A stretch of 49,611 bases of DNA from an uncultured Geobacteraceae bacterium. Lineage in GTDB: Bacteria > Desulfobacterota > Desulfuromonadia > Geobacterales > Pseudopelobacteraceae. A program made the position numbers and the translations under genes. Every line of letters begins with the position of its first letter. The stretch's first letter is position 1. Under the pieces are notes generated by a model that saw only the letters and a list, made by a program, of their open reading frames with translations, made no database searches and was not told the origin of the DNA. Shown here one piece after another: positions 1 to 49,611 of the stretch. Location: positions 1 to 49,611 of the forward strand of contig CAIUSO010000148.1 of NCBI GenBank assembly GCA_903901875.1. Direction: 5' to 3'.

Positions 1-234
1 CAAATTCACTTGATTTCTGCTATTCGGTTTTCAAAGACCAGCTGTGCAACCAGACGAACAAGATAACAAAACCATTTCAATCTGTCAATACTTTTTTTCA
101 GAGGCGAAAGTTTTTTTTCGGCCGGGGAAAAAACCCTCGTTCAAAAGGGACTCGTTTTCTAACATAACTCTTTTCTTTGTGTCAAATAAAAAATCACAGG
201 AAATGAAAAAAAACGAGTCCCCTGAAAACTATCT
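1..234. other. AT-rich spacer downstream of pyk with a 12-bp inverted repeat
   Basis: No convincing gene is present. The stretch lies downstream of the minus-strand pyk gene and is rich in A and T runs. A perfect 12-bp inverted repeat (GGGACTCGTTTT at 147-158, complement at 210-221) is separated by 51 bases. Read on the minus strand, the second arm is followed by a short T run, so it could take part in ending pyk transcription, but the loop is long for an intrinsic terminator. A 64-codon plus-strand reading frame at 44-238 has low-complexity composition and no recognisable family, and is not called. Confidence 0.35.
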
Positions 235-1674
235 TTAAAATACCTCGTAAAAACCGTGTGTTCCAAGTTCATGAACTTTCATCAAATTTGTTGAACCTCG
301 GGTCTCAATGGGAATTCCCATGGTAATTACCACCTGATCACCAATGCGAAATCCGGTTGCCAGCATTTTTTTCTCCACTTCCTGTATCTGCTGATCGGTA
401 TTTTCCATAATTCCCACCTGAATACACTGTACGCCCCAGTAAATTGACAGGCGGCGATGGATTTCCGGTGAAGCGGTAAATGCAATAATAGGAGTGGTGG
501 GTCGAAATGCCGAGATAAGTGTCGCCGTTCCCCCGGAGCGGGTAAAGACCGCAATGGCCTTGGCCTTGATGGTAGCTGCGGTGCGGCACGATGATTCGGC
601 CACCGACTGGGCTATGGTCGTTACCGCCTGGGCTTCCCTTCCTCTTCCATGTAACCCGGCACTTTCCACATCACGGGCGATCCGAACCATTGTTTCGACA
701 GACTCAATGGGAAAATCCCCCGATGCAGTTTCGGCTGAGAGCATAATGGCATCCGTGCCGTCAATGATGGCATTGGCCACATCCGATGTCTCAGCCCTGG
801 TCGGGCGGGGATTGCGGATCATGGAGTCCAGCATCTGGGTCGCCGTGATAACCGGCTTGCCGGCCCTGTTGCATTCTTCGATTATCTTTTTCTGGTAGAT
901 CGGTACTTTTTCCGGTTCGATCTCAACCCCCAGATCCCCCCGTGCTACCATCACCGCATCGGTTGCCTGCAAAATCTTTTTAAAATTTTTCAACGCCTCC
1001 GGCTTTTCTATTTTGGCGACCACCGGCGTATCTTTTCCTTTCGCCGCAATGATCCGCTTGATCTCTTCAATATCCTCAGCGGTGCGCACAAAGGAAAGTG
1101 CTACGAAATCAACATCTTCATCGAGGGCGAAATCAAGGTCGATCAGATCTTTTTCCGTCAGACAGGGGGCCGACACATTTACCCCCGGCAAATTGATCCC
1201 CTTATTATTCTTGAGCAGCCCCCCTGCAACAACCTGACAGCGCACCCGCTCGCCATCAAGGGCCGTAACCTTCAGCTCCAGCAATCCATCGTCCAGCAGT
1301 ATTCGGGAACCGGGGTGTACATCATGGGGAAGGGACTTGTAGATGGTTGGAATGACGCCGTCACTTCCAAGGATATCGTCGGTGGTGATGGTAACCTCTT
1401 GCCCTTTGGTCAAGAGCATTCCCTCTCCCGCCATTTTTCCGGTGCGTATTTTCGGCCCCTGAAGATCGGCCAAAATACCGGCCTGCCGACCTATTTTCTG
1501 GGAAACCTGGCGGATTGTCTCAATCAACTCTTTCTTCTGACTGTTTTCTCCATGGGAGAAGTTGAGTCTGAAGATATCCACTCCGGCCTGCATCAGCTTC
1601 AGGATCATTGCTGGTGATGAGCTGACCGGCCCCACTGTAGCAACTATTTTCGTCTTGCGTATTGCTTTTGACAT
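235..1674 (-). CDS. pyk: Pyruvate kinase
   Basis: Transfers phosphate from phosphoenolpyruvate to ADP to make pyruvate and ATP, the last step of glycolysis, in the cytosol. The 479-residue protein has the usual bacterial length. The N-terminal substrate region reads RKTKIVATVGP then RLNFSHG. The catalytic barrel shows KIEKPEAL with the active-site lysine, MVARGDLGVE with metal and substrate ligands, and the ITATQMLDSM signature. The C-terminal 120 residues form the regulatory domain. A GAAGGA-type ribosome site precedes the ATG. It starts 27 bp after lpdA and is probably the last gene of a sucB-lpdA-pyk transcript, which puts glycolytic pyruvate formation beside TCA-cycle genes. Confidence 0.96.
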   Translation of the reverse strand: MSKAIRKTKIVATVGPVSSSPAMILKLMQAGVDIFRLNFSHGENSQKKELIETIRQVSQKIGRQAGILADLQGPKIRTGKMAGEGMLLTKGQEVTITTDDILGSDGVIPTIYKSLPHDVHPGSRILLDDGLLELKVTALDGERVRCQVVAGGLLKNNKGINLPGVNVSAPCLTEKDLIDLDFALDEDVDFVALSFVRTAEDIEEIKRIIAAKGKDTPVVAKIEKPEALKNFKKILQATDAVMVARGDLGVEIEPEKVPIYQKKIIEECNRAGKPVITATQMLDSMIRNPRPTRAETSDVANAIIDGTDAIMLSAETASGDFPIESVETMVRIARDVESAGLHGRGREAQAVTTIAQSVAESSCRTAATIKAKAIAVFTRSGGTATLISAFRPTTPIIAFTASPEIHRRLSIYWGVQCIQVGIMENTDQQIQEVEKKMLATGFRIGDQVVITMGIPIETRGSTNLMKVHELGTHGFYEVF

Positions 1675-1701
1675 TTCGGTTCCTTCTTCAGAGAGAATTG
1701 A

Positions 1702-3120
1702 CTATGCGTGTATTGCTTCCTTGTGCAGATCCAGAGCAGCTTCTCTCATGGCCTCTGACAGGGTGGGATGGGCATGGCAGGTAAGCCCGATATCACGGGC
1801 AGTTCCGGTAAAGCTCATGACGGCCACCGCCTCGGCGATAAGGTCAGAGGCCCGGGGCCCCACAATATGTACACCCAGAACCCGATCACTTTCCTGATCG
1901 GCAAGAATTTTGACAAAACCTTCACTTTCATCCATGCAGCGAGCCCGCCCAAGGGCGGCAAAATTAAAGCGGCCACTCCGATAGGCCACTCCCCCCTCCT
2001 TAAGCTGTTCCTCGCTCTGTCCCACACTGGCAGCCTCCGGCCAGGTGTAGACCACTCCGGGAATGATGTTGTATTCGACCAGGCTCTTCATGCCGGCCAT
2101 CCGCTCGACGCAGACAACCCCCTCTTCCGAAGCCTTGTGGGCCAGCATGGGGCCGGCCACCAGATCACCGATGGCGTAGATGCCCGGCACCGACGTCTGA
2201 TACTCTTCATCAATGGCAACCCGCCCGGTCTCCGTCAGACGGACTCCAACCGTCTCCAGGCCGACCCCGCCGGTCACCGGCCTCCGTCCCACGGCCACCA
2301 GCAGCTTGTCACATTCCAGCTCTTCAGTCCCATTTCCCGAATCGAACTGAACTGTCCCCCTGTCGCCATTCTTCACCAGACCGGTAATCCTGGTTCCCAA
2401 TTTGAACTGTATGCCCTGCTTCCGCAGGGATCGATACAGCTGTTCGGTAGCCTGGCGGTCCATGGTAGGGAGTAGCTGGGGTAGCATTTCGATGACCGTG
2501 ACACGGGCACCAAGCCGACGCCAGACGGAGCCCAGCTCCAGTCCGATAACTCCGCCACCAGCAACAATAAGATGTTCCGGGACCGTTATAAAGGAAAGGG
2601 CCTCGCGGGCGGAAACCACCAGTTGACCGTCAAAGGGGATTCCCGGCAATCCGGCCGCATCGCTGCCGGTTGCCAGAATTACTTTGGCCGCAGCGATGAG
2701 TGCCGTTCCCCCCGGCATTTCAACCGCTACCTGCTGTTGGCCTGCCGTGGAAGCACCTTTGAGAAGTGCCACCCCTTCATACCGTTCTATGCCGTTTTTC
2801 TTCAATAAAAACGTGATGCCGTCGGTCAGTTTTTTCACCACATCGGCTTTGCGGGACATCATTTTTGCCAGGTCAAGAGCGGGCGCATCAACCGTAATAC
2901 CATGGAGGGCAAACTTGTCACGGGCCAGGGAGAACAGCTCGCTGGAGTCCAGTAAGGCCTTGCTCGGAATGCACCCTTCATTAAGGCATACCCCGCCGGG
3001 GGTCGCCCGTTTTTCAACAATAGCAACCTTCATTCCCAGCTGGGCACCCCGTATGGCGGCAACGTACCCCCCCGGACCAGCACCGATGACAATCAGATCA
3101 AATAAGGTTTCTTCGGACAT
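1702..3120 (-). CDS. lpdA: Dihydrolipoyl dehydrogenase (E3)
   Basis: FAD flavoprotein that reoxidises dihydrolipoamide on 2-oxoacid dehydrogenase complexes and passes electrons to NAD+. The N-terminal FAD fold has GAGPGGYVAA, followed by the redox disulfide CLNEGC. A second Rossmann motif (AGGGVIGLELGSV) binds NAD. The second FAD motif is YAIGDLV and the C-terminal dimer interface carries HAHPTLSE with the active-site His-Glu pair. The start at 3120 is preferred to the in-frame start 27 bp upstream because GGGAGGGG sits 6 bases before it and the family begins just before the FAD fold. It follows sucB by 23 bp, so it most likely serves 2-oxoglutarate dehydrogenase. Confidence 0.95.
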   Translation of the reverse strand: MSEETLFDLIVIGAGPGGYVAAIRGAQLGMKVAIVEKRATPGGVCLNEGCIPSKALLDSSELFSLARDKFALHGITVDAPALDLAKMMSRKADVVKKLTDGITFLLKKNGIERYEGVALLKGASTAGQQQVAVEMPGGTALIAAAKVILATGSDAAGLPGIPFDGQLVVSAREALSFITVPEHLIVAGGGVIGLELGSVWRRLGARVTVIEMLPQLLPTMDRQATEQLYRSLRKQGIQFKLGTRITGLVKNGDRGTVQFDSGNGTEELECDKLLVAVGRRPVTGGVGLETVGVRLTETGRVAIDEEYQTSVPGIYAIGDLVAGPMLAHKASEEGVVCVERMAGMKSLVEYNIIPGVVYTWPEAASVGQSEEQLKEGGVAYRSGRFNFAALGRARCMDESEGFVKILADQESDRVLGVHIVGPRASDLIAEAVAVMSFTGTARDIGLTCHAHPTLSEAMREAALDLHKEAIHA

Positions 3121-3143
3121 GTAACCCCTCCCGCGGCAGACTG

Positions 3144-4349
3144 TCACCCCTCAAGGAGCAACTCTTCCGGATTTTCAATATACTCTTTCACTTTTTTCAG
3201 AAACCCGACCGCCTCACGGCCATCAATAATTCGATGATCATAGGAAAGGGCCAGGTACATCATGGGCCGGATGACTATCTGGCCATCCTGCACCACGGCA
3301 CGATCCTGAATGGCATGCATCCCCAGCACCGCACTCTGGGGTGGATTCAGAATCGGCGTCGACAACATAGAGCCATAGACACCGCCGTTACTGATGGTAA
3401 AAGTCCCCCCCTCCAGATCGGAAATGGCAAGGCGATTACTCTTTATTTTCTCGGAGAAACCGGCAATTGCCTTGTCAATTTCAAAGAGTTTGAGATGGTC
3501 GGCATCGCGCAGTATGGGCACAATAAGCCCCTTTTCGCTACCTATGGCCACCCCGATATCGTAATAGTGATGAGAGACGATGTCATCACCATCAATACTG
3601 GCATTGACCAGGGGAAACTCCTTCAGTGCCTCGATACATGCCTTGACAAAGAAAGGCATCAGGCCCAGTGGTGCTCCGTGACGTTGCAGAAAATGTTCCC
3701 GGTAGGTACTGCGCAGGGACTTGATCCGGGAAAGGTCCGCATCATTAAAGGTTGTCAGCATGGCGGTCTGCTGGCGGGCAGCCAGCAGACGCTCCGATAT
3801 CCGCTTCCGCAGCGGCGTCATGGGGTGCCGTTCATCCCGGCTTGAGGTGTATATCGGCGGATCTTCCGTCCGTACTGACGGAGCAGTTGCCGCGATAGTG
3901 GCAGTGGTCGGTGGAAGCGGGGCATTTTTCGCCTTTTCCCCCTTAAGGCGCAACAGGTCATCGGGGGTAATTCGTCCCTCCCTGCCGCTGCCGGTCACTT
4001 CCTGGGGTGTAATTCCCTGCTCACGCATTTCACGACGGACCGACGGAGAGGTGGGGGGAACCGCCCCCTGTTCGCCCTTATCCGCTGCTGGTACAACGGA
4101 TGGCGTGGCTGCCACCGTCACGGACTCATCGATGGCACCGATAACCGTCCCCACCGCAAGGGTTGTTCCTTCAACGGCGGTGATGGTGAGGACACCGGCT
4201 GCGTCGGCGTTCAGATCGAGGGTAATCTTATCGGTTTCTATCTCGCACAGCGGCTCGTCCCGCGTGACAACATCACCGCTTTTTTTGAACCATTTAGCCA
4301 GCAATGCCTCGCGTACCGACTCGCCCACTTCAGGAATCTTGATGTCCAT
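3144..4349 (-). CDS. sucB: 2-oxoglutarate dehydrogenase E2, dihydrolipoyl succinyltransferase
   Basis: Core of the 2-oxoglutarate dehydrogenase complex; moves the succinyl group from lipoamide to CoA. The 401 residues contain an N-terminal lipoyl domain with the lysine in [11 protein letters not shown] (a SucB-like variant), an alanine/proline/threonine linker, a peripheral subunit-binding domain ([12 protein letters not shown]...[10 protein letters not shown]) and the catalytic domain ending in [12 protein letters not shown] with the HxxxDG motif. The start at 4349 is chosen because GGAG lies 5 bases upstream and the protein then begins directly with [11 protein letters not shown]; an 18-residue upstream extension is unlikely. 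lpdA follows. The E1 gene (sucA) is not upstream, where nifS sits instead. Confidence 0.95.
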
Positions 4350-4390
4350 AGTCACTCCACAGGAAAAATAGTGGTAATACACAATACACA

Positions 4391-4420
4391 AAAGGGCGAT
4401 CAACAGAGTGATCGCCCTTT
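4391..4420 (-). terminator. Hairpin terminator between nifS and sucB
   Basis: A perfect 12-bp stem (AAAGGGCGATCA at 4391-4402, TGATCGCCCTTT at 4409-4420) with a 6-base loop lies 20 bp after the nifS stop codon. On the minus strand it runs into TTTTGTGTATTG, a moderate T-rich tail. It probably separates the pgm-nifU-nifS transcript from sucB-lpdA-pyk, which would then need its own promoter in the 40 bp before sucB. Confidence 0.7.
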
Positions 4421-4440
4421 CACGTCAAACAGTACAGAGG

Positions 4441-5616
4441 TTATGCTATCCCTTTGAGATGCTCCCTGCCAAAGGGTGACATCTGCCGGAGCCGGGCGAT
4501 AATCGGCGGCATTTCACGGATAACCGTATCAATTTCAGCATCGGTGGTATAGCGGGATAGTGAAAAGCGGATGGAACCATGGGCGCAGGTAAAGGGAACC
4601 CCCATGGCGCGAAGTACGTGGGACGGTTCCAGGGAACCGGACGTACAGGCACTTCCTGACGAGGCGCAGATACCAAACTCGGAGAGTAACAGCAGAATAG
4701 CTTCTCCCTCGACAAATTCAAAGGCGATGGAGGTGGTGTTCGGCAACCGCTCTGCACCGCCGCCATTGATTCTGGCATGGGGAATAGCCGTCATCAGAGC
4801 GTCCTGAAGACGGTCACGCATCGCCTTGACCACGGTATTCTCGGCCTCCATATGTTCACCGGCGAGTTGACACGCCTTGCCAAGGGCGATGATTGCGGCA
4901 GCATTCTCGGTGCCTGCCCGGCGACTCTTTTCCTGATGCCCCCCCACCAGAAAAGGACGAAAAGGTGTACCACGACGCACATAGAGTACGCCGATACCCT
5001 TGGGGGCATGGAGTTTGTGCCCCGAGAGGGAGAGCATGTCAATACGCGAAGCCGCCATATTAATCGGAATTTTACCGATGGCCTGCACGGCATCACTATG
5101 GAAGAGTGCCCCTTTTGCCTGTGCGATGGCGGCAGCCTCCTCCACCGGGAAAATGACTCCGGTTTCGTTATTGGCCCACATCAGTGACACAATGGCCGTA
5201 TCAGTATCGACGGCTGCTTTCAATTCTTCCAGATCCAGACGACCGGCACCATCAACGCCGATCTCCGTTACCCGGTAGCCTTTCTGACGCAGATTACGGC
5301 ATTGGGTCAGAACGGCAGGATGCTCGACACGACTGGTAATGACATGGCGGCGATCCGGGAACACTTCCAAAGCCGAACGGATTGCCGAGTTGTCGCTTTC
5401 GGTACCGCAGGCGGTAAAAATAATTTCATCGGGAGAAGCACCCAGTAGCTCGGCGACCCGGACACGTGCATCGTTCACTTTGCTCTGCACCTGCCCCCCG
5501 AAGAAATGCATGGAACTGGGGTTGCCGTACAGCTCGCAAAAATAGGGACGCATCTCCTCAAAGACCGCTTCATCGACCTTGGTGGTAGCATTATTGTCCA
5601 GATAGATTTCTTTCAT
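4441..5616 (-). CDS. nifS: Cysteine desulfurase NifS
   Basis: PLP enzyme that removes sulfur from cysteine as an enzyme-bound persulfide for Fe-S cluster assembly. The 391-residue protein begins with the class-V aminotransferase signature YLDNNATTKV. The PLP lysine is in LSGHKLHAPKG and the persulfide cysteine in SGSACTSG. It overlaps the nifU stop codon by 4 bp (ATGA) and has a strong GAGGAGG site, so the two are translated together. No nitrogenase genes are nearby. In Geobacter-type bacteria NifS/NifU commonly act as general Fe-S assembly proteins, which suits this Fe-S-rich neighbourhood. Confidence 0.94.
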   Translation of the reverse strand: MKEIYLDNNATTKVDEAVFEEMRPYFCELYGNPSSMHFFGGQVQSKVNDARVRVAELLGASPDEIIFTACGTESDNSAIRSALEVFPDRRHVITSRVEHPAVLTQCRNLRQKGYRVTEIGVDGAGRLDLEELKAAVDTDTAIVSLMWANNETGVIFPVEEAAAIAQAKGALFHSDAVQAIGKIPINMAASRIDMLSLSGHKLHAPKGIGVLYVRRGTPFRPFLVGGHQEKSRRAGTENAAAIIALGKACQLAGEHMEAENTVVKAMRDRLQDALMTAIPHARINGGGAERLPNTTSIAFEFVEGEAILLLLSEFGICASSGSACTSGSLEPSHVLRAMGVPFTCAHGSIRFSLSRYTTDAEIDTVIREMPPIIARLRQMSPFGREHLKGIA

Positions 5617-6485
5617 TGAGAAACCTCCTCAACCACAATATCCTCGGCTACCAGGTCGCGCAACTTGGCTTCAACCATCCGCGCAGTATTGCCCGACGAA
5701 GCGCAACCGGCGCACGCCTTACGGAACGCCACCTGCACCCGGGCTCCATCGATATCAATCAGTTCAAGGTCTCCCCCATCGGCCCAGAGCAGCGGGCGGA
5801 TATCCCGTTCCAGCACTTCCTGAATCAGCTGCATTTTTTTCATGTTGGAAAGTTTTTCAGGACGTACCCGTGGCTTTGCGGACGCCTCACCAAGTACCTG
5901 AGCAATAAGCTCCTTGATTTTCGGGATGCAGCCACCACAGGCCCCCCCCGCCTTGGTGAAATTTGTCACCTGTTCGGCGGTGGTCAAACTGTTGGTTTCA
6001 ATAACCTTCTTCAGGAATGCATCGGTAATGCCGAAACATTTGCATACCAGCTCCCCTTCGTAATCCGGATAGGCGGGACCATGATCATGTTCACTGTCGT
6101 GGTCCGGAATTTCCATACCCCGATATTTGAAAATAGCAACCTCAAGGGCCTCCTGCCCCATCACCGAGCAGTGCATCTTCTCTTCGGGCAACCCCCCGAG
6201 AAAATCAGCAATATCCTGATTACTGACCGCCAGGGCCTCATCCAGGGTTTTCCCCTTGACCATCTCAGTCAATGCCGAAGATGAAGCGATGGCACTGGCA
6301 CAGCCAAAGGTCTGGAATTTGGCGTCAATGATCTTATCCTTGTTTTCATCCAGTTTTAAATAGAGCTTCAGTGCATCTCCACAGGCAAGGCTGCCGACTT
6401 CGCCAACTGCATCGGCATCCGGAATATCCCCCACATTACGGGGGTTAAGAAAATGATCCTTCACGATTGGTGTATAATCCCACAT
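5613..6485 (-). CDS. nifU: Fe-S cluster scaffold NifU
   Basis: Scaffold on which Fe-S clusters are built from NifS-derived sulfur. All three NifU modules are visible in 290 residues: an IscU-like domain (about 1-125) with cysteines in GSLACGD, TFGCAS and MHCSVMG; a central BFD-like [2Fe-2S] domain (about 145-195) with CKCFG and GGACGGC; and a C-terminal Nfu domain (about 215-290) with the CAGC pair. The ribosome site AAGGAG is well placed. It follows pgm by 25 bp and overlaps nifS by 4 bp. The full three-domain layout separates it from short IscU. Confidence 0.95.
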   Translation of the reverse strand: MWDYTPIVKDHFLNPRNVGDIPDADAVGEVGSLACGDALKLYLKLDENKDKIIDAKFQTFGCASAIASSSALTEMVKGKTLDEALAVSNQDIADFLGGLPEEKMHCSVMGQEALEVAIFKYRGMEIPDHDSEHDHGPAYPDYEGELVCKCFGITDAFLKKVIETNSLTTAEQVTNFTKAGGACGGCIPKIKELIAQVLGEASAKPRVRPEKLSNMKKMQLIQEVLERDIRPLLWADGGDLELIDIDGARVQVAFRKACAGCASSGNTARMVEAKLRDLVAEDIVVEEVSQ

Positions 6486-6510
6486 AGTATAACTCCTTGG
6501 TTCATTTTAA

Positions 6511-7929
6511 TTATCCGAGAATAAATTCCCGACCGGCAGCCATTACTTCGGCAAGACGGCCGTCGTTGTCAGCCTCGCCGTACAGACGCACCACCGGCTC
6601 GGTGCCTGACTTCCTGAACAGCATCCAACTGCCATCTTCCAGGAGCAGTTTGGTACCATCAACTTTTATGATATCGGCAACCTTGGACCCGGCTACGGAA
6701 GAGGGAAGAGAGGTGATCTTCCCGGCATAGGCCAGTTCCAGTTCCGGTGACAGCTTCAAATTGTCACGGCGGGTGATATACCGCCCCACTTCCCCGTACA
6801 ACCGGTCGAGGAGTTCGCGGATGGTTTTCCCTTCGCGGGCCACCATCTCAGCCACCAGGAAACAGGCAAGGATGCCGTCTTTCTCCGGCACATGCCCCCT
6901 GATGGTGAGCCCCGCACTCTCTTCGCCACCGATAACCAGCTTGTTCTGGCCGATCAGTTCCCCGATGTACTTGAAGCCGACCGGCGTTTCGTACACCGGA
7001 ACCCCATGTTTCTTTGCCACGGCATCGATCAGGTGTGAGGTGGCCACGCTTCGAGCTACCCCCCCCTCAAGTTTGCGGAATTTGATCAGATAATCCAGCA
7101 ACAGAGCAATGATATAATTTGGCTCGATATAGGTGCCATCCGCATCAAGGATTCCGAAACGGTCGGCATCACCGTCGGTGGCGAGACCAAGCTTGATATC
7201 ATCATTTTGTTTTACCAGTGAGATGAAATCAGGAATATGGGCCTCGGACGGCTCCGGTGGATGACCGCCGAAATAGGGGTCAGGGCGGTCATTAATCATG
7301 GTGTAGGAAAAACCCCGTGCCCGTAGCGGCTCGTCAAGATAGCCGCGACCGGTGCCATAGAGCGGATTGAGGGCTATGCGGCCAAGGGAGCCGATTGCGT
7401 CAAAATCAACTTTTTCCTCCAGTGCTTTCAGATATGCTTCACGGGGATTGATTGTTTCGGCAAGCCCCTGAGCAGCGGCAGCTTCCAGTGACAGCTCCGT
7501 ATAGCACCCGGTGCCAACGGTGGCATTGGCACGCCGCTCGATCTCACCGGTGGTTTCCGGCAGTGCCGGCCCTCCCGACGAGGGGGAAAACTTGACGCCG
7601 TTATATTCCGGCGGGTTATGGCTGGCGGTGAAATTAATCCCACCGGCCGCTCCCCGGCGGAGAATTTCAAACGAGATAACCGGTGTGGGGGTGTCCCGCT
7701 CACAGACAAAAGCCTTGATACCGGCACCGGCCAGCACCCGTGCCGAAGCTTCCACAAAGCGTTGCCCCATGAATCTGGTATCACAGCCGATCACCACCCC
7801 TTTATCCTGCTCACCGGACGCCTTTATGGTGTCGGCAATGGCCTGAACAACGACCTTTACATTTTCAAAGGTGAAATCCTCACAGAGGATTCCCCGCCAA
7901 CCGGATGTTCCGAACGTAATCTTTGCCAT
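6511..7929 (-). CDS. Phosphoglucomutase/phosphomannomutase family protein
   Basis: Alpha-D-phosphohexomutase that interconverts hexose 1- and 6-phosphates through a phosphoserine. The catalytic serine is in FTASHNPPEYNG, the magnesium loop is DGDADR, the sugar-binding loop is GGEESAG and the phosphate-binding tail is FRKSGTEPVVR. Length (472 residues) and motif order are normal. The start at 7929 has AAGGAG 7 bases upstream and gives an N-terminus (MAKITFGTSGWRG) typical of the family; an 8-residue longer form is less likely. Whether glucose or mannose phosphate is preferred cannot be read from the sequence. It is the first gene of the likely pgm-nifU-nifS transcript. Confidence 0.93.
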   Translation of the reverse strand: MAKITFGTSGWRGILCEDFTFENVKVVVQAIADTIKASGEQDKGVVIGCDTRFMGQRFVEASARVLAGAGIKAFVCERDTPTPVISFEILRRGAAGGINFTASHNPPEYNGVKFSPSSGGPALPETTGEIERRANATVGTGCYTELSLEAAAAQGLAETINPREAYLKALEEKVDFDAIGSLGRIALNPLYGTGRGYLDEPLRARGFSYTMINDRPDPYFGGHPPEPSEAHIPDFISLVKQNDDIKLGLATDGDADRFGILDADGTYIEPNYIIALLLDYLIKFRKLEGGVARSVATSHLIDAVAKKHGVPVYETPVGFKYIGELIGQNKLVIGGEESAGLTIRGHVPEKDGILACFLVAEMVAREGKTIRELLDRLYGEVGRYITRRDNLKLSPELELAYAGKITSLPSSVAGSKVADIIKVDGTKLLLEDGSWMLFRKSGTEPVVRLYGEADNDGRLAEVMAAGREFILG

Positions 7930-8124
7930 TTCGCCGCTCCTTGTGCCGATCATACCGCCGAGATACTGACGGTGTGAGTCGCTGATTGATAAAAAACGTA
8001 TACTGCCGCCACCGATTTCATCGGCTGGTCCACCGCCGTATCCACGCTAAAACCATATGGAAATTCAGGCATTGCTAATAGGACAGCTTTTGTCGTGTTA
8101 GAATAATATACCTGAATCCAAGAT

Positions 8125-8140
8125 GCAATCAAAATGACAT
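8125..8140. repeat. Solo copy of a 16-bp repeat half-site
   Basis: The 16 bases at 8125-8140 (GCAATCAAAATGACAT) match 15 of 16 bases of the left terminal repeat of the element at 10769-10887. They lie in the spacer between the hydrolase stop and pgm. No partner arm is visible nearby, so this may be a decayed copy of the same small element, or chance. Confidence 0.35.
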
Positions 8141-8166
8141 CCATAAAGATAAATGGAGAAACAAAA

Positions 8167-9501
8167 TCAGCGAGAACCGGTCACGTCGCAGGAACTGTCG
8201 ACAAAGCAGATAATGGTTTTTTCCAGCCTTTCGTAATCCGGATTGAAGGTCCCCCGTCGCCAGAAATCATACCCAAGGGCCTGCTTATCCTCGGCGGTGC
8301 CGATGTTCTCACCAAATACGGAGCGGGGAGACCCCTTCTGGCAGTTGGCAAAATCCTCGGGATTGCCTTTCCCCTCATAGGACTTGCAGTTGCGATAGCG
8401 GCCGTGTGCCCCGTAATGCCGATCATCGGGGCTGACCGGGAGTGCCGTATGGGACATATTGGCGGTTCGATACGGGACATCCCCGTACGGCTGTCCGCGG
8501 TCAGACAATTCGACGGTTACAATACCGTCGCAGACCGGTGCCCCACGATCCTCGGTAAAACGGGAGCGGTACCAGATCAGTGTGCGCCGCTTACTTGTCA
8601 GGGAATTACAGAAAAAGCTGCGAGCCATCGGGGCGTCTATGGTCCCGTCATCGGCACTGACTGCCATCAGCACCGGGATATCCAGTCCGATAGTTCCCTT
8701 CTCCAACCCGCTGACCAAACGGTAAAATTCTGCTGCCGTGTGATAAGAAAAGGATTCATAGCGGGCGGCATCCCGTTCCCCGTACCTGCTCTCCCAGTCG
8801 GCCAGCAGGCTGAGAGTTCCCGCAAAGCGGATTAGCCGGCTTTTGGCCTTCACCGCCGGTGACAGCAGCACGAGTCCCTTTATTTTGTCAGGAGTCCTCG
8901 TATCCTTCACCTGCCGCAGTGCCAGTGCCGAACCGGCGGAAAACCCGACCAGATAAAGTTCCCTGATTCGATCATCCTTCTCGAAACTTCTCACACCGTA
9001 ATCGGTGATACGAATCCACTCTTCATGGCCGCTGTTCAGCATATCACCCGGCACGGTACCATGGCCGGGGAGTAAAACCGCCCTGATAACGGCACAGGGA
9101 TAGGCCCGGTGCAATGAATCAGCAATGCTCCGCATCAGATAGGGGGAATCCCCCAGGCCATGGATCAGCAGAAATCCCTTCCCTCCCCCCTGGGATCTCT
9201 CGGTGCAAACGTCACTCTCCTGCTCCGGAATCTGGAATGGTGCCCGCATGAGGGCGACGTCCCGACTGCTGTAATCACCCAGAAACGGGCTTTTTCCAGA
9301 CGAATAACTGACCGTTTCCAGCACTTCACGGATACGGTTCCGACTGTCACGGACATACTGGACAAAATCTGCATCGGGCGGGGCGGGGATGGACAGAGCT
9401 CTACCGCTCGGCTGAAACAGCCCCCCGGAAGTACCACACCCCCCGCAGAGGATTGAAATGGATAGCAACAAACAGAGTAGACAGACGGTGTGATGATGCA
9501 T
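8167..9501 (-). CDS. Secreted or lipid-anchored alpha/beta hydrolase
   Basis: An alpha/beta-hydrolase fold protein, probably a carboxylesterase or lipase; the substrate is unknown. After a hydrophobic leader (LCLLLSISILCGGCG) the cysteines could allow lipid attachment, although the lipobox is not ideal. The oxyanion region is LLIHGLGDSP, the nucleophile elbow is GFSAGS, the acid is likely in AVSADDGTID, and a histidine in MSHTALP near residue 380 completes a plausible triad. The start at 9501 is preferred to one 78 bp upstream because it places the signal peptide at the N-terminus and has GAGGT just before it. It is a single gene between repeat-bearing spacers. Confidence 0.8.
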   Translation of the reverse strand: MHHHTVCLLCLLLSISILCGGCGTSGGLFQPSGRALSIPAPPDADFVQYVRDSRNRIREVLETVSYSSGKSPFLGDYSSRDVALMRAPFQIPEQESDVCTERSQGGGKGFLLIHGLGDSPYLMRSIADSLHRAYPCAVIRAVLLPGHGTVPGDMLNSGHEEWIRITDYGVRSFEKDDRIRELYLVGFSAGSALALRQVKDTRTPDKIKGLVLLSPAVKAKSRLIRFAGTLSLLADWESRYGERDAARYESFSYHTAAEFYRLVSGLEKGTIGLDIPVLMAVSADDGTIDAPMARSFFCNSLTSKRRTLIWYRSRFTEDRGAPVCDGIVTVELSDRGQPYGDVPYRTANMSHTALPVSPDDRHYGAHGRYRNCKSYEGKGNPEDFANCQKGSPRSVFGENIGTAEDKQALGYDFWRRGTFNPDYERLEKTIICFVDSSCDVTGSR

Positions 9502-10039
9502 TGTGACCTCAATGGGATGATTGGTGGGTGGCAGACAGGGTTTCTTCTTGCACTCCCACATCATGCTCCCGCTGCTCATTATGGGCAGTTATTATAATGG
9601 AAAGTGAGCTTCCGGTCAAAAAAAGATCCGCAGACGTTGGCTTGATGGATTATTCTGAAGACGGCAAATCCCCCTCAAGTCCCCCTTTACAAAGGGGGAC
9701 TTGAGGGGGATTTGCTTTTCAGATTGATGGGGGGCAGCATTTGAGGTAGAGCATACCAAAAAAGACGCAGAGCGGGACAAATATCTTATGGAGACGGGTT
9801 ACTGGTCATTCGATTCGACAATCGTCAGGTTTTGTTGGAGACGCATGCTGTAGTTGAGGAAATAGTGTGAGTGTTGAAGTAAAATTCCACAGTCCCATGC
9901 AGAACAATAAGGATCGTCACTTTTTCTCCCTCTTTGTCACCCTCGCTACCTACAAAAAATGCCGTATTTTCCTTGAATAAAGGAAGATTTCTGCTATTCT
10001 TTCCTTACTATAAAGAAAGAAAAGAAGTTACTAAAATCC
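9502..10039. other. Long spacer between hydrolase and sfsA, no gene seen
   Basis: About 540 bp without a convincing coding frame, between two divergently transcribed genes. It holds the 52-bp palindrome at 9664-9715 described separately. A candidate sfsA promoter is TTGAAT at 9973-9978 with TATTCT 16 bases downstream, close to the start codon, so the sfsA leader would be short. Nothing else recognisable was found. Confidence 0.5.
9664..9715. repeat. Near-perfect 52-bp palindrome, dispersed-repeat type
   Basis: The left arm (9664-9688) is followed after two bases by a right arm (9691-9715) that is its exact reverse complement, built around TCAAGTCCCCCTTT. It lies 160 bp upstream of the hydrolase start, so it is not a terminator for that gene. 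The CCCCCTCAAGTCCCCC pattern resembles palindromic repeats scattered in many bacterial genomes, and I judge it an interspersed repeat. A transcript in either direction would form a very stable hairpin. Confidence 0.75.
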
Positions 10040-10735
10040 ATGAACCTCCCTTCACCACTCACCGCCGGAACACTCATCCGCCGCTATAAACGCTTTCTCG
10101 CCGACGTGGAACTGGAAGATGGCACGGTGGTAACCGCCCACTGTCCCAACTCCGGGAGCATGCGGGGATGCGCCGCTCCGGGACTTCCGGTGCTGCTCTC
10201 CCGAAGTGACAAGCCGACCCGAAAACTTCCGTTCACCTGGGAGCTGGCTTGGATTAACGGCTGCTGGGTGGGGCTTAATACGTCACTCCCCAATCGGTTG
10301 GCGTGGGAAGGGATCGAGAACGGCATTGTAACGGAACTTGCCGGATATGCATCCATTCGGGGAGAAGTCTGTTATGGCAGTGAGCGGAGCCGCATTGACC
10401 TGCTCCTGGAAGGGCCGGGTCTCTGTTATGTGGAGGTAAAGAACGTTACCCTGGCGGAAAATGGCGTGGCCCGTTTTCCCGATGCCGTCACCGAGCGGGG
10501 ACAGAAACATCTGCGGGAGCTGATGGCCATGGTTGCCGCCGGTGCCCGCTCCGTCAACCTTTTCGTTGTCCAGCGTTCCGATGTCCACACGGTGACCCCG
10601 GCCGACGACATAGACCCGGCCTACGGCACACTGCTCCGTCAGGCCGCACAGGCAGGGGTTGAGCTCCTTGCCTACCAGGCCCACATCACACCGGAAGCGA
10701 TTAATCTCGTCCGCCCACTCCCCATAATACTCTAA
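10040..10735 (+). CDS. sfsA: SfsA family protein (sugar fermentation stimulation protein homologue)
   Basis: Member of the SfsA family, named after an E. coli gene whose overexpression raised maltose use; its biochemical role is unsettled. The 231 residues have family length. The N-terminus (RRYKRFLADVELEDG then AHCPNSGSMRG) forms an OB-like domain. The C-terminal half carries RIDLLL followed by CYVEVKNVTL, the D...ExK arrangement of PD-(D/E)xK nuclease-like folds, then FPDAVTERGQKHLREL. The ribosome site is weak. It stands alone between repeat-containing spacers and converges on the histidine kinase gene. Confidence 0.93.
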   Translation: MNLPSPLTAGTLIRRYKRFLADVELEDGTVVTAHCPNSGSMRGCAAPGLPVLLSRSDKPTRKLPFTWELAWINGCWVGLNTSLPNRLAWEGIENGIVTELAGYASIRGEVCYGSERSRIDLLLEGPGLCYVEVKNVTLAENGVARFPDAVTERGQKHLRELMAMVAAGARSVNLFVVQRSDVHTVTPADDIDPAYGTLLRQAAQAGVELLAYQAHITPEAINLVRPLPIIL

Positions 10736-10768
10736 AAACCCTGCGACAATACGTGAACTAATTCTGTA

Positions 10769-10887
10769 TTGCAATCAAGATGACATTAAAACATCGGTGT
10801 ACATATGACATACACCCCAATGTGGCGAACAGCAAAAGGCGGGCGTATGGCCATACGCCCCTACGAGTGGTGTCCTCTTGATTGCAA
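10769..10887. repeat. 119-bp miniature element with 17-bp terminal inverted repeats and a palindromic core
   Basis: The ends TTGCAATCAAGATGACA (10769-10785) and TGTCCTCTTGATTGCAA (10871-10887) are inverted repeats with one mismatch. Inside is a perfect 20-bp palindrome at 10841-10860 (GGGCGTATGGCCATACGCCC), followed by the CTACG often seen beside such cores. It has no coding capacity and lies in the spacer between two convergent genes. It resembles a REP- or MITE-like sequence. Half of one terminal repeat recurs at 8125-8140. Confidence 0.6.
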
Positions 10888-10977
10888 CAGGGAATAATTA
10901 AATATACTGTCCCTGAATTACCAAAGTCTGATTACACACAAACTGTTGAAGGCGGGAGAGTTCCGGTGACAGTGTAT

Positions 10978-13920
10978 TTAACTATCCAGCATCTCTCTCA
11001 CTTTCCTCAACAGCTCCATTGGCTGCACAGGCTTCATAAGCAGTTCTACCGCCTCATCCAACAGTCCCCGGTCCTTGATGAAATCGGCGGTATAGCCACT
11101 GGAAAAGAGTAGCTTGACACCCGGCTTAATACGGCTAATTTCCTCATAGGCATCCCTGCCGCTCTTCTTCGGCATTATAATGTCCATGAGGATCAGCCTG
11201 ATGCTGTCTTGATGACTTTTGAATTTCTCAACAGCGTCCACACCATCTTCGGCAAGGACTACCGTATACCCATGGCTTTGCAGTACCTCCGCAACCAATG
11301 CACGCACATTTGACTCATCTTCAGCGACAAGTATGGCCTCATTGCCACCTAACGGTATTGCGGGGTCCGCTTTGACGATAGGATCACCAGTGGCCTTTTC
11401 AACGATGGGCAGGTAAATCCTGAAGGTGGTTCCGCAGCCGAGTTCACTGTACACATTAATAAAACCATTATGCTGCTTGAGAATGCCGTAAATAATAGCC
11501 ATACCGAGGCCGGTACCTTTACCTACTTCCTTGGTGGTGAAGAACGGCTCAAATATATGGTCTATATGTTCTTTGCTGATACCCGTCCCTGTATCTGACA
11601 CGGTGAGTAAGGCATAGCTACCCGGAGGAACGCTGGAATGATGGTATTCTGTGAATGCAGAGTCCAAGATGACACAATCACTCGTGACGGAAAACACGCC
11701 ACCGCCAGACATGGCATCACGGGCATTGGTAGCAAGATTAATCAATACCTGTTCAAGCTGTCCTCTGTCTGCAATAATCGGCAGTTCTGCTTCACAACAG
11801 GTTGACTGTAATGTGACATCCTCACCTATAATCCTCACCAGAAATTTATGAACATGCTCCACAATAGTGTTGAGATTTTCCTGTTTCATGCTCAGAGGTT
11901 GTTTATGGCTGAACGCTAACAAACCGTGGGTGAGTTGGGCCGCTTTATCAACAGAGGAGTCTATTTCCACCACCCTCTGCATCTGCTGATCGTTTAACCT
12001 GCCATCCATTTGCAGAAGAGAGCAATAACCGCCGATTACCATAAGAATATTGTTAAAGTCATGGGCAATCCCACCTGCAAGCTGGCCAACAGCTTCCATC
12101 TTCTGAGACTGCCTCAACTGTTCTTCGAGTATTTTATGGCCAGTGATATCCCGTAAAAAAGCGAAGAACCTCCCGCCCATATCCGACGAATAGGTAATAC
12201 TGATATCCAACTCGATAATTTTTCCGTCCTTACCACGATGTCTGCTTTCAAAATGTGCCGCACCATGCTGAATGATCTCGGAAAATTTACAGACTATTTC
12301 TTCAGGTGACAGTGTTTCCTCAAGGTCGAACAGGCTCATGGTGTGTAATTCATCGCGGCTATAACCGGTCAGTACGCAGTAAGCTTTATTTGCCTCCAGA
12401 AGCCGACCTTTTGTGTCCACAACAAGGAACCCGTCCAATGCGGTCTGAATGACAGTGCTATACTGAGTCTGTGCCATCTCATGCTTGGCACGAATTCGCA
12501 ATGTTGTAATGCCGAAAGCCATGTCCGATGCAAGCTCCTCCAGGAGACGGATCTCATCGGTGGTAAATGCCCCAGCTTCGGCTGAATAGATCATGAAGGC
12601 ACCGAAGACTAACCCGGTTTCATCTTTGAGCGGCAGGGCTATTGACGAACGGTATCCTCTCTGCAGGGCATTTTCACGCCAGGGGGCAGCCAGCGGGTCC
12701 GTGGCAATATCCTGAAAGCAACCGGTCTGTCCGCTTCGAATCACTCGACCGGTCTGCCCTTGACCGTATTCCGAGTCAGCAGCCCAGGTGATGTGGGCGG
12801 TGGCAAGATAACCATCATCACTCCCCCCTGAGGCAACCGACTGCACTGTTTTAGCCTCATCGTCCAAGGCAAATCCCACCCACGCCATCCGGTAACCCGC
12901 CTCATCGCAGACAATCCGGCAGATTTCATCCAAAAGCGTCTGCTCATCCGGTGCATGCACGAGAACCTGATTGCAGTTGCTGATAGCGTGTAGCTCCCGA
13001 TTGAGACGGGAGAGCTTTTCCTTAGCCTGCTTGTGCAGTCCTATCTCAGACTCAAGTGAGCTGTTTGCATTCTCCAGCGCAGTGGTCCGCTGGTGTACCA
13101 GCTCTTCAAGGTGATCCTGGTTATGGCGCAGAGCCTTTTCAGCCTCATTCAAATCGTGGAAGATCAGCTCATATGGTTCTTTCAACCCCGTAACAACCAG
13201 TGCCTGATAGAGAAGTGCAAAGGCAATTAGCTTCAGGAAGTGTCCGACCATGTTGGCAGATCCGTAGACACTGATATAAGAGGAAAAAGCCAGTTCCGCA
13301 CTAATTGTACAGATAATACTGGCGATAATAAGGGTTAATACATTGGACTTGAAAGCGGAACGCACCCGGTAGGTGAGCACGAGTGCGACCATCAGAAGGA
13401 GACTAATGACATATTCACTGATGACTTTAAATTGTGTGAGTCCCTTACCTTCGATGAAGCAATCAGGAAAGTAACCGGAGAAAACAAGTGCCGTAGCAAA
13501 GGTCGTTACGATGACAGCACTACCAAAAAATAGTCGCTTGTCCAGATTGCGCCGCGCGTAAAAAGGGGCGGTCAAGAGGAGCAGGGTTTGTAAGAAACGG
13601 GCCGCTATCCAAAGCTGAGTGGGGAAATTTGCACCGGCAGCGGGAACTATGCCCAGGCCTTTGTAAGTCAGAGTATGGAGCAAATCAATCACTGAAATGA
13701 AGCCGTAGCCGATTCCAAGTATTTTGAGGTATCCGGTTGGTAGGAATCTGCTGGTATTCCACGTGAGGGTGAATAAGGCGAAGGCAATAACAATGGTCGA
13801 TATCTCGATCAGGCTGTGAAACAGGAGATAACTATACAGGCTGCAGACATACAAGCAGAAAAAGACAACGATCATCGTTCCGGCATATATTTTATTATTG
13901 GTCTCCGTCTGGTGAGTCAC
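10978..13920 (-). CDS. Membrane hybrid sensor histidine kinase (MASE3-GAF-PAS-HisKA-HATPase-REC)
   Basis: A 980-residue two-component sensor in the inner membrane. Residues about 12-255 form several membrane helices with the look of a MASE3 sensor, followed by a coiled coil (about 265-320), a GAF domain (about 325-470) and a PAS domain (about 485-605). The kinase core has [11 protein letters not shown] with the phospho-acceptor histidine, then [18 protein letters not shown] and GKGTGLGMA for ATP binding. A C-terminal receiver domain has VAEDE, the phospho-acceptor aspartate in LMDIIMP and the lysine in LMKPVQP. The start is GTG at 13920. No separate response regulator is adjacent, so its output is unknown; the signal is also unknown. 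Confidence 0.92.
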
Positions 13921-14055
13921 TGTTTTTCACTCCAAAAATAATATTCTCAATGTGCCGCACACGAACCCACGTAAAGTTTAATATACTCTTAAGTTACTTG
14001 CAAGGGAACTCATGCTTCCACAGTCGATTACATGAAACAAACAACGAAAGTATTG

Positions 14056-14085
14056 TTGACATCATCCAGATATTGAAACGATAAC
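14056..14085 (+). promoter_or_regulatory. Candidate sigma-70-type promoter for valS
   Basis: TTGACA at 14056-14061 matches the -35 consensus exactly; GATAAC at 14080-14085 lies 18 bases downstream as a fair -10. It points toward valS in the 252-bp divergent spacer between the histidine kinase and valS, leaving a leader of roughly 80 bases. Confidence 0.4.
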
Positions 14086-14172
14086 GACATCGCAACCAAG
14101 AGCACGCTTGACCTGAATCAGCCAACAGTAGTATAGAAAGAGGCTGAGAATACCTTGCAAAGGAAGACATGA

Positions 14173-16833
14173 ATGACTCAAGAACTTGCCAAGGGGTACG
14201 AACCCCATGATGTTGAAAAGAAATGGTATCAGGAGTGGGAAACCAAAGGGTACTTCCGTGGTGCCGCTTCATCGGATAAGAAACCGTATTCAATCGTCAT
14301 TCCGCCGCCAAATGTCACCGGTGCCCTCCACATGGGGCATGCCCTTAACAATACCTTGCAGGATATTCTCTGCCGCTGGAAACGGATGCAGGGGTATAAC
14401 GTCCTCTGGATGCCGGGAACCGACCATGCCGGCATCGCTACCCAGAATGTTGTTGAACGCCAGCTGGCGGCCGAAGGGAAGGATCGCCATGATGTGGGGC
14501 GTGACGCCTTTATCGAACGGGTCTGGAAGTGGAAAGCCGAGTCGGGGGGGCAGATCATCGGCCAGCTGAAACGGCTTGGGGCGTCCTGCGACTGGGAACG
14601 GGAACGTTTCACCATGGATGACGGCCTTTCCACTGCGGTGCGCACCGTCTTTGTCAAACTGTATGAGGATGGCCTGATCTACCGGGATAACCGCCTGATC
14701 AACTGGTGTCCCCGCTGCCATACCGCCCTCTCCGATATTGAAGTGGAACATGAAGAGCACAAGGGGCACCTGTGGCACATCCGCTATCCGGTGGTGGATG
14801 AACCGGGCAGCTTTGTGGTGGTGGCTACCACCCGGCCGGAAACCATGCTGGGGGATACGGCCGTGGCAGTGCATCCCGAAGATGAACGGTACCAGCGGCT
14901 GATCGGCAAAAAGGTGTTATTGCCGCTGGTGAACCGGGAGATTCCGGTGGTGGCCGATGAGTACGTGGAACGGGAATTTGGTACCGGCGTCGTCAAAATT
15001 ACGCCGGCCCATGACTTTAACGATTTCGAGGTCGGCCTGCGCCATGGCCTCGACAAAATCAACATTCTCGATGAGTCAGGCATTATCAATGCTTCCGGTC
15101 ACCAGTACGAGGGGATGGACCGTTTTGCCGCCCGTACCCGGATCGTTACCGATCTGGAAGCGGCGGGACTGCTGGAAAAGATTGATGACCATCCGATGTC
15201 CGTCGGCGGTTGTTATCGCTGCAAAACCGTCGTCGAACCATATCTTTCCCTCCAGTGGTACGTGAACGTTGCCCCACTGGCGGCACGGGCCCTTGATGCC
15301 GTAAAAAGCGGGAAGACCCGCATCCTGCCGAAACAGTGGGAAAATACCTATTACGACTGGATGGAAAACATCCGGGACTGGTGCATCTCGCGCCAGATCT
15401 GGTGGGGACACCGGATTCCGGCCTGGTTCTGCGACCATTGCGGCGAAGTGAATGTTGCCATGGAGGCTCCGGCCACCTGTCGTGCCTGCGGCAGCGACGA
15501 ACTGCGCCAGGAAACCGACGTGCTGGACACGTGGTTTTCCTCGGCCCTCTGGCCCTTTTCCACCATGGGATGGCCCGAACAAACCCCGGAGTTGAAGAGT
15601 TTTTACCCCACCTCCTGCCTGGTGACCGGGTTCGATATTCTCTTCTTCTGGGTTGCCCGCATGATGATGATGGGACTCCATTTCATGGATGAGGTTCCCT
15701 TTACCGATGTGTATATCCACGCGCTGGTTCGTGATGCCCATGGCCACAAGATGTCGAAATCGAAAGGTAATGTCATCGATCCGCTCACGGTGATCGACCA
15801 GTACGGCACCGATGCCTTCCGCTTTACCCTGGCTGCCTTTGCCGCCCAGGGGCGCGACATAAAACTGGCCGAAGAGCGGATTGCCGGTTACCGGAATTTC
15901 TGCAACAAGGTCTGGAATGCGGCACGCTTCACCTTGATGAATCTGGAAGGATTCGATCCGGATAATGTTAACGTCGATGCCCTGGAGTTTTCCCAGGGAG
16001 ATAAATGGATCCTGCACCGTTTAAATGAGACCGCCCGCAGCGTGGATGAAACGTTGACCGGCTACCGCTATAACGAAAGTGCCATGGCTCTCTACCAGTT
16101 CACCTGGAGCGAATTCTGTGACTGGTATCTGGAACTGTCCAAACAGGATATCTACAACGGCTCGCCGGAACGGAAACTGGCAACCCAATACGTGCTGTGG
16201 CACACGCTGGAGAATCTGCTCCGGTTGCTGCACCCGTTCATGCCGTTCATCACCGAGGAAATCTGGCAGGCACTGCCGGGGAGCAAGAAAACCCCGACCA
16301 TCATGCAGGCACCCTACCCGGCTCCCTGTGATAACCGCTGTTTCCCCCAGGACGCCGCCGACATGGAGCGTATCATGGCGGTCATCAGCGGCATCAGGAA
16401 CATCCGCGGGGAGATGGAGGTGCCACCGTCCAAACAGATCGCCGTCATCCTCTCCTGCGACAGCGAAGAGACCAAACGGCTCATGAAGCATAATGAAAGT
16501 GCCATAATCAGCCTGGCACGAATTTCCGATCTCGCCATCGGCCACAACGTGGAAAAACCGGAGGATGCTTCAATTCAGGTGGCCGGAGATGTGCAGATTT
16601 TCGTGCCTCTCAAGGGACTGGTCGACGTGGCAGCCGAAGAAGAGCGTTTGTTGAAAGAGATCGGCAAGATAGACAAAGAGATTGAGATGTTCTCTAAAAA
16701 GCTGGAGAGCCCCGCCTTTGTCGATCGGGCACCCGCAGAGATTGTCGCCAAGGAGCGCCAGAAACTGTCCGATGTCACCGCAAAAAAGGTGGTACTTGAA
16801 GGGAGTCTCGACAAGATCCGGAAGATGAAGTAA
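14173..16833 (+). CDS. valS: Valyl-tRNA synthetase
   Basis: Charges tRNA-Val with valine; class Ia synthetase, 886 residues, normal length. The HIGH-type motif is in PPPNVTGALHMGHAL, the editing domain (about 190-340) contains TTRPETMLGDTAVAVHP, and KMSKSKGN carries the KMSKS lysines. Cysteine pairs near residues 420-440 (CDHC and CRAC) are consistent with a zinc knuckle. The last about 65 residues are a charged coiled coil that contacts the tRNA. AAAGGA precedes the ATG. A T-box leader was looked for and not found. Confidence 0.97.
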   Translation: MTQELAKGYEPHDVEKKWYQEWETKGYFRGAASSDKKPYSIVIPPPNVTGALHMGHALNNTLQDILCRWKRMQGYNVLWMPGTDHAGIATQNVVERQLAAEGKDRHDVGRDAFIERVWKWKAESGGQIIGQLKRLGASCDWERERFTMDDGLSTAVRTVFVKLYEDGLIYRDNRLINWCPRCHTALSDIEVEHEEHKGHLWHIRYPVVDEPGSFVVVATTRPETMLGDTAVAVHPEDERYQRLIGKKVLLPLVNREIPVVADEYVEREFGTGVVKITPAHDFNDFEVGLRHGLDKINILDESGIINASGHQYEGMDRFAARTRIVTDLEAAGLLEKIDDHPMSVGGCYRCKTVVEPYLSLQWYVNVAPLAARALDAVKSGKTRILPKQWENTYYDWMENIRDWCISRQIWWGHRIPAWFCDHCGEVNVAMEAPATCRACGSDELRQETDVLDTWFSSALWPFSTMGWPEQTPELKSFYPTSCLVTGFDILFFWVARMMMMGLHFMDEVPFTDVYIHALVRDAHGHKMSKSKGNVIDPLTVIDQYGTDAFRFTLAAFAAQGRDIKLAEERIAGYRNFCNKVWNAARFTLMNLEGFDPDNVNVDALEFSQGDKWILHRLNETARSVDETLTGYRYNESAMALYQFTWSEFCDWYLELSKQDIYNGSPERKLATQYVLWHTLENLLRLLHPFMPFITEEIWQALPGSKKTPTIMQAPYPAPCDNRCFPQDAADMERIMAVISGIRNIRGEMEVPPSKQIAVILSCDSEETKRLMKHNESAIISLARISDLAIGHNVEKPEDASIQVAGDVQIFVPLKGLVDVAAEEERLLKEIGKIDKEIEMFSKKLESPAFVDRAPAEIVAKERQKLSDVTAKKVVLEGSLDKIRKMK

Positions 16834-16917
16834 ATTAAAGATAGTAGTTCCTCACTCAAAGGTAATAACAGGTGTAGGTACACGTTAATCAACGTGCAGC
16901 TACAGGTGGTTGCACTT

Positions 16918-17229
16918 ATGAATCAGCACATTAGGGATACAATTTCCGCCATTAAAGCCAAATATGAAGCCGACGGTTTTATTATACTCGGCGTATTCGG
17001 CTCTGTTGCCCGTGGTGAAGAACGTTCAGATAGCGACATTGATATCCTCTACCGATGTGGACCACATTTATCAGACAATTATCCTGGACTTATTTTTTTT
17101 TCTCTTTATGAACAGGTCAAAGCGGAACTGCAAAGCAGCCTCGGACGCCGGGTCGATTTGGCAGACGTTAATGGTCTGAATGATATCGGAAAAAAATATA
17201 TTCTCCCCGAGACTCTCTATGTTAACTAG
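16918..17229 (+). CDS. MntA-type minimal nucleotidyltransferase (antitoxin)
   Basis: A small nucleotidyltransferase of about 103 residues with the signature GSVARGEERSDSDID, fitting GSX10DXD with both metal-binding aspartates. In characterised MntA/HepT pairs this protein neutralises the HEPN RNase by adding AMP groups to its tyrosine. The ATG at 16918 is chosen because AGGTGG lies 8 bases upstream; an in-frame GTG 24 bp earlier lacks such a site. It overlaps the HEPN gene by 11 bp, the expected order for this type of module. The function is inferred from motifs and pairing. Confidence 0.85.
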   Translation: MNQHIRDTISAIKAKYEADGFIILGVFGSVARGEERSDSDIDILYRCGPHLSDNYPGLIFFSLYEQVKAELQSSLGRRVDLADVNGLNDIGKKYILPETLYVN

Positions 17230-17578
17230 AGCGGATCAGGCGAGGCTGGAATATTTATTGAAGCTGATTGATGACCTGAATATGATCACACAGAGGCATA
17301 GCGGCGTTATCGGAACACTTAAAGATGTCGAAGGTTTTTATGCGGTAATGATGTGCTGTCTCCAGCTTGGTGAAACTCTTAACAAACTCGAAAACGTTTA
17401 TCTCCGTAAACAATTGCCAATTTCACTTGCATATTCCATGAGAAATATCATTGCACATGACTATCTTGGCATAAATCCGGATGTGATAATTTCGACCATT
17501 AATCGCGATATCCCTGACTTGCACGCTCAAATTGAACGGTTTTTGCAAGAAACGCCGGATGTCCCTACTATGTCGTAA
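17219..17578 (+). CDS. HepT-type HEPN ribonuclease (toxin)
   Basis: A helical HEPN protein of 119 residues. Near residue 79 it has RNIIAHDY, an exact RX4HXY motif with the arginine and histidine of the RNase site and the tyrosine that MntA modifies in studied pairs. The ATG at 17219 overlaps the end of the nucleotidyltransferase gene by 11 bp; a start 39 bp upstream is possible but would extend the overlap without homology support. Its stop codon is 12 bp before nadK, so the module is wedged into the valS-nadK-recN run. Confidence 0.85.
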   Translation: MLTRADQARLEYLLKLIDDLNMITQRHSGVIGTLKDVEGFYAVMMCCLQLGETLNKLENVYLRKQLPISLAYSMRNIIAHDYLGINPDVIISTINRDIPDLHAQIERFLQETPDVPTMS

Positions 17579-17590
17579 CTACAGGAATAT

Positions 17591-18457
17591 ATGCAAGCGA
17601 TACAAAGCGTAGCCATATTCGTCAAGATCCACGATCCCCGCTGCCTCGGCATCGCCAGGGATCTGATCAGCTGGCTGGAAGAGCGGGGGTGTACCCCCCT
17701 TGCCGAAGGGGAGCTTGCCCGGCAACTCGGTTACCCCACCACTCTGTCGGAGGAGGAGATCCGCGAACAGGCCGAACTGGTGGTGGTACTGGGGGGGGAT
17801 GGCACCCTGATATCGGTGGCCCGCCTCTTCTGTGGCAAGGATGTGCCGATTGTCGGCGTCAACATGGGAAGTCTGGGCTTTTTGACCGAAATAACCGTCG
17901 AAGAGCTGTACACCCGCCTGGAAAAATGCCTGGAAGGGAATCCCCGCGTATCGGACCGGATGATGCTGGAGGTTACCCTCCATCGGGATGGGCAGGAAAT
18001 TGAAAAGTGTCATGTTCTCAATGATATGGTCATCAACAAGGGGGCACTGGCCCGGATCGTGGATCTGGAAACCAAGGTCAACCGCCACTTCCTGACCACC
18101 TATAAGGCCGACGGGCTGATCGTGTCCACCCCCACCGGCTCCACCGGCTACTCCCTCTCCGCCGGAGGACCGATTATCCATCCGCTCATGAGCTGTATCG
18201 TCATTACGCCAATTTGTCCCCATACCCTGACCAATCGCCCCATTGTGGTCACCGACGAATCAGTCATCTCCATCACCGTCACCTCCTCCTTCGACGAAAA
18301 GGTCTACCTGACCCTGGATGGTCAGGTCGGTTTCGAGTTGTATGAAGGGGATTCGGTGGAGGTGCGTAAAGCCCTCAAGACCACGGCACTGGTCATGTCA
18401 CGGAGCCGTGATTATTTTGAGATTCTGAGAACCAAACTGAAATGGGGAGAACGCTGA
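17591..18457 (+). CDS. nadK: NAD kinase
   Basis: Phosphorylates NAD+ to NADP+ using ATP or polyphosphate, in the cytosol. The 288-residue protein shows VVVLGGDGTLI (the GGDG motif with the catalytic aspartate), VNMGSLGFLTE, the NE/D-like segment VLNDMVINKG, and TPTGSTGYSLSAGGPI in the C-terminal domain. Length is normal. It is followed by recN after 4 bp, a gene order common in bacteria. Confidence 0.96.
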   Translation: MQAIQSVAIFVKIHDPRCLGIARDLISWLEERGCTPLAEGELARQLGYPTTLSEEEIREQAELVVVLGGDGTLISVARLFCGKDVPIVGVNMGSLGFLTEITVEELYTRLEKCLEGNPRVSDRMMLEVTLHRDGQEIEKCHVLNDMVINKGALARIVDLETKVNRHFLTTYKADGLIVSTPTGSTGYSLSAGGPIIHPLMSCIVITPICPHTLTNRPIVVTDESVISITVTSSFDEKVYLTLDGQVGFELYEGDSVEVRKALKTTALVMSRSRDYFEILRTKLKWGER

Positions 18458-18461
18458 CCGT

Positions 18462-20135
18462 ATGCTGACCGACCTCACCATCAAAAATGTTGCCATCATT
18501 GACTCCCTGCAGATCAGTTTCAAATCGGGACTGACCGTACTGACCGGGGAAACCGGGGCAGGTAAATCCATCATTATAGATGCGGTCAGCCTGATCATGG
18601 GGGGGCGGGCCTCCAGCGACCTGATACGGTCCGGGGAAGAAGAGGCTGTCGTCGAGGCACTCTTCGACATTTCGGCCATGGAGGAGTTAAAACTCCAGCT
18701 CAATGAAGCCGGCTTTGACGTGGAAGACGAGTTGCTGATCAAGCGGTCCCTCTCCCGTTCCGGGAAAAACCGCATTTTCGTCAATGGAGCCATGGCCACC
18801 CTCTCTCTCTTATCGGACATAACCCCTCGCCTGATCAACATCTACGGCCAGCATGACTCCCAGATTCTTCTCAAGCCGGAAAACCATCTCCGCCTGCTGG
18901 ATGCCTTCGCCGGAACCGCCCCGCTCCGCCAGATTTTTTCACAGGTTTATAACAAATTATCGGAATTGCAGGAACAGCGTGCCACCCTTGAACGGGCCGA
19001 GCGAGACGCGGCGCAACGGTTCGATCTGCTGTCGTACCAGTCCGACGAAATAGCAAAGGCGGCCCCCCGGGGAGGAGAAGAGGAGCAATTGGTGGAGCAG
19101 CGACAACTGTTGGCCAGTGCCGACAGGCTGGGACGGGGGAGCAGCGAGGCGTTCGAACGGCTCTATGGTGGCGACGGGGCACTACTGGGGCAGTTGAAGC
19201 GGATTGCCAGCTCCATGGCCGAGCTTTCTGTTCTGGACCAGTCCCTGCGCCCCACCGCCGCCTCCCTTGAAGAGGGGTATCTGCTGTTGGAGGATGCCGC
19301 CATAACCCTGCGCAACTACGCCTCGCGTATTGAAGCCGATCCGGCACGGCTGCAACAGATCGATGACCGCCTGGACCTGCTCGGCAAACTGAAAAAAAAG
19401 TACGCCCCGACGGTGGAAGAGATACTGTCGTACCAGCAGACTATCGACGCCGAACTGGCGTGGCTCGGAAGCCGGGAAGAGAGCAGACAGGCCCTGGAAG
19501 GGGAAATTGCCAAACTGGCAGGGGAATTGAAACGGGTCGGTGCGGAACTCACGGCGGCACGGCACCGGGGAGCGGTGGACCTGAAACATGCCCTTGAAAC
19601 GGAAGCCCATCAACTGGCCATGAAGGGTGCCGTCATCGAGCCGACCCTGGAACCTCTGGGTGAAGCAAAAGCCAACGGCTTTGAACGGGTTGAATTCCTC
19701 TTTTCCCCCAACCCGGGGGAGATACCCCGACCGCTGGCAAAGGTGGCTTCCGGCGGCGAGCTGTCCCGGCTGATGCTGGCCATCAAGCAGGTGTTGCCGG
19801 ACAGCGACGTGCCGACTCTTATCTTTGATGAGGTTGACACCGGCATCGGCGGTGCCACATCGGAACTGGTCGGTCAGAAATTGAAGAACGTGGCGGTTCG
19901 GCAGCAGGTACTCTGCATCACCCACCTCCCCCAGGTGGCTGCCTGTGCAGCCCAGCAGCTTCGGGTGGAAAAACTGGTCAGTGACGGTCGGACCTCAACC
20001 AGAGTGGTTGAGCTTGACATCGCAGAACGGACCAGGGAAGTGGCCCGCATGGGGGCGGGAGCAACCATCACCGATGCCGCGCTGAAGCATGCGGCCGAAC
20101 TGCTGGCAACCGGCATGGCTCCGGCAGGCAGATAG
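18462..20135 (+). CDS. recN: DNA repair protein RecN
   Basis: SMC-like ATPase that helps repair double-strand breaks. The 557 residues have the expected layout: Walker A GETGAGKS near residue 30, coiled-coil arms in the middle, and the C-terminal ATPase half with VASGGELSRLMLAIK, LIFDEVDTGIGG (Walker B) and the CITHLPQVA switch. It is translated just after nadK. Its stop codon is only 3 bp from the stop of the converging EAL-HDOD gene, with no hairpin between. Confidence 0.96.
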   Translation: MLTDLTIKNVAIIDSLQISFKSGLTVLTGETGAGKSIIIDAVSLIMGGRASSDLIRSGEEEAVVEALFDISAMEELKLQLNEAGFDVEDELLIKRSLSRSGKNRIFVNGAMATLSLLSDITPRLINIYGQHDSQILLKPENHLRLLDAFAGTAPLRQIFSQVYNKLSELQEQRATLERAERDAAQRFDLLSYQSDEIAKAAPRGGEEEQLVEQRQLLASADRLGRGSSEAFERLYGGDGALLGQLKRIASSMAELSVLDQSLRPTAASLEEGYLLLEDAAITLRNYASRIEADPARLQQIDDRLDLLGKLKKKYAPTVEEILSYQQTIDAELAWLGSREESRQALEGEIAKLAGELKRVGAELTAARHRGAVDLKHALETEAHQLAMKGAVIEPTLEPLGEAKANGFERVEFLFSPNPGEIPRPLAKVASGGELSRLMLAIKQVLPDSDVPTLIFDEVDTGIGGATSELVGQKLKNVAVRQQVLCITHLPQVAACAAQQLRVEKLVSDGRTSTRVVELDIAERTREVARMGAGATITDAALKHAAELLATGMAPAGR

Positions 20136-20138
20136 GCG

Positions 20139-21368
20139 TTACTGCATGGTACCCCGCCAGTTATAGGCTTTTACCTGGGCATTCAGAACGTCTTCCTGGG
20201 TGAGCCCCATCTCCTCAAACTGCCGTGACGCCTCACTGAAATCCATCTGTTCGAAAAGTTCCGCCAAATGCAGCAGGCGGCCGAATATGCCGCTTCTCTC
20301 GGTCAGGGCCAGGGTAATTTCTTCGGTAAGATTCAGCGTTTCGGTCACTTCATCCATGGAAATCGAATAAATCGTTTCCAGAAGTGAAAGCGTTCCGGTC
20401 ATGAATGCCAGTTCAATGGCATCCTGTTTGCCCCTGAACTGGGGCAGATGACTGGCCAGCTGTTCCATAAAAGCGGCGCGAACCGCCGCCATTTCTATCA
20501 ATGGACTTTCCGGTGTACTTGAGTCATCGGCCGCAAACAGTGCCAGTTGAACCCATCGTTTGATCTGCTTCCGCCCCAGGGTGGCCACCGCATGTCGCAC
20601 GTTGAGAACTTTCGAGCGCATTCCCAACGATACTGAATTTACCAGCAGAAGCAGTTTATAGGTCAGACCGGGGCTTTCCCGAAAGGCTTGTTCGATGACA
20701 GCTGTTTCCGCATCCTCATTCAGATATCTCATCAATTTAAGAAGATGGACACCCGAATCATCAAAGCGTTTTTTCTCCATCACCGATGGTTTGGCAAAAT
20801 AATATCCCTGAAACAGTTCAAACCCCATATCCCGACAGCGAAGATACTCTTCCAGGGTTTCCACTTTTTCCGCAAGAAGAGTGATGGGGTACGGGCTGAA
20901 CCGCTCGATCATTTCAGCCAACCGTTCCACGGGGGACTGGATCAGATCAACCTTGACAATATCAACTATTGCGTACAACTCTTCATAGATCGGGTCAAAC
21001 TCGTGGTCATCCAGTGCCAGGGTAAATCCCTCCTCCTTCAGGGAACGACAGCGTTCAACCAGCTCGGGGGTGACCTGGAGGGTCTCAAGGAGTTCAAGCA
21101 CGACCCGATCCTTCGGCAGAATCGTGATCGAATCGCTCATCAACAAATCAAGTTCAAGATTTATAAAGCCCCGATGGGGGCCAAGGATTGTTTCCAGGCC
21201 AAATGCGGAGAGGGTGTTGATAATTACATTGGCAGACGCATGGGACGCATCCTGAACAGATGCCTCGTTTTTCGATCCGGCGGAGCGGAACAGCAGTTCA
21301 TAGGCAACAACCTCCCCACTCCGGTTGAGAATGGGCTGGCGACCGATGAGATAATTCGAGTTTGGCAT
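20139..21368 (-). CDS. EAL-HDOD signalling protein with degenerate EAL domain (YuxH type)
   Basis: The N-terminal half (about 1-200) is an EAL-type barrel: IGRQPI, then YELLFR where EAL would stand, INLELD, LELLE, VKVDL, AEKVET and FQGYYF. The segment normally reading DDFGTG is LDDHEFD, so cyclic di-GMP hydrolysis is doubtful and binding or signalling is more likely. The C-terminal half (about 200-400) is an HDOD domain with an unpaired-HD look (LLLLVNS, LGRKQIKRW). AGAGGA precedes the ATG. Such fusions are frequent in Geobacter-type genomes. The partner is unknown. Confidence 0.88.
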   Translation of the reverse strand: MPNSNYLIGRQPILNRSGEVVAYELLFRSAGSKNEASVQDASHASANVIINTLSAFGLETILGPHRGFINLELDLLMSDSITILPKDRVVLELLETLQVTPELVERCRSLKEEGFTLALDDHEFDPIYEELYAIVDIVKVDLIQSPVERLAEMIERFSPYPITLLAEKVETLEEYLRCRDMGFELFQGYYFAKPSVMEKKRFDDSGVHLLKLMRYLNEDAETAVIEQAFRESPGLTYKLLLLVNSVSLGMRSKVLNVRHAVATLGRKQIKRWVQLALFAADDSSTPESPLIEMAAVRAAFMEQLASHLPQFRGKQDAIELAFMTGTLSLLETIYSISMDEVTETLNLTEEITLALTERSGIFGRLLHLAELFEQMDFSEASRQFEEMGLTQEDVLNAQVKAYNWRGTMQ

Positions 21369-21402
21369 GGTATTCCTCTATACGGTCAGCGGCACGATGA
21401 TG

Positions 21403-21624
21403 TCAAAACTGGATTTGCACTTTTTTGGCCGTCCCCTCTTCCCTGACCCAGAGCAGTGTTTTCCTCGCACGGGAACACCAGTCGCGCACGTCTTTTTCAA
21501 AGGTCGGACAATCCGCCGTTACTTCAAGCACATCTCCCGGTTTCATTTTTACAGACAAAACCGTTATTTTGAGTGTGGGTTGCGGACACTTCAACCCCCG
21601 CGCGTCAAGCTGCGTCAATCCCAT
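21403..21624 (-). CDS. TusA/SirA-family sulfur carrier
   Basis: A 73-residue protein with the TusA fold. The motif LDARGLKCPQP carries the persulfide cysteine. Family members move sulfur for tRNA thiolation, cofactor synthesis or sulfur metabolism; which applies here is not evident. Two further cysteines (TADCP and DWCSR) are present; the first is common in the family. GAGGAG lies 7 bases before the ATG. It lies 34 bp upstream of the EAL-HDOD gene and is likely co-transcribed with it. Confidence 0.88.
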   Translation of the reverse strand: MGLTQLDARGLKCPQPTLKITVLSVKMKPGDVLEVTADCPTFEKDVRDWCSRARKTLLWVREEGTAKKVQIQF

Positions 21625-21838
21625 ACCAGAACTCCTCGTGGGGCATTTATAAAGTCACTTACTGTTGATAGAAAAAACAGGTATGATACCGTACCGGTTC
21701 AACATCTAGGTGCAACTGGCGTGATTATACCAATATCACTTACTTTTGCAAGCAGGTAAAAGTGGCACGCCAGGCATCTCTTTTCAGCAAAGCAATAGCT
21801 AACGGAACGGAATAACACAAAAAGGTGACGTACCATCT

Positions 21839-22213
21839 ATGATTCAATTTAATGTACCCATTAAAAATATCTTCACAAACATTCCCCTGTCACTCCCGGA
21901 AGAGTTTTTCGAAGTTCTGGGTGAATCTGACACACTCCGCATCGAGCGAATTGTATCAGAGGGGCACACCACTGCACCGGGGGAGTGGTATGATCAGCAA
22001 TGGGATGAGTGGGTTCTCCTACTCTCGGGCGGAGCATTACTCCGCCTTGAAGAGCCGGATACGGCCGTCACACTCAATCCGGGGGACCATCTGTTAATTC
22101 CCGCACACCGAAGACATCGGGTAGAAATGACCACACCGGGAGAAAAGACCATCTGGCTTGCGGTCCATTTCAGGGGGAGCACAAAGTTCCCTCCCCAGGA
22201 GGGGGAGCGTTAG
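21839..22213 (+). CDS. Small cupin-domain protein
   Basis: A 124-residue single-domain cupin. The segment from WVLLLSGGALLRLEE through NPGDHLLIPAHRRHRVE covers both cupin motifs, with histidines that could bind a metal. No catalytic role can be assigned; homologues are usually annotated only as cupins. It has its own upstream region in the 214-bp divergent spacer shared with the TusA gene and converges on the GAPDH gene across a hairpin. Confidence 0.82.
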   Translation: MIQFNVPIKNIFTNIPLSLPEEFFEVLGESDTLRIERIVSEGHTTAPGEWYDQQWDEWVLLLSGGALLRLEEPDTAVTLNPGDHLLIPAHRRHRVEMTTPGEKTIWLAVHFRGSTKFPPQEGER

Positions 22214-22262
22214 AGAGGGTAACTATGCAGCTTTAATTCCACTATCGCGTCCCCCCTCCCAA

Positions 22263-22283
22263 CCTCCCCCCGCTGGGGGGAGG
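22263..22283. terminator. GC-rich hairpin between convergent cupin and GAPDH genes
   Basis: A 9-bp perfect stem (CCTCCCCCC at 22263-22271, GGGGGGAGG at 22275-22283) with a 3-base loop, in the 96-bp spacer between two converging genes. On the plus strand a T-rich tract follows after about 15 bases. It could stop transcription from either side; the C/G-run style also resembles dispersed palindromic repeats. Confidence 0.5.
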
Positions 22284-22309
22284 AGTTAAAACAACGATTT
22301 TTATTTACA

Positions 22310-23755
22310 TCAACTCGGCAGCGTCGGCAGGTCCAGTCCAGCCATCTGCTGCACCATGCGGATTACCTGACAGCTGTAACCAAATTCATTGTCGTACCAG
22401 ACGTAGAGTACGCAGCGATTTCCTTCGGCAATGGTCGCCAGTGAGTCAACCACACCGGCGTGCCGGGAGCCGACAAAATCGCTCGACACCACTTCGGGGG
22501 AGTTGGTAAAATCTATCTGGTTCTGCAACGGAGAATCCAGGGACATGTTGCGCAGATAGCTGTTGATCACCTCAACATCAACCGGGTGGGCCAGTTCAAG
22601 GTTCATGATCGCCAGCGAAACATTCGGCGTCGGCACCCGTATCGCATTACCGGTCAACTTGCCGGACAGCTCGGGAATAACCTTGGCAACGGCCTTGGCG
22701 GCACCGGTTTCCGTAATAACCATGTTGAGGGGGGCACTCCGGCCACGCCGTGATGACTTATGGTAGTTATCGATCAGATTCTGGTCATTGGTGTAGGAGT
22801 GGCAGGTCTCCAGATGGCCATGAACGATACCGAACCGGTCGTTGATCGCTTTCATGACCGGCACCACCGCGTTGGTGGTACAGCTGGCTGCGGAGAAGAT
22901 CTTCTCCTGGTCCGTAATCAGATGGTTGTTGATGCCGGCCACCACATTGGGGATATCCCCCTTGCCGGGAGCGGTCAGAATAACCTTGGCGACGCCGGGA
23001 GCCTTCAGGTGGCGACTGAGGCCGTCACGGTCCCGCCATTTACCGGTGTTGTCGATAAGGATGGCGTCACGGATGCCGTACTGGGTATAGTCAACCAGTT
23101 CCGGGGCATCGGCGTAGATGATTCGGATCATGTTACCATTGGCAATAATGGCATTCTCTTCTTCGTCAATGGTGATAATTCCGTTGAAATGACCATGAAC
23201 CGAGTCGCGACGGAGCAGACTGGCACGTTTCAAAAGGTCATCTGCCCCCCCCTTGCGAACCACGGCGGCCCGGATTCTCAACTTTTCACCACTGCCTGAT
23301 TTTTCGATCAGGATACGGGCCAACAGTCGGCCGATACGACCAAACCCGTACAGCACGATATCCTGGGGTTCGGAGCGAACCAAGCCACGACCGGTATTGA
23401 TACGGGCCAGTTCCTTCTGAACGAATTCATCGGCGGTAAGGGAGCCGGCCACCTTTTGATACTGGATGGTCAGCTTGCCCAGATCGACCCTCCCCGGCGC
23501 GAGGTCCAGCTTATCCATGGCGGCCAGCAGTGGAAAAGTCTCCATGACCGACAGATCGGAATCAAGTATCATTCGGGCAAAGCGATGGGCCTTGAGGATA
23601 TCAATGACCGTACTGTGTACCAGAGTGCGGCCATACAAGGTTAAAATAATGTTGTTATCCCGGTAGAGGCGACCGATTATCGGAAGCATCTGCTCGGCAC
23701 ACGCTTCGTGGTCTTTCCATTCCTGCAGATAGTTCTCCTGTTTTTGCTGTGTCAT
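22310..23755 (-). CDS. Glyceraldehyde-3-phosphate dehydrogenase, long N-terminally extended form
   Basis: Oxidises glyceraldehyde-3-phosphate with NAD(P)+ and phosphate. The 481 residues exceed the usual 330-340: about 125 extra residues come before the Rossmann motif VLYGFGRIGRLLARIL. The catalytic cysteine is in SAASCTTNAVVPV and the conserved C-terminal core reads VWYDNEFGYSCQVIRM. The classical STG-P loop region and the substrate loop RRGRSAPLNMV are present. AAGGAG precedes the ATG. The extension (many charged helices, HRFARMIL) belongs to a known subgroup of long GAPDHs. The cofactor preference cannot be read. Confidence 0.9.
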   Translation of the reverse strand: MTQQKQENYLQEWKDHEACAEQMLPIIGRLYRDNNIILTLYGRTLVHSTVIDILKAHRFARMILDSDLSVMETFPLLAAMDKLDLAPGRVDLGKLTIQYQKVAGSLTADEFVQKELARINTGRGLVRSEPQDIVLYGFGRIGRLLARILIEKSGSGEKLRIRAAVVRKGGADDLLKRASLLRRDSVHGHFNGIITIDEEENAIIANGNMIRIIYADAPELVDYTQYGIRDAILIDNTGKWRDRDGLSRHLKAPGVAKVILTAPGKGDIPNVVAGINNHLITDQEKIFSAASCTTNAVVPVMKAINDRFGIVHGHLETCHSYTNDQNLIDNYHKSSRRGRSAPLNMVITETGAAKAVAKVIPELSGKLTGNAIRVPTPNVSLAIMNLELAHPVDVEVINSYLRNMSLDSPLQNQIDFTNSPEVVSSDFVGSRHAGVVDSLATIAEGNRCVLYVWYDNEFGYSCQVIRMVQQMAGLDLPTLPS

Positions 23756-23798
23756 TCAGATCTCCTTCGTAAAGTTATTTCTTCCGTACGGCACTGAT

Positions 23799-24554
23799 TC
23801 AAATGCGTCCGATCAAACGGAGCAGTCCATCCAAAATGGTCAGGGGGCTGGGGGGACAGCCCGGAATGTAGAGATCAACCGGCACAAACCGGTCGGCTCC
23901 GTTATGTGTTTCGGCAAGGTCCATGAACGGGCCGCCATTGATAGCGCAGGCCCCGGCAACAATCACCAGCTTGGGCTCCGGTATGGCCTGATAGGTTGCC
24001 AGCAAAGCTTCCCGCATATTTTCACTGACCGGACCGGTTACAAATATGCCGTCGGCGTGGCGAGGACTGGCAACAAACTGCACCCCGAACCGCCCCAGAT
24101 CCCAGCCAATGGTTGAGAGAACATTGGTATCAGCTTCACAGGCGTTGCACCCTCCGGCACTCACCTCCCGCAGTTTCAGGGAGCGACCGAACAGGCTCAG
24201 CAGCTTCCCTTCCAGTGCAACTGCCGGATGATACTGTTCTCCGGGTGTCACTGTCAAGCCGGCACGGCTCCTGCTTGACAGACAGGCATCCGCCGTGAAG
24301 TCTATCCCCCCCTGGGGGCACGCTGCGGCACACTCACCACAGAATAGACACGTGCCCATGTCAAGGGACAGGGGTCCGGTGGTCGAAATCGCTCCGTAGG
24401 GGCAGGCTTCGGCACAAGCATGGCACCCTTCAGTACACCCCGACATATCCAACCGGGGCAACCCGCGAAAAAGTGGGGGGAGTGGCTGGGGGGCGTCCGG
24501 ATATTTCATGGTGCGATGACCTTGGCGAAAACGGGTCAGTAACGCTTTGAGCAT
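23799..24554 (-). CDS. Ehr/hydrogenase-4-like small subunit: 8Fe ferredoxin fused to NuoB-like domain
   Basis: Electron-relay subunit of a membrane-bound complex. The N-terminal ferredoxin domain has two [4Fe-4S] motifs (Cys40, 44, 47, 51 and Cys69, 72, 75, 79). The C-terminal NuoB/HyfI-like domain keeps all four ligands of the proximal N2-type cluster (Cys136, 139, 203, 233, in GGCNAC, GACAING and PGCPPSP). This amounts to a fusion of the HyfH and HyfI proteins of hydrogenase-4. It is the last gene of the cluster, 12 bp after the large subunit. It would carry electrons between the missing NiFe site region and a soluble partner. Confidence 0.9.
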   Translation of the reverse strand: MLKALLTRFRQGHRTMKYPDAPQPLPPLFRGLPRLDMSGCTEGCHACAEACPYGAISTTGPLSLDMGTCLFCGECAAACPQGGIDFTADACLSSRSRAGLTVTPGEQYHPAVALEGKLLSLFGRSLKLREVSAGGCNACEADTNVLSTIGWDLGRFGVQFVASPRHADGIFVTGPVSENMREALLATYQAIPEPKLVIVAGACAINGGPFMDLAETHNGADRFVPVDLYIPGCPPSPLTILDGLLRLIGRI

Positions 24555-24566
24555 AGGGCCTCCCTT

Positions 24567-26087
24567 TTACAGATCAAACCCGCAGTATGAGAGATTAAAA
24601 CTCTTGTTGCAGAGTGGAAAGTCGGAAATCTGCTCTCCCCGCAGGGCAAGCCCCAGGCCGTTCCAGTTATGGAACGAGGGATCAACAATTTTATACCTTT
24701 CAAAACAGCCAGTTCCATCGGTCAGGGCAACATGGCAGATTTCACCCCGCCACCCTTCGGTCAAGGCCACGGCACACCGGTTTGTCCCCAGGGTTTTCAT
24801 CTGGTTCCGGTGGCTTCCCCGGGGAAGGTGTTGCACCTGCTCATCGATAAATGCCATTGAACGTTCGGCCTCAAGCCAGCGGAGTCGGGTGCGGGCGGCA
24901 ACATCACAACTGGAGGCGGTAATCACCGGAATCTGGCTCATCCTGAAGATACCGTAGGGATGATCACGCCGGATATCCCGGTTCAAGCCACAGGCCCGGG
25001 CAGCTGGTCCAACCAGACCTGTCTCCCGGGCATCAGCCTCACTCACCACACCGATATCCTCAAGGCGGGCCATGACCGACGGTGAGTCCCAGAGCAACCC
25101 GACCGCACCGGCAAGGTCCTCCCGTGCCGTCTGGAGGCGACCGGAGAGTTCATCAGCCAGTTCGCTTCCGCAATCAAATCCGGTCCCCCCCGGCCTGAGC
25201 AGACCGCGACCGAAACGGCTGCCACAGAGGGCCGCCGTCATGTTGAGAAAATCACCCCGGATCCGGCCACAGAATGAGGCGGTCGGCAGATACCCCACAT
25301 CTCCGGCGATGGCCCCCAGGTCACCGGTATGGTTGGCCAGACGCTCCAATTCAAGGGCAATCCCCCGAATGGTTTCGGCCCGGGGCGACGCAAAGATGCC
25401 CGCCAGCGACTCCATGTTCATGCAGTAGGCTTGACCATGCCCTACGGTCGTGTCACCGGCAATGGTTTCCATCTGATGCATGGTGCGGGGAGACGGAGCA
25501 CCGATCAATGCCCGTTCGATGCCGCGATGCTGAAATCCAAGGGCGATTTCCAGATGCAAGACCTCTTCACCATGGCACTGAAAGCGAAAATGCCCCGGCT
25601 CAATAATGCCGGCATGGACGGGACCTACGGCCACCTCATGTATTTCCGCACCCTCAACCCGATAGAAATCCATCACCGCCGGAATAAGCCCGGCACCATC
25701 ACTCTCTTTCCAGAAACTGTCACCAGGAATCAGCGGTTTCTGAAAGCGAACCGGCTTGAACCAGGGATGCCCTTCGGGACGGACCAGACACTGTTCGGCT
25801 ATTTCCCGTTCAAAAAGATGGAGTTGGGGACAGGCCAGTGCCAGGGAGGGAAAGGAGCGCCCCACCCTGGTGGCGGCAATACCCAGCAGACCACTCCCCC
25901 CCCGGGCGGAGAAGATGCTGTAGAGGGTCGCCCCGTCTGAGGTGGGGACACCAAAATAGGAACAGGCTCGCCACCCGGCGGCAATGGCATCCACCATCCC
26001 CTGAAAGTAGCTGTCGTTATCCAGCAGCGGTATGTCGGAACGAGCAAAGGAGGTACCATTATAGAAGGTTTTCATGCCAAAGTTCAT
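24567..26087 (-). CDS. Ehr complex large subunit (HyfG/NuoCD-like) lacking NiFe ligands
   Basis: Homologue of the hydrogenase-4/complex I large subunit, 506 residues: a NuoC-like part (about 1-150) fused to a NuoD-like part containing VGPVHAGIIEPGHF and GFQHRGIE. Active group-4 hydrogenases bind Ni-Fe with CxxC pairs near both ends. Here the first site reads TIAGDT (Ala210 and Thr213 in the cysteine places), and the last residues read SFNLSYCGFDL, with Ser500 and Gly503 there; the lone Cys502 is out of register. It cannot hold a NiFe centre, matching the Ehr complexes described from Geobacter. It overlaps the upstream antiporter gene by 4 bp, with GGAGGTG before its ATG. Confidence 0.9.
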   Translation of the reverse strand: MNFGMKTFYNGTSFARSDIPLLDNDSYFQGMVDAIAAGWRACSYFGVPTSDGATLYSIFSARGGSGLLGIAATRVGRSFPSLALACPQLHLFEREIAEQCLVRPEGHPWFKPVRFQKPLIPGDSFWKESDGAGLIPAVMDFYRVEGAEIHEVAVGPVHAGIIEPGHFRFQCHGEEVLHLEIALGFQHRGIERALIGAPSPRTMHQMETIAGDTTVGHGQAYCMNMESLAGIFASPRAETIRGIALELERLANHTGDLGAIAGDVGYLPTASFCGRIRGDFLNMTAALCGSRFGRGLLRPGGTGFDCGSELADELSGRLQTAREDLAGAVGLLWDSPSVMARLEDIGVVSEADARETGLVGPAARACGLNRDIRRDHPYGIFRMSQIPVITASSCDVAARTRLRWLEAERSMAFIDEQVQHLPRGSHRNQMKTLGTNRCAVALTEGWRGEICHVALTDGTGCFERYKIVDPSFHNWNGLGLALRGEQISDFPLCNKSFNLSYCGFDL

Positions 26088-27517
26088 GGTTTCACCTCCA
26101 GCAACTGGGCCCCGTCACGCAACAGTCCCAGGAGCGGTTCAGGAATCCATACCCCCAGCACCAGCACCAGCAGTAGCAGCACCAATGGCGGCCCCACGGT
26201 GCCGATGCTGTCCCGGTACGAGGTACTTTCGCTCTCAGCCGGCACCTCCCCCATCACCATTGGCAATACGGTCATGGCCATGCCGATAAAGATAATCGCC
26301 AGAGAGGTGAGAAAAATGGCCCCGACCAGCATCCGTCCCTGAATAAAAGCAGTGCTGATGATGGTAAATTCACTGATGAACGGTGCAAAGGGGGGAGAAC
26401 CGGTAATGGCGATAAAACCGGCCAGAAAAAGTCCTCCCGACCACGGGAGCCGCCGCAGGGCACCACGGACCTGTTCCGTACTCTTACTGTTGTAGGAACG
26501 GTGAATGTTGCCGGAAGAGAGGAACAACACCCCTTTGGTCAGACCGTTGGCAAGAATATGGAACAGGGCACCGAATACCGCCTTCCCCCCCAGTCCCAGG
26601 GCAACCGCCATGATCCCCACATGCTCCACACTTGAATAGGCCAGCATCCGTTTAAAATCGGCCTGCCGTGCCATAAAAACAGCGGCAACGACCATGGATA
26701 TCAATCCCATCACCACCAGAGCGTCCTGAAAAAAAGCGATCTCCCTGGTGGCGACACAGAGCTGGTACACCCGCAGCAGGGCCAGAAATGCCAGGTTAAC
26801 CAATCCACCCGACAGCAGGGCCCCCACCAGTCCGGGTGCCTCGCCATAGGCATCGGGCTTCCAGGTATGGAGCGGCGCAAGACCCATTTTGGTACCGAAG
26901 CCAACCAGGAGAAAGACAAATGCCCCATGGACCCACCCGGAGGAGAGTTTGCCGGCCCCGGTAATAAGATCATCCAGAAGCAGTGTGGGTTCAACCTTGG
27001 CCACAATGGTGGCATAGGCCAGAAAATAAAGGCCGATGAGGGCAAGTGCCACCCCCACCGAGCAGATCAGCAGATATTTCCAGGTGGCCTCTATGGAGCG
27101 GGCATTACGGTTGAAATAGATCAGCGGTGCCATGCAGATGGTGGTCGTTTCCAGTGCCACCCACATGAGCCCCAGATGGTGGGTGATGGTCACCAGGGAG
27201 GCCGCCGACAGACAAACCAGCAGCCACATGCAGAGGAGCCGGTTGGAACGTTCCTGTCGATAGTAGAAATAACCGATGGAGTACACGGCACAGGCAAGAA
27301 AGAGCACACTGGTGCTGAGCAGGACAATTTTGCCCAATGCATCAAAATGGAACCAGCGCCCCGCCGATTCGGGGGGGGTAACCAGCAGCATCCGGATGGT
27401 TACCGCTAGATGGAAGGAGCTGAAGAGTGCCAGTATTTTGGGGCGAAGCCCCTCGGACGGGATCAGCCAGGTGGCGGCGGCACCGATAAGCGGAATAAGA
27501 ATAAGCACGGCGAACAT
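26084..27517 (-). CDS. Ehr complex antiporter-like membrane subunit (HyfF/NuoN type)
   Basis: Polytopic inner-membrane protein of 477 residues with about 14 helices, one of three Mrp-antiporter-like subunits. Ion-path features seen: MWVALETTTICMAPL with the helix-5 glutamate, FGTKMGLAPLHTWKPDAYGEAPGLVGALLSG with the broken-helix lysine, MLAYSSVEHVGIM, and HILANGLTKGVLFLSSGNIHR with the later lysine. It follows the NuoK-like gene by 4 bp and overlaps the large subunit gene by 4 bp. It probably moves protons or sodium ions coupled to electron transfer. Confidence 0.9.
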   Translation of the reverse strand: MFAVLILIPLIGAAATWLIPSEGLRPKILALFSSFHLAVTIRMLLVTPPESAGRWFHFDALGKIVLLSTSVLFLACAVYSIGYFYYRQERSNRLLCMWLLVCLSAASLVTITHHLGLMWVALETTTICMAPLIYFNRNARSIEATWKYLLICSVGVALALIGLYFLAYATIVAKVEPTLLLDDLITGAGKLSSGWVHGAFVFLLVGFGTKMGLAPLHTWKPDAYGEAPGLVGALLSGGLVNLAFLALLRVYQLCVATREIAFFQDALVVMGLISMVVAAVFMARQADFKRMLAYSSVEHVGIMAVALGLGGKAVFGALFHILANGLTKGVLFLSSGNIHRSYNSKSTEQVRGALRRLPWSGGLFLAGFIAITGSPPFAPFISEFTIISTAFIQGRMLVGAIFLTSLAIIFIGMAMTVLPMVMGEVPAESESTSYRDSIGTVGPPLVLLLLVLVLGVWIPEPLLGLLRDGAQLLEVKP

Positions 27518-27521
27518 GAAT

Positions 27522-28163
27522 CTACTCCTCTTTCAGCGAGGTCAGCAACGACGTATCAAGTGACGAGAATTCACGATTAATCTGGTTCATAACGATTCCC
27601 ATCACAAAGGTGCCGACCAGCAGGTCCAGAAGGGCCCCCGCCTCAACCATGACCGGCATCGCCCCCGCCAGCAGCAGCCCAAAGATAAAGATCCCGTTTT
27701 CAAGAATCAGGTAACCGATAACCTGGGAAATCGCCTTACGTCGGGTCGTCAGCACAAGAAAACCGGTCATCAGCGTGGCGATTGAGGCCGGCACGAACAT
27801 ATAATTCTGATGTTCCGGCAGCATGGGAAGGCTTCCGGAAAAGCCGAATGAAAAGGCGGTAAATATAGCTCCCAGGAGAAGCGTGGGCACATAGCCAAGG
27901 AACGGCTCAACTTCCCGCTTGATTTCCGCCGAGTGGACCGCCCGCCCCAGCAACCGGGGGATGATGAACCCCTTGACGATAATGATCACCACGGTAATCC
28001 CCACCAGATGCCAGGAAAAAGAGTGGATCATGCCGGGGAGGATACCAAGAATCACCCCCTGCACCGCCACCGCACGGATGGCAAAAATCAGCCGACCTGT
28101 CCCGAGTGAGATAAAGTTTATCAGCAGAACCAGTACCAGCAGTTGGTCAGCGAGAGTAATCAT
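27522..28163 (-). CDS. Ehr complex NuoK/HyfE-like membrane subunit
   Basis: A 213-residue hydrophobic protein of the HyfE family, with about six or seven membrane helices. HyfE carries a NuoK-like region; here GYLILENGIFIFGLLLAG holds the membrane glutamate seen in NuoK, and ALLDLLVGTFVMGIVMNQIN closes the protein. It sits 4 bp after the HyfC-like gene and 4 bp before the HyfF-like gene, so it is part of the same transcript. It probably connects the antiporter subunits to the membrane anchor. Confidence 0.87.
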   Translation of the reverse strand: MITLADQLLVLVLLINFISLGTGRLIFAIRAVAVQGVILGILPGMIHSFSWHLVGITVVIIIVKGFIIPRLLGRAVHSAEIKREVEPFLGYVPTLLLGAIFTAFSFGFSGSLPMLPEHQNYMFVPASIATLMTGFLVLTTRRKAISQVIGYLILENGIFIFGLLLAGAMPVMVEAGALLDLLVGTFVMGIVMNQINREFSSLDTSLLTSLKEE

Positions 28164-28167
28164 AGCA

Positions 28168-29076
28168 TCACCTGATAACGAGCAGAGTAGAAAAGGCCGC
28201 CAGTATGGTTGCGGCCACCAGCAACTGGGGGACGCGCACCAGCCGGAGCCGGGCCATCACCGACTCAACCACCCCGATAACAATTGCCAGCAGCAGCATG
28301 GAACAGATAAAAACGCCCCAGTCTGCCAGCGGGTTGCCGGTGGCAAAGGGGAGTGCCAGCTGAATGAAAAAGGCACCCAGCACAAACAGCTTCATGCTTG
28401 CACCATACTGGATAAGGGCAAAGGCCGGCCCACTGTGATCCAGCACCATCACCTCATGAATCATCGTCAATTCCAGGTGGGTATTCGGATCATCAAAGGG
28501 AATTCGGCAATTTTCCGAAAGCAGCACGATGAACATCCCCCCCACCAGCAGCAGCAGTGATGCTCCGGCATAGAGCCAGGCTCCGCCACTGACGTTGGAA
28601 AGCATTCCGGTCAGGGTCGTGGAGCTGGAAAGGCGAGACAGGGTAATTAAGGCAAAAAAGAGGGTCGGCTCGGCAAGACAGGAATAGGTGGCCTCCCGGG
28701 CCGAGCCCATCCCTTCAAAGCTTGATCCGGTATCCAGGGCGGCCGCCATGGTAAAAAAACGCCCCAGGGCAAACAGGTAGGCATAAAGAATCATGTCACC
28801 GTTAAAGGATATGGGTGACGGGTGGGCACCAAAGGGAACCAGCAATGCGGCAACGGCGGTCGTTGAGAGTGCGACGATGGGACCGGCGCGAAACACCCAG
28901 CTGGTGGTGGTGCTGAAGACCGTCCCCTTGCGGAGCAGCCGGTATATATCGAAATAGGGCTGCAGAAATGGCGCGCCGACCCTGCCGGCAAAGGCAGCCT
29001 TGGTTTTACCAATGACCCCCAGCAGCAGCGGCGGCATGACAAGGGCCAGGGTTATATGGATGATACAGTTCATCAT
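28168..29076 (-). CDS. Ehr complex NuoH/HyfC-like membrane anchor
   Basis: A 302-residue protein with about eight helices, homologous to NuoH/HyfC, which docks the peripheral arm and links redox chemistry to ion movement. Diagnostic segments are KTKAAFAGRVGAPFLQPYFD followed by RLLRKG, the acidic loop FEGMGSAREATYS, and ENCRIPFDDPNTHLELTMIHE, the family signature with several glutamates and aspartates. The first or second methionine (29076 or 29073) could be the start. It follows the first NuoL-like gene by 19 bp. Confidence 0.92.
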   Translation of the reverse strand: MMNCIIHITLALVMPPLLLGVIGKTKAAFAGRVGAPFLQPYFDIYRLLRKGTVFSTTTSWVFRAGPIVALSTTAVAALLVPFGAHPSPISFNGDMILYAYLFALGRFFTMAAALDTGSSFEGMGSAREATYSCLAEPTLFFALITLSRLSSSTTLTGMLSNVSGGAWLYAGASLLLLVGGMFIVLLSENCRIPFDDPNTHLELTMIHEVMVLDHSGPAFALIQYGASMKLFVLGAFFIQLALPFATGNPLADWGVFICSMLLLAIVIGVVESVMARLRLVRVPQLLVAATILAAFSTLLVIR

Positions 29077-29095
29077 GGCAGTTCCCCGACAGGTT

Positions 29096-31093
29096 TCAGT
29101 GAGCCCAGAGCATCAGAATGAACAGCGTGGCAAAAATATACAACACATAAATATGCATCAACCCGTTCTGCAAGCGCCGTAAAAAAGCGAATGACATCCC
29201 GGCGGCCTGGAAGAACGGTGCGATGATTGCGTCAAGGAGCGTTTCCGTGGGAGTATCACTGCACCGGGAGCGCTCCGGGAAAAGTCCGGCGAGCAGCGGT
29301 CGCTCTATCCGTTGGCGAACAACGCCGTTCCCGATGGAAATCGCCAGTTCGGAAAAGGAGGTCCCCCCATACTGCATGCGGGACGTACCCCGTTGATAGC
29401 CACAGCCCCAGGTTGGTGCGGCCGTCACCGGTTCTCTGCCGAGGCGCCATTTCCAGATGACCGTGACGACCAGAGCCATGGTCAGGAGCAGCACACCAGC
29501 AAGGGAAAGCTTTTCCAAAATGGCACCGTACTCCGCAGAAAGCGGGAGTAGCGGAAGCCGGGGAAACAGGGTCATGACCGCCGGTGACACCAGAGAAAGC
29601 GCCATCTGGGGGACCACGCCGATCACCAGACAGAGGAACGCACAAAGAAGCATCGGCACCCCCATCTGCAACTCACCCCCCCGATGAACTCCTCCACCGG
29701 GACTTCGGGGCGTACCCAGAAACACGGAGCTGTACAGCTTGGTAAAGGTAATCGCCGCCAAGCCACCCACCAGGGCCAGCACCGGGGCCCCCGCCATCAG
29801 ATAGATCAGATTGTCGCCCTGGAGCTGGGAGAAAAAACCAAGATAAAGCAGAAATTCACTGACAAAGCCGTTCAAGGGGGGTATGCCGCAGATGGCAACT
29901 GTTCCCACCAGAAAAAGCCCACCAATGCGTGGCATGGTCTTGCCAAGCCCCCCCATCAGATTCATGTCACGGGTACCGGTGGCATGAATGATTACGCCCG
30001 AGCCGAGGAACAGCAGCGGCTTGAACAGACTGTGGTTGAGGACATGGAGCAGGGCCCCGGCCCCCCCCAGATACATCAGTTCGGGAATCCGGCTCGCGGC
30101 ACCGACCAGGGCGATCCCCATGCCAAGGGAAATAATGCCGATATTTTCAATGCTGCTGCAAGCCAGCAGCCGTTTCAGATCCCGCTGGGCCAAGGCAAAG
30201 GATATGCCGAGCAGTGCTGAAATGATACCGGCAATCGTCAGTATGGTTCCCCATACCAGAGGAATATCGTAAAAGAATGAGGCGGTCCGCACGATGCCGT
30301 ATACCCCCATTTTCAGCATGACACCGGACATAAGTGCCGACACGTGACTCGGTGCGTTGGCATGGGCAGGGGGAAGCCAGAAGTGGAGCGGCATGATACC
30401 GGCCTTGGCCCCGAACCCGATTAACCCGGCCAGTGCCATAAGGGGGGCCAGCGGAGTGAGTGCCGACAATGAACCGGCAGGAGGAAGCAGAAACGTGCCG
30501 GTCTGGGCAGCAAGCAGGGAGAACAGCAACAGGAGCAGGGCACTGCCGCAATGGGTAGCAATCAGGTAAATGGTACCAGCTCGTCGAACCTCTTCCCGTT
30601 CATGTTCGGTCACAATTAAAAAATAGGCAGAAAGTGCCATGACTTCCCACACCATCATGAAAAACACCGTATTTCTCGCCATCAGCAATAATGCCATGGA
30701 CGCCCCAAGTGTGCCGAAGAACAAGGTCAAACCGGGCTCACTGCGGCGGTATTGCCGGGCCGGCCAGTAACCGACCGCGAACAGGGAACCGGCGGCCGTA
30801 ACCAGAAATACCGGGATCAGAAAGAGGGCTGAAAGCGGATCGATGGCCAGGTCACACGGACCGAACGGCAGACTCCAGGCGATGCTGCGGGTTGCGGTTG
30901 TTCCGGACAAGAGGAGCTGGAGCACCGTCGGAATACCGATCAAGGCGGCACAGATGGTACACAGGGCAGCCACCACCTGACCGGGACCGGGTCTTTTCAG
31001 GAACAGGCCGGGGATTCCGGCACACCCCATAACAAGCGTGGCGTCAAGCACCAGCAACACAGGGTCAACGGGACCCTGTAGGAAGGAATACAT
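29096..31093 (-). CDS. Ehr complex NuoL/HyfB-like antiporter subunit (second copy in gene order)
   Basis: A 665-residue membrane protein, with FMMVWEVMALSAYF (helix-5 glutamate), FGAKAGIMPLHFWLPPAHAN (broken-helix lysine), LLACSSIENIGII and HVLNHSLFKPLLFLGSG (later lysine). The C-terminal extension includes TWGCGYQRGTSRMQYGGTSF, which is characteristic of HyfB-type subunits. It is similar to the neighbour at 31263-33269 over its whole length, suggesting an old duplication. AAGGGG precedes the ATG. A 169-bp spacer with a possible weak terminator separates it from that neighbour. Confidence 0.92.
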   Translation of the reverse strand: MYSFLQGPVDPVLLVLDATLVMGCAGIPGLFLKRPGPGQVVAALCTICAALIGIPTVLQLLLSGTTATRSIAWSLPFGPCDLAIDPLSALFLIPVFLVTAAGSLFAVGYWPARQYRRSEPGLTLFFGTLGASMALLLMARNTVFFMMVWEVMALSAYFLIVTEHEREEVRRAGTIYLIATHCGSALLLLLFSLLAAQTGTFLLPPAGSLSALTPLAPLMALAGLIGFGAKAGIMPLHFWLPPAHANAPSHVSALMSGVMLKMGVYGIVRTASFFYDIPLVWGTILTIAGIISALLGISFALAQRDLKRLLACSSIENIGIISLGMGIALVGAASRIPELMYLGGAGALLHVLNHSLFKPLLFLGSGVIIHATGTRDMNLMGGLGKTMPRIGGLFLVGTVAICGIPPLNGFVSEFLLYLGFFSQLQGDNLIYLMAGAPVLALVGGLAAITFTKLYSSVFLGTPRSPGGGVHRGGELQMGVPMLLCAFLCLVIGVVPQMALSLVSPAVMTLFPRLPLLPLSAEYGAILEKLSLAGVLLLTMALVVTVIWKWRLGREPVTAAPTWGCGYQRGTSRMQYGGTSFSELAISIGNGVVRQRIERPLLAGLFPERSRCSDTPTETLLDAIIAPFFQAAGMSFAFLRRLQNGLMHIYVLYIFATLFILMLWAH

Positions 31094-31188
31094 AGAGAAA
31101 ACCCCTTGACAGAGAACTACTCAACACAGGGAGCTGTGTGTCAGGTGACATCCGATACTGAACCTCAAAAGCGGCCGGTGTCAATAAA

Positions 31189-31213
31189 AAACTGTTTCCA
31201 AAATGCACAGTTT
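31189..31213 (-). terminator. Possible weak terminator or attenuator inside the Ehr operon
   Basis: In the 169-bp gap between the two NuoL-like genes, a 7-bp stem (AAACTGT / ACAGTTT) with an 11-base loop runs on the minus strand straight into a T run (CAGTTTTTTATTG). The stem is weak, so stopping would be partial. The same gap holds TTGACA (minus strand, 31184-31179), which might start an internal transcript, though no good -10 is clear. Confidence 0.3.
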
Positions 31214-31262
31214 CTTCTCCTTTTCTGCCCCATCCCCCCACACACCCCACCTTCCGGGGCCA

Positions 31263-33269
31263 TCAGAAATAGCTGGCAGCCAGCAATACAATCAGGGTTA
31301 TCAAACTGTAGAGGACGTACTGCTGCAAAATGCCGCTCTGCATTTTACGGATGGGGGAAAAGCGTCGATAGAGTTCCTGAAGGGCCGGAATGTAAAGCCG
31401 CTCAAGCACCGCTTCCGGCACATGGCTGGTAAGCCGGGCGGGTCCGGGGAAAAGCCCCTTCATGTTTCCTGTCCGATGCCGCTCAGGCATGAGTGCGAAA
31501 GCAAAAAGCCCGATCAGCATTTCGGCAAAGGAGGAAGCGGTGTACTGCATGCGGGGAACGGGACGCTGGTAACCACACCCCCAGGTGGGTGCAGAACCGG
31601 AATGACCGGAAATGAGGCGACGGTACCACCACCAGAGAACGGCACTAAGGGTTAACAACAGCACTGCGGTGGCCGACAGGGCGGTGAGCGGCACCAACCG
31701 GGAGAGCAGAACTCCGGCCTGGCCGACAACCTCGGGCAGCACCGACCTGCTGACCTGCTGCAGCAGTCCGGCGATGCCAGCCGGGGCCAGACCGATCGCC
31801 AGACACCCTCCACCCAGCAACAACATCGGCACCAGCATCTGCCATCCGGCTTCATGCTGTCCGTAGTGATTGGCGGACCGGGGAGCACCTAAAAATATGA
31901 TGCCGTAGACCTTGACAAAACAGGCAACCGCCAGGGCACCGATCAGGGCCAGGGGAGGTATGGCCAGGGCCACCGCCACCGCCCCTCCCCCCTCACCCTG
32001 AATACCATGGAATAACCCGAGATAGATGCACAGCTCACTGACAAAACCGTTGAGCGGGGGCAACCCGCAAATGGCCACGGATCCAATTCCAAACAGTAAA
32101 GCTGTGAGCGGAAGGTTCTTCCCCACACCTCCCAGCAGGTCGATTTCCCTGGTTCCCGTGGCATGGATAACCGATCCGGCCCCCAGAAAGAGCAGTGCCT
32201 TGAACAGCGCGTGGTTGATAACATGCAGCAGGGCACCTGCCATTCCGAGTAGCATCATCGGTTCCGAACCGACCGTTTGCCCAAGCAGTGCCACCCCGAC
32301 CCCCATGAAAATAATGCCGATATTTTCAATACTATGGTACGCCAGCAATCGTTTCAAATCATGCTGTCCAATGGCAAAGGCCACACCGATGACCCCCGAG
32401 ACTACCCCCAGCAGCAGCACAGTACCCCCCCACCAGAGCGGCACCCCATGGAAAAACGAGAGGGTACGAATCAGACCGTAGACCCCGATTTTCAGGATGA
32501 CACCGGACATGGCAGCAGAAACGTGGCTGGGAGCATTGGCATGGGCAGAGGGGAGCCAGATGTGAAACGGCATGATGCCGGCCTTAAGACCAAAGGCAAA
32601 CAGGGCAGCCAGAAAAACCACCGAGGGGATTCCGGGCGACGCGGTAAGTGTCAAGGGCGGAGGGAACAACCAGGAACCGGTCAGCAGGTGCAGCAGGGGG
32701 AAAAGTGCAAACAGACCGAGGGTACCGGTGTGGGTGGTGATCATATACAGGGTACCGGCTTCACGGACCTCCGGTTTTTCATTTTCGGTAGAAACCAGGA
32801 AAAAAGCGGCCAAGGCCATTATTTCCCAGGCAAACAGAAAACTGATAGCATCGCGGGCCAGCACCACCCCCCCCATACTGGCGGTCATAACACCGAAAAA
32901 GAAGGTCATCGGCCGAACCGTGGCGGGGTGGTGATCTGCATGCCAGTAACTGCGCGCGTACAGGGCGGCGCAGCCGGTGATACCAAAGATGGGGAGCAGA
33001 AACCACGCAGAAAGGGAATCAACACCAAGTTGTACCGGACCAAAGGGGAGCGACCAGGAGATTTCAAACAACGTGGAGTGGCCATTAATCAGAAACGCCA
33101 CGGCACCGGCGACTCCTGAAACGGAAGAGAGAATCATCAGAATTACCGACAGTAATTGGGCACGAGCAGCATGCCGGGCGGAGGAGAACAACAGTGGAGT
33201 CCCGGAAAAAGCCGCCAGCAGTATGGCAGAAAAAATCAGGGTACTTGGGGCAAACAACTCCTGCGCCAT
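31263..33269 (-). CDS. Ehr complex NuoL/HyfB-like antiporter subunit (first copy in gene order)
   Basis: A 668-residue membrane protein of the HyfB type. FLFAWEIMALAAFF holds the helix-5 glutamate, FGLKAGIMPFHIWLPSAHANAP the broken-helix lysine, LLAYHSIENIGIIF and HVINHALFKALLFLGAGSV the later lysine. The tail has TWGCGYQRPVPRMQYTASSF. With the 665-residue neighbour and the HyfF-like protein it makes three antiporter-type subunits, as in complex I and hydrogenase-4. It starts 6 bp after the HTH-PTS IIA gene and has AGGAGGT before its ATG. Confidence 0.92.
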   Translation of the reverse strand: MAQELFAPSTLIFSAILLAAFSGTPLLFSSARHAARAQLLSVILMILSSVSGVAGAVAFLINGHSTLFEISWSLPFGPVQLGVDSLSAWFLLPIFGITGCAALYARSYWHADHHPATVRPMTFFFGVMTASMGGVVLARDAISFLFAWEIMALAAFFLVSTENEKPEVREAGTLYMITTHTGTLGLFALFPLLHLLTGSWLFPPPLTLTASPGIPSVVFLAALFAFGLKAGIMPFHIWLPSAHANAPSHVSAAMSGVILKIGVYGLIRTLSFFHGVPLWWGGTVLLLGVVSGVIGVAFAIGQHDLKRLLAYHSIENIGIIFMGVGVALLGQTVGSEPMMLLGMAGALLHVINHALFKALLFLGAGSVIHATGTREIDLLGGVGKNLPLTALLFGIGSVAICGLPPLNGFVSELCIYLGLFHGIQGEGGGAVAVALAIPPLALIGALAVACFVKVYGIIFLGAPRSANHYGQHEAGWQMLVPMLLLGGGCLAIGLAPAGIAGLLQQVSRSVLPEVVGQAGVLLSRLVPLTALSATAVLLLTLSAVLWWWYRRLISGHSGSAPTWGCGYQRPVPRMQYTASSFAEMLIGLFAFALMPERHRTGNMKGLFPGPARLTSHVPEAVLERLYIPALQELYRRFSPIRKMQSGILQQYVLYSLITLIVLLAASYF

Positions 33270-33275
33270 GATGCA

Positions 33276-33953
33276 CTACCTCCTGATTGTTGTTTCCTCC
33301 AACCTGCCGATGGTCGCCATAATTTCTTCCACATTGCCGGGGTGGTGAAGCAACTCCTGGAAAGCATGATCATGGAGGAGAAAGGCGAGTTTTGCCAGAA
33401 GATGCAGATGGGTGGTGACATTAGGCGTCACCAGAGTAAAGAGGATAGTAACCGGCTGCCCATCCACGGCGTCGAAATCAATGGGGTTATTGAGAAAGCA
33501 GAGGCTGATTGCAGACTCCCCTGACTGACCGACGATGGGGTTACGAACATGGGGGATGGCAATGCCGTTGCCAAAGGCGGTTGAACCGAGGGCTTCCCGT
33601 GCCAGCAGGGTCTGCAGCAGAAATTCCGGGTCCAGACCGGGGGGAAGGGCCAAACGGGAAACCACCTCCCGTAATACCGCTTCCGGGGTATCACCCGGCA
33701 GACTATAGTGAATCCCGCCACGCCGGAGTGCCGATGAAACCGTCGACGATTTGTCTGCAACCGCGCCGACATCAAAAATATCGGGGGGGATGGTGATTCC
33801 CTTATTGGTGGCCCATTCAAGAAGATCAACCCGATTAATGCGATAACGATCATCCTGCTTGTGGGCAGGAAGCCCCTCATGCTTGATCCAGTGCAGAACG
33901 GTTTTTTCGTCAACATCCGCCGCAACGGCAAGATCGGCTACCTTTAAAAACAT
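33276..33953 (-). CDS. HTH-PTS IIA (PtsN-like) fusion regulator
   Basis: A 225-residue protein with two parts. Residues about 1-55 are an excisionase/MerR-type helix-turn-helix (VADLAVAADVDEKTVLHWIKHEG with RYRINRVDLLEWA). Residues about 75-220 are a fructose/nitrogen-type PTS IIA domain; the phosphorylatable histidine is His135 in GNGIAIPHVRNP. It is the first gene of the Ehr transcript, 6 bp before the first NuoL-like gene. This suggests that a phosphorylation signal, perhaps from a nitrogen-type PTS, controls the complex or its genes. No EI or HPr gene is in the window. GGAG precedes the ATG. Confidence 0.87.
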   Translation of the reverse strand: MFLKVADLAVAADVDEKTVLHWIKHEGLPAHKQDDRYRINRVDLLEWATNKGITIPPDIFDVGAVADKSSTVSSALRRGGIHYSLPGDTPEAVLREVVSRLALPPGLDPEFLLQTLLAREALGSTAFGNGIAIPHVRNPIVGQSGESAISLCFLNNPIDFDAVDGQPVTILFTLVTPNVTTHLHLLAKLAFLLHDHAFQELLHHPGNVEEIMATIGRLEETTIRR

Positions 33954-34114
33954 TGCAAGTCTCCAGATAAATCAATGCAACACACTGTAATAAATAATAA
34001 TTTATAGAAATAGCAACTTAAGACTGTACAAACAATGCAATTAAAAGTAAAGGTATATTTGACTATTGAAAAGCTTCTTGACTACCATACGCTATTTACG
34101 TTAGTTTGTTCAAA

Positions 34115-34120
34115 TATAAT
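34115..34120 (+). promoter_or_regulatory. Perfect -10 box for the riboswitch-chemoreceptor transcript
   Basis: TATAAT at 34115-34120 lies about 20 bases before the start of the aptamer, so transcription would begin near 34127 and include the whole riboswitch. No good -35 is seen 16-18 bases upstream. Two direct copies of TTGACTA (34059-34065 and 34078-34084) lie further upstream and could bind an activator. The rest of the divergent spacer 33954-34114 is AT-rich and shows no gene. Confidence 0.5.
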
Positions 34121-34134
34121 TGTTTATTAGTCAC

Positions 34135-34216
34135 CATGTCTCAGTGAAGAGCAAACTCAGAGCAATCTGGGGACGCAAAGCTACGAGTCCCCAAGGGATA
34201 GTCGGGTTACCGGAGA
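34135..34216 (+). ncRNA. GEMM-I riboswitch, predicted cyclic AMP-GMP type (GEMM-Ib)
   Basis: The sequence has the GEMM-I hallmarks in order: GAGCAAAC (34149-34156); a stem CTCAGA/TCTGGG capped by the GNRA loop GCAA (34157-34172 region); GGACGCAAAGC (34171-34181); a short second hairpin TCCC-CAA-GGGA as tetraloop receptor arm; and CGGGTTACC (34203-34211). In cyclic di-GMP aptamers the trinucleotide before CAAAC reads GGG; here it reads GAG, with A34150 at the place of the ligand-contacting G20. This G-to-A change is known from Geobacter aptamers that prefer 3',3'-cyclic AMP-GMP. It precedes a chemoreceptor gene, linking that second messenger to chemotaxis or surface behaviour. Confidence 0.88.
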
Positions 34217-34224
34217 GAAGGATG

Positions 34225-34266
34225 CGCCAACAGCCCTTCTTGAAATATCAGGAAGGGCTGTTGGCG
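34225..34266 (+). terminator. Strong hairpin, probable riboswitch expression platform
   Basis: A 15-bp perfect stem (34225-34239 with 34252-34266), extended by four inner pairs to a 4-base loop, starts 9 bases after the aptamer and ends 16 bases before the ribosome site AAGGAG at 34283. The following bases TTCAGGC lack a real T run, so it is a poor classic intrinsic terminator. It may need another factor, or act by folding against the aptamer closing stem. Confidence 0.6.
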
Positions 34267-34295
34267 TTCAGGCTACACACCTAAGGAGTAACATT

Positions 34296-35942
34296 ATGAA
34301 ATGGATCGATCTGAAGTTGAGAACCAAGCTGTTGACACTGGTGTCATTGGGCGTTGTTGGAGTGATCATTGTTGGCATGATGAGTATCGCAAACCAGAAA
34401 CATGCGAACGGTAATCTGCGGGAACTTAACAACAATGTGCGCAATGTGGCGGTGTATGGCGAACTGAAGAGTGTGCTGCTTACGGCACGACTCGATCTCG
34501 TCTACATGATGGCACTTGAAGACATTACCAAGATACAGGCAAAAAATGACGACTACAAAGCCCAAATGCTCCAGATTAAAAAGCTTATCGGCGACGCGGA
34601 ACAATCCAGGCTAACCCCGGAGGACAAAAGCCAGCTGACCCAGTTCAGGGAAGGGTGTGAAGCATATGAGACACTGGGAAACAAGGTTGCTGAAATGCTG
34701 CTTGCGGCTCACACCACCAACAATAAAACGGCCCTTGCAGAGGCAATTACCTTTGGCACGGGAACCGTTGCGCCCCTGTATGCAAAACCGGCCAAAGCCA
34801 TAGAGACCCTCAATTCCACCAACATCAGGAATAGCGGTAATCTCTTTATCGCCGCCGACAAATCTGCATCGAACTCGATCATTTACTGCACCATCACCGT
34901 TATCCTGGTGGTAGTGATTTCCCTGTTGATCAGTATACTCATTGCACGGGGAATTACCCGCTCAGTGGAGGACATTTTAAAGGTCATGGCATCCATCGCC
35001 AACGGCAATTTGACCATCAGGTCATCAAACCTCTCCGAAGACGAAATGGGCCTGCTGGGAAAAGAGGTCAACATCATGGCGGAACAATTGTCAGACGTTA
35101 TCAAGCGCGTTTCCGACAATAGCCATTCGGTTTCATCGGCGGCAATACAGATGCACAGCACCTCCGGCCAGATGGCCACCACCACGGAAGAGTTGGCGGC
35201 CCAGGCAAGCACCATTGCGACGGCATGTGAGGAGATGGCAGCCACCTCATCGGAAATAGCCCGCAACTGCCATTCTGCCGCCGGAGATTCCGCCAAGGCC
35301 AACGAAGCCGCCCATGTAGGGGCACAGGTTGTCGAAGCCACGGTAACGGTCATGAGCCGCATTGCCGACAGGGTACGGGCCACGGCACAGACCGTCGAAA
35401 CCCTGGGGTCCAAATCGGAACAGATCGGCAACATCATCGGCACCATCGAAGACATTGCCGACCAGACCAATCTGCTTGCCCTCAATGCCGCCATTGAAGC
35501 AGCCCGGGCCGGTGAACAGGGAAGAGGTTTTGCCGTTGTCGCCGATGAGGTGCGGGCACTGGCCGAAAGAACCACGCGGGCAACGCGGGAGATTGGTGAA
35601 ATGATCAAGGCAATCCAGGGGGAAACCAAGAGTGCCGTCGCGGCAATGAACGATGGTGTACTGCAGGTGGAACAGGGAACCCTGGAGGCGGCAAAATCAG
35701 GCGAGGCACTGCGCCACATCCTCGAGCAGATTGCCAACGTCACCAGCCAGGTAAACCAGATAGCGGTGGCGGCAGAGGAGCAGACGGCAACCACCATGGA
35801 AATCAACAACAACATTCAGCAGATTACGGAAGTGGCCCATATTTCATCCACCTCATCCCATGAGGAATCACGGGCGGCACATTCACTCTCCACCCTGGCC
35901 GAAGAGTTAAAGGCCATGGTCGGACAGTTCAGACTGGCGTAA
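34296..35942 (+). CDS. Methyl-accepting chemotaxis protein
   Basis: A 548-residue transmembrane chemoreceptor. It has an N-terminal helix (about 12-30), a periplasmic four-helix-bundle ligand domain (about 31-190), a second helix (about 191-214), a HAMP domain (about 215-268) and a cytoplasmic signalling coiled coil. The conserved hairpin tip reads [37 protein letters not shown]. No C-terminal CheR pentapeptide is present. AAGGAG lies 7 bases before the ATG. Expression is predicted to depend on the riboswitch upstream. The ligand is unknown, and no che genes are in the window. Confidence 0.95.
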
Positions 35943-35971
35943 CATCTCCTTCGCCGGCGCGAAGATCAGTG

Positions 35972-36003
35972 TCCCGTACCACCGCAGAGTCGGAGGTACG
36001 GGA
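35972..36003 (+). terminator. Intrinsic terminator after the chemoreceptor gene
   Basis: A 9-bp stem (TCCCGTACC at 35972-35980, GGTACGGGA at 35995-36003) with a 14-base loop, followed by TTTCTCGTTTC. It lies 30 bp after the chemoreceptor stop codon and should separate it from the DUF815 gene. Confidence 0.6.
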
Positions 36004-36054
36004 TTTCTCGTTTCAACAATTACTATGACAGGAACATCATCGCGGGGTATTACC

Positions 36055-36945
36055 ATGGATAGTGAACTCACGGCACAACTGAAACAGGTGCTTTCTTCTC
36101 TGCAACTGCTGCTGCCCAAACCGGTGACAGCGGTTGACTGGGCCCTCTGCCATGCCGCCAATTGGCGACGCCACTCCTTTGGCGGTTACCTGGAGCCGGT
36201 AGAGAGCATTGAAGCTATTTGCCTTGATGACTTGCTCGGCATCGAAGAGCAGAAACGGGTTGTTGTGGAAAATACCCGTCAGTTTCTGGCCGGATATCCG
36301 GCCAACAACGCCCTGCTCTGGGGGACACGGGGCACCGGAAAATCGTCGTTGATCCGGGCCGTACTGAACAGCTATGCCAACCGTGGTCTCCGCATCGTTC
36401 AGGTTGACAAAAACGATCTGGTCCATCTCCCCGATATTGTGGACAACATCAAACGGCTTCCCTACCGTTTCATTATCTTTTCCGATGACGTCTCCTTTGA
36501 AGTGGGGGAATCCAGCTATAAAATGCTCAAAAGTGCCCTCGACGGAGCCGTGTATGCGCCACCGGACAATGTGCTGATCTACGTCACCTCCAACCGCCGC
36601 CATCTCCTCCCCGAATTCGAAACCGACAACCGGGGAGCCATGCTGGTCAACAACGAAATGCACCATGGGGAGGCCATTGAGGAAAAGATATCCCTCTCCG
36701 GCCGGTTCGGACTCTGGGTCGGTTTTCACCCCTTCAAACAGGAACAGTATCTCTCCGTTACCCGACAGTGGGTGGAAAAACTCTTCACCCGACAGAATTC
36801 ACCACTCACCTGGACGACAGAGACCAATGAAGCGGCCATACAATGGGCATACGACAAGGGAGATAACAGCGGGCGCATAGCCTATCAGTTTGCCTCCCGC
36901 TGGGTCGGCATCCAGCTTCTCCAGCAGCATACGGAGGCACCATGA
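36055..36945 (+). CDS. DUF815 family AAA-type ATPase
   Basis: A predicted P-loop ATPase of 296 residues; the family has no settled function. Walker A is WGTRGTGKSSLI, the Walker B strand is RFIIFSDDVSF, and a sensor-like segment is LIYVTSNRRHL. The stretch EKISLSGRFGLWVGFHPF is typical of DUF815. The ATG at 36055 is chosen over one 30 bp upstream because its N-terminus is more regular and a GGGG stretch lies before it; the upstream ATG has no ribosome site. It overlaps the NUDIX gene by 4 bp, so the two are probably translated together. Confidence 0.88.
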   Translation: MDSELTAQLKQVLSSLQLLLPKPVTAVDWALCHAANWRRHSFGGYLEPVESIEAICLDDLLGIEEQKRVVVENTRQFLAGYPANNALLWGTRGTGKSSLIRAVLNSYANRGLRIVQVDKNDLVHLPDIVDNIKRLPYRFIIFSDDVSFEVGESSYKMLKSALDGAVYAPPDNVLIYVTSNRRHLLPEFETDNRGAMLVNNEMHHGEAIEEKISLSGRFGLWVGFHPFKQEQYLSVTRQWVEKLFTRQNSPLTWTTETNEAAIQWAYDKGDNSGRIAYQFASRWVGIQLLQQHTEAP

Positions 36946-37343
36946 GACTGCATGTTCATGTGGCCTGTGGCATAATGGAGCAGGATGGCCTGATTCTGGC
37001 GGCCCAGCGGAGTGCTGCGATGAATCTACCACTGAAATGGGAATTCCCCGGTGGAAAGATTGAAAAGGGAGAAACGCCGGAGCAGTGCCTGATTCGGGAA
37101 ATGAAGGAAGAACTGGATGTGGAGGTTACCATCGGCAGGGCACTCCACCCCACCACCCACCCCTACGGTGACTTCACCGTCACCCTCTATCCCTTCACCT
37201 GCCGCCTCACCGCCGGTGCCATTTCCATGAACGAACACCACGCCCTCCGCTGGATCGAACCGGAGCGCATGGGGGAACTGGACTGGGCCGAAGCCGACCT
37301 GCCGGTGATTGAGGAATATCTGGCGGGAGAGGTATTTTGCTGA
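36942..37343 (+). CDS. NUDIX hydrolase, MutT-like
   Basis: A 133-residue NUDIX protein resembling MutT (8-oxo-dGTP pyrophosphohydrolase), which clears oxidised nucleotides. The NUDIX box is GKIEKGETPEQCLIREMKEEL, fitting GX5EX7REUXEEXGU except that the last glycine is aspartate. The upstream WEFPGGK and downstream HPYGDFTVTLYPF also match MutT-like enzymes. It is coupled to the DUF815 ATPase by a 4-bp overlap. The substrate is an inference from similarity. Confidence 0.88.
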   Translation: MRLHVHVACGIMEQDGLILAAQRSAAMNLPLKWEFPGGKIEKGETPEQCLIREMKEELDVEVTIGRALHPTTHPYGDFTVTLYPFTCRLTAGAISMNEHHALRWIEPERMGELDWAEADLPVIEEYLAGEVFC

Positions 37344-37704
37344 TTTCAAGATCACAAGAATGCTCGCCCCATACCGCGTACCGTTCAGCTTGCCTGTATC
37401 GGTTGGGAAGAGGAGCGGCGCAGAAGTTACGGGTAGACAGGTATTCGCGAACATGCCATCCCATTACTAAATAAATAGTTAGAATCCCTAATCATTATCA
37501 CTATAGTATACAGCCAGCTGAGTAACCGGTGGGAAGAGTTCTGGGAGTATCGAGCGGCGGGTTGATAATGGCTCCCATAAATTTGTCGCACACCGGTTTC
37601 AGGTTAACAATTTGCTACTACGACAAATCTGACATCATATCTGCTCGTTATACGCCTTGTTACTTCTTCAGCCGTCAGTGCTTTCTGGATTGACGATGCT
37701 TTCT
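37344..37704. other. Spacer with decayed sequence, no gene seen
   Basis: About 360 bp without a coding frame that I recognise. It contains the first copy of the 15-bp direct repeat TGCCATCCCATTACT (37454-37468) and AT-rich sequence around 37470-37510. It appears to be a degraded accessory patch next to the ATPase remnant. Confidence 0.4.
37454..37468 (+). repeat. 15-bp direct repeat, left copy
   Basis: TGCCATCCCATTACT; an identical copy lies at 38181-38195. The two enclose the truncated ATPase gene, 727 bp apart, and may mark an insertion or deletion event. Confidence 0.6.
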
Positions 37705-38139
37705 CTACCGGTTCAACAACCATTTCCAGACAGGAACCAGGTGGATTTGGTAGATTCCGACCGTTTCCACACCATCCTCGTCCCAGGTCAGCACTGTACC
37801 ATCAGTAATTCCAAACTCCTCAGCCGCTTTAGCCAGGGCAACAAACTCTCTTTTGCGGGTTTTCTGGTCGCTGAGGTCATAGCAGACCTGAAAGAGGCTG
37901 AATCCCCCGGAGGCTGTACGAACCACAAAGTCTACTTCCTTGCCGCCTGCAGTCTTGAATGAGAAAAATTCATTGCCTCGGCGGTACCATTCCACTGCCA
38001 CCAGATTTTCCAGCAACCGCCCCGTATCACTACCGATCCGGAAGCGCACTGCGTTGACCATTCCTGTATCAAATGCATATATTTTTCTGGGTGCCGACAT
38101 GCGCAGCTTTGCCTTGGGTGAGTACCGAATAACCGACAC
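37705..38139 (-). pseudogene. C-terminal fragment of an AAA_14/DUF4143 ATPase
   Basis: The 144 residues match only the C-terminal DUF4143 part of the AAA_14/DUF4143 ATPases, with RYSPKAKLRMSAPRKIYAFDTG, then GRLLENLVAVEWYRRG and GGKEVDFVV. The full family is about 380-450 residues with an N-terminal P-loop ATPase, which is absent. Upstream on the minus strand the matching frame carries unrelated residues and a stop codon just at the second direct repeat (38181-38195). The gene looks truncated at its 5' end by a rearrangement. It is probably not functional. Confidence 0.78.
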
Positions 38140-38180
38140 TGACCAACAAACACCACCACTGACTCCACTACACCACCACC

Positions 38181-38195
38181 TGCCATCCCATTACT
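38181..38195 (+). repeat. 15-bp direct repeat, right copy
   Basis: Identical to 37454-37468. It lies about 40 bp upstream of the point where homology to the ATPase family starts, on the truncated side of the gene. Confidence 0.6.
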
Positions 38196-38360
38196 TCCTG
38201 GTATTATCTTTGAGCAACGTTAATTAGTGCAAATTATGTACACATTTCCATTGCATAATGATAAATTTTAACTTCATAACACCGACGAATTACTGCGTTT
38301 TAATATTTTAATGTGTAAAACAACAGGAGGTGCGTAATTTATTTTTTCCGAACGAACATA

Positions 38361-39743
38361 TTGATTGTTCTGTTCGGCCTGGTCACATCTCTTGCCGCCG
38401 AGGCCACCTCGGTGTTCCAGGGGAATCGACTGTCACATGAAATATCTGAGCTGCTTCCACACGATGCAAGCTGGTGCCTGGTTGTTGCGGATCAGAATAA
38501 TGGAAAAGAGATTATCAGCACCGGCAATGCAACAGGACTACTTATTCCCGCCTCGCTTGTGAAGCTGATTACGGCAGGTGCGGCCTTGGAACGGGAAGCG
38601 GAAGGGAAGCACGCGACGATGAGCACAGAAATTCTCCATGACGGGAGCATAGACGACGGCATCATAACCGGGAATATTGTACTACGTGGTAGTGGCAACT
38701 GCTTCTTGTCGGCGGCAGATTTACGCCAGGCAGCCAAAACATTAAAAAAGACAGGCATCATGGCTCTTACAGGAGACGTTGTGGCGGACACAGCACGCTT
38801 CAATACACGTGGGCTGGAGCGGACCAGAAAAGGGGCGGGCTACGCGCCGGTATCGGCGTTGGGACTCGACCTGCATACGGTCTCTCTGGCCGTGATACCC
38901 GATGAACCAGGTAAACCGCCCCTCGTAACAGTGGAGCCTCCTAACACTCTGGTACGCTTTGCCGTATCAGCACGAACCGTCGCTGGTGGAAAGAGTACGG
39001 TGAGGGTAACTAAGCACTATGATAACAGCTTTCAGGTAAGTGGAGAAATCCCCCATGATTCAGTTCCGCTTCACTGGCGTTTCTCCGTTGACGACCCGGC
39101 AAGCTATGCCGCCCAGAGCTTCAAAACGGTACTTGCTCAAGCAGGCATCCAGATAATGGGTAAGCCAGAAAAAGGCATCGAGCCGCTTGGCGTCACTACT
39201 CTGGCAATCATACCGGGTCAGACCATCACGCAGATTGTTATGGAGATGAACTTCAACAGCCTGAACATTGCTGCCGACAACCTGCTTTTGGTGCTTGGCA
39301 CTCTGGACGACGGTTTGCCGGGAACCCGGGAAAAGGGTTTGAAGGTGATTCAGGAGCATGTGGCCCGTCACGGTTTTCCCGGTGGGGCTGTGCAGATCGT
39401 TGACGGTTCTGGGCTTTTACCCGGCACCCTCATCGCACCCAAAACTTTGGCCCGTTATCTGGTTGCAGTGGCTAAAACTCCCTGGTTTCCGACCCTCTAC
39501 CAAAGCCTGCCACGGGCCGGGATTGACGGCACACTTCGTGACGGAAACTTCAGAAACGAGCACTTCCGTGCCAAGAGCGGGAGTTTGGAGAATGTTGCGG
39601 CACTGGCGGGATACGGTGTTGATAAGACCGGCCGGGAACTGGTTTTTGCTTTTATCGTAAATTCAACCGGATCGCTGCCGCCTAACGCTCGCAGCACCGG
39701 AGATTCCATCATGCGCTTTCTGGCTGACGAGGTATTGCAATGA
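38361..39743 (+). CDS. dacB: D-alanyl-D-alanine carboxypeptidase/endopeptidase, PBP4 (DacB) family
   Basis: Periplasmic serine peptidase of family S13 that trims or cuts peptidoglycan cross-links. The three active-site motifs are present: SLVK (SxxK) near residue 65, SLN (SxN) near 300, and KSG near 400. The only standard start codon here is TTG at 38361, but it lies 30 bases from the strong AGGAGG at 38325-38330. An in-frame ATT at 38337 is 6 bases after that site and would give a complete signal peptide (MYFFRTNILIVLFG... AAEA), so the true start may be there. Its stop overlaps the next gene by 4 bp. Confidence 0.9.
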   Translation: MIVLFGLVTSLAAEATSVFQGNRLSHEISELLPHDASWCLVVADQNNGKEIISTGNATGLLIPASLVKLITAGAALEREAEGKHATMSTEILHDGSIDDGIITGNIVLRGSGNCFLSAADLRQAAKTLKKTGIMALTGDVVADTARFNTRGLERTRKGAGYAPVSALGLDLHTVSLAVIPDEPGKPPLVTVEPPNTLVRFAVSARTVAGGKSTVRVTKHYDNSFQVSGEIPHDSVPLHWRFSVDDPASYAAQSFKTVLAQAGIQIMGKPEKGIEPLGVTTLAIIPGQTITQIVMEMNFNSLNIAADNLLLVLGTLDDGLPGTREKGLKVIQEHVARHGFPGGAVQIVDGSGLLPGTLIAPKTLARYLVAVAKTPWFPTLYQSLPRAGIDGTLRDGNFRNEHFRAKSGSLENVAALAGYGVDKTGRELVFAFIVNSTGSLPPNARSTGDSIMRFLADEVLQ

Positions 39744-42700
39744 AACGAATCATGCCGCATGTCACAGCCTTGCTGATAACAGTGGGACTGTTGCTGGGAC
39801 AATCATCCGGCGCACTGGCTGCCTGCGCCAAGGTATCAATTGAGATTCTACAGGAACTGACCATTGAGCGGGCGGCCTTCGACGCCAAGCTGGTTATTAC
39901 CAACGGCATCCCGGATCAGTCTCTGCAGGACGTGCGGGTTGATGTGGTGATCCGGGATTTCAACGGCAATGTCAAGAACGACGCATTCTTCGTGCGACCT
40001 CCGACACTGAGTGGCATCAGCGGTACCATGGATGGGAGCGGCCAGGTAGCTGCCTCAGCTCGCGGTGAAGCTCACTGGCTGATCATCCCTTCCCCTGGAG
40101 CCGGTTATATCGAACAGGATGGAGCCATCAAGCAGATCGGTGTCGAGTACTGGGTCGGGGCAACCCTCACCTACACAGTCAATGGCCAACCAGAGACGGT
40201 GCCTATCAACCCGGCCCGCATCACGGTCAAGCCGATGCCGCAGCTGGTATTGGATTACTTTATGCCGTTACAGGTGTTGGGTGACAATCCCTTCACACAG
40301 CAGGTTGAGCCACCGATCCCCTATGCACTGGCGGTGCGGGTGCTCAATGATGGTTACGGGATTGCCAACAAGCTAAAAATCGACTCAGCCCAACCGAAAA
40401 TCGTGGACAATAAACAGGGTCTACTGATCGACTTCCGCATCCTTGGGGCCTCTGTCAATGACGGACCGGTGACTCCATCCCTTGCTGTCAACTTTGGTGA
40501 TCTGGGGAGCAAGAAAGTTGGGACAGCCGCCTGGAAGATGATCTCAACCCTCTCCGGCCGCTTCATAGAATTCAAGGCCAGCTTCAGCCATGCTTCCGAA
40601 CTTGGCGGGGAGTTGACTTCTTTGCTCCGGGAGACTAACTCCCACTATCTGACCCACATGGTCAAGGTCAACCTCCCAGGTAGAGACAACAAATTGGACT
40701 TTTTGGCCGATTTGAATGGGACAAGCGGTTATATCTATGAATCAGAGATTCCCGCTAACTCTGTCCGAATGATCGATGCACGCACTCCTGTTACCGTGGT
40801 ACTGCCTTCGACTGTTCCTGCTCGCCCGACAGCAAGTAACCCGGCAGTGGCTTTAAATCTCCCAACCGGTACGGGCATTGGTTGGATTTACACAAAATTA
40901 TCCGATCCCTCACAAGGAATGTTGAAACTGCTTTCAGTCACCCGCTCTGATGGTGTCAGGCTCGATCCCAACAACTACTGGGTCGACGAAGGGCTGGACA
41001 AAGATTACAAGAAGAGCTGGAACCTGCAGTTTGTAGACTACCGAGGCGATGCCAATACCACAGGCGACTATGCGCTTGCCTTTGCCCAGCCGGATGTGGA
41101 TACCATTCCACCGGTCACGACATTAATGTTTGATGGCCCTGCAGTCGGTGCCTCTCCCACCTGTATCACACCTCAAACACGTTTGATCCTGATGTCCACC
41201 GATAACTCCGGCGGGAGTGGTGTTGATGCCATGTTCCGCAAGGTTATCGGAATGGACAGCGATTATATTCCGGCAATCCCCTTTACCCTCACAACACCCG
41301 GTGCCTATTCAGTACAGTTTTACAGTACCGACCGTGCCGGTAATGTTGAGACAGTCACCAGTTCTACCGTTAAAGTGATCACCGATGCACCTGCCATATC
41401 CGCGTTTAACGCGTTGCCTGCCAGCTTTGCTCCTCAAGCACCCAAAGGGGTGGCCGCTCTTCGCAGCATCGACTTTGCTCTTACGGCCACCAGTGCCGTT
41501 GCTTCATTGCCGGTGGAAATAGCAATCAGTTCCGGCACGACATTTCAGACGGGAGCCATTATCAGAACTCTCAAAGGCGTTGCCGGGCCGGGTAATGAGC
41601 TCCGCATTTCCTGGGATGGCAAGGACACAACCGGAAAAATTGTTGCGACGGGAAAGTATACGGCACGGGCCAGGGTTTCTGATGGTCTGGATAATACCCT
41701 TGACAGCACCGCTCCAAACCATACCACCACAGCGGATGCAACAATTAGTGTTGTCGAATGGTTCACCGCTGCGGCATTAGACCCCAATCCTGCGGGGGAT
41801 CAGATGTATGCCCGTATTTCGGGTACAAAAGTTGTCTGGCAGGATCAGCGAAGTGGAGTCTGGGATGTCTATGTCAAGGAAATCGGTGCCACCACCTCAT
41901 CAAAAATTCCGGGAATCAGTGCGGATCGGGAACGACCGGCCATCGACGGAAACATTGTTGTCTGGCAGGACAAGAGAAGCGGCAACGGGGAAATATACGG
42001 GTACAACCTGACTACGCAACAGGAAATCGCCATTGCCACCGGAACAGGAGACAAGGAGCGGCCCACCATATCCGGGGAGTGGGTTGCATGGCAGGACAAG
42101 CGGAGCGGTAACTGGGATGTCTATGCAAAAAACATCACAACCAACGAAGTGATCCAGGTTACCTCCCATGAGCGTGACCAGCTTCATCCCCTGCTGAGCG
42201 GTGCGACACTGGTCTGGGAAGATTTCCGTCACGGGCTGGGCGAAATCTACGCGTACAATCTCATTTCCCGTACGGAGCATCAGGTTATCACCGGATCGGC
42301 AGAAATTTTCGGCCCGGCACAATCGGGACAAACCACGGTCTGGTCAGACCGCCGTAACGGTCAGGCCGATATCTACAGCCTCATCCCCGGACATACGGCT
42401 ACGCGCCTGACATACGGAGTGGGAGATCATATGCAGGGGGCTTTGAATGGCGACCTGCTGGTGTATATCGACTACGAAACATCCGCCGATGATCCGAACC
42501 TTTCCTTCCGCGTTCTGTCCAGCGGTGCCGGTGGCAGATTGGTGTCAGATACGGCGAAGCAGGAAGAGCCGGCAGTCGGCAGCGGAATTGTTGTCTGGCA
42601 GGACACCCGTGACGGAAAATACCAGCTCTATGTTGCCGCGCTCCGGAGCGAAACCGTACCGGTGGAAGTGTCTCTCAAGGCGGGATACAACCTGATCGCT

Positions 42701-43189
42701 GTCGGGAGTCGCCTGAGCGCAACCTACGACACCGCAGCCAAACTTCTGGCGGCCTTTAAGGACAGTGCCGGTTTAGAGCGAATTCTTGCCTACGATACGC
42801 TGCACAACACCTACACGGAAGCAACAGCGACGGGCGGAGATTTCGTGATTACGCAAGGAATGGCTCTGACCGTCTATGCGACCAAGGCCGGTTCCCTGAC
42901 AGTGGCCGATGCCGGCGAGAGTGTCAGCTACACCCTGCTGCCTGGCAGCAATCAGATCGGAATCATCGCCGCTCCGTTTGGCTATAGCGCCTATGAACTC
43001 CTGAAATCGCTTGGCCTGGACAATGTCCTGAGTATCCGTAAATTCGAGGCGGAAACAGGACTATGGCGCAGCGTCTCGGTACGAACCGGACAATCCGGCA
43101 ATGAACTGGTGGGGAGTAACTTTGCCGTCACTTCCGGTGACGGCGTGATTGTGGTTATGAAGAATCGTGTTGACGGGTGGGGACTGTGA
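39740..43189 (+). CDS. Large exported protein with Ig-like domains and a seven-bladed TolB-like propeller
   Basis: A 1149-residue secreted protein; function unknown. A signal peptide (MKRIMPHVTALLITVGLLLG...ALA) is followed by an uncharacterised beta-rich region (about 30-450), an Ig-like repeat (about 455-555), a FlgD-type Ig domain (about 575-670, RISWDGKDTTGKIVATGKY) and a propeller (about 690-975). Seven blades can be counted, most as VWQDxRSGxxDIYxxNL-like units. The C-terminal 170 residues are a separate domain starting LKAGYNLIAVG. The start overlaps the dacB stop codon (ATGA) and has GAGGT upstream. The gene is coupled to both neighbours, suggesting one secreted complex. Confidence 0.82.
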   Translation: MKRIMPHVTALLITVGLLLGQSSGALAACAKVSIEILQELTIERAAFDAKLVITNGIPDQSLQDVRVDVVIRDFNGNVKNDAFFVRPPTLSGISGTMDGSGQVAASARGEAHWLIIPSPGAGYIEQDGAIKQIGVEYWVGATLTYTVNGQPETVPINPARITVKPMPQLVLDYFMPLQVLGDNPFTQQVEPPIPYALAVRVLNDGYGIANKLKIDSAQPKIVDNKQGLLIDFRILGASVNDGPVTPSLAVNFGDLGSKKVGTAAWKMISTLSGRFIEFKASFSHASELGGELTSLLRETNSHYLTHMVKVNLPGRDNKLDFLADLNGTSGYIYESEIPANSVRMIDARTPVTVVLPSTVPARPTASNPAVALNLPTGTGIGWIYTKLSDPSQGMLKLLSVTRSDGVRLDPNNYWVDEGLDKDYKKSWNLQFVDYRGDANTTGDYALAFAQPDVDTIPPVTTLMFDGPAVGASPTCITPQTRLILMSTDNSGGSGVDAMFRKVIGMDSDYIPAIPFTLTTPGAYSVQFYSTDRAGNVETVTSSTVKVITDAPAISAFNALPASFAPQAPKGVAALRSIDFALTATSAVASLPVEIAISSGTTFQTGAIIRTLKGVAGPGNELRISWDGKDTTGKIVATGKYTARARVSDGLDNTLDSTAPNHTTTADATISVVEWFTAAALDPNPAGDQMYARISGTKVVWQDQRSGVWDVYVKEIGATTSSKIPGISADRERPAIDGNIVVWQDKRSGNGEIYGYNLTTQQEIAIATGTGDKERPTISGEWVAWQDKRSGNWDVYAKNITTNEVIQVTSHERDQLHPLLSGATLVWEDFRHGLGEIYAYNLISRTEHQVITGSAEIFGPAQSGQTTVWSDRRNGQADIYSLIPGHTATRLTYGVGDHMQGALNGDLLVYIDYETSADDPNLSFRVLSSGAGGRLVSDTAKQEEPAVGSGIVVWQDTRDGKYQLYVAALRSETVPVEVSLKAGYNLIAVGSRLSATYDTAAKLLAAFKDSAGLERILAYDTLHNTYTEATATGGDFVITQGMALTVYATKAGSLTVADAGESVSYTLLPGSNQIGIIAAPFGYSAYELLKSLGLDNVLSIRKFEAETGLWRSVSVRTGQSGNELVGSNFAVTSGDGVIVVMKNRVDGWGL

Positions 43190-44004
43190 ACCGGGTGCTG
43201 AAAGTCATAGTGGTACCGCTGCTGGCCCTGCTCTGGGTTTGTGGCGGAGCACGGCCTTCCCATTGCTCTTCATGGCAGCCGCTTTCTCCTCACCGGGTAC
43301 ACACCATGGTCACGGAGGGGAGCGGTCTCTGGTTGGTTGATGTGCGCAATCCCGCAGCCTTTGAACAGGGGCACATCGAAGGCGCGATAAATATTCCCCA
43401 CGAACAGCTGAAGGTTAAAAACCTTCCTAAAGGAAAAGCCGTTGTACTTGCCGATGATGCATTAGGACTGCGCTACGCCAGGGCCGGAGCCGAACTGTTG
43501 CTGAAAAAAGGCCATGAAAAAGTGTTTATTCTGGAGGGTGGCATTACAGCTTGGGAAGTGGAAAAGCTGCCAATGACCGCAACACGTGGCAACACACCCC
43601 GTCCGGTGACATGGGATGAGCTTGCCTGGGCCCGGTCGGCCGCTGTGACGTTCAAACTGTACGATCTGCGCGATGCTGCCGAGAAGGCAAAAGGGCCGGT
43701 GGATGGCGCTCTGCAACCAAATGGAAAAAACAGCGGTGAGCGGATTGCCGCCGTGATTGCCGAACTGACACCCAAAGAAACGAAAAACGGGAAGCCGGAC
43801 AACCGGGAAAAACCGGCGCAGGTTGTGCTGATACTGCCCAACAGCACCAACAGTATCGATGCGGTGCGCACCGCGTTCAAGGGAGTTCAAACCGATATTC
43901 GCTATTTGGAGGGAGCCTATCCACTCTGGGTAGCCCGTGAAAAAGAGAAACCGCTGCCGGGGCCGAACGCCTGTCCTACCTGCCCGGCGGGGAGGAAACA
44001 ATGA
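43186..44004 (+). CDS. Exported tandem rhodanese-like protein without catalytic cysteines
   Basis: A 272-residue protein with a signal peptide (MNRVLKVIVVPLLALLWVCGG). The first rhodanese domain (about 35-130) has LVDVRNPAAFEQGHIEGAINIP and ends LEGGITAWEVEKLP, but the active-site loop reads VVLADDALGLR with no cysteine. A second, poorer copy (about 150-255) has LYDLRD, VVLILPNSTNS and LEGAYPLWV, also without a cysteine. Sulfur transfer is therefore unlikely, and a binding role is more likely. The tail has CPTCPAG. The GTG at 43186 overlaps the preceding stop by 4 bp; a GTG 9 bp earlier lacks a ribosome site. Confidence 0.85.
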   Translation: MNRVLKVIVVPLLALLWVCGGARPSHCSSWQPLSPHRVHTMVTEGSGLWLVDVRNPAAFEQGHIEGAINIPHEQLKVKNLPKGKAVVLADDALGLRYARAGAELLLKKGHEKVFILEGGITAWEVEKLPMTATRGNTPRPVTWDELAWARSAAVTFKLYDLRDAAEKAKGPVDGALQPNGKNSGERIAAVIAELTPKETKNGKPDNREKPAQVVLILPNSTNSIDAVRTAFKGVQTDIRYLEGAYPLWVAREKEKPLPGPNACPTCPAGRKQ

Positions 44005-44978
44005 GCTTTAAAATCAGAATCATCGCTACCCGACTGGTGGGATTACTGCTGTTCTGCTCGATTCCGGGAGTTGCTCTGGCTGTTCCCGACACGATCAGCC
44101 TCCGCGTAACCGATGTAACCACCTGCACCTTTGCCCTTGTCTGGATGACTGATGTTCCTGCCGTACCGGCGGTGGAGGTTTATGCGGATGCAGGGATGAC
44201 AACTCCGGTAACGGATGGCATTACGGAAACTGCCATGCCTGACGTGGCACCTGCCGTTGCTGCAGCTGCAACCGCCAACGGCATTATGAAGGTCAGGGTT
44301 TCCGGGCTTGTGGCTGGCACGCGGTACTATACCCGTTCTGTTACCCGCGATCCCGCTCACACAGACAGTGTCGGTTACTCCGCGCTACAGGAAATCACCA
44401 CCGCAACCCAGGTCAAACCCTATGCGACGGCGCAGGATGGTTCCCTGCTAGGGGTTGTCAACGATATGACCACCATGAAAATGTATATCCGTCCCGCTGA
44501 CCAAAGTGCCGTGCCCGGTCTTGGCAGTTTGCTTCTGGTGGACGTTGCAAATTCAGCTTGGCCGCTGAGTGCATTTGTGGGAGATGGCGTTGCCGCTCCG
44601 GAAGGGGTGATTGATCTCAACAATCTGTTTGGCGCGGATCGGATCTCCAAAGCCGTTTCAGGGGGAGAAGTCAGCCAGATACGCTTCTATCGCGGCGGTG
44701 CGTTTTCAACCCTGCTGCATTACCGGCGCATCGCCTCCCGCTCGGGAACTGGTCAGTCCGCCGAACCGGTCAAGGGTTTTTTCGCCGATATCAACCTGGA
44801 TGGTACGGTTGACGACACCGATTTTGAAGCATTCAAAAATCAATACAGAACCGCGCCTGATGATGCCGTGTACAACCCGGATTTCAAATTTGTTCAGACA
44901 ACCAACGGGAACGTGGGTGCGCAGGATTTTACCCGCTTTTCCCGTGAGTACGGCAGAACCGATGTGCCGGTTCAGTAG
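44001..44978 (+). CDS. Exported fibronectin III-like protein with C-terminal dockerin
   Basis: A 325-residue secreted protein: signal peptide (about 1-27), a fibronectin/purple-phosphatase-like beta domain (about 28-135, ending GTRYYTRSVTRD), a second domain (about 140-245) and a dockerin-type C-terminus (about 255-320). The first calcium loop is DINLDGTVDDTDF, an exact DxNxDGxxxxxD pattern; the second, NGNVGAQDFTRF, is weaker. Dockerins bind cohesins, and the next gene encodes a cohesin-like domain. Its ATG overlaps the rhodanese stop by 4 bp, with GGGGAGGA upstream. The partner is an inference. Confidence 0.83.
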   Translation: MSFKIRIIATRLVGLLLFCSIPGVALAVPDTISLRVTDVTTCTFALVWMTDVPAVPAVEVYADAGMTTPVTDGITETAMPDVAPAVAAAATANGIMKVRVSGLVAGTRYYTRSVTRDPAHTDSVGYSALQEITTATQVKPYATAQDGSLLGVVNDMTTMKMYIRPADQSAVPGLGSLLLVDVANSAWPLSAFVGDGVAAPEGVIDLNNLFGADRISKAVSGGEVSQIRFYRGGAFSTLLHYRRIASRSGTGQSAEPVKGFFADINLDGTVDDTDFEAFKNQYRTAPDDAVYNPDFKFVQTTNGNVGAQDFTRFSREYGRTDVPVQ

Positions 44979-45003
44979 GGGCGCACTGCGTACACCCCTG
45001 CTG
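44973..45003 (+). repeat. Hairpin with GTAGGGGCG core between dockerin and cohesin genes
   Basis: CAGTAGGGG (44973-44981) pairs with CCCCTGCTG (44995-45003) with one G-U pair and a 13-base loop; it includes the stop codon of the dockerin gene. No T run follows. The GTAGGGGCG edge matches the outer edge of the palindrome at 10841-10860 read on the minus strand. It could lower expression of the downstream gene or stabilise the upstream mRNA. Confidence 0.4.
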
Positions 45004-45049
45004 AATTCATGTAGGTAACGTTTGGTACGATGTTTTGGAGGGAGCAGTT

Positions 45050-48000
45050 ATGACACGGCATATACCGCTGATCGTCAGGATCTTCAGCATAACGGCACTT
45101 ATCATGGCCATGTGTTCAGCCTCATGGTGCGCCGGTCTTCGCATCATCCCCTCCCGTGCGGTGGTTAGGCCGGGTGAAGAATTCTCATTCGATGTCGTGG
45201 CCGAAGGGATACCCGCTTCAGGATTAGGCGGTGTCCAGTTCCGACTTTCCGCGACCCCCTCCACGGGAGCCGTAACAACGACTTCGGATGTGAGTCAGGG
45301 CGGGACCGGCGATATTACTGTTGTTACGCCGCTGCTGGCTTCCCCCGCCATCACCGGGCATTCGGGACTGGGTGACTTCTTCTGGAATGGCAAAGGGGCA
45401 AACGGCATCCTGATGATGGATAACGAAACAGTGGCAAACGGTTCCGCTCTCTATACTTTTGCCCATACCAGCGGTTCCCGGCCGCTTTCCGGAAGTGGCA
45501 CCGTAGCTCGCTTTGCCGGAAAAATAGGCAGCGGCGTCACTGCGGAACGCCTTGACCTCGGTCTCAGCGATGTGCTGTTGATGGACGGCGGCCCGGCATA
45601 CAGTCTGGATTATGTCACCGGAGCCTCGCTGCAATTGCGATGCATCGCCAAAGTCCCATCTCTCTTTGGACTTACGCTTACTGCTGCACAGGCTGCCCTG
45701 GCATCAGCAAACCTCACTCTCGGTGCTGTCTCCGAAATCGACAATTCCAATGGTCTGCGTCCACTCAATGTGGTTCTGGAACAATCGTCACTGTCAGGTA
45801 ACGAACTTGACTGTAAATCTCCGGTAAACTTGGCTATAAACACACCGCCTGCCGATCCGGCAAATATTTCCGCAACCGATAAACTGAACGATGAAAGCGG
45901 CGCGGTACAGCTTGCCTGGACAGCATCAACGTCAGGCGACACGGCGGGATACCGGGTCTATTCGGGCAGCGTCCTGCTCAAACAGATAACCGGAGCTTCG
46001 GCCACCGGCACTGAAATTGGCGGACTCACCAATAGCGTGATTACCAGACTGCGGGTGACCGCCTACGATACGTTTGGCAACGAAAGTGCCGGACTGTTTG
46101 TTGACTCGACACCCCTTGATGACGTAAATCCGGTGATCGTCCTGAGCGGCATTGCAGATGGCAGTTTCTATGGTAATGACGTGATACCCCAGATAGCGGT
46201 AACCGATGCCAACCCGGTCACGTGGAGCGCAACGTTGAATGGTGCGCCGTTCACTGTTGTGCCCATAGCGCGTGACGGGAACTACACCCTGGCTGTCAGT
46301 GCTGTCGATCAGGCGGGTAACCGATCCGGCAAAACGGTTTCCTTTGTCGTGGACAAAACTGCGCCGGCCATCGTCGTGGCACATGTTTTGGATAACGTCT
46401 TCTACAAGGCAGCGGTAAACCCGGTTATCACAATCAGCGACGCAAATCTGAAGACCGGTTCCGTTACACTGGATGGGCAACCGTATGTATCCGGTACGGC
46501 GGTGAGTACCGCCGGAAACCATCTGTTGCAGGTTAACGCGGAAGATCTTGCCGGCAACAGCTCGACCCAGGCTATTCATTTCACCATTGACACCACGGCA
46601 CCACGTGTAACGATCAATACGGTTGTTTCTCCGGCAAAATCAGCTGATCAAACCCTGACCGGGACGGTCGAGGCGGGTGCGACAGTCACGGTTGCGGCAC
46701 ATACAATCGCTGCCGTGGGCATTGTCTCCTATCCGGCACCGACGACATGGACATGCTCTGTCACGGGCCTTGTCCCGGGCGATAACCTCTTTATCGCAAC
46801 TGCCACTGATTTTGCAGGGAATAGCGCTACGGCAAACGCCTCTATCAAATACAGTCCGCCACTTGCTGTAACGGTCACTCCTGAAAACATCACAAACGGC
46901 TTTAAAGGAAACCTGAGCATAGCGGTAAAATATCTTCCCACATCAGGCAGTTCTGTATTTGTCGAGCAGTTCGTCGACACAAACAACAACGGTATAATCG
47001 ATAATGGCGACTATGTAATCCGTTCGTTCAAGGTTGCTGACGGGATCGCTTCAGTCAACTCCAATGTTCAGGGAGACGAAGACGGCTCAGCAGACTCTTT
47101 CATTACCACAACCTTGAATTATTATCTTTTGAACGACCTCTCCCATGCTCCGGGACAGTACATTTACCGGGTGACAAGTGGAACCGATACCGCATCGGTG
47201 CCTTTTGTTGTTACTGCGGAAAACCAGCTTCAGAGCATCACCGGCACTGTAACTGCCAACGACAATCCTCTGCCGGGTGCCTTGGTACAGCTTACCGATA
47301 AATGGCAGCGACCGGTGGCGTATACCCTTGCCGATGAAAACGGCACGTACACACTCAATCTGAAGAGTGCCGGGGATTACCTGGTTTCACCATCCGGTTT
47401 TGGTAAAGTCTGGAATGCAACCCAAATCCCCGTAACCATAACCACGGGACAACGTGTTACCGGATATGGCCTTGCCCTTATCCCAGGGGCATCCCATGTC
47501 AGCGGAATCCTGAAAGATGCAGCTACGGGGACAGGCATTGACGGTATCTGGATAAAAGCAGACAGCACGGATTACAAAAGTGCCGCCATAACCGGAGCCG
47601 ATGGAAGCTACACCCTGTCCCTGCCGGCCGGGCATTATACGATTACAACGGCAGCCGATCCGACTGTTTCCAATCCTTCCCACAAGGGATACCTGGCCTT
47701 CGGTAGTCAGTCCGTGGCAGTGGATGTTGCTGCTGTTGACATCAATGCTGCCGATATCACACTTCCTCTGGCCGGTAATATGTTAAGCGGCAAGGTTTTG
47801 GACGGACAGGGAATCGCCGTTTCCGGGATACCTGTTCAGGGCAAAATCCCCGGTTCGTACGATGTGCGTGAGCCGGTCGGGCTTGGGATAACCAATGCCA
47901 ATGGTGAATATACGCTGGCAATTGGTGACGGTTCGAACTGGAATATTTCCTTGAAGGACTCATCAGCTCAGAGTCTGGGTTATATCGGCACAGCCAGAGA

Positions 48001-49611
48001 GAACATCTCAACCTCGGACAGCCCACTGACCGGCAATGATGTAACGGTTTATCCGATAACCGCCTGGGTTCGGGGAGTTGTGAAAGATTCGAACAACAAT
48101 CCGATCAAAGGCGGGGACATCAGGCTCAGGAATGTCAATTCTTCTGTCGTTTCATCTCTATTGACCGTTTTGGACGGAAGCTACCGGATCGGCACCTTTG
48201 CGGGGAACTGGCGGGTTGATGATGTGACCCATAACAAGGGGACTCAAACTCTGGAGCAGGGCACTACGCTGACTGATTCGCAAAACGTTACAATAGATTT
48301 TGTGGTTGATGTGACAGTGCCGACCCTCTCCATCAATCCTGTTATTACGCCGACTACACTGAATTTTCAGACCATTTCCGGCACAGTTGAAACCGGCTCG
48401 ACGATTTCCGTAGAGGTTGACAGTGCTGCTTCTATCGGGACGGTCTCTTACCCAACCCCGTCAACCTGGAGCTGTAACATCTCAACTCTGGTTATAGGGA
48501 ACAACACTATTGTTATTACCGCTACTGATGAGGCAGGGAATTCATCTGCCGTAACAACGCGAATTGCGCTGGCACAGACGTATCAAATCACGGCCAGCGC
48601 AGGTAGTAATGGTGGCAGTATGTCGCCAGCAGGCTCCGTGACGGTTACTTCCGGCGGCAATCAGGTCTTCACCATTATTCCGAACAGCGGATATTCCATC
48701 GCCGACGTTTCAGTCGATGGTGTTTCCCAGGGGGCGATAACCAGCTATAGCTTCAATAACGTCACTACTGCTCATACGATAGCTGCGAGCTTTGTGGTTA
48801 ATAATTACATTATTTCCGCTACGTCAGGAAGCGGTGGGAGTATTTCGCCTTCGGGTACAATAGCGGTTAAACCGGGTGGCAACCAGACGTTCAACTTCAC
48901 TCCTGCCAATGGATATCAAGTGTCGAACGTGCTGGTTGATGGTGTTTCTCTGGGTATGCTTGGCTCCTATACCTTCACAAATAGTGCGGCGAATCATTCA
49001 ATAAGCGCAACATTCCTGCCGTTAATCGGCGCCCCGTCCACAGTGATCGTACCGGCGAGCAACACCACCGGCACAGCCTATATCCGTTGGGGCGGCAGCA
49101 ACATTAGTGCTTCTTCCTACACACTCGAATACAGTAAAGACGGCGGTGCCTGGACCTCCGCCTACAGCGGCACCGCCACAGCCGTAAACATCCCCGTTGC
49201 CGCGAACGGCAGTTACAGCTTCCGCGTCAAAGCGGGCAAGAGCGGCTATTCCGACAGCGGCTACACCGTCAGCACAAACAGCTGCGTGGTGCTGCTCACC
49301 TGCGGTGCCCCGTCCACAGTGATCGTACCGGCGAGCAACACCACCGGCACAGCCTATATCCGTTGGGGCGGCAGCAACATCAGTGCTTCTTCCTACACCC
49401 TCGAATACAGTAAAGACGGCGGCACCTGGACCTCCGCCTACAGCGGCACCGCCACAGCCGTAAACATCCCCGTTGCCGCTAACGGCAGTTACAGCTTCCG
49501 CGTCAAAGCGGGCAAGAGCGGCTATTCCGACAGCGGCTACACCGTCAGCACAAACAGCTGCGTGGTGCTGCTCACCTGCGGTGCCCCGTCCACAGTGATC
49601 GTACCGGCGAG
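45050..49611 (+). CDS. Very large exported multidomain surface protein (cohesin, PASTA, Ig-like and tandem repeats), 3' end outside window
   Basis: The frame is open from the ATG at 45050 (GGAGGGAG 5 bases upstream) to the window end, 1520 codons, so the C-terminus is missing. Seen in order: signal peptide; a cohesin-like domain (about 30-195, VVRPGEEFSFDVVAEG, GVQFRLS); a PASTA-like repeat (about 198-262, VPSLFGLTLTAAQAALASANLTLGAV); a fibronectin III domain; Ig-like repeats with DxAGN ends; three or four carboxypeptidase-regulatory-like repeats (about 725-1085); another Ig repeat; two Flg_new-type repeats (about 1175-1325); and near-identical 92-residue repeats from 1327. It is probably surface-exposed and may bind the dockerin protein encoded just upstream. 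Confidence 0.85.
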   Translation, partial: MTRHIPLIVRIFSITALIMAMCSASWCAGLRIIPSRAVVRPGEEFSFDVVAEGIPASGLGGVQFRLSATPSTGAVTTTSDVSQGGTGDITVVTPLLASPAITGHSGLGDFFWNGKGANGILMMDNETVANGSALYTFAHTSGSRPLSGSGTVARFAGKIGSGVTAERLDLGLSDVLLMDGGPAYSLDYVTGASLQLRCIAKVPSLFGLTLTAAQAALASANLTLGAVSEIDNSNGLRPLNVVLEQSSLSGNELDCKSPVNLAINTPPADPANISATDKLNDESGAVQLAWTASTSGDTAGYRVYSGSVLLKQITGASATGTEIGGLTNSVITRLRVTAYDTFGNESAGLFVDSTPLDDVNPVIVLSGIADGSFYGNDVIPQIAVTDANPVTWSATLNGAPFTVVPIARDGNYTLAVSAVDQAGNRSGKTVSFVVDKTAPAIVVAHVLDNVFYKAAVNPVITISDANLKTGSVTLDGQPYVSGTAVSTAGNHLLQVNAEDLAGNSSTQAIHFTIDTTAPRVTINTVVSPAKSADQTLTGTVEAGATVTVAAHTIAAVGIVSYPAPTTWTCSVTGLVPGDNLFIATATDFAGNSATANASIKYSPPLAVTVTPENITNGFKGNLSIAVKYLPTSGSSVFVEQFVDTNNNGIIDNGDYVIRSFKVADGIASVNSNVQGDEDGSADSFITTTLNYYLLNDLSHAPGQYIYRVTSGTDTASVPFVVTAENQLQSITGTVTANDNPLPGALVQLTDKWQRPVAYTLADENGTYTLNLKSAGDYLVSPSGFGKVWNATQIPVTITTGQRVTGYGLALIPGASHVSGILKDAATGTGIDGIWIKADSTDYKSAAITGADGSYTLSLPAGHYTITTAADPTVSNPSHKGYLAFGSQSVAVDVAAVDINAADITLPLAGNMLSGKVLDGQGIAVSGIPVQGKIPGSYDVREPVGLGITNANGEYTLAIGDGSNWNISLKDSSAQSLGYIGTARENISTSDSPLTGNDVTVYPITAWVRGVVKDSNNNPIKGGDIRLRNVNSSVVSSLLTVLDGSYRIGTFAGNWRVDDVTHNKGTQTLEQGTTLTDSQNVTIDFVVDVTVPTLSINPVITPTTLNFQTISGTVETGSTISVEVDSAASIGTVSYPTPSTWSCNISTLVIGNNTIVITATDEAGNSSAVTTRIALAQTYQITASAGSNGGSMSPAGSVTVTSGGNQVFTIIPNSGYSIADVSVDGVSQGAITSYSFNNVTTAHTIAASFVVNNYIISATSGSGGSISPSGTIAVKPGGNQTFNFTPANGYQVSNVLVDGVSLGMLGSYTFTNSAANHSISATFLPLIGAPSTVIVPASNTTGTAYIRWGGSNISASSYTLEYSKDGGAWTSAYSGTATAVNIPVAANGSYSFRVKAGKSGYSDSGYTVSTNSCVVLLTCGAPSTVIVPASNTTGTAYIRWGGSNISASSYTLEYSKDGGTWTSAYSGTATAVNIPVAANGSYSFRVKAGKSGYSDSGYTVSTNSCVVLLTCGAPSTVIVPA
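49028..49611 (+). repeat. Tandem 276-bp repeat inside the surface-protein gene
   Basis: Two complete units (49028-49303 and 49304-49579) and 32 bases of a third. Each encodes 92 residues of a fibronectin III-like module (GAPSTVIVPASNTTGTAY...). The two full units differ at only a handful of positions, so the duplication is recent or kept uniform by recombination. The array continues beyond the window. Confidence 0.92.

Follow-up and report, generated by a model that had tools for sequence, protein, structure and literature searches.

Base 20 is commonly used to assign GEMM-I aptamers to cyclic di-GMP (c-di-GMP) or to cyclic AMP-GMP (cGAMP). For the c-di-GMP-I riboswitch Cd1, the accessible part of the paper by Landgraf et al. 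gives G11 as the equivalent of G20. Published work, in the text available, calls base 20 a selectivity factor and not a hard filter, and reports that changing this position of Cd1 to A or C had no large effect on c-di-GMP binding (PMC9262584). According to excerpts from two other papers, a c-di-GMP-I riboswitch that carries the G20A change is able to bind cGAMP as well (PMC7288161), a point that we count against our main reading below, and Gmet_0970 with the A20G change is given as selective for c-di-GMP (PMC6456294). Two platform layouts are also described: in the ON riboswitch of pilM the 3′ strand of the aptamer is part of the terminator, whereas the OFF riboswitch Cd1 has a separate terminator and an antiterminator that takes the 3′ strand of the aptamer (PMC9262584, available text). 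The cGAMP class is described in front of numerous genes for cytochromes, pili and polysaccharides, and a cGAMP reporter was about 80% lower in G. sulfurreducens, evidently upon deletion of gacA (PMC6456294, in the sections available).

We examined a GEMM-I locus in a 49,611-nt stretch of DNA (the window), whose genome we call G000 and compare with a sister genome, G004, and other relatives. A covariance-model scan with the Rfam GEMM-I family, the check that the first-pass annotation of this DNA had proposed, gave a significant match at 34140–34214 on the forward strand (RF01051, c-di-GMP-I; 60 bits against a gathering cut-off of 35, E = 2.4 × 10−9). This match covered the full model (positions 1–87) and was the sole Rfam match over the gathering score in the whole window, and all 20 model pairs for which the sequence supplies both partners were standard (G–C, A–U or G–U). 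The window certainly contains a GEMM-I aptamer, as had been read from its hallmarks. Model position 11, which we take to be the equivalent of G20 in Vc2 numbering, is A34150, the same base that the annotation had singled out, and not G. G20 is the common and not the defining state of RF01051, as members with other bases also score over the cut-off. The core is of the standard type, for which we take GEMM-Ia to be the name. The features of the locus are collected in Table 1.

Table 1. Features of the chemoreceptor leader and gene (window coordinates).
Feature	Position	Strand	Basis
TTGACT, −35-like, in sister-conserved stretch	34078–34083	+	Identical in L030 across AAAAGCTTCTTGACTACCA
Riboswitch module (approximate extent), missing at the orthologous site in the sister	34129–34284	+	Alignment gap against L030, net 145 nt
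P strand of P1 (UCUC), partner 34215–34218	34139–34142	+	Sequence and folds
GEMM-I / c-di-GMP-I aptamer, standard (Ia-type) core	34140–34214	+	RF01051 60 bits, 20/20 pairs standard
A at G20-equivalent position	34150	+	Model position 11
P1b (34151–34152 with 34175–34176, GC/GC, not cGAMP-class CU/GG) around P2	34151–34176	+	Model match, pair check, core comparison
P2 with GCAA loop, inside P1b	34156–34171	+	Model match, pair check
P3	34179–34208	+	Model match, pair check
A strand (GAGAAGG), pairs with P (P1) or with T 34235–34241 (antiterminator-like)	34215–34221	+	P:A −8.1, A:T −9.0 kcal/mol
T:H hairpin, 20 pairs, loop AAUA, without U tract	34224–34267	+	−37.8 kcal/mol
Ribosome-binding site AAGGAG	34283–34288	+	Sequence; opening 34284–34290 costs 0.5–1.6 kcal/mol (free and aptamer-enforced folds)
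Methyl-accepting chemotaxis protein, 548 aa, ATG 34296	34296–35942	+	Pfam 4HB_MCP_1, HAMP, MCPsignal

The annotation's ribosome site, followed by an intact methyl-accepting chemotaxis frame, was borne out. Divergent from this gene lies a PTS EIIA-HTH gene (33276–33953), which adjoins two Proton_antipo_M membrane subunits of 665 and 668 aa (29096–33269, reverse strand). Elsewhere in the genome, L029 (G000:C93:3486-3701) is a truncated second copy of chemoreceptor residues 1–72, 64% identical, whose leader differs and contains no riboswitch.

Among 39 genomes of the genus, the closest homologue of the chemoreceptor was that of the sister, 86% identical over residues 1–278; the named relative CAIRBT010000014.1, from an uncultured Geobacteraceae bacterium (L030), is evidently the same contig as the sister's. 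Window and sister share the divergent upstream gene, the region up to 34128 aligns (124 of 168 positions), and the ribosome site aligns again after a gap that spans the module. An 11-nt block inside this gap aligns at 8 of 11 positions, possibly by chance. RF01051 was not found, at E up to 0.5, at any of 11 loci (L020–L030: the sister, eight distant homologues, the genome's own fragment and the named copy). A consensus scan picked out a second TTGACT (34059), which the sister does not share, and yielded no −10 element assignable with confidence. Judging from this one alignable orthologue, the module was more likely gained in the window's lineage than lost in the sister's. No donor was found; the most similar aptamer (G032:C335) reached no more than 81% in the similarity score applied. 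G020 carries six nearly identical copies of aptamer plus terminator before unrelated genes with unrelated flanks (C277:3943, C669:4216, C76:4763, C564:1992, C586:56372 and C293:2411; L185, L188, L189, L191, L192 and L195), which suggests that riboswitch modules move or multiply within a genome. The sites in the window and the sister, a present/absent pair before an orthologous gene, should be useful for understanding how riboswitches reach new genes.

On balance, we lean towards reading the module, of about 145 nt, as a standard-core GEMM-I riboswitch with A20 and an OFF-type layout, the ligand of which is most likely c-di-GMP, perhaps with relaxed selectivity, and not cGAMP alone. In our proposed model, the module separates the promoter region of a resident chemoreceptor gene from its ribosome site. 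With ligand bound, strand A would pair with P and the freed T with H; without ligand, A would pair with T. Most other riboswitches of the genome appear to have this four-strand layout. From the OFF-type layout it would follow that high cyclic dinucleotide lowers chemoreceptor expression. Termination at the 20-pair T:H hairpin is probably weak for want of a T run, and the riboswitch may respond less sharply or act through a different output.

The annotation's description of a very strong hairpin without a T run, in an expression platform unlike a textbook terminator, fits our results. The hairpin starts 10 nt past the last aptamer base and is GC-rich, as expected of an intrinsic terminator; nowhere from 34215 to 34320 do three or more T follow one another, and a terminator scan found no terminator. 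At −37.8 kcal/mol, it was the strongest of 47 downstream hairpins in five genomes (runner-up −26.7) as computed with a generic finder, which often overran the T run at other loci and is usable only for the window's value and a rough ranking. A stronger hairpin (−40.7 kcal/mol) was found in G054 in the wider set. Platform layouts and P/A/T/H strands were scored with hairpins anchored on T runs (L127 was misassigned in the strand-energy set), and by this measure the 16 other T:H hairpins scored in the genome ranged from −6.9 to −18.1 kcal/mol. A:T hairpins of −5 kcal/mol or below were present in 12 of the 17 riboswitches of the genome that were scored; L018 gave no hairpin. The predicted fold of the 196-nt leader was more stable than that of every one of 200 shuffles (z = −4.65), an excess presumably due mostly to the hairpin. 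In folds of the growing transcript, with the start assumed at 34118, A:T was the minimum-energy form at 34242 and 34248, and T:H prevailed by 34260. Strand logic of the OFF type is thus preserved in the window, together with an oversized hairpin that no T run follows. In place of the T run of relatives, the 3′ arm of this hairpin continues to complement the 5′ arm, and resembles what a palindrome-perfecting template switch might leave. Sequestration of the ribosome site was also considered and rejected: enforcing the aptamer had no effect, and the site was open in every state folded. Two other chemoreceptor riboswitches of the genome, L009 (G000:C71:32403-32481) and L013 (G000:C50:16080-16156), also have a hairpin without a T run; at L009 the ribosome site is the 3′ arm of the hairpin, an arrangement that suggests translational OFF control.

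These results bear on whether the riboswitch works at all. It may be decaying or inert, with the T run lost, the hairpin formed in every state, the ribosome site open and expression constitutive. The missing T run would agree with this, as would a T:H hairpin some 29–30 kcal/mol stronger than P:A or A:T, a ribosome site open in both the free and the aptamer-enforced folds, and a sister gene that does without any riboswitch. We also count against our main reading that the folded hairpin dominated with or without the aptamer enforced. On the other hand, all 20 aptamer pairs are intact, the P, A and T strands are still complementary, and the hairpins of L009 and L013 indicate that unusual outputs recur. 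We therefore regard an inert leader as unlikely.

To place the window's A20, we compared 204 aptamers: 18 from its own genome, 43 from five other genomes free of matches to the cGAMP synthase GacA (G004, G037, G040, G045 and G054), and 143 from 13 genomes with GacA, which were picked, among those with earlier matches, from the 35 GacA-containing genomes of the genus. A script parsed 199 of the aptamers, and visual inspection settled the remaining five; GEMM-I itself was present in all 58 genomes searched, the window's own included. In the 13 GacA-containing genomes, every aptamer with a C21–U22 core facing GG had A20 (83 of 83). This core is an empirical mark from the present comparison and not a published definition of the cGAMP class. 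The 51 aptamers of these genomes with a standard core (G21) had G20 in 46 cases, A20 in 3 and C20 in 2, and a third core, CC, came with G20 in 8 of 9. The window's core is GC/GC and not C21–U22 facing GG.

Aptamers with the C21–U22 core were found neither in the window's genome nor in its sister. Base 20 of the 18 aptamers in the window's genome was A in seven, C in five, G in five and U in one. G20 made up 5 of these 18 standard-core aptamers and 2 of 8 in the sister, or 7 of 26 together, a deficit with a Fisher P of 2.9 × 10−8 that presupposes independent aptamers, an assumption that does not hold. The C20 aptamers of the genome are L001, L002, L003, L007 and L008, and the U20 aptamer is L017; among the 143 aptamers of the 13 GacA-containing genomes, C20 occurred twice and U20 never. 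Single standard-core A20 aptamers were also present in G011, G020 and G032, all of which have GacA, and in G032 three of six standard-core aptamers were not G20. The base was identical in all four orthologous pairs of window and sister genome (two A/A, one G/G, one C/C), so drift of base 20 alone is not shown; the two A/A pairs fit a conserved, A20-specific role.

Platform layout followed the same division. The terminator takes in the 3′ strand of the aptamer, the ON layout, in 87 of 89 scored C21–U22 aptamers from 14 genomes (107 in all; the other 18 lacked a T run or formed just a weak hairpin). It lies wholly downstream, the OFF layout, in 20 of 22 scored riboswitches of the window's genome and its sister (26 in all; the window and L013, without a T run, were unscored, and two were weak). 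Among the 55 scored aptamers of other genomes that lack the C21–U22 core (71 in all), 39 had the terminator wholly downstream and 16 had the ON layout. Layout therefore goes with the core and not with GacA loss. In the window, the hairpin is separate from the aptamer.

We next consider the synthase. Serine marks Hypr enzymes at a defined GGDEF position, according to the sections available of PMC6456294. The residue was read here from direct translation of the matched GGDEF stretches. A receiver–GGDEF protein of G041 (L097) has this Ser, as does a divergent GGDEF protein of the same genome (L105). With the L097 domain as query, proteins 62–69% identical (GacA) were found in 35 of 37 genus genomes, and Ser was verified directly in G041, G032, G020, G018 and G022. 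No match at this level was found in the window's genome (best 42% identity) or in the sister (best 48%). None of the 25 GGDEF matches in the window's genome had Ser at the Hypr position, so that no GacA-type Hypr GGDEF synthase of the kind that goes with the cGAMP class was found there; L082 had Thr and L084, a degenerate domain, had Gly. No SMODS nucleotidyltransferase was matched in this genome either. L082 (G000:C45:37791-38261) and L098 of G041 both begin with a hydrophobic part and have Thr at the position that is Ser in Hypr enzymes and Asp in ordinary ones; they are possibly an unusual type of cyclase.

In G032 and G020, gacA lies between hisS and comEC, ending 4 nt and 56 nt before hisS, respectively. 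In the sister, comEC directly precedes hisS, with no match to gacA proteins in the interval. Contig C103 of the window's genome ends 210 nt upstream of hisS, a stretch in which gacA and comEC proteins match nothing, so that the slot is at a contig end and not closed. The simplest reading is that gacA was lost in the common ancestor of this genome and its sister. Two sets of genomes count against our main reading. G020, G022 and G032 have GacA and no C21–U22 aptamer, and loss of GacA and loss of these aptamers therefore do not coincide. Conversely, G037, G040, G045 and G054, from other genera, have no GacA match yet keep C21–U22 aptamers, so that absence by this search is no proof of absent cGAMP signalling.

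The genes controlled also set this genome apart. All 18 of its GEMM-I aptamers scored over the cut-off, and chemoreceptor genes stood behind six (two A20, three G20, one C20). The genome has 45 MCPsignal matches; the enrichment has a P of about 2 × 10−8 with 43 receptors among an assumed 3,900 genes. Chemoreceptors were behind none of the 143 riboswitches detected in the 13 GacA-containing relatives, where recognition relied on a signalling-domain motif within the DNA available at each locus (at least 1,350 nt downstream at 134 of the 143), so that a receptor with a long front part could have escaped. Likewise, no recognizable chemoreceptor gene stood behind any of the 107 C21–U22 aptamers of 14 genomes, 100 of which had at least 1,350 nt downstream. 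We also compared 17 riboswitch-led frames of the window's genome with those behind riboswitches of the 13 GacA-containing genomes and obtained no matches (E of 1 × 10−10, more than 38% identity, 60% coverage); the frames were the longest starting within 450 nt, some of which may be wrong, and L002 gave none. The available portions of the open literature describe no chemoreceptors under cGAMP riboswitches. The first-pass suggestion that cGAMP ties this chemoreceptor to surface attachment and electron transfer thus found no support among the C21–U22 aptamers.

A riboswitch selective for cGAMP would require that A20 alone confers selectivity and that cGAMP comes from another enzyme, for example the Thr-variant GGDEF protein at G000:C45. 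A34150 is itself the cGAMP signature of the Geobacter class, the selectivity listed for the A20G version of Gmet_0970 points the same way, the Thr variant L082 is present, and A20 recurs in 7 of 18 aptamers of the genome as well as in the single standard-core ones of G011, G020 and G032. Against this stand the different core and platform layout and the failure to find GacA or a SMODS nucleotidyltransferase. Moreover, a Thr-variant protein also occurs in G041 beside GacA, and the drop of about 80% in the G. sulfurreducens reporter indicates that cGAMP there does not come mainly from another enzyme (PMC6456294, in the sections available). We consider cGAMP selectivity unlikely, and the annotation's step from A20 to a cGAMP preference is not upheld by core, layout or synthase, the first two of which go together and hence are not fully independent. 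As far as sequence comparison can tell, the riboswitch is most likely of the c-di-GMP type or promiscuous, with a terminator that has been remodelled; c-di-GMP is the better guess because the change of position 20 to A or C in Cd1 did not abolish its binding. A translational switch, in which GUUAC (34206–34210) would pair with GUAAC (34288–34292) without ligand, the hairpin bringing both together, is very improbable: the 5-nt complementarity, perfect by eye, could easily be chance, the pairing is absent from minimum-energy folds, opening of the ribosome site costs only 0.5–1.6 kcal/mol, and no orthologue with the module was found for covariation.

How this genome came to its aptamers can be sketched only tentatively. 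It is possible, if doubtful, that the lineage lost its cGAMP synthase together with cGAMP-class riboswitches, and that this released base 20, the position that in relatives distinguishes c-di-GMP aptamers (G20) from cGAMP ones (A20); standard-core aptamers would then have taken A, C, G or U, kept c-di-GMP or gained a new ligand, and spread as cassettes into an OFF-type chemoreceptor regulon. The open literature, in the portions available, describes no release of base 20 after GacA loss. If such a release took place, A20 would be a misleading predictor of cGAMP sensing outside genomes with GacA. The window's genome and its sister, in which base 20 takes three or four letters and GacA was not found, offer a natural test of what this base is for. 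Should c-di-GMP be the ligand and the riboswitches be of the OFF type, a second messenger of sessile life would turn down six chemoreceptors of a single bacterium at once.

Compared with the described systems, the riboswitch in the window resembles the standard-core riboswitches Vc2 and Cd1, with which it shares the full model match, the GC/GC P1b, a P2 with a GNRA loop, P3 and the position in a 5′ leader. Like Cd1, it has a P–A–T–H layout with a terminator-like hairpin wholly downstream of the aptamer (PMC9262584, available text). It differs from Vc2 and Cd1 in having A instead of G at position 20 and a 20-pair hairpin without a T run. With the Geobacter cGAMP riboswitches (GEMM-Ib), such as those of pilM and pgcA, it shares the A at position 20. 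Unlike that class, it has a GC/GC core in place of C21–U22 facing GG, leaves the aptamer strand outside the hairpin, resides in a genome in which no GacA was found, and precedes a chemoreceptor gene.
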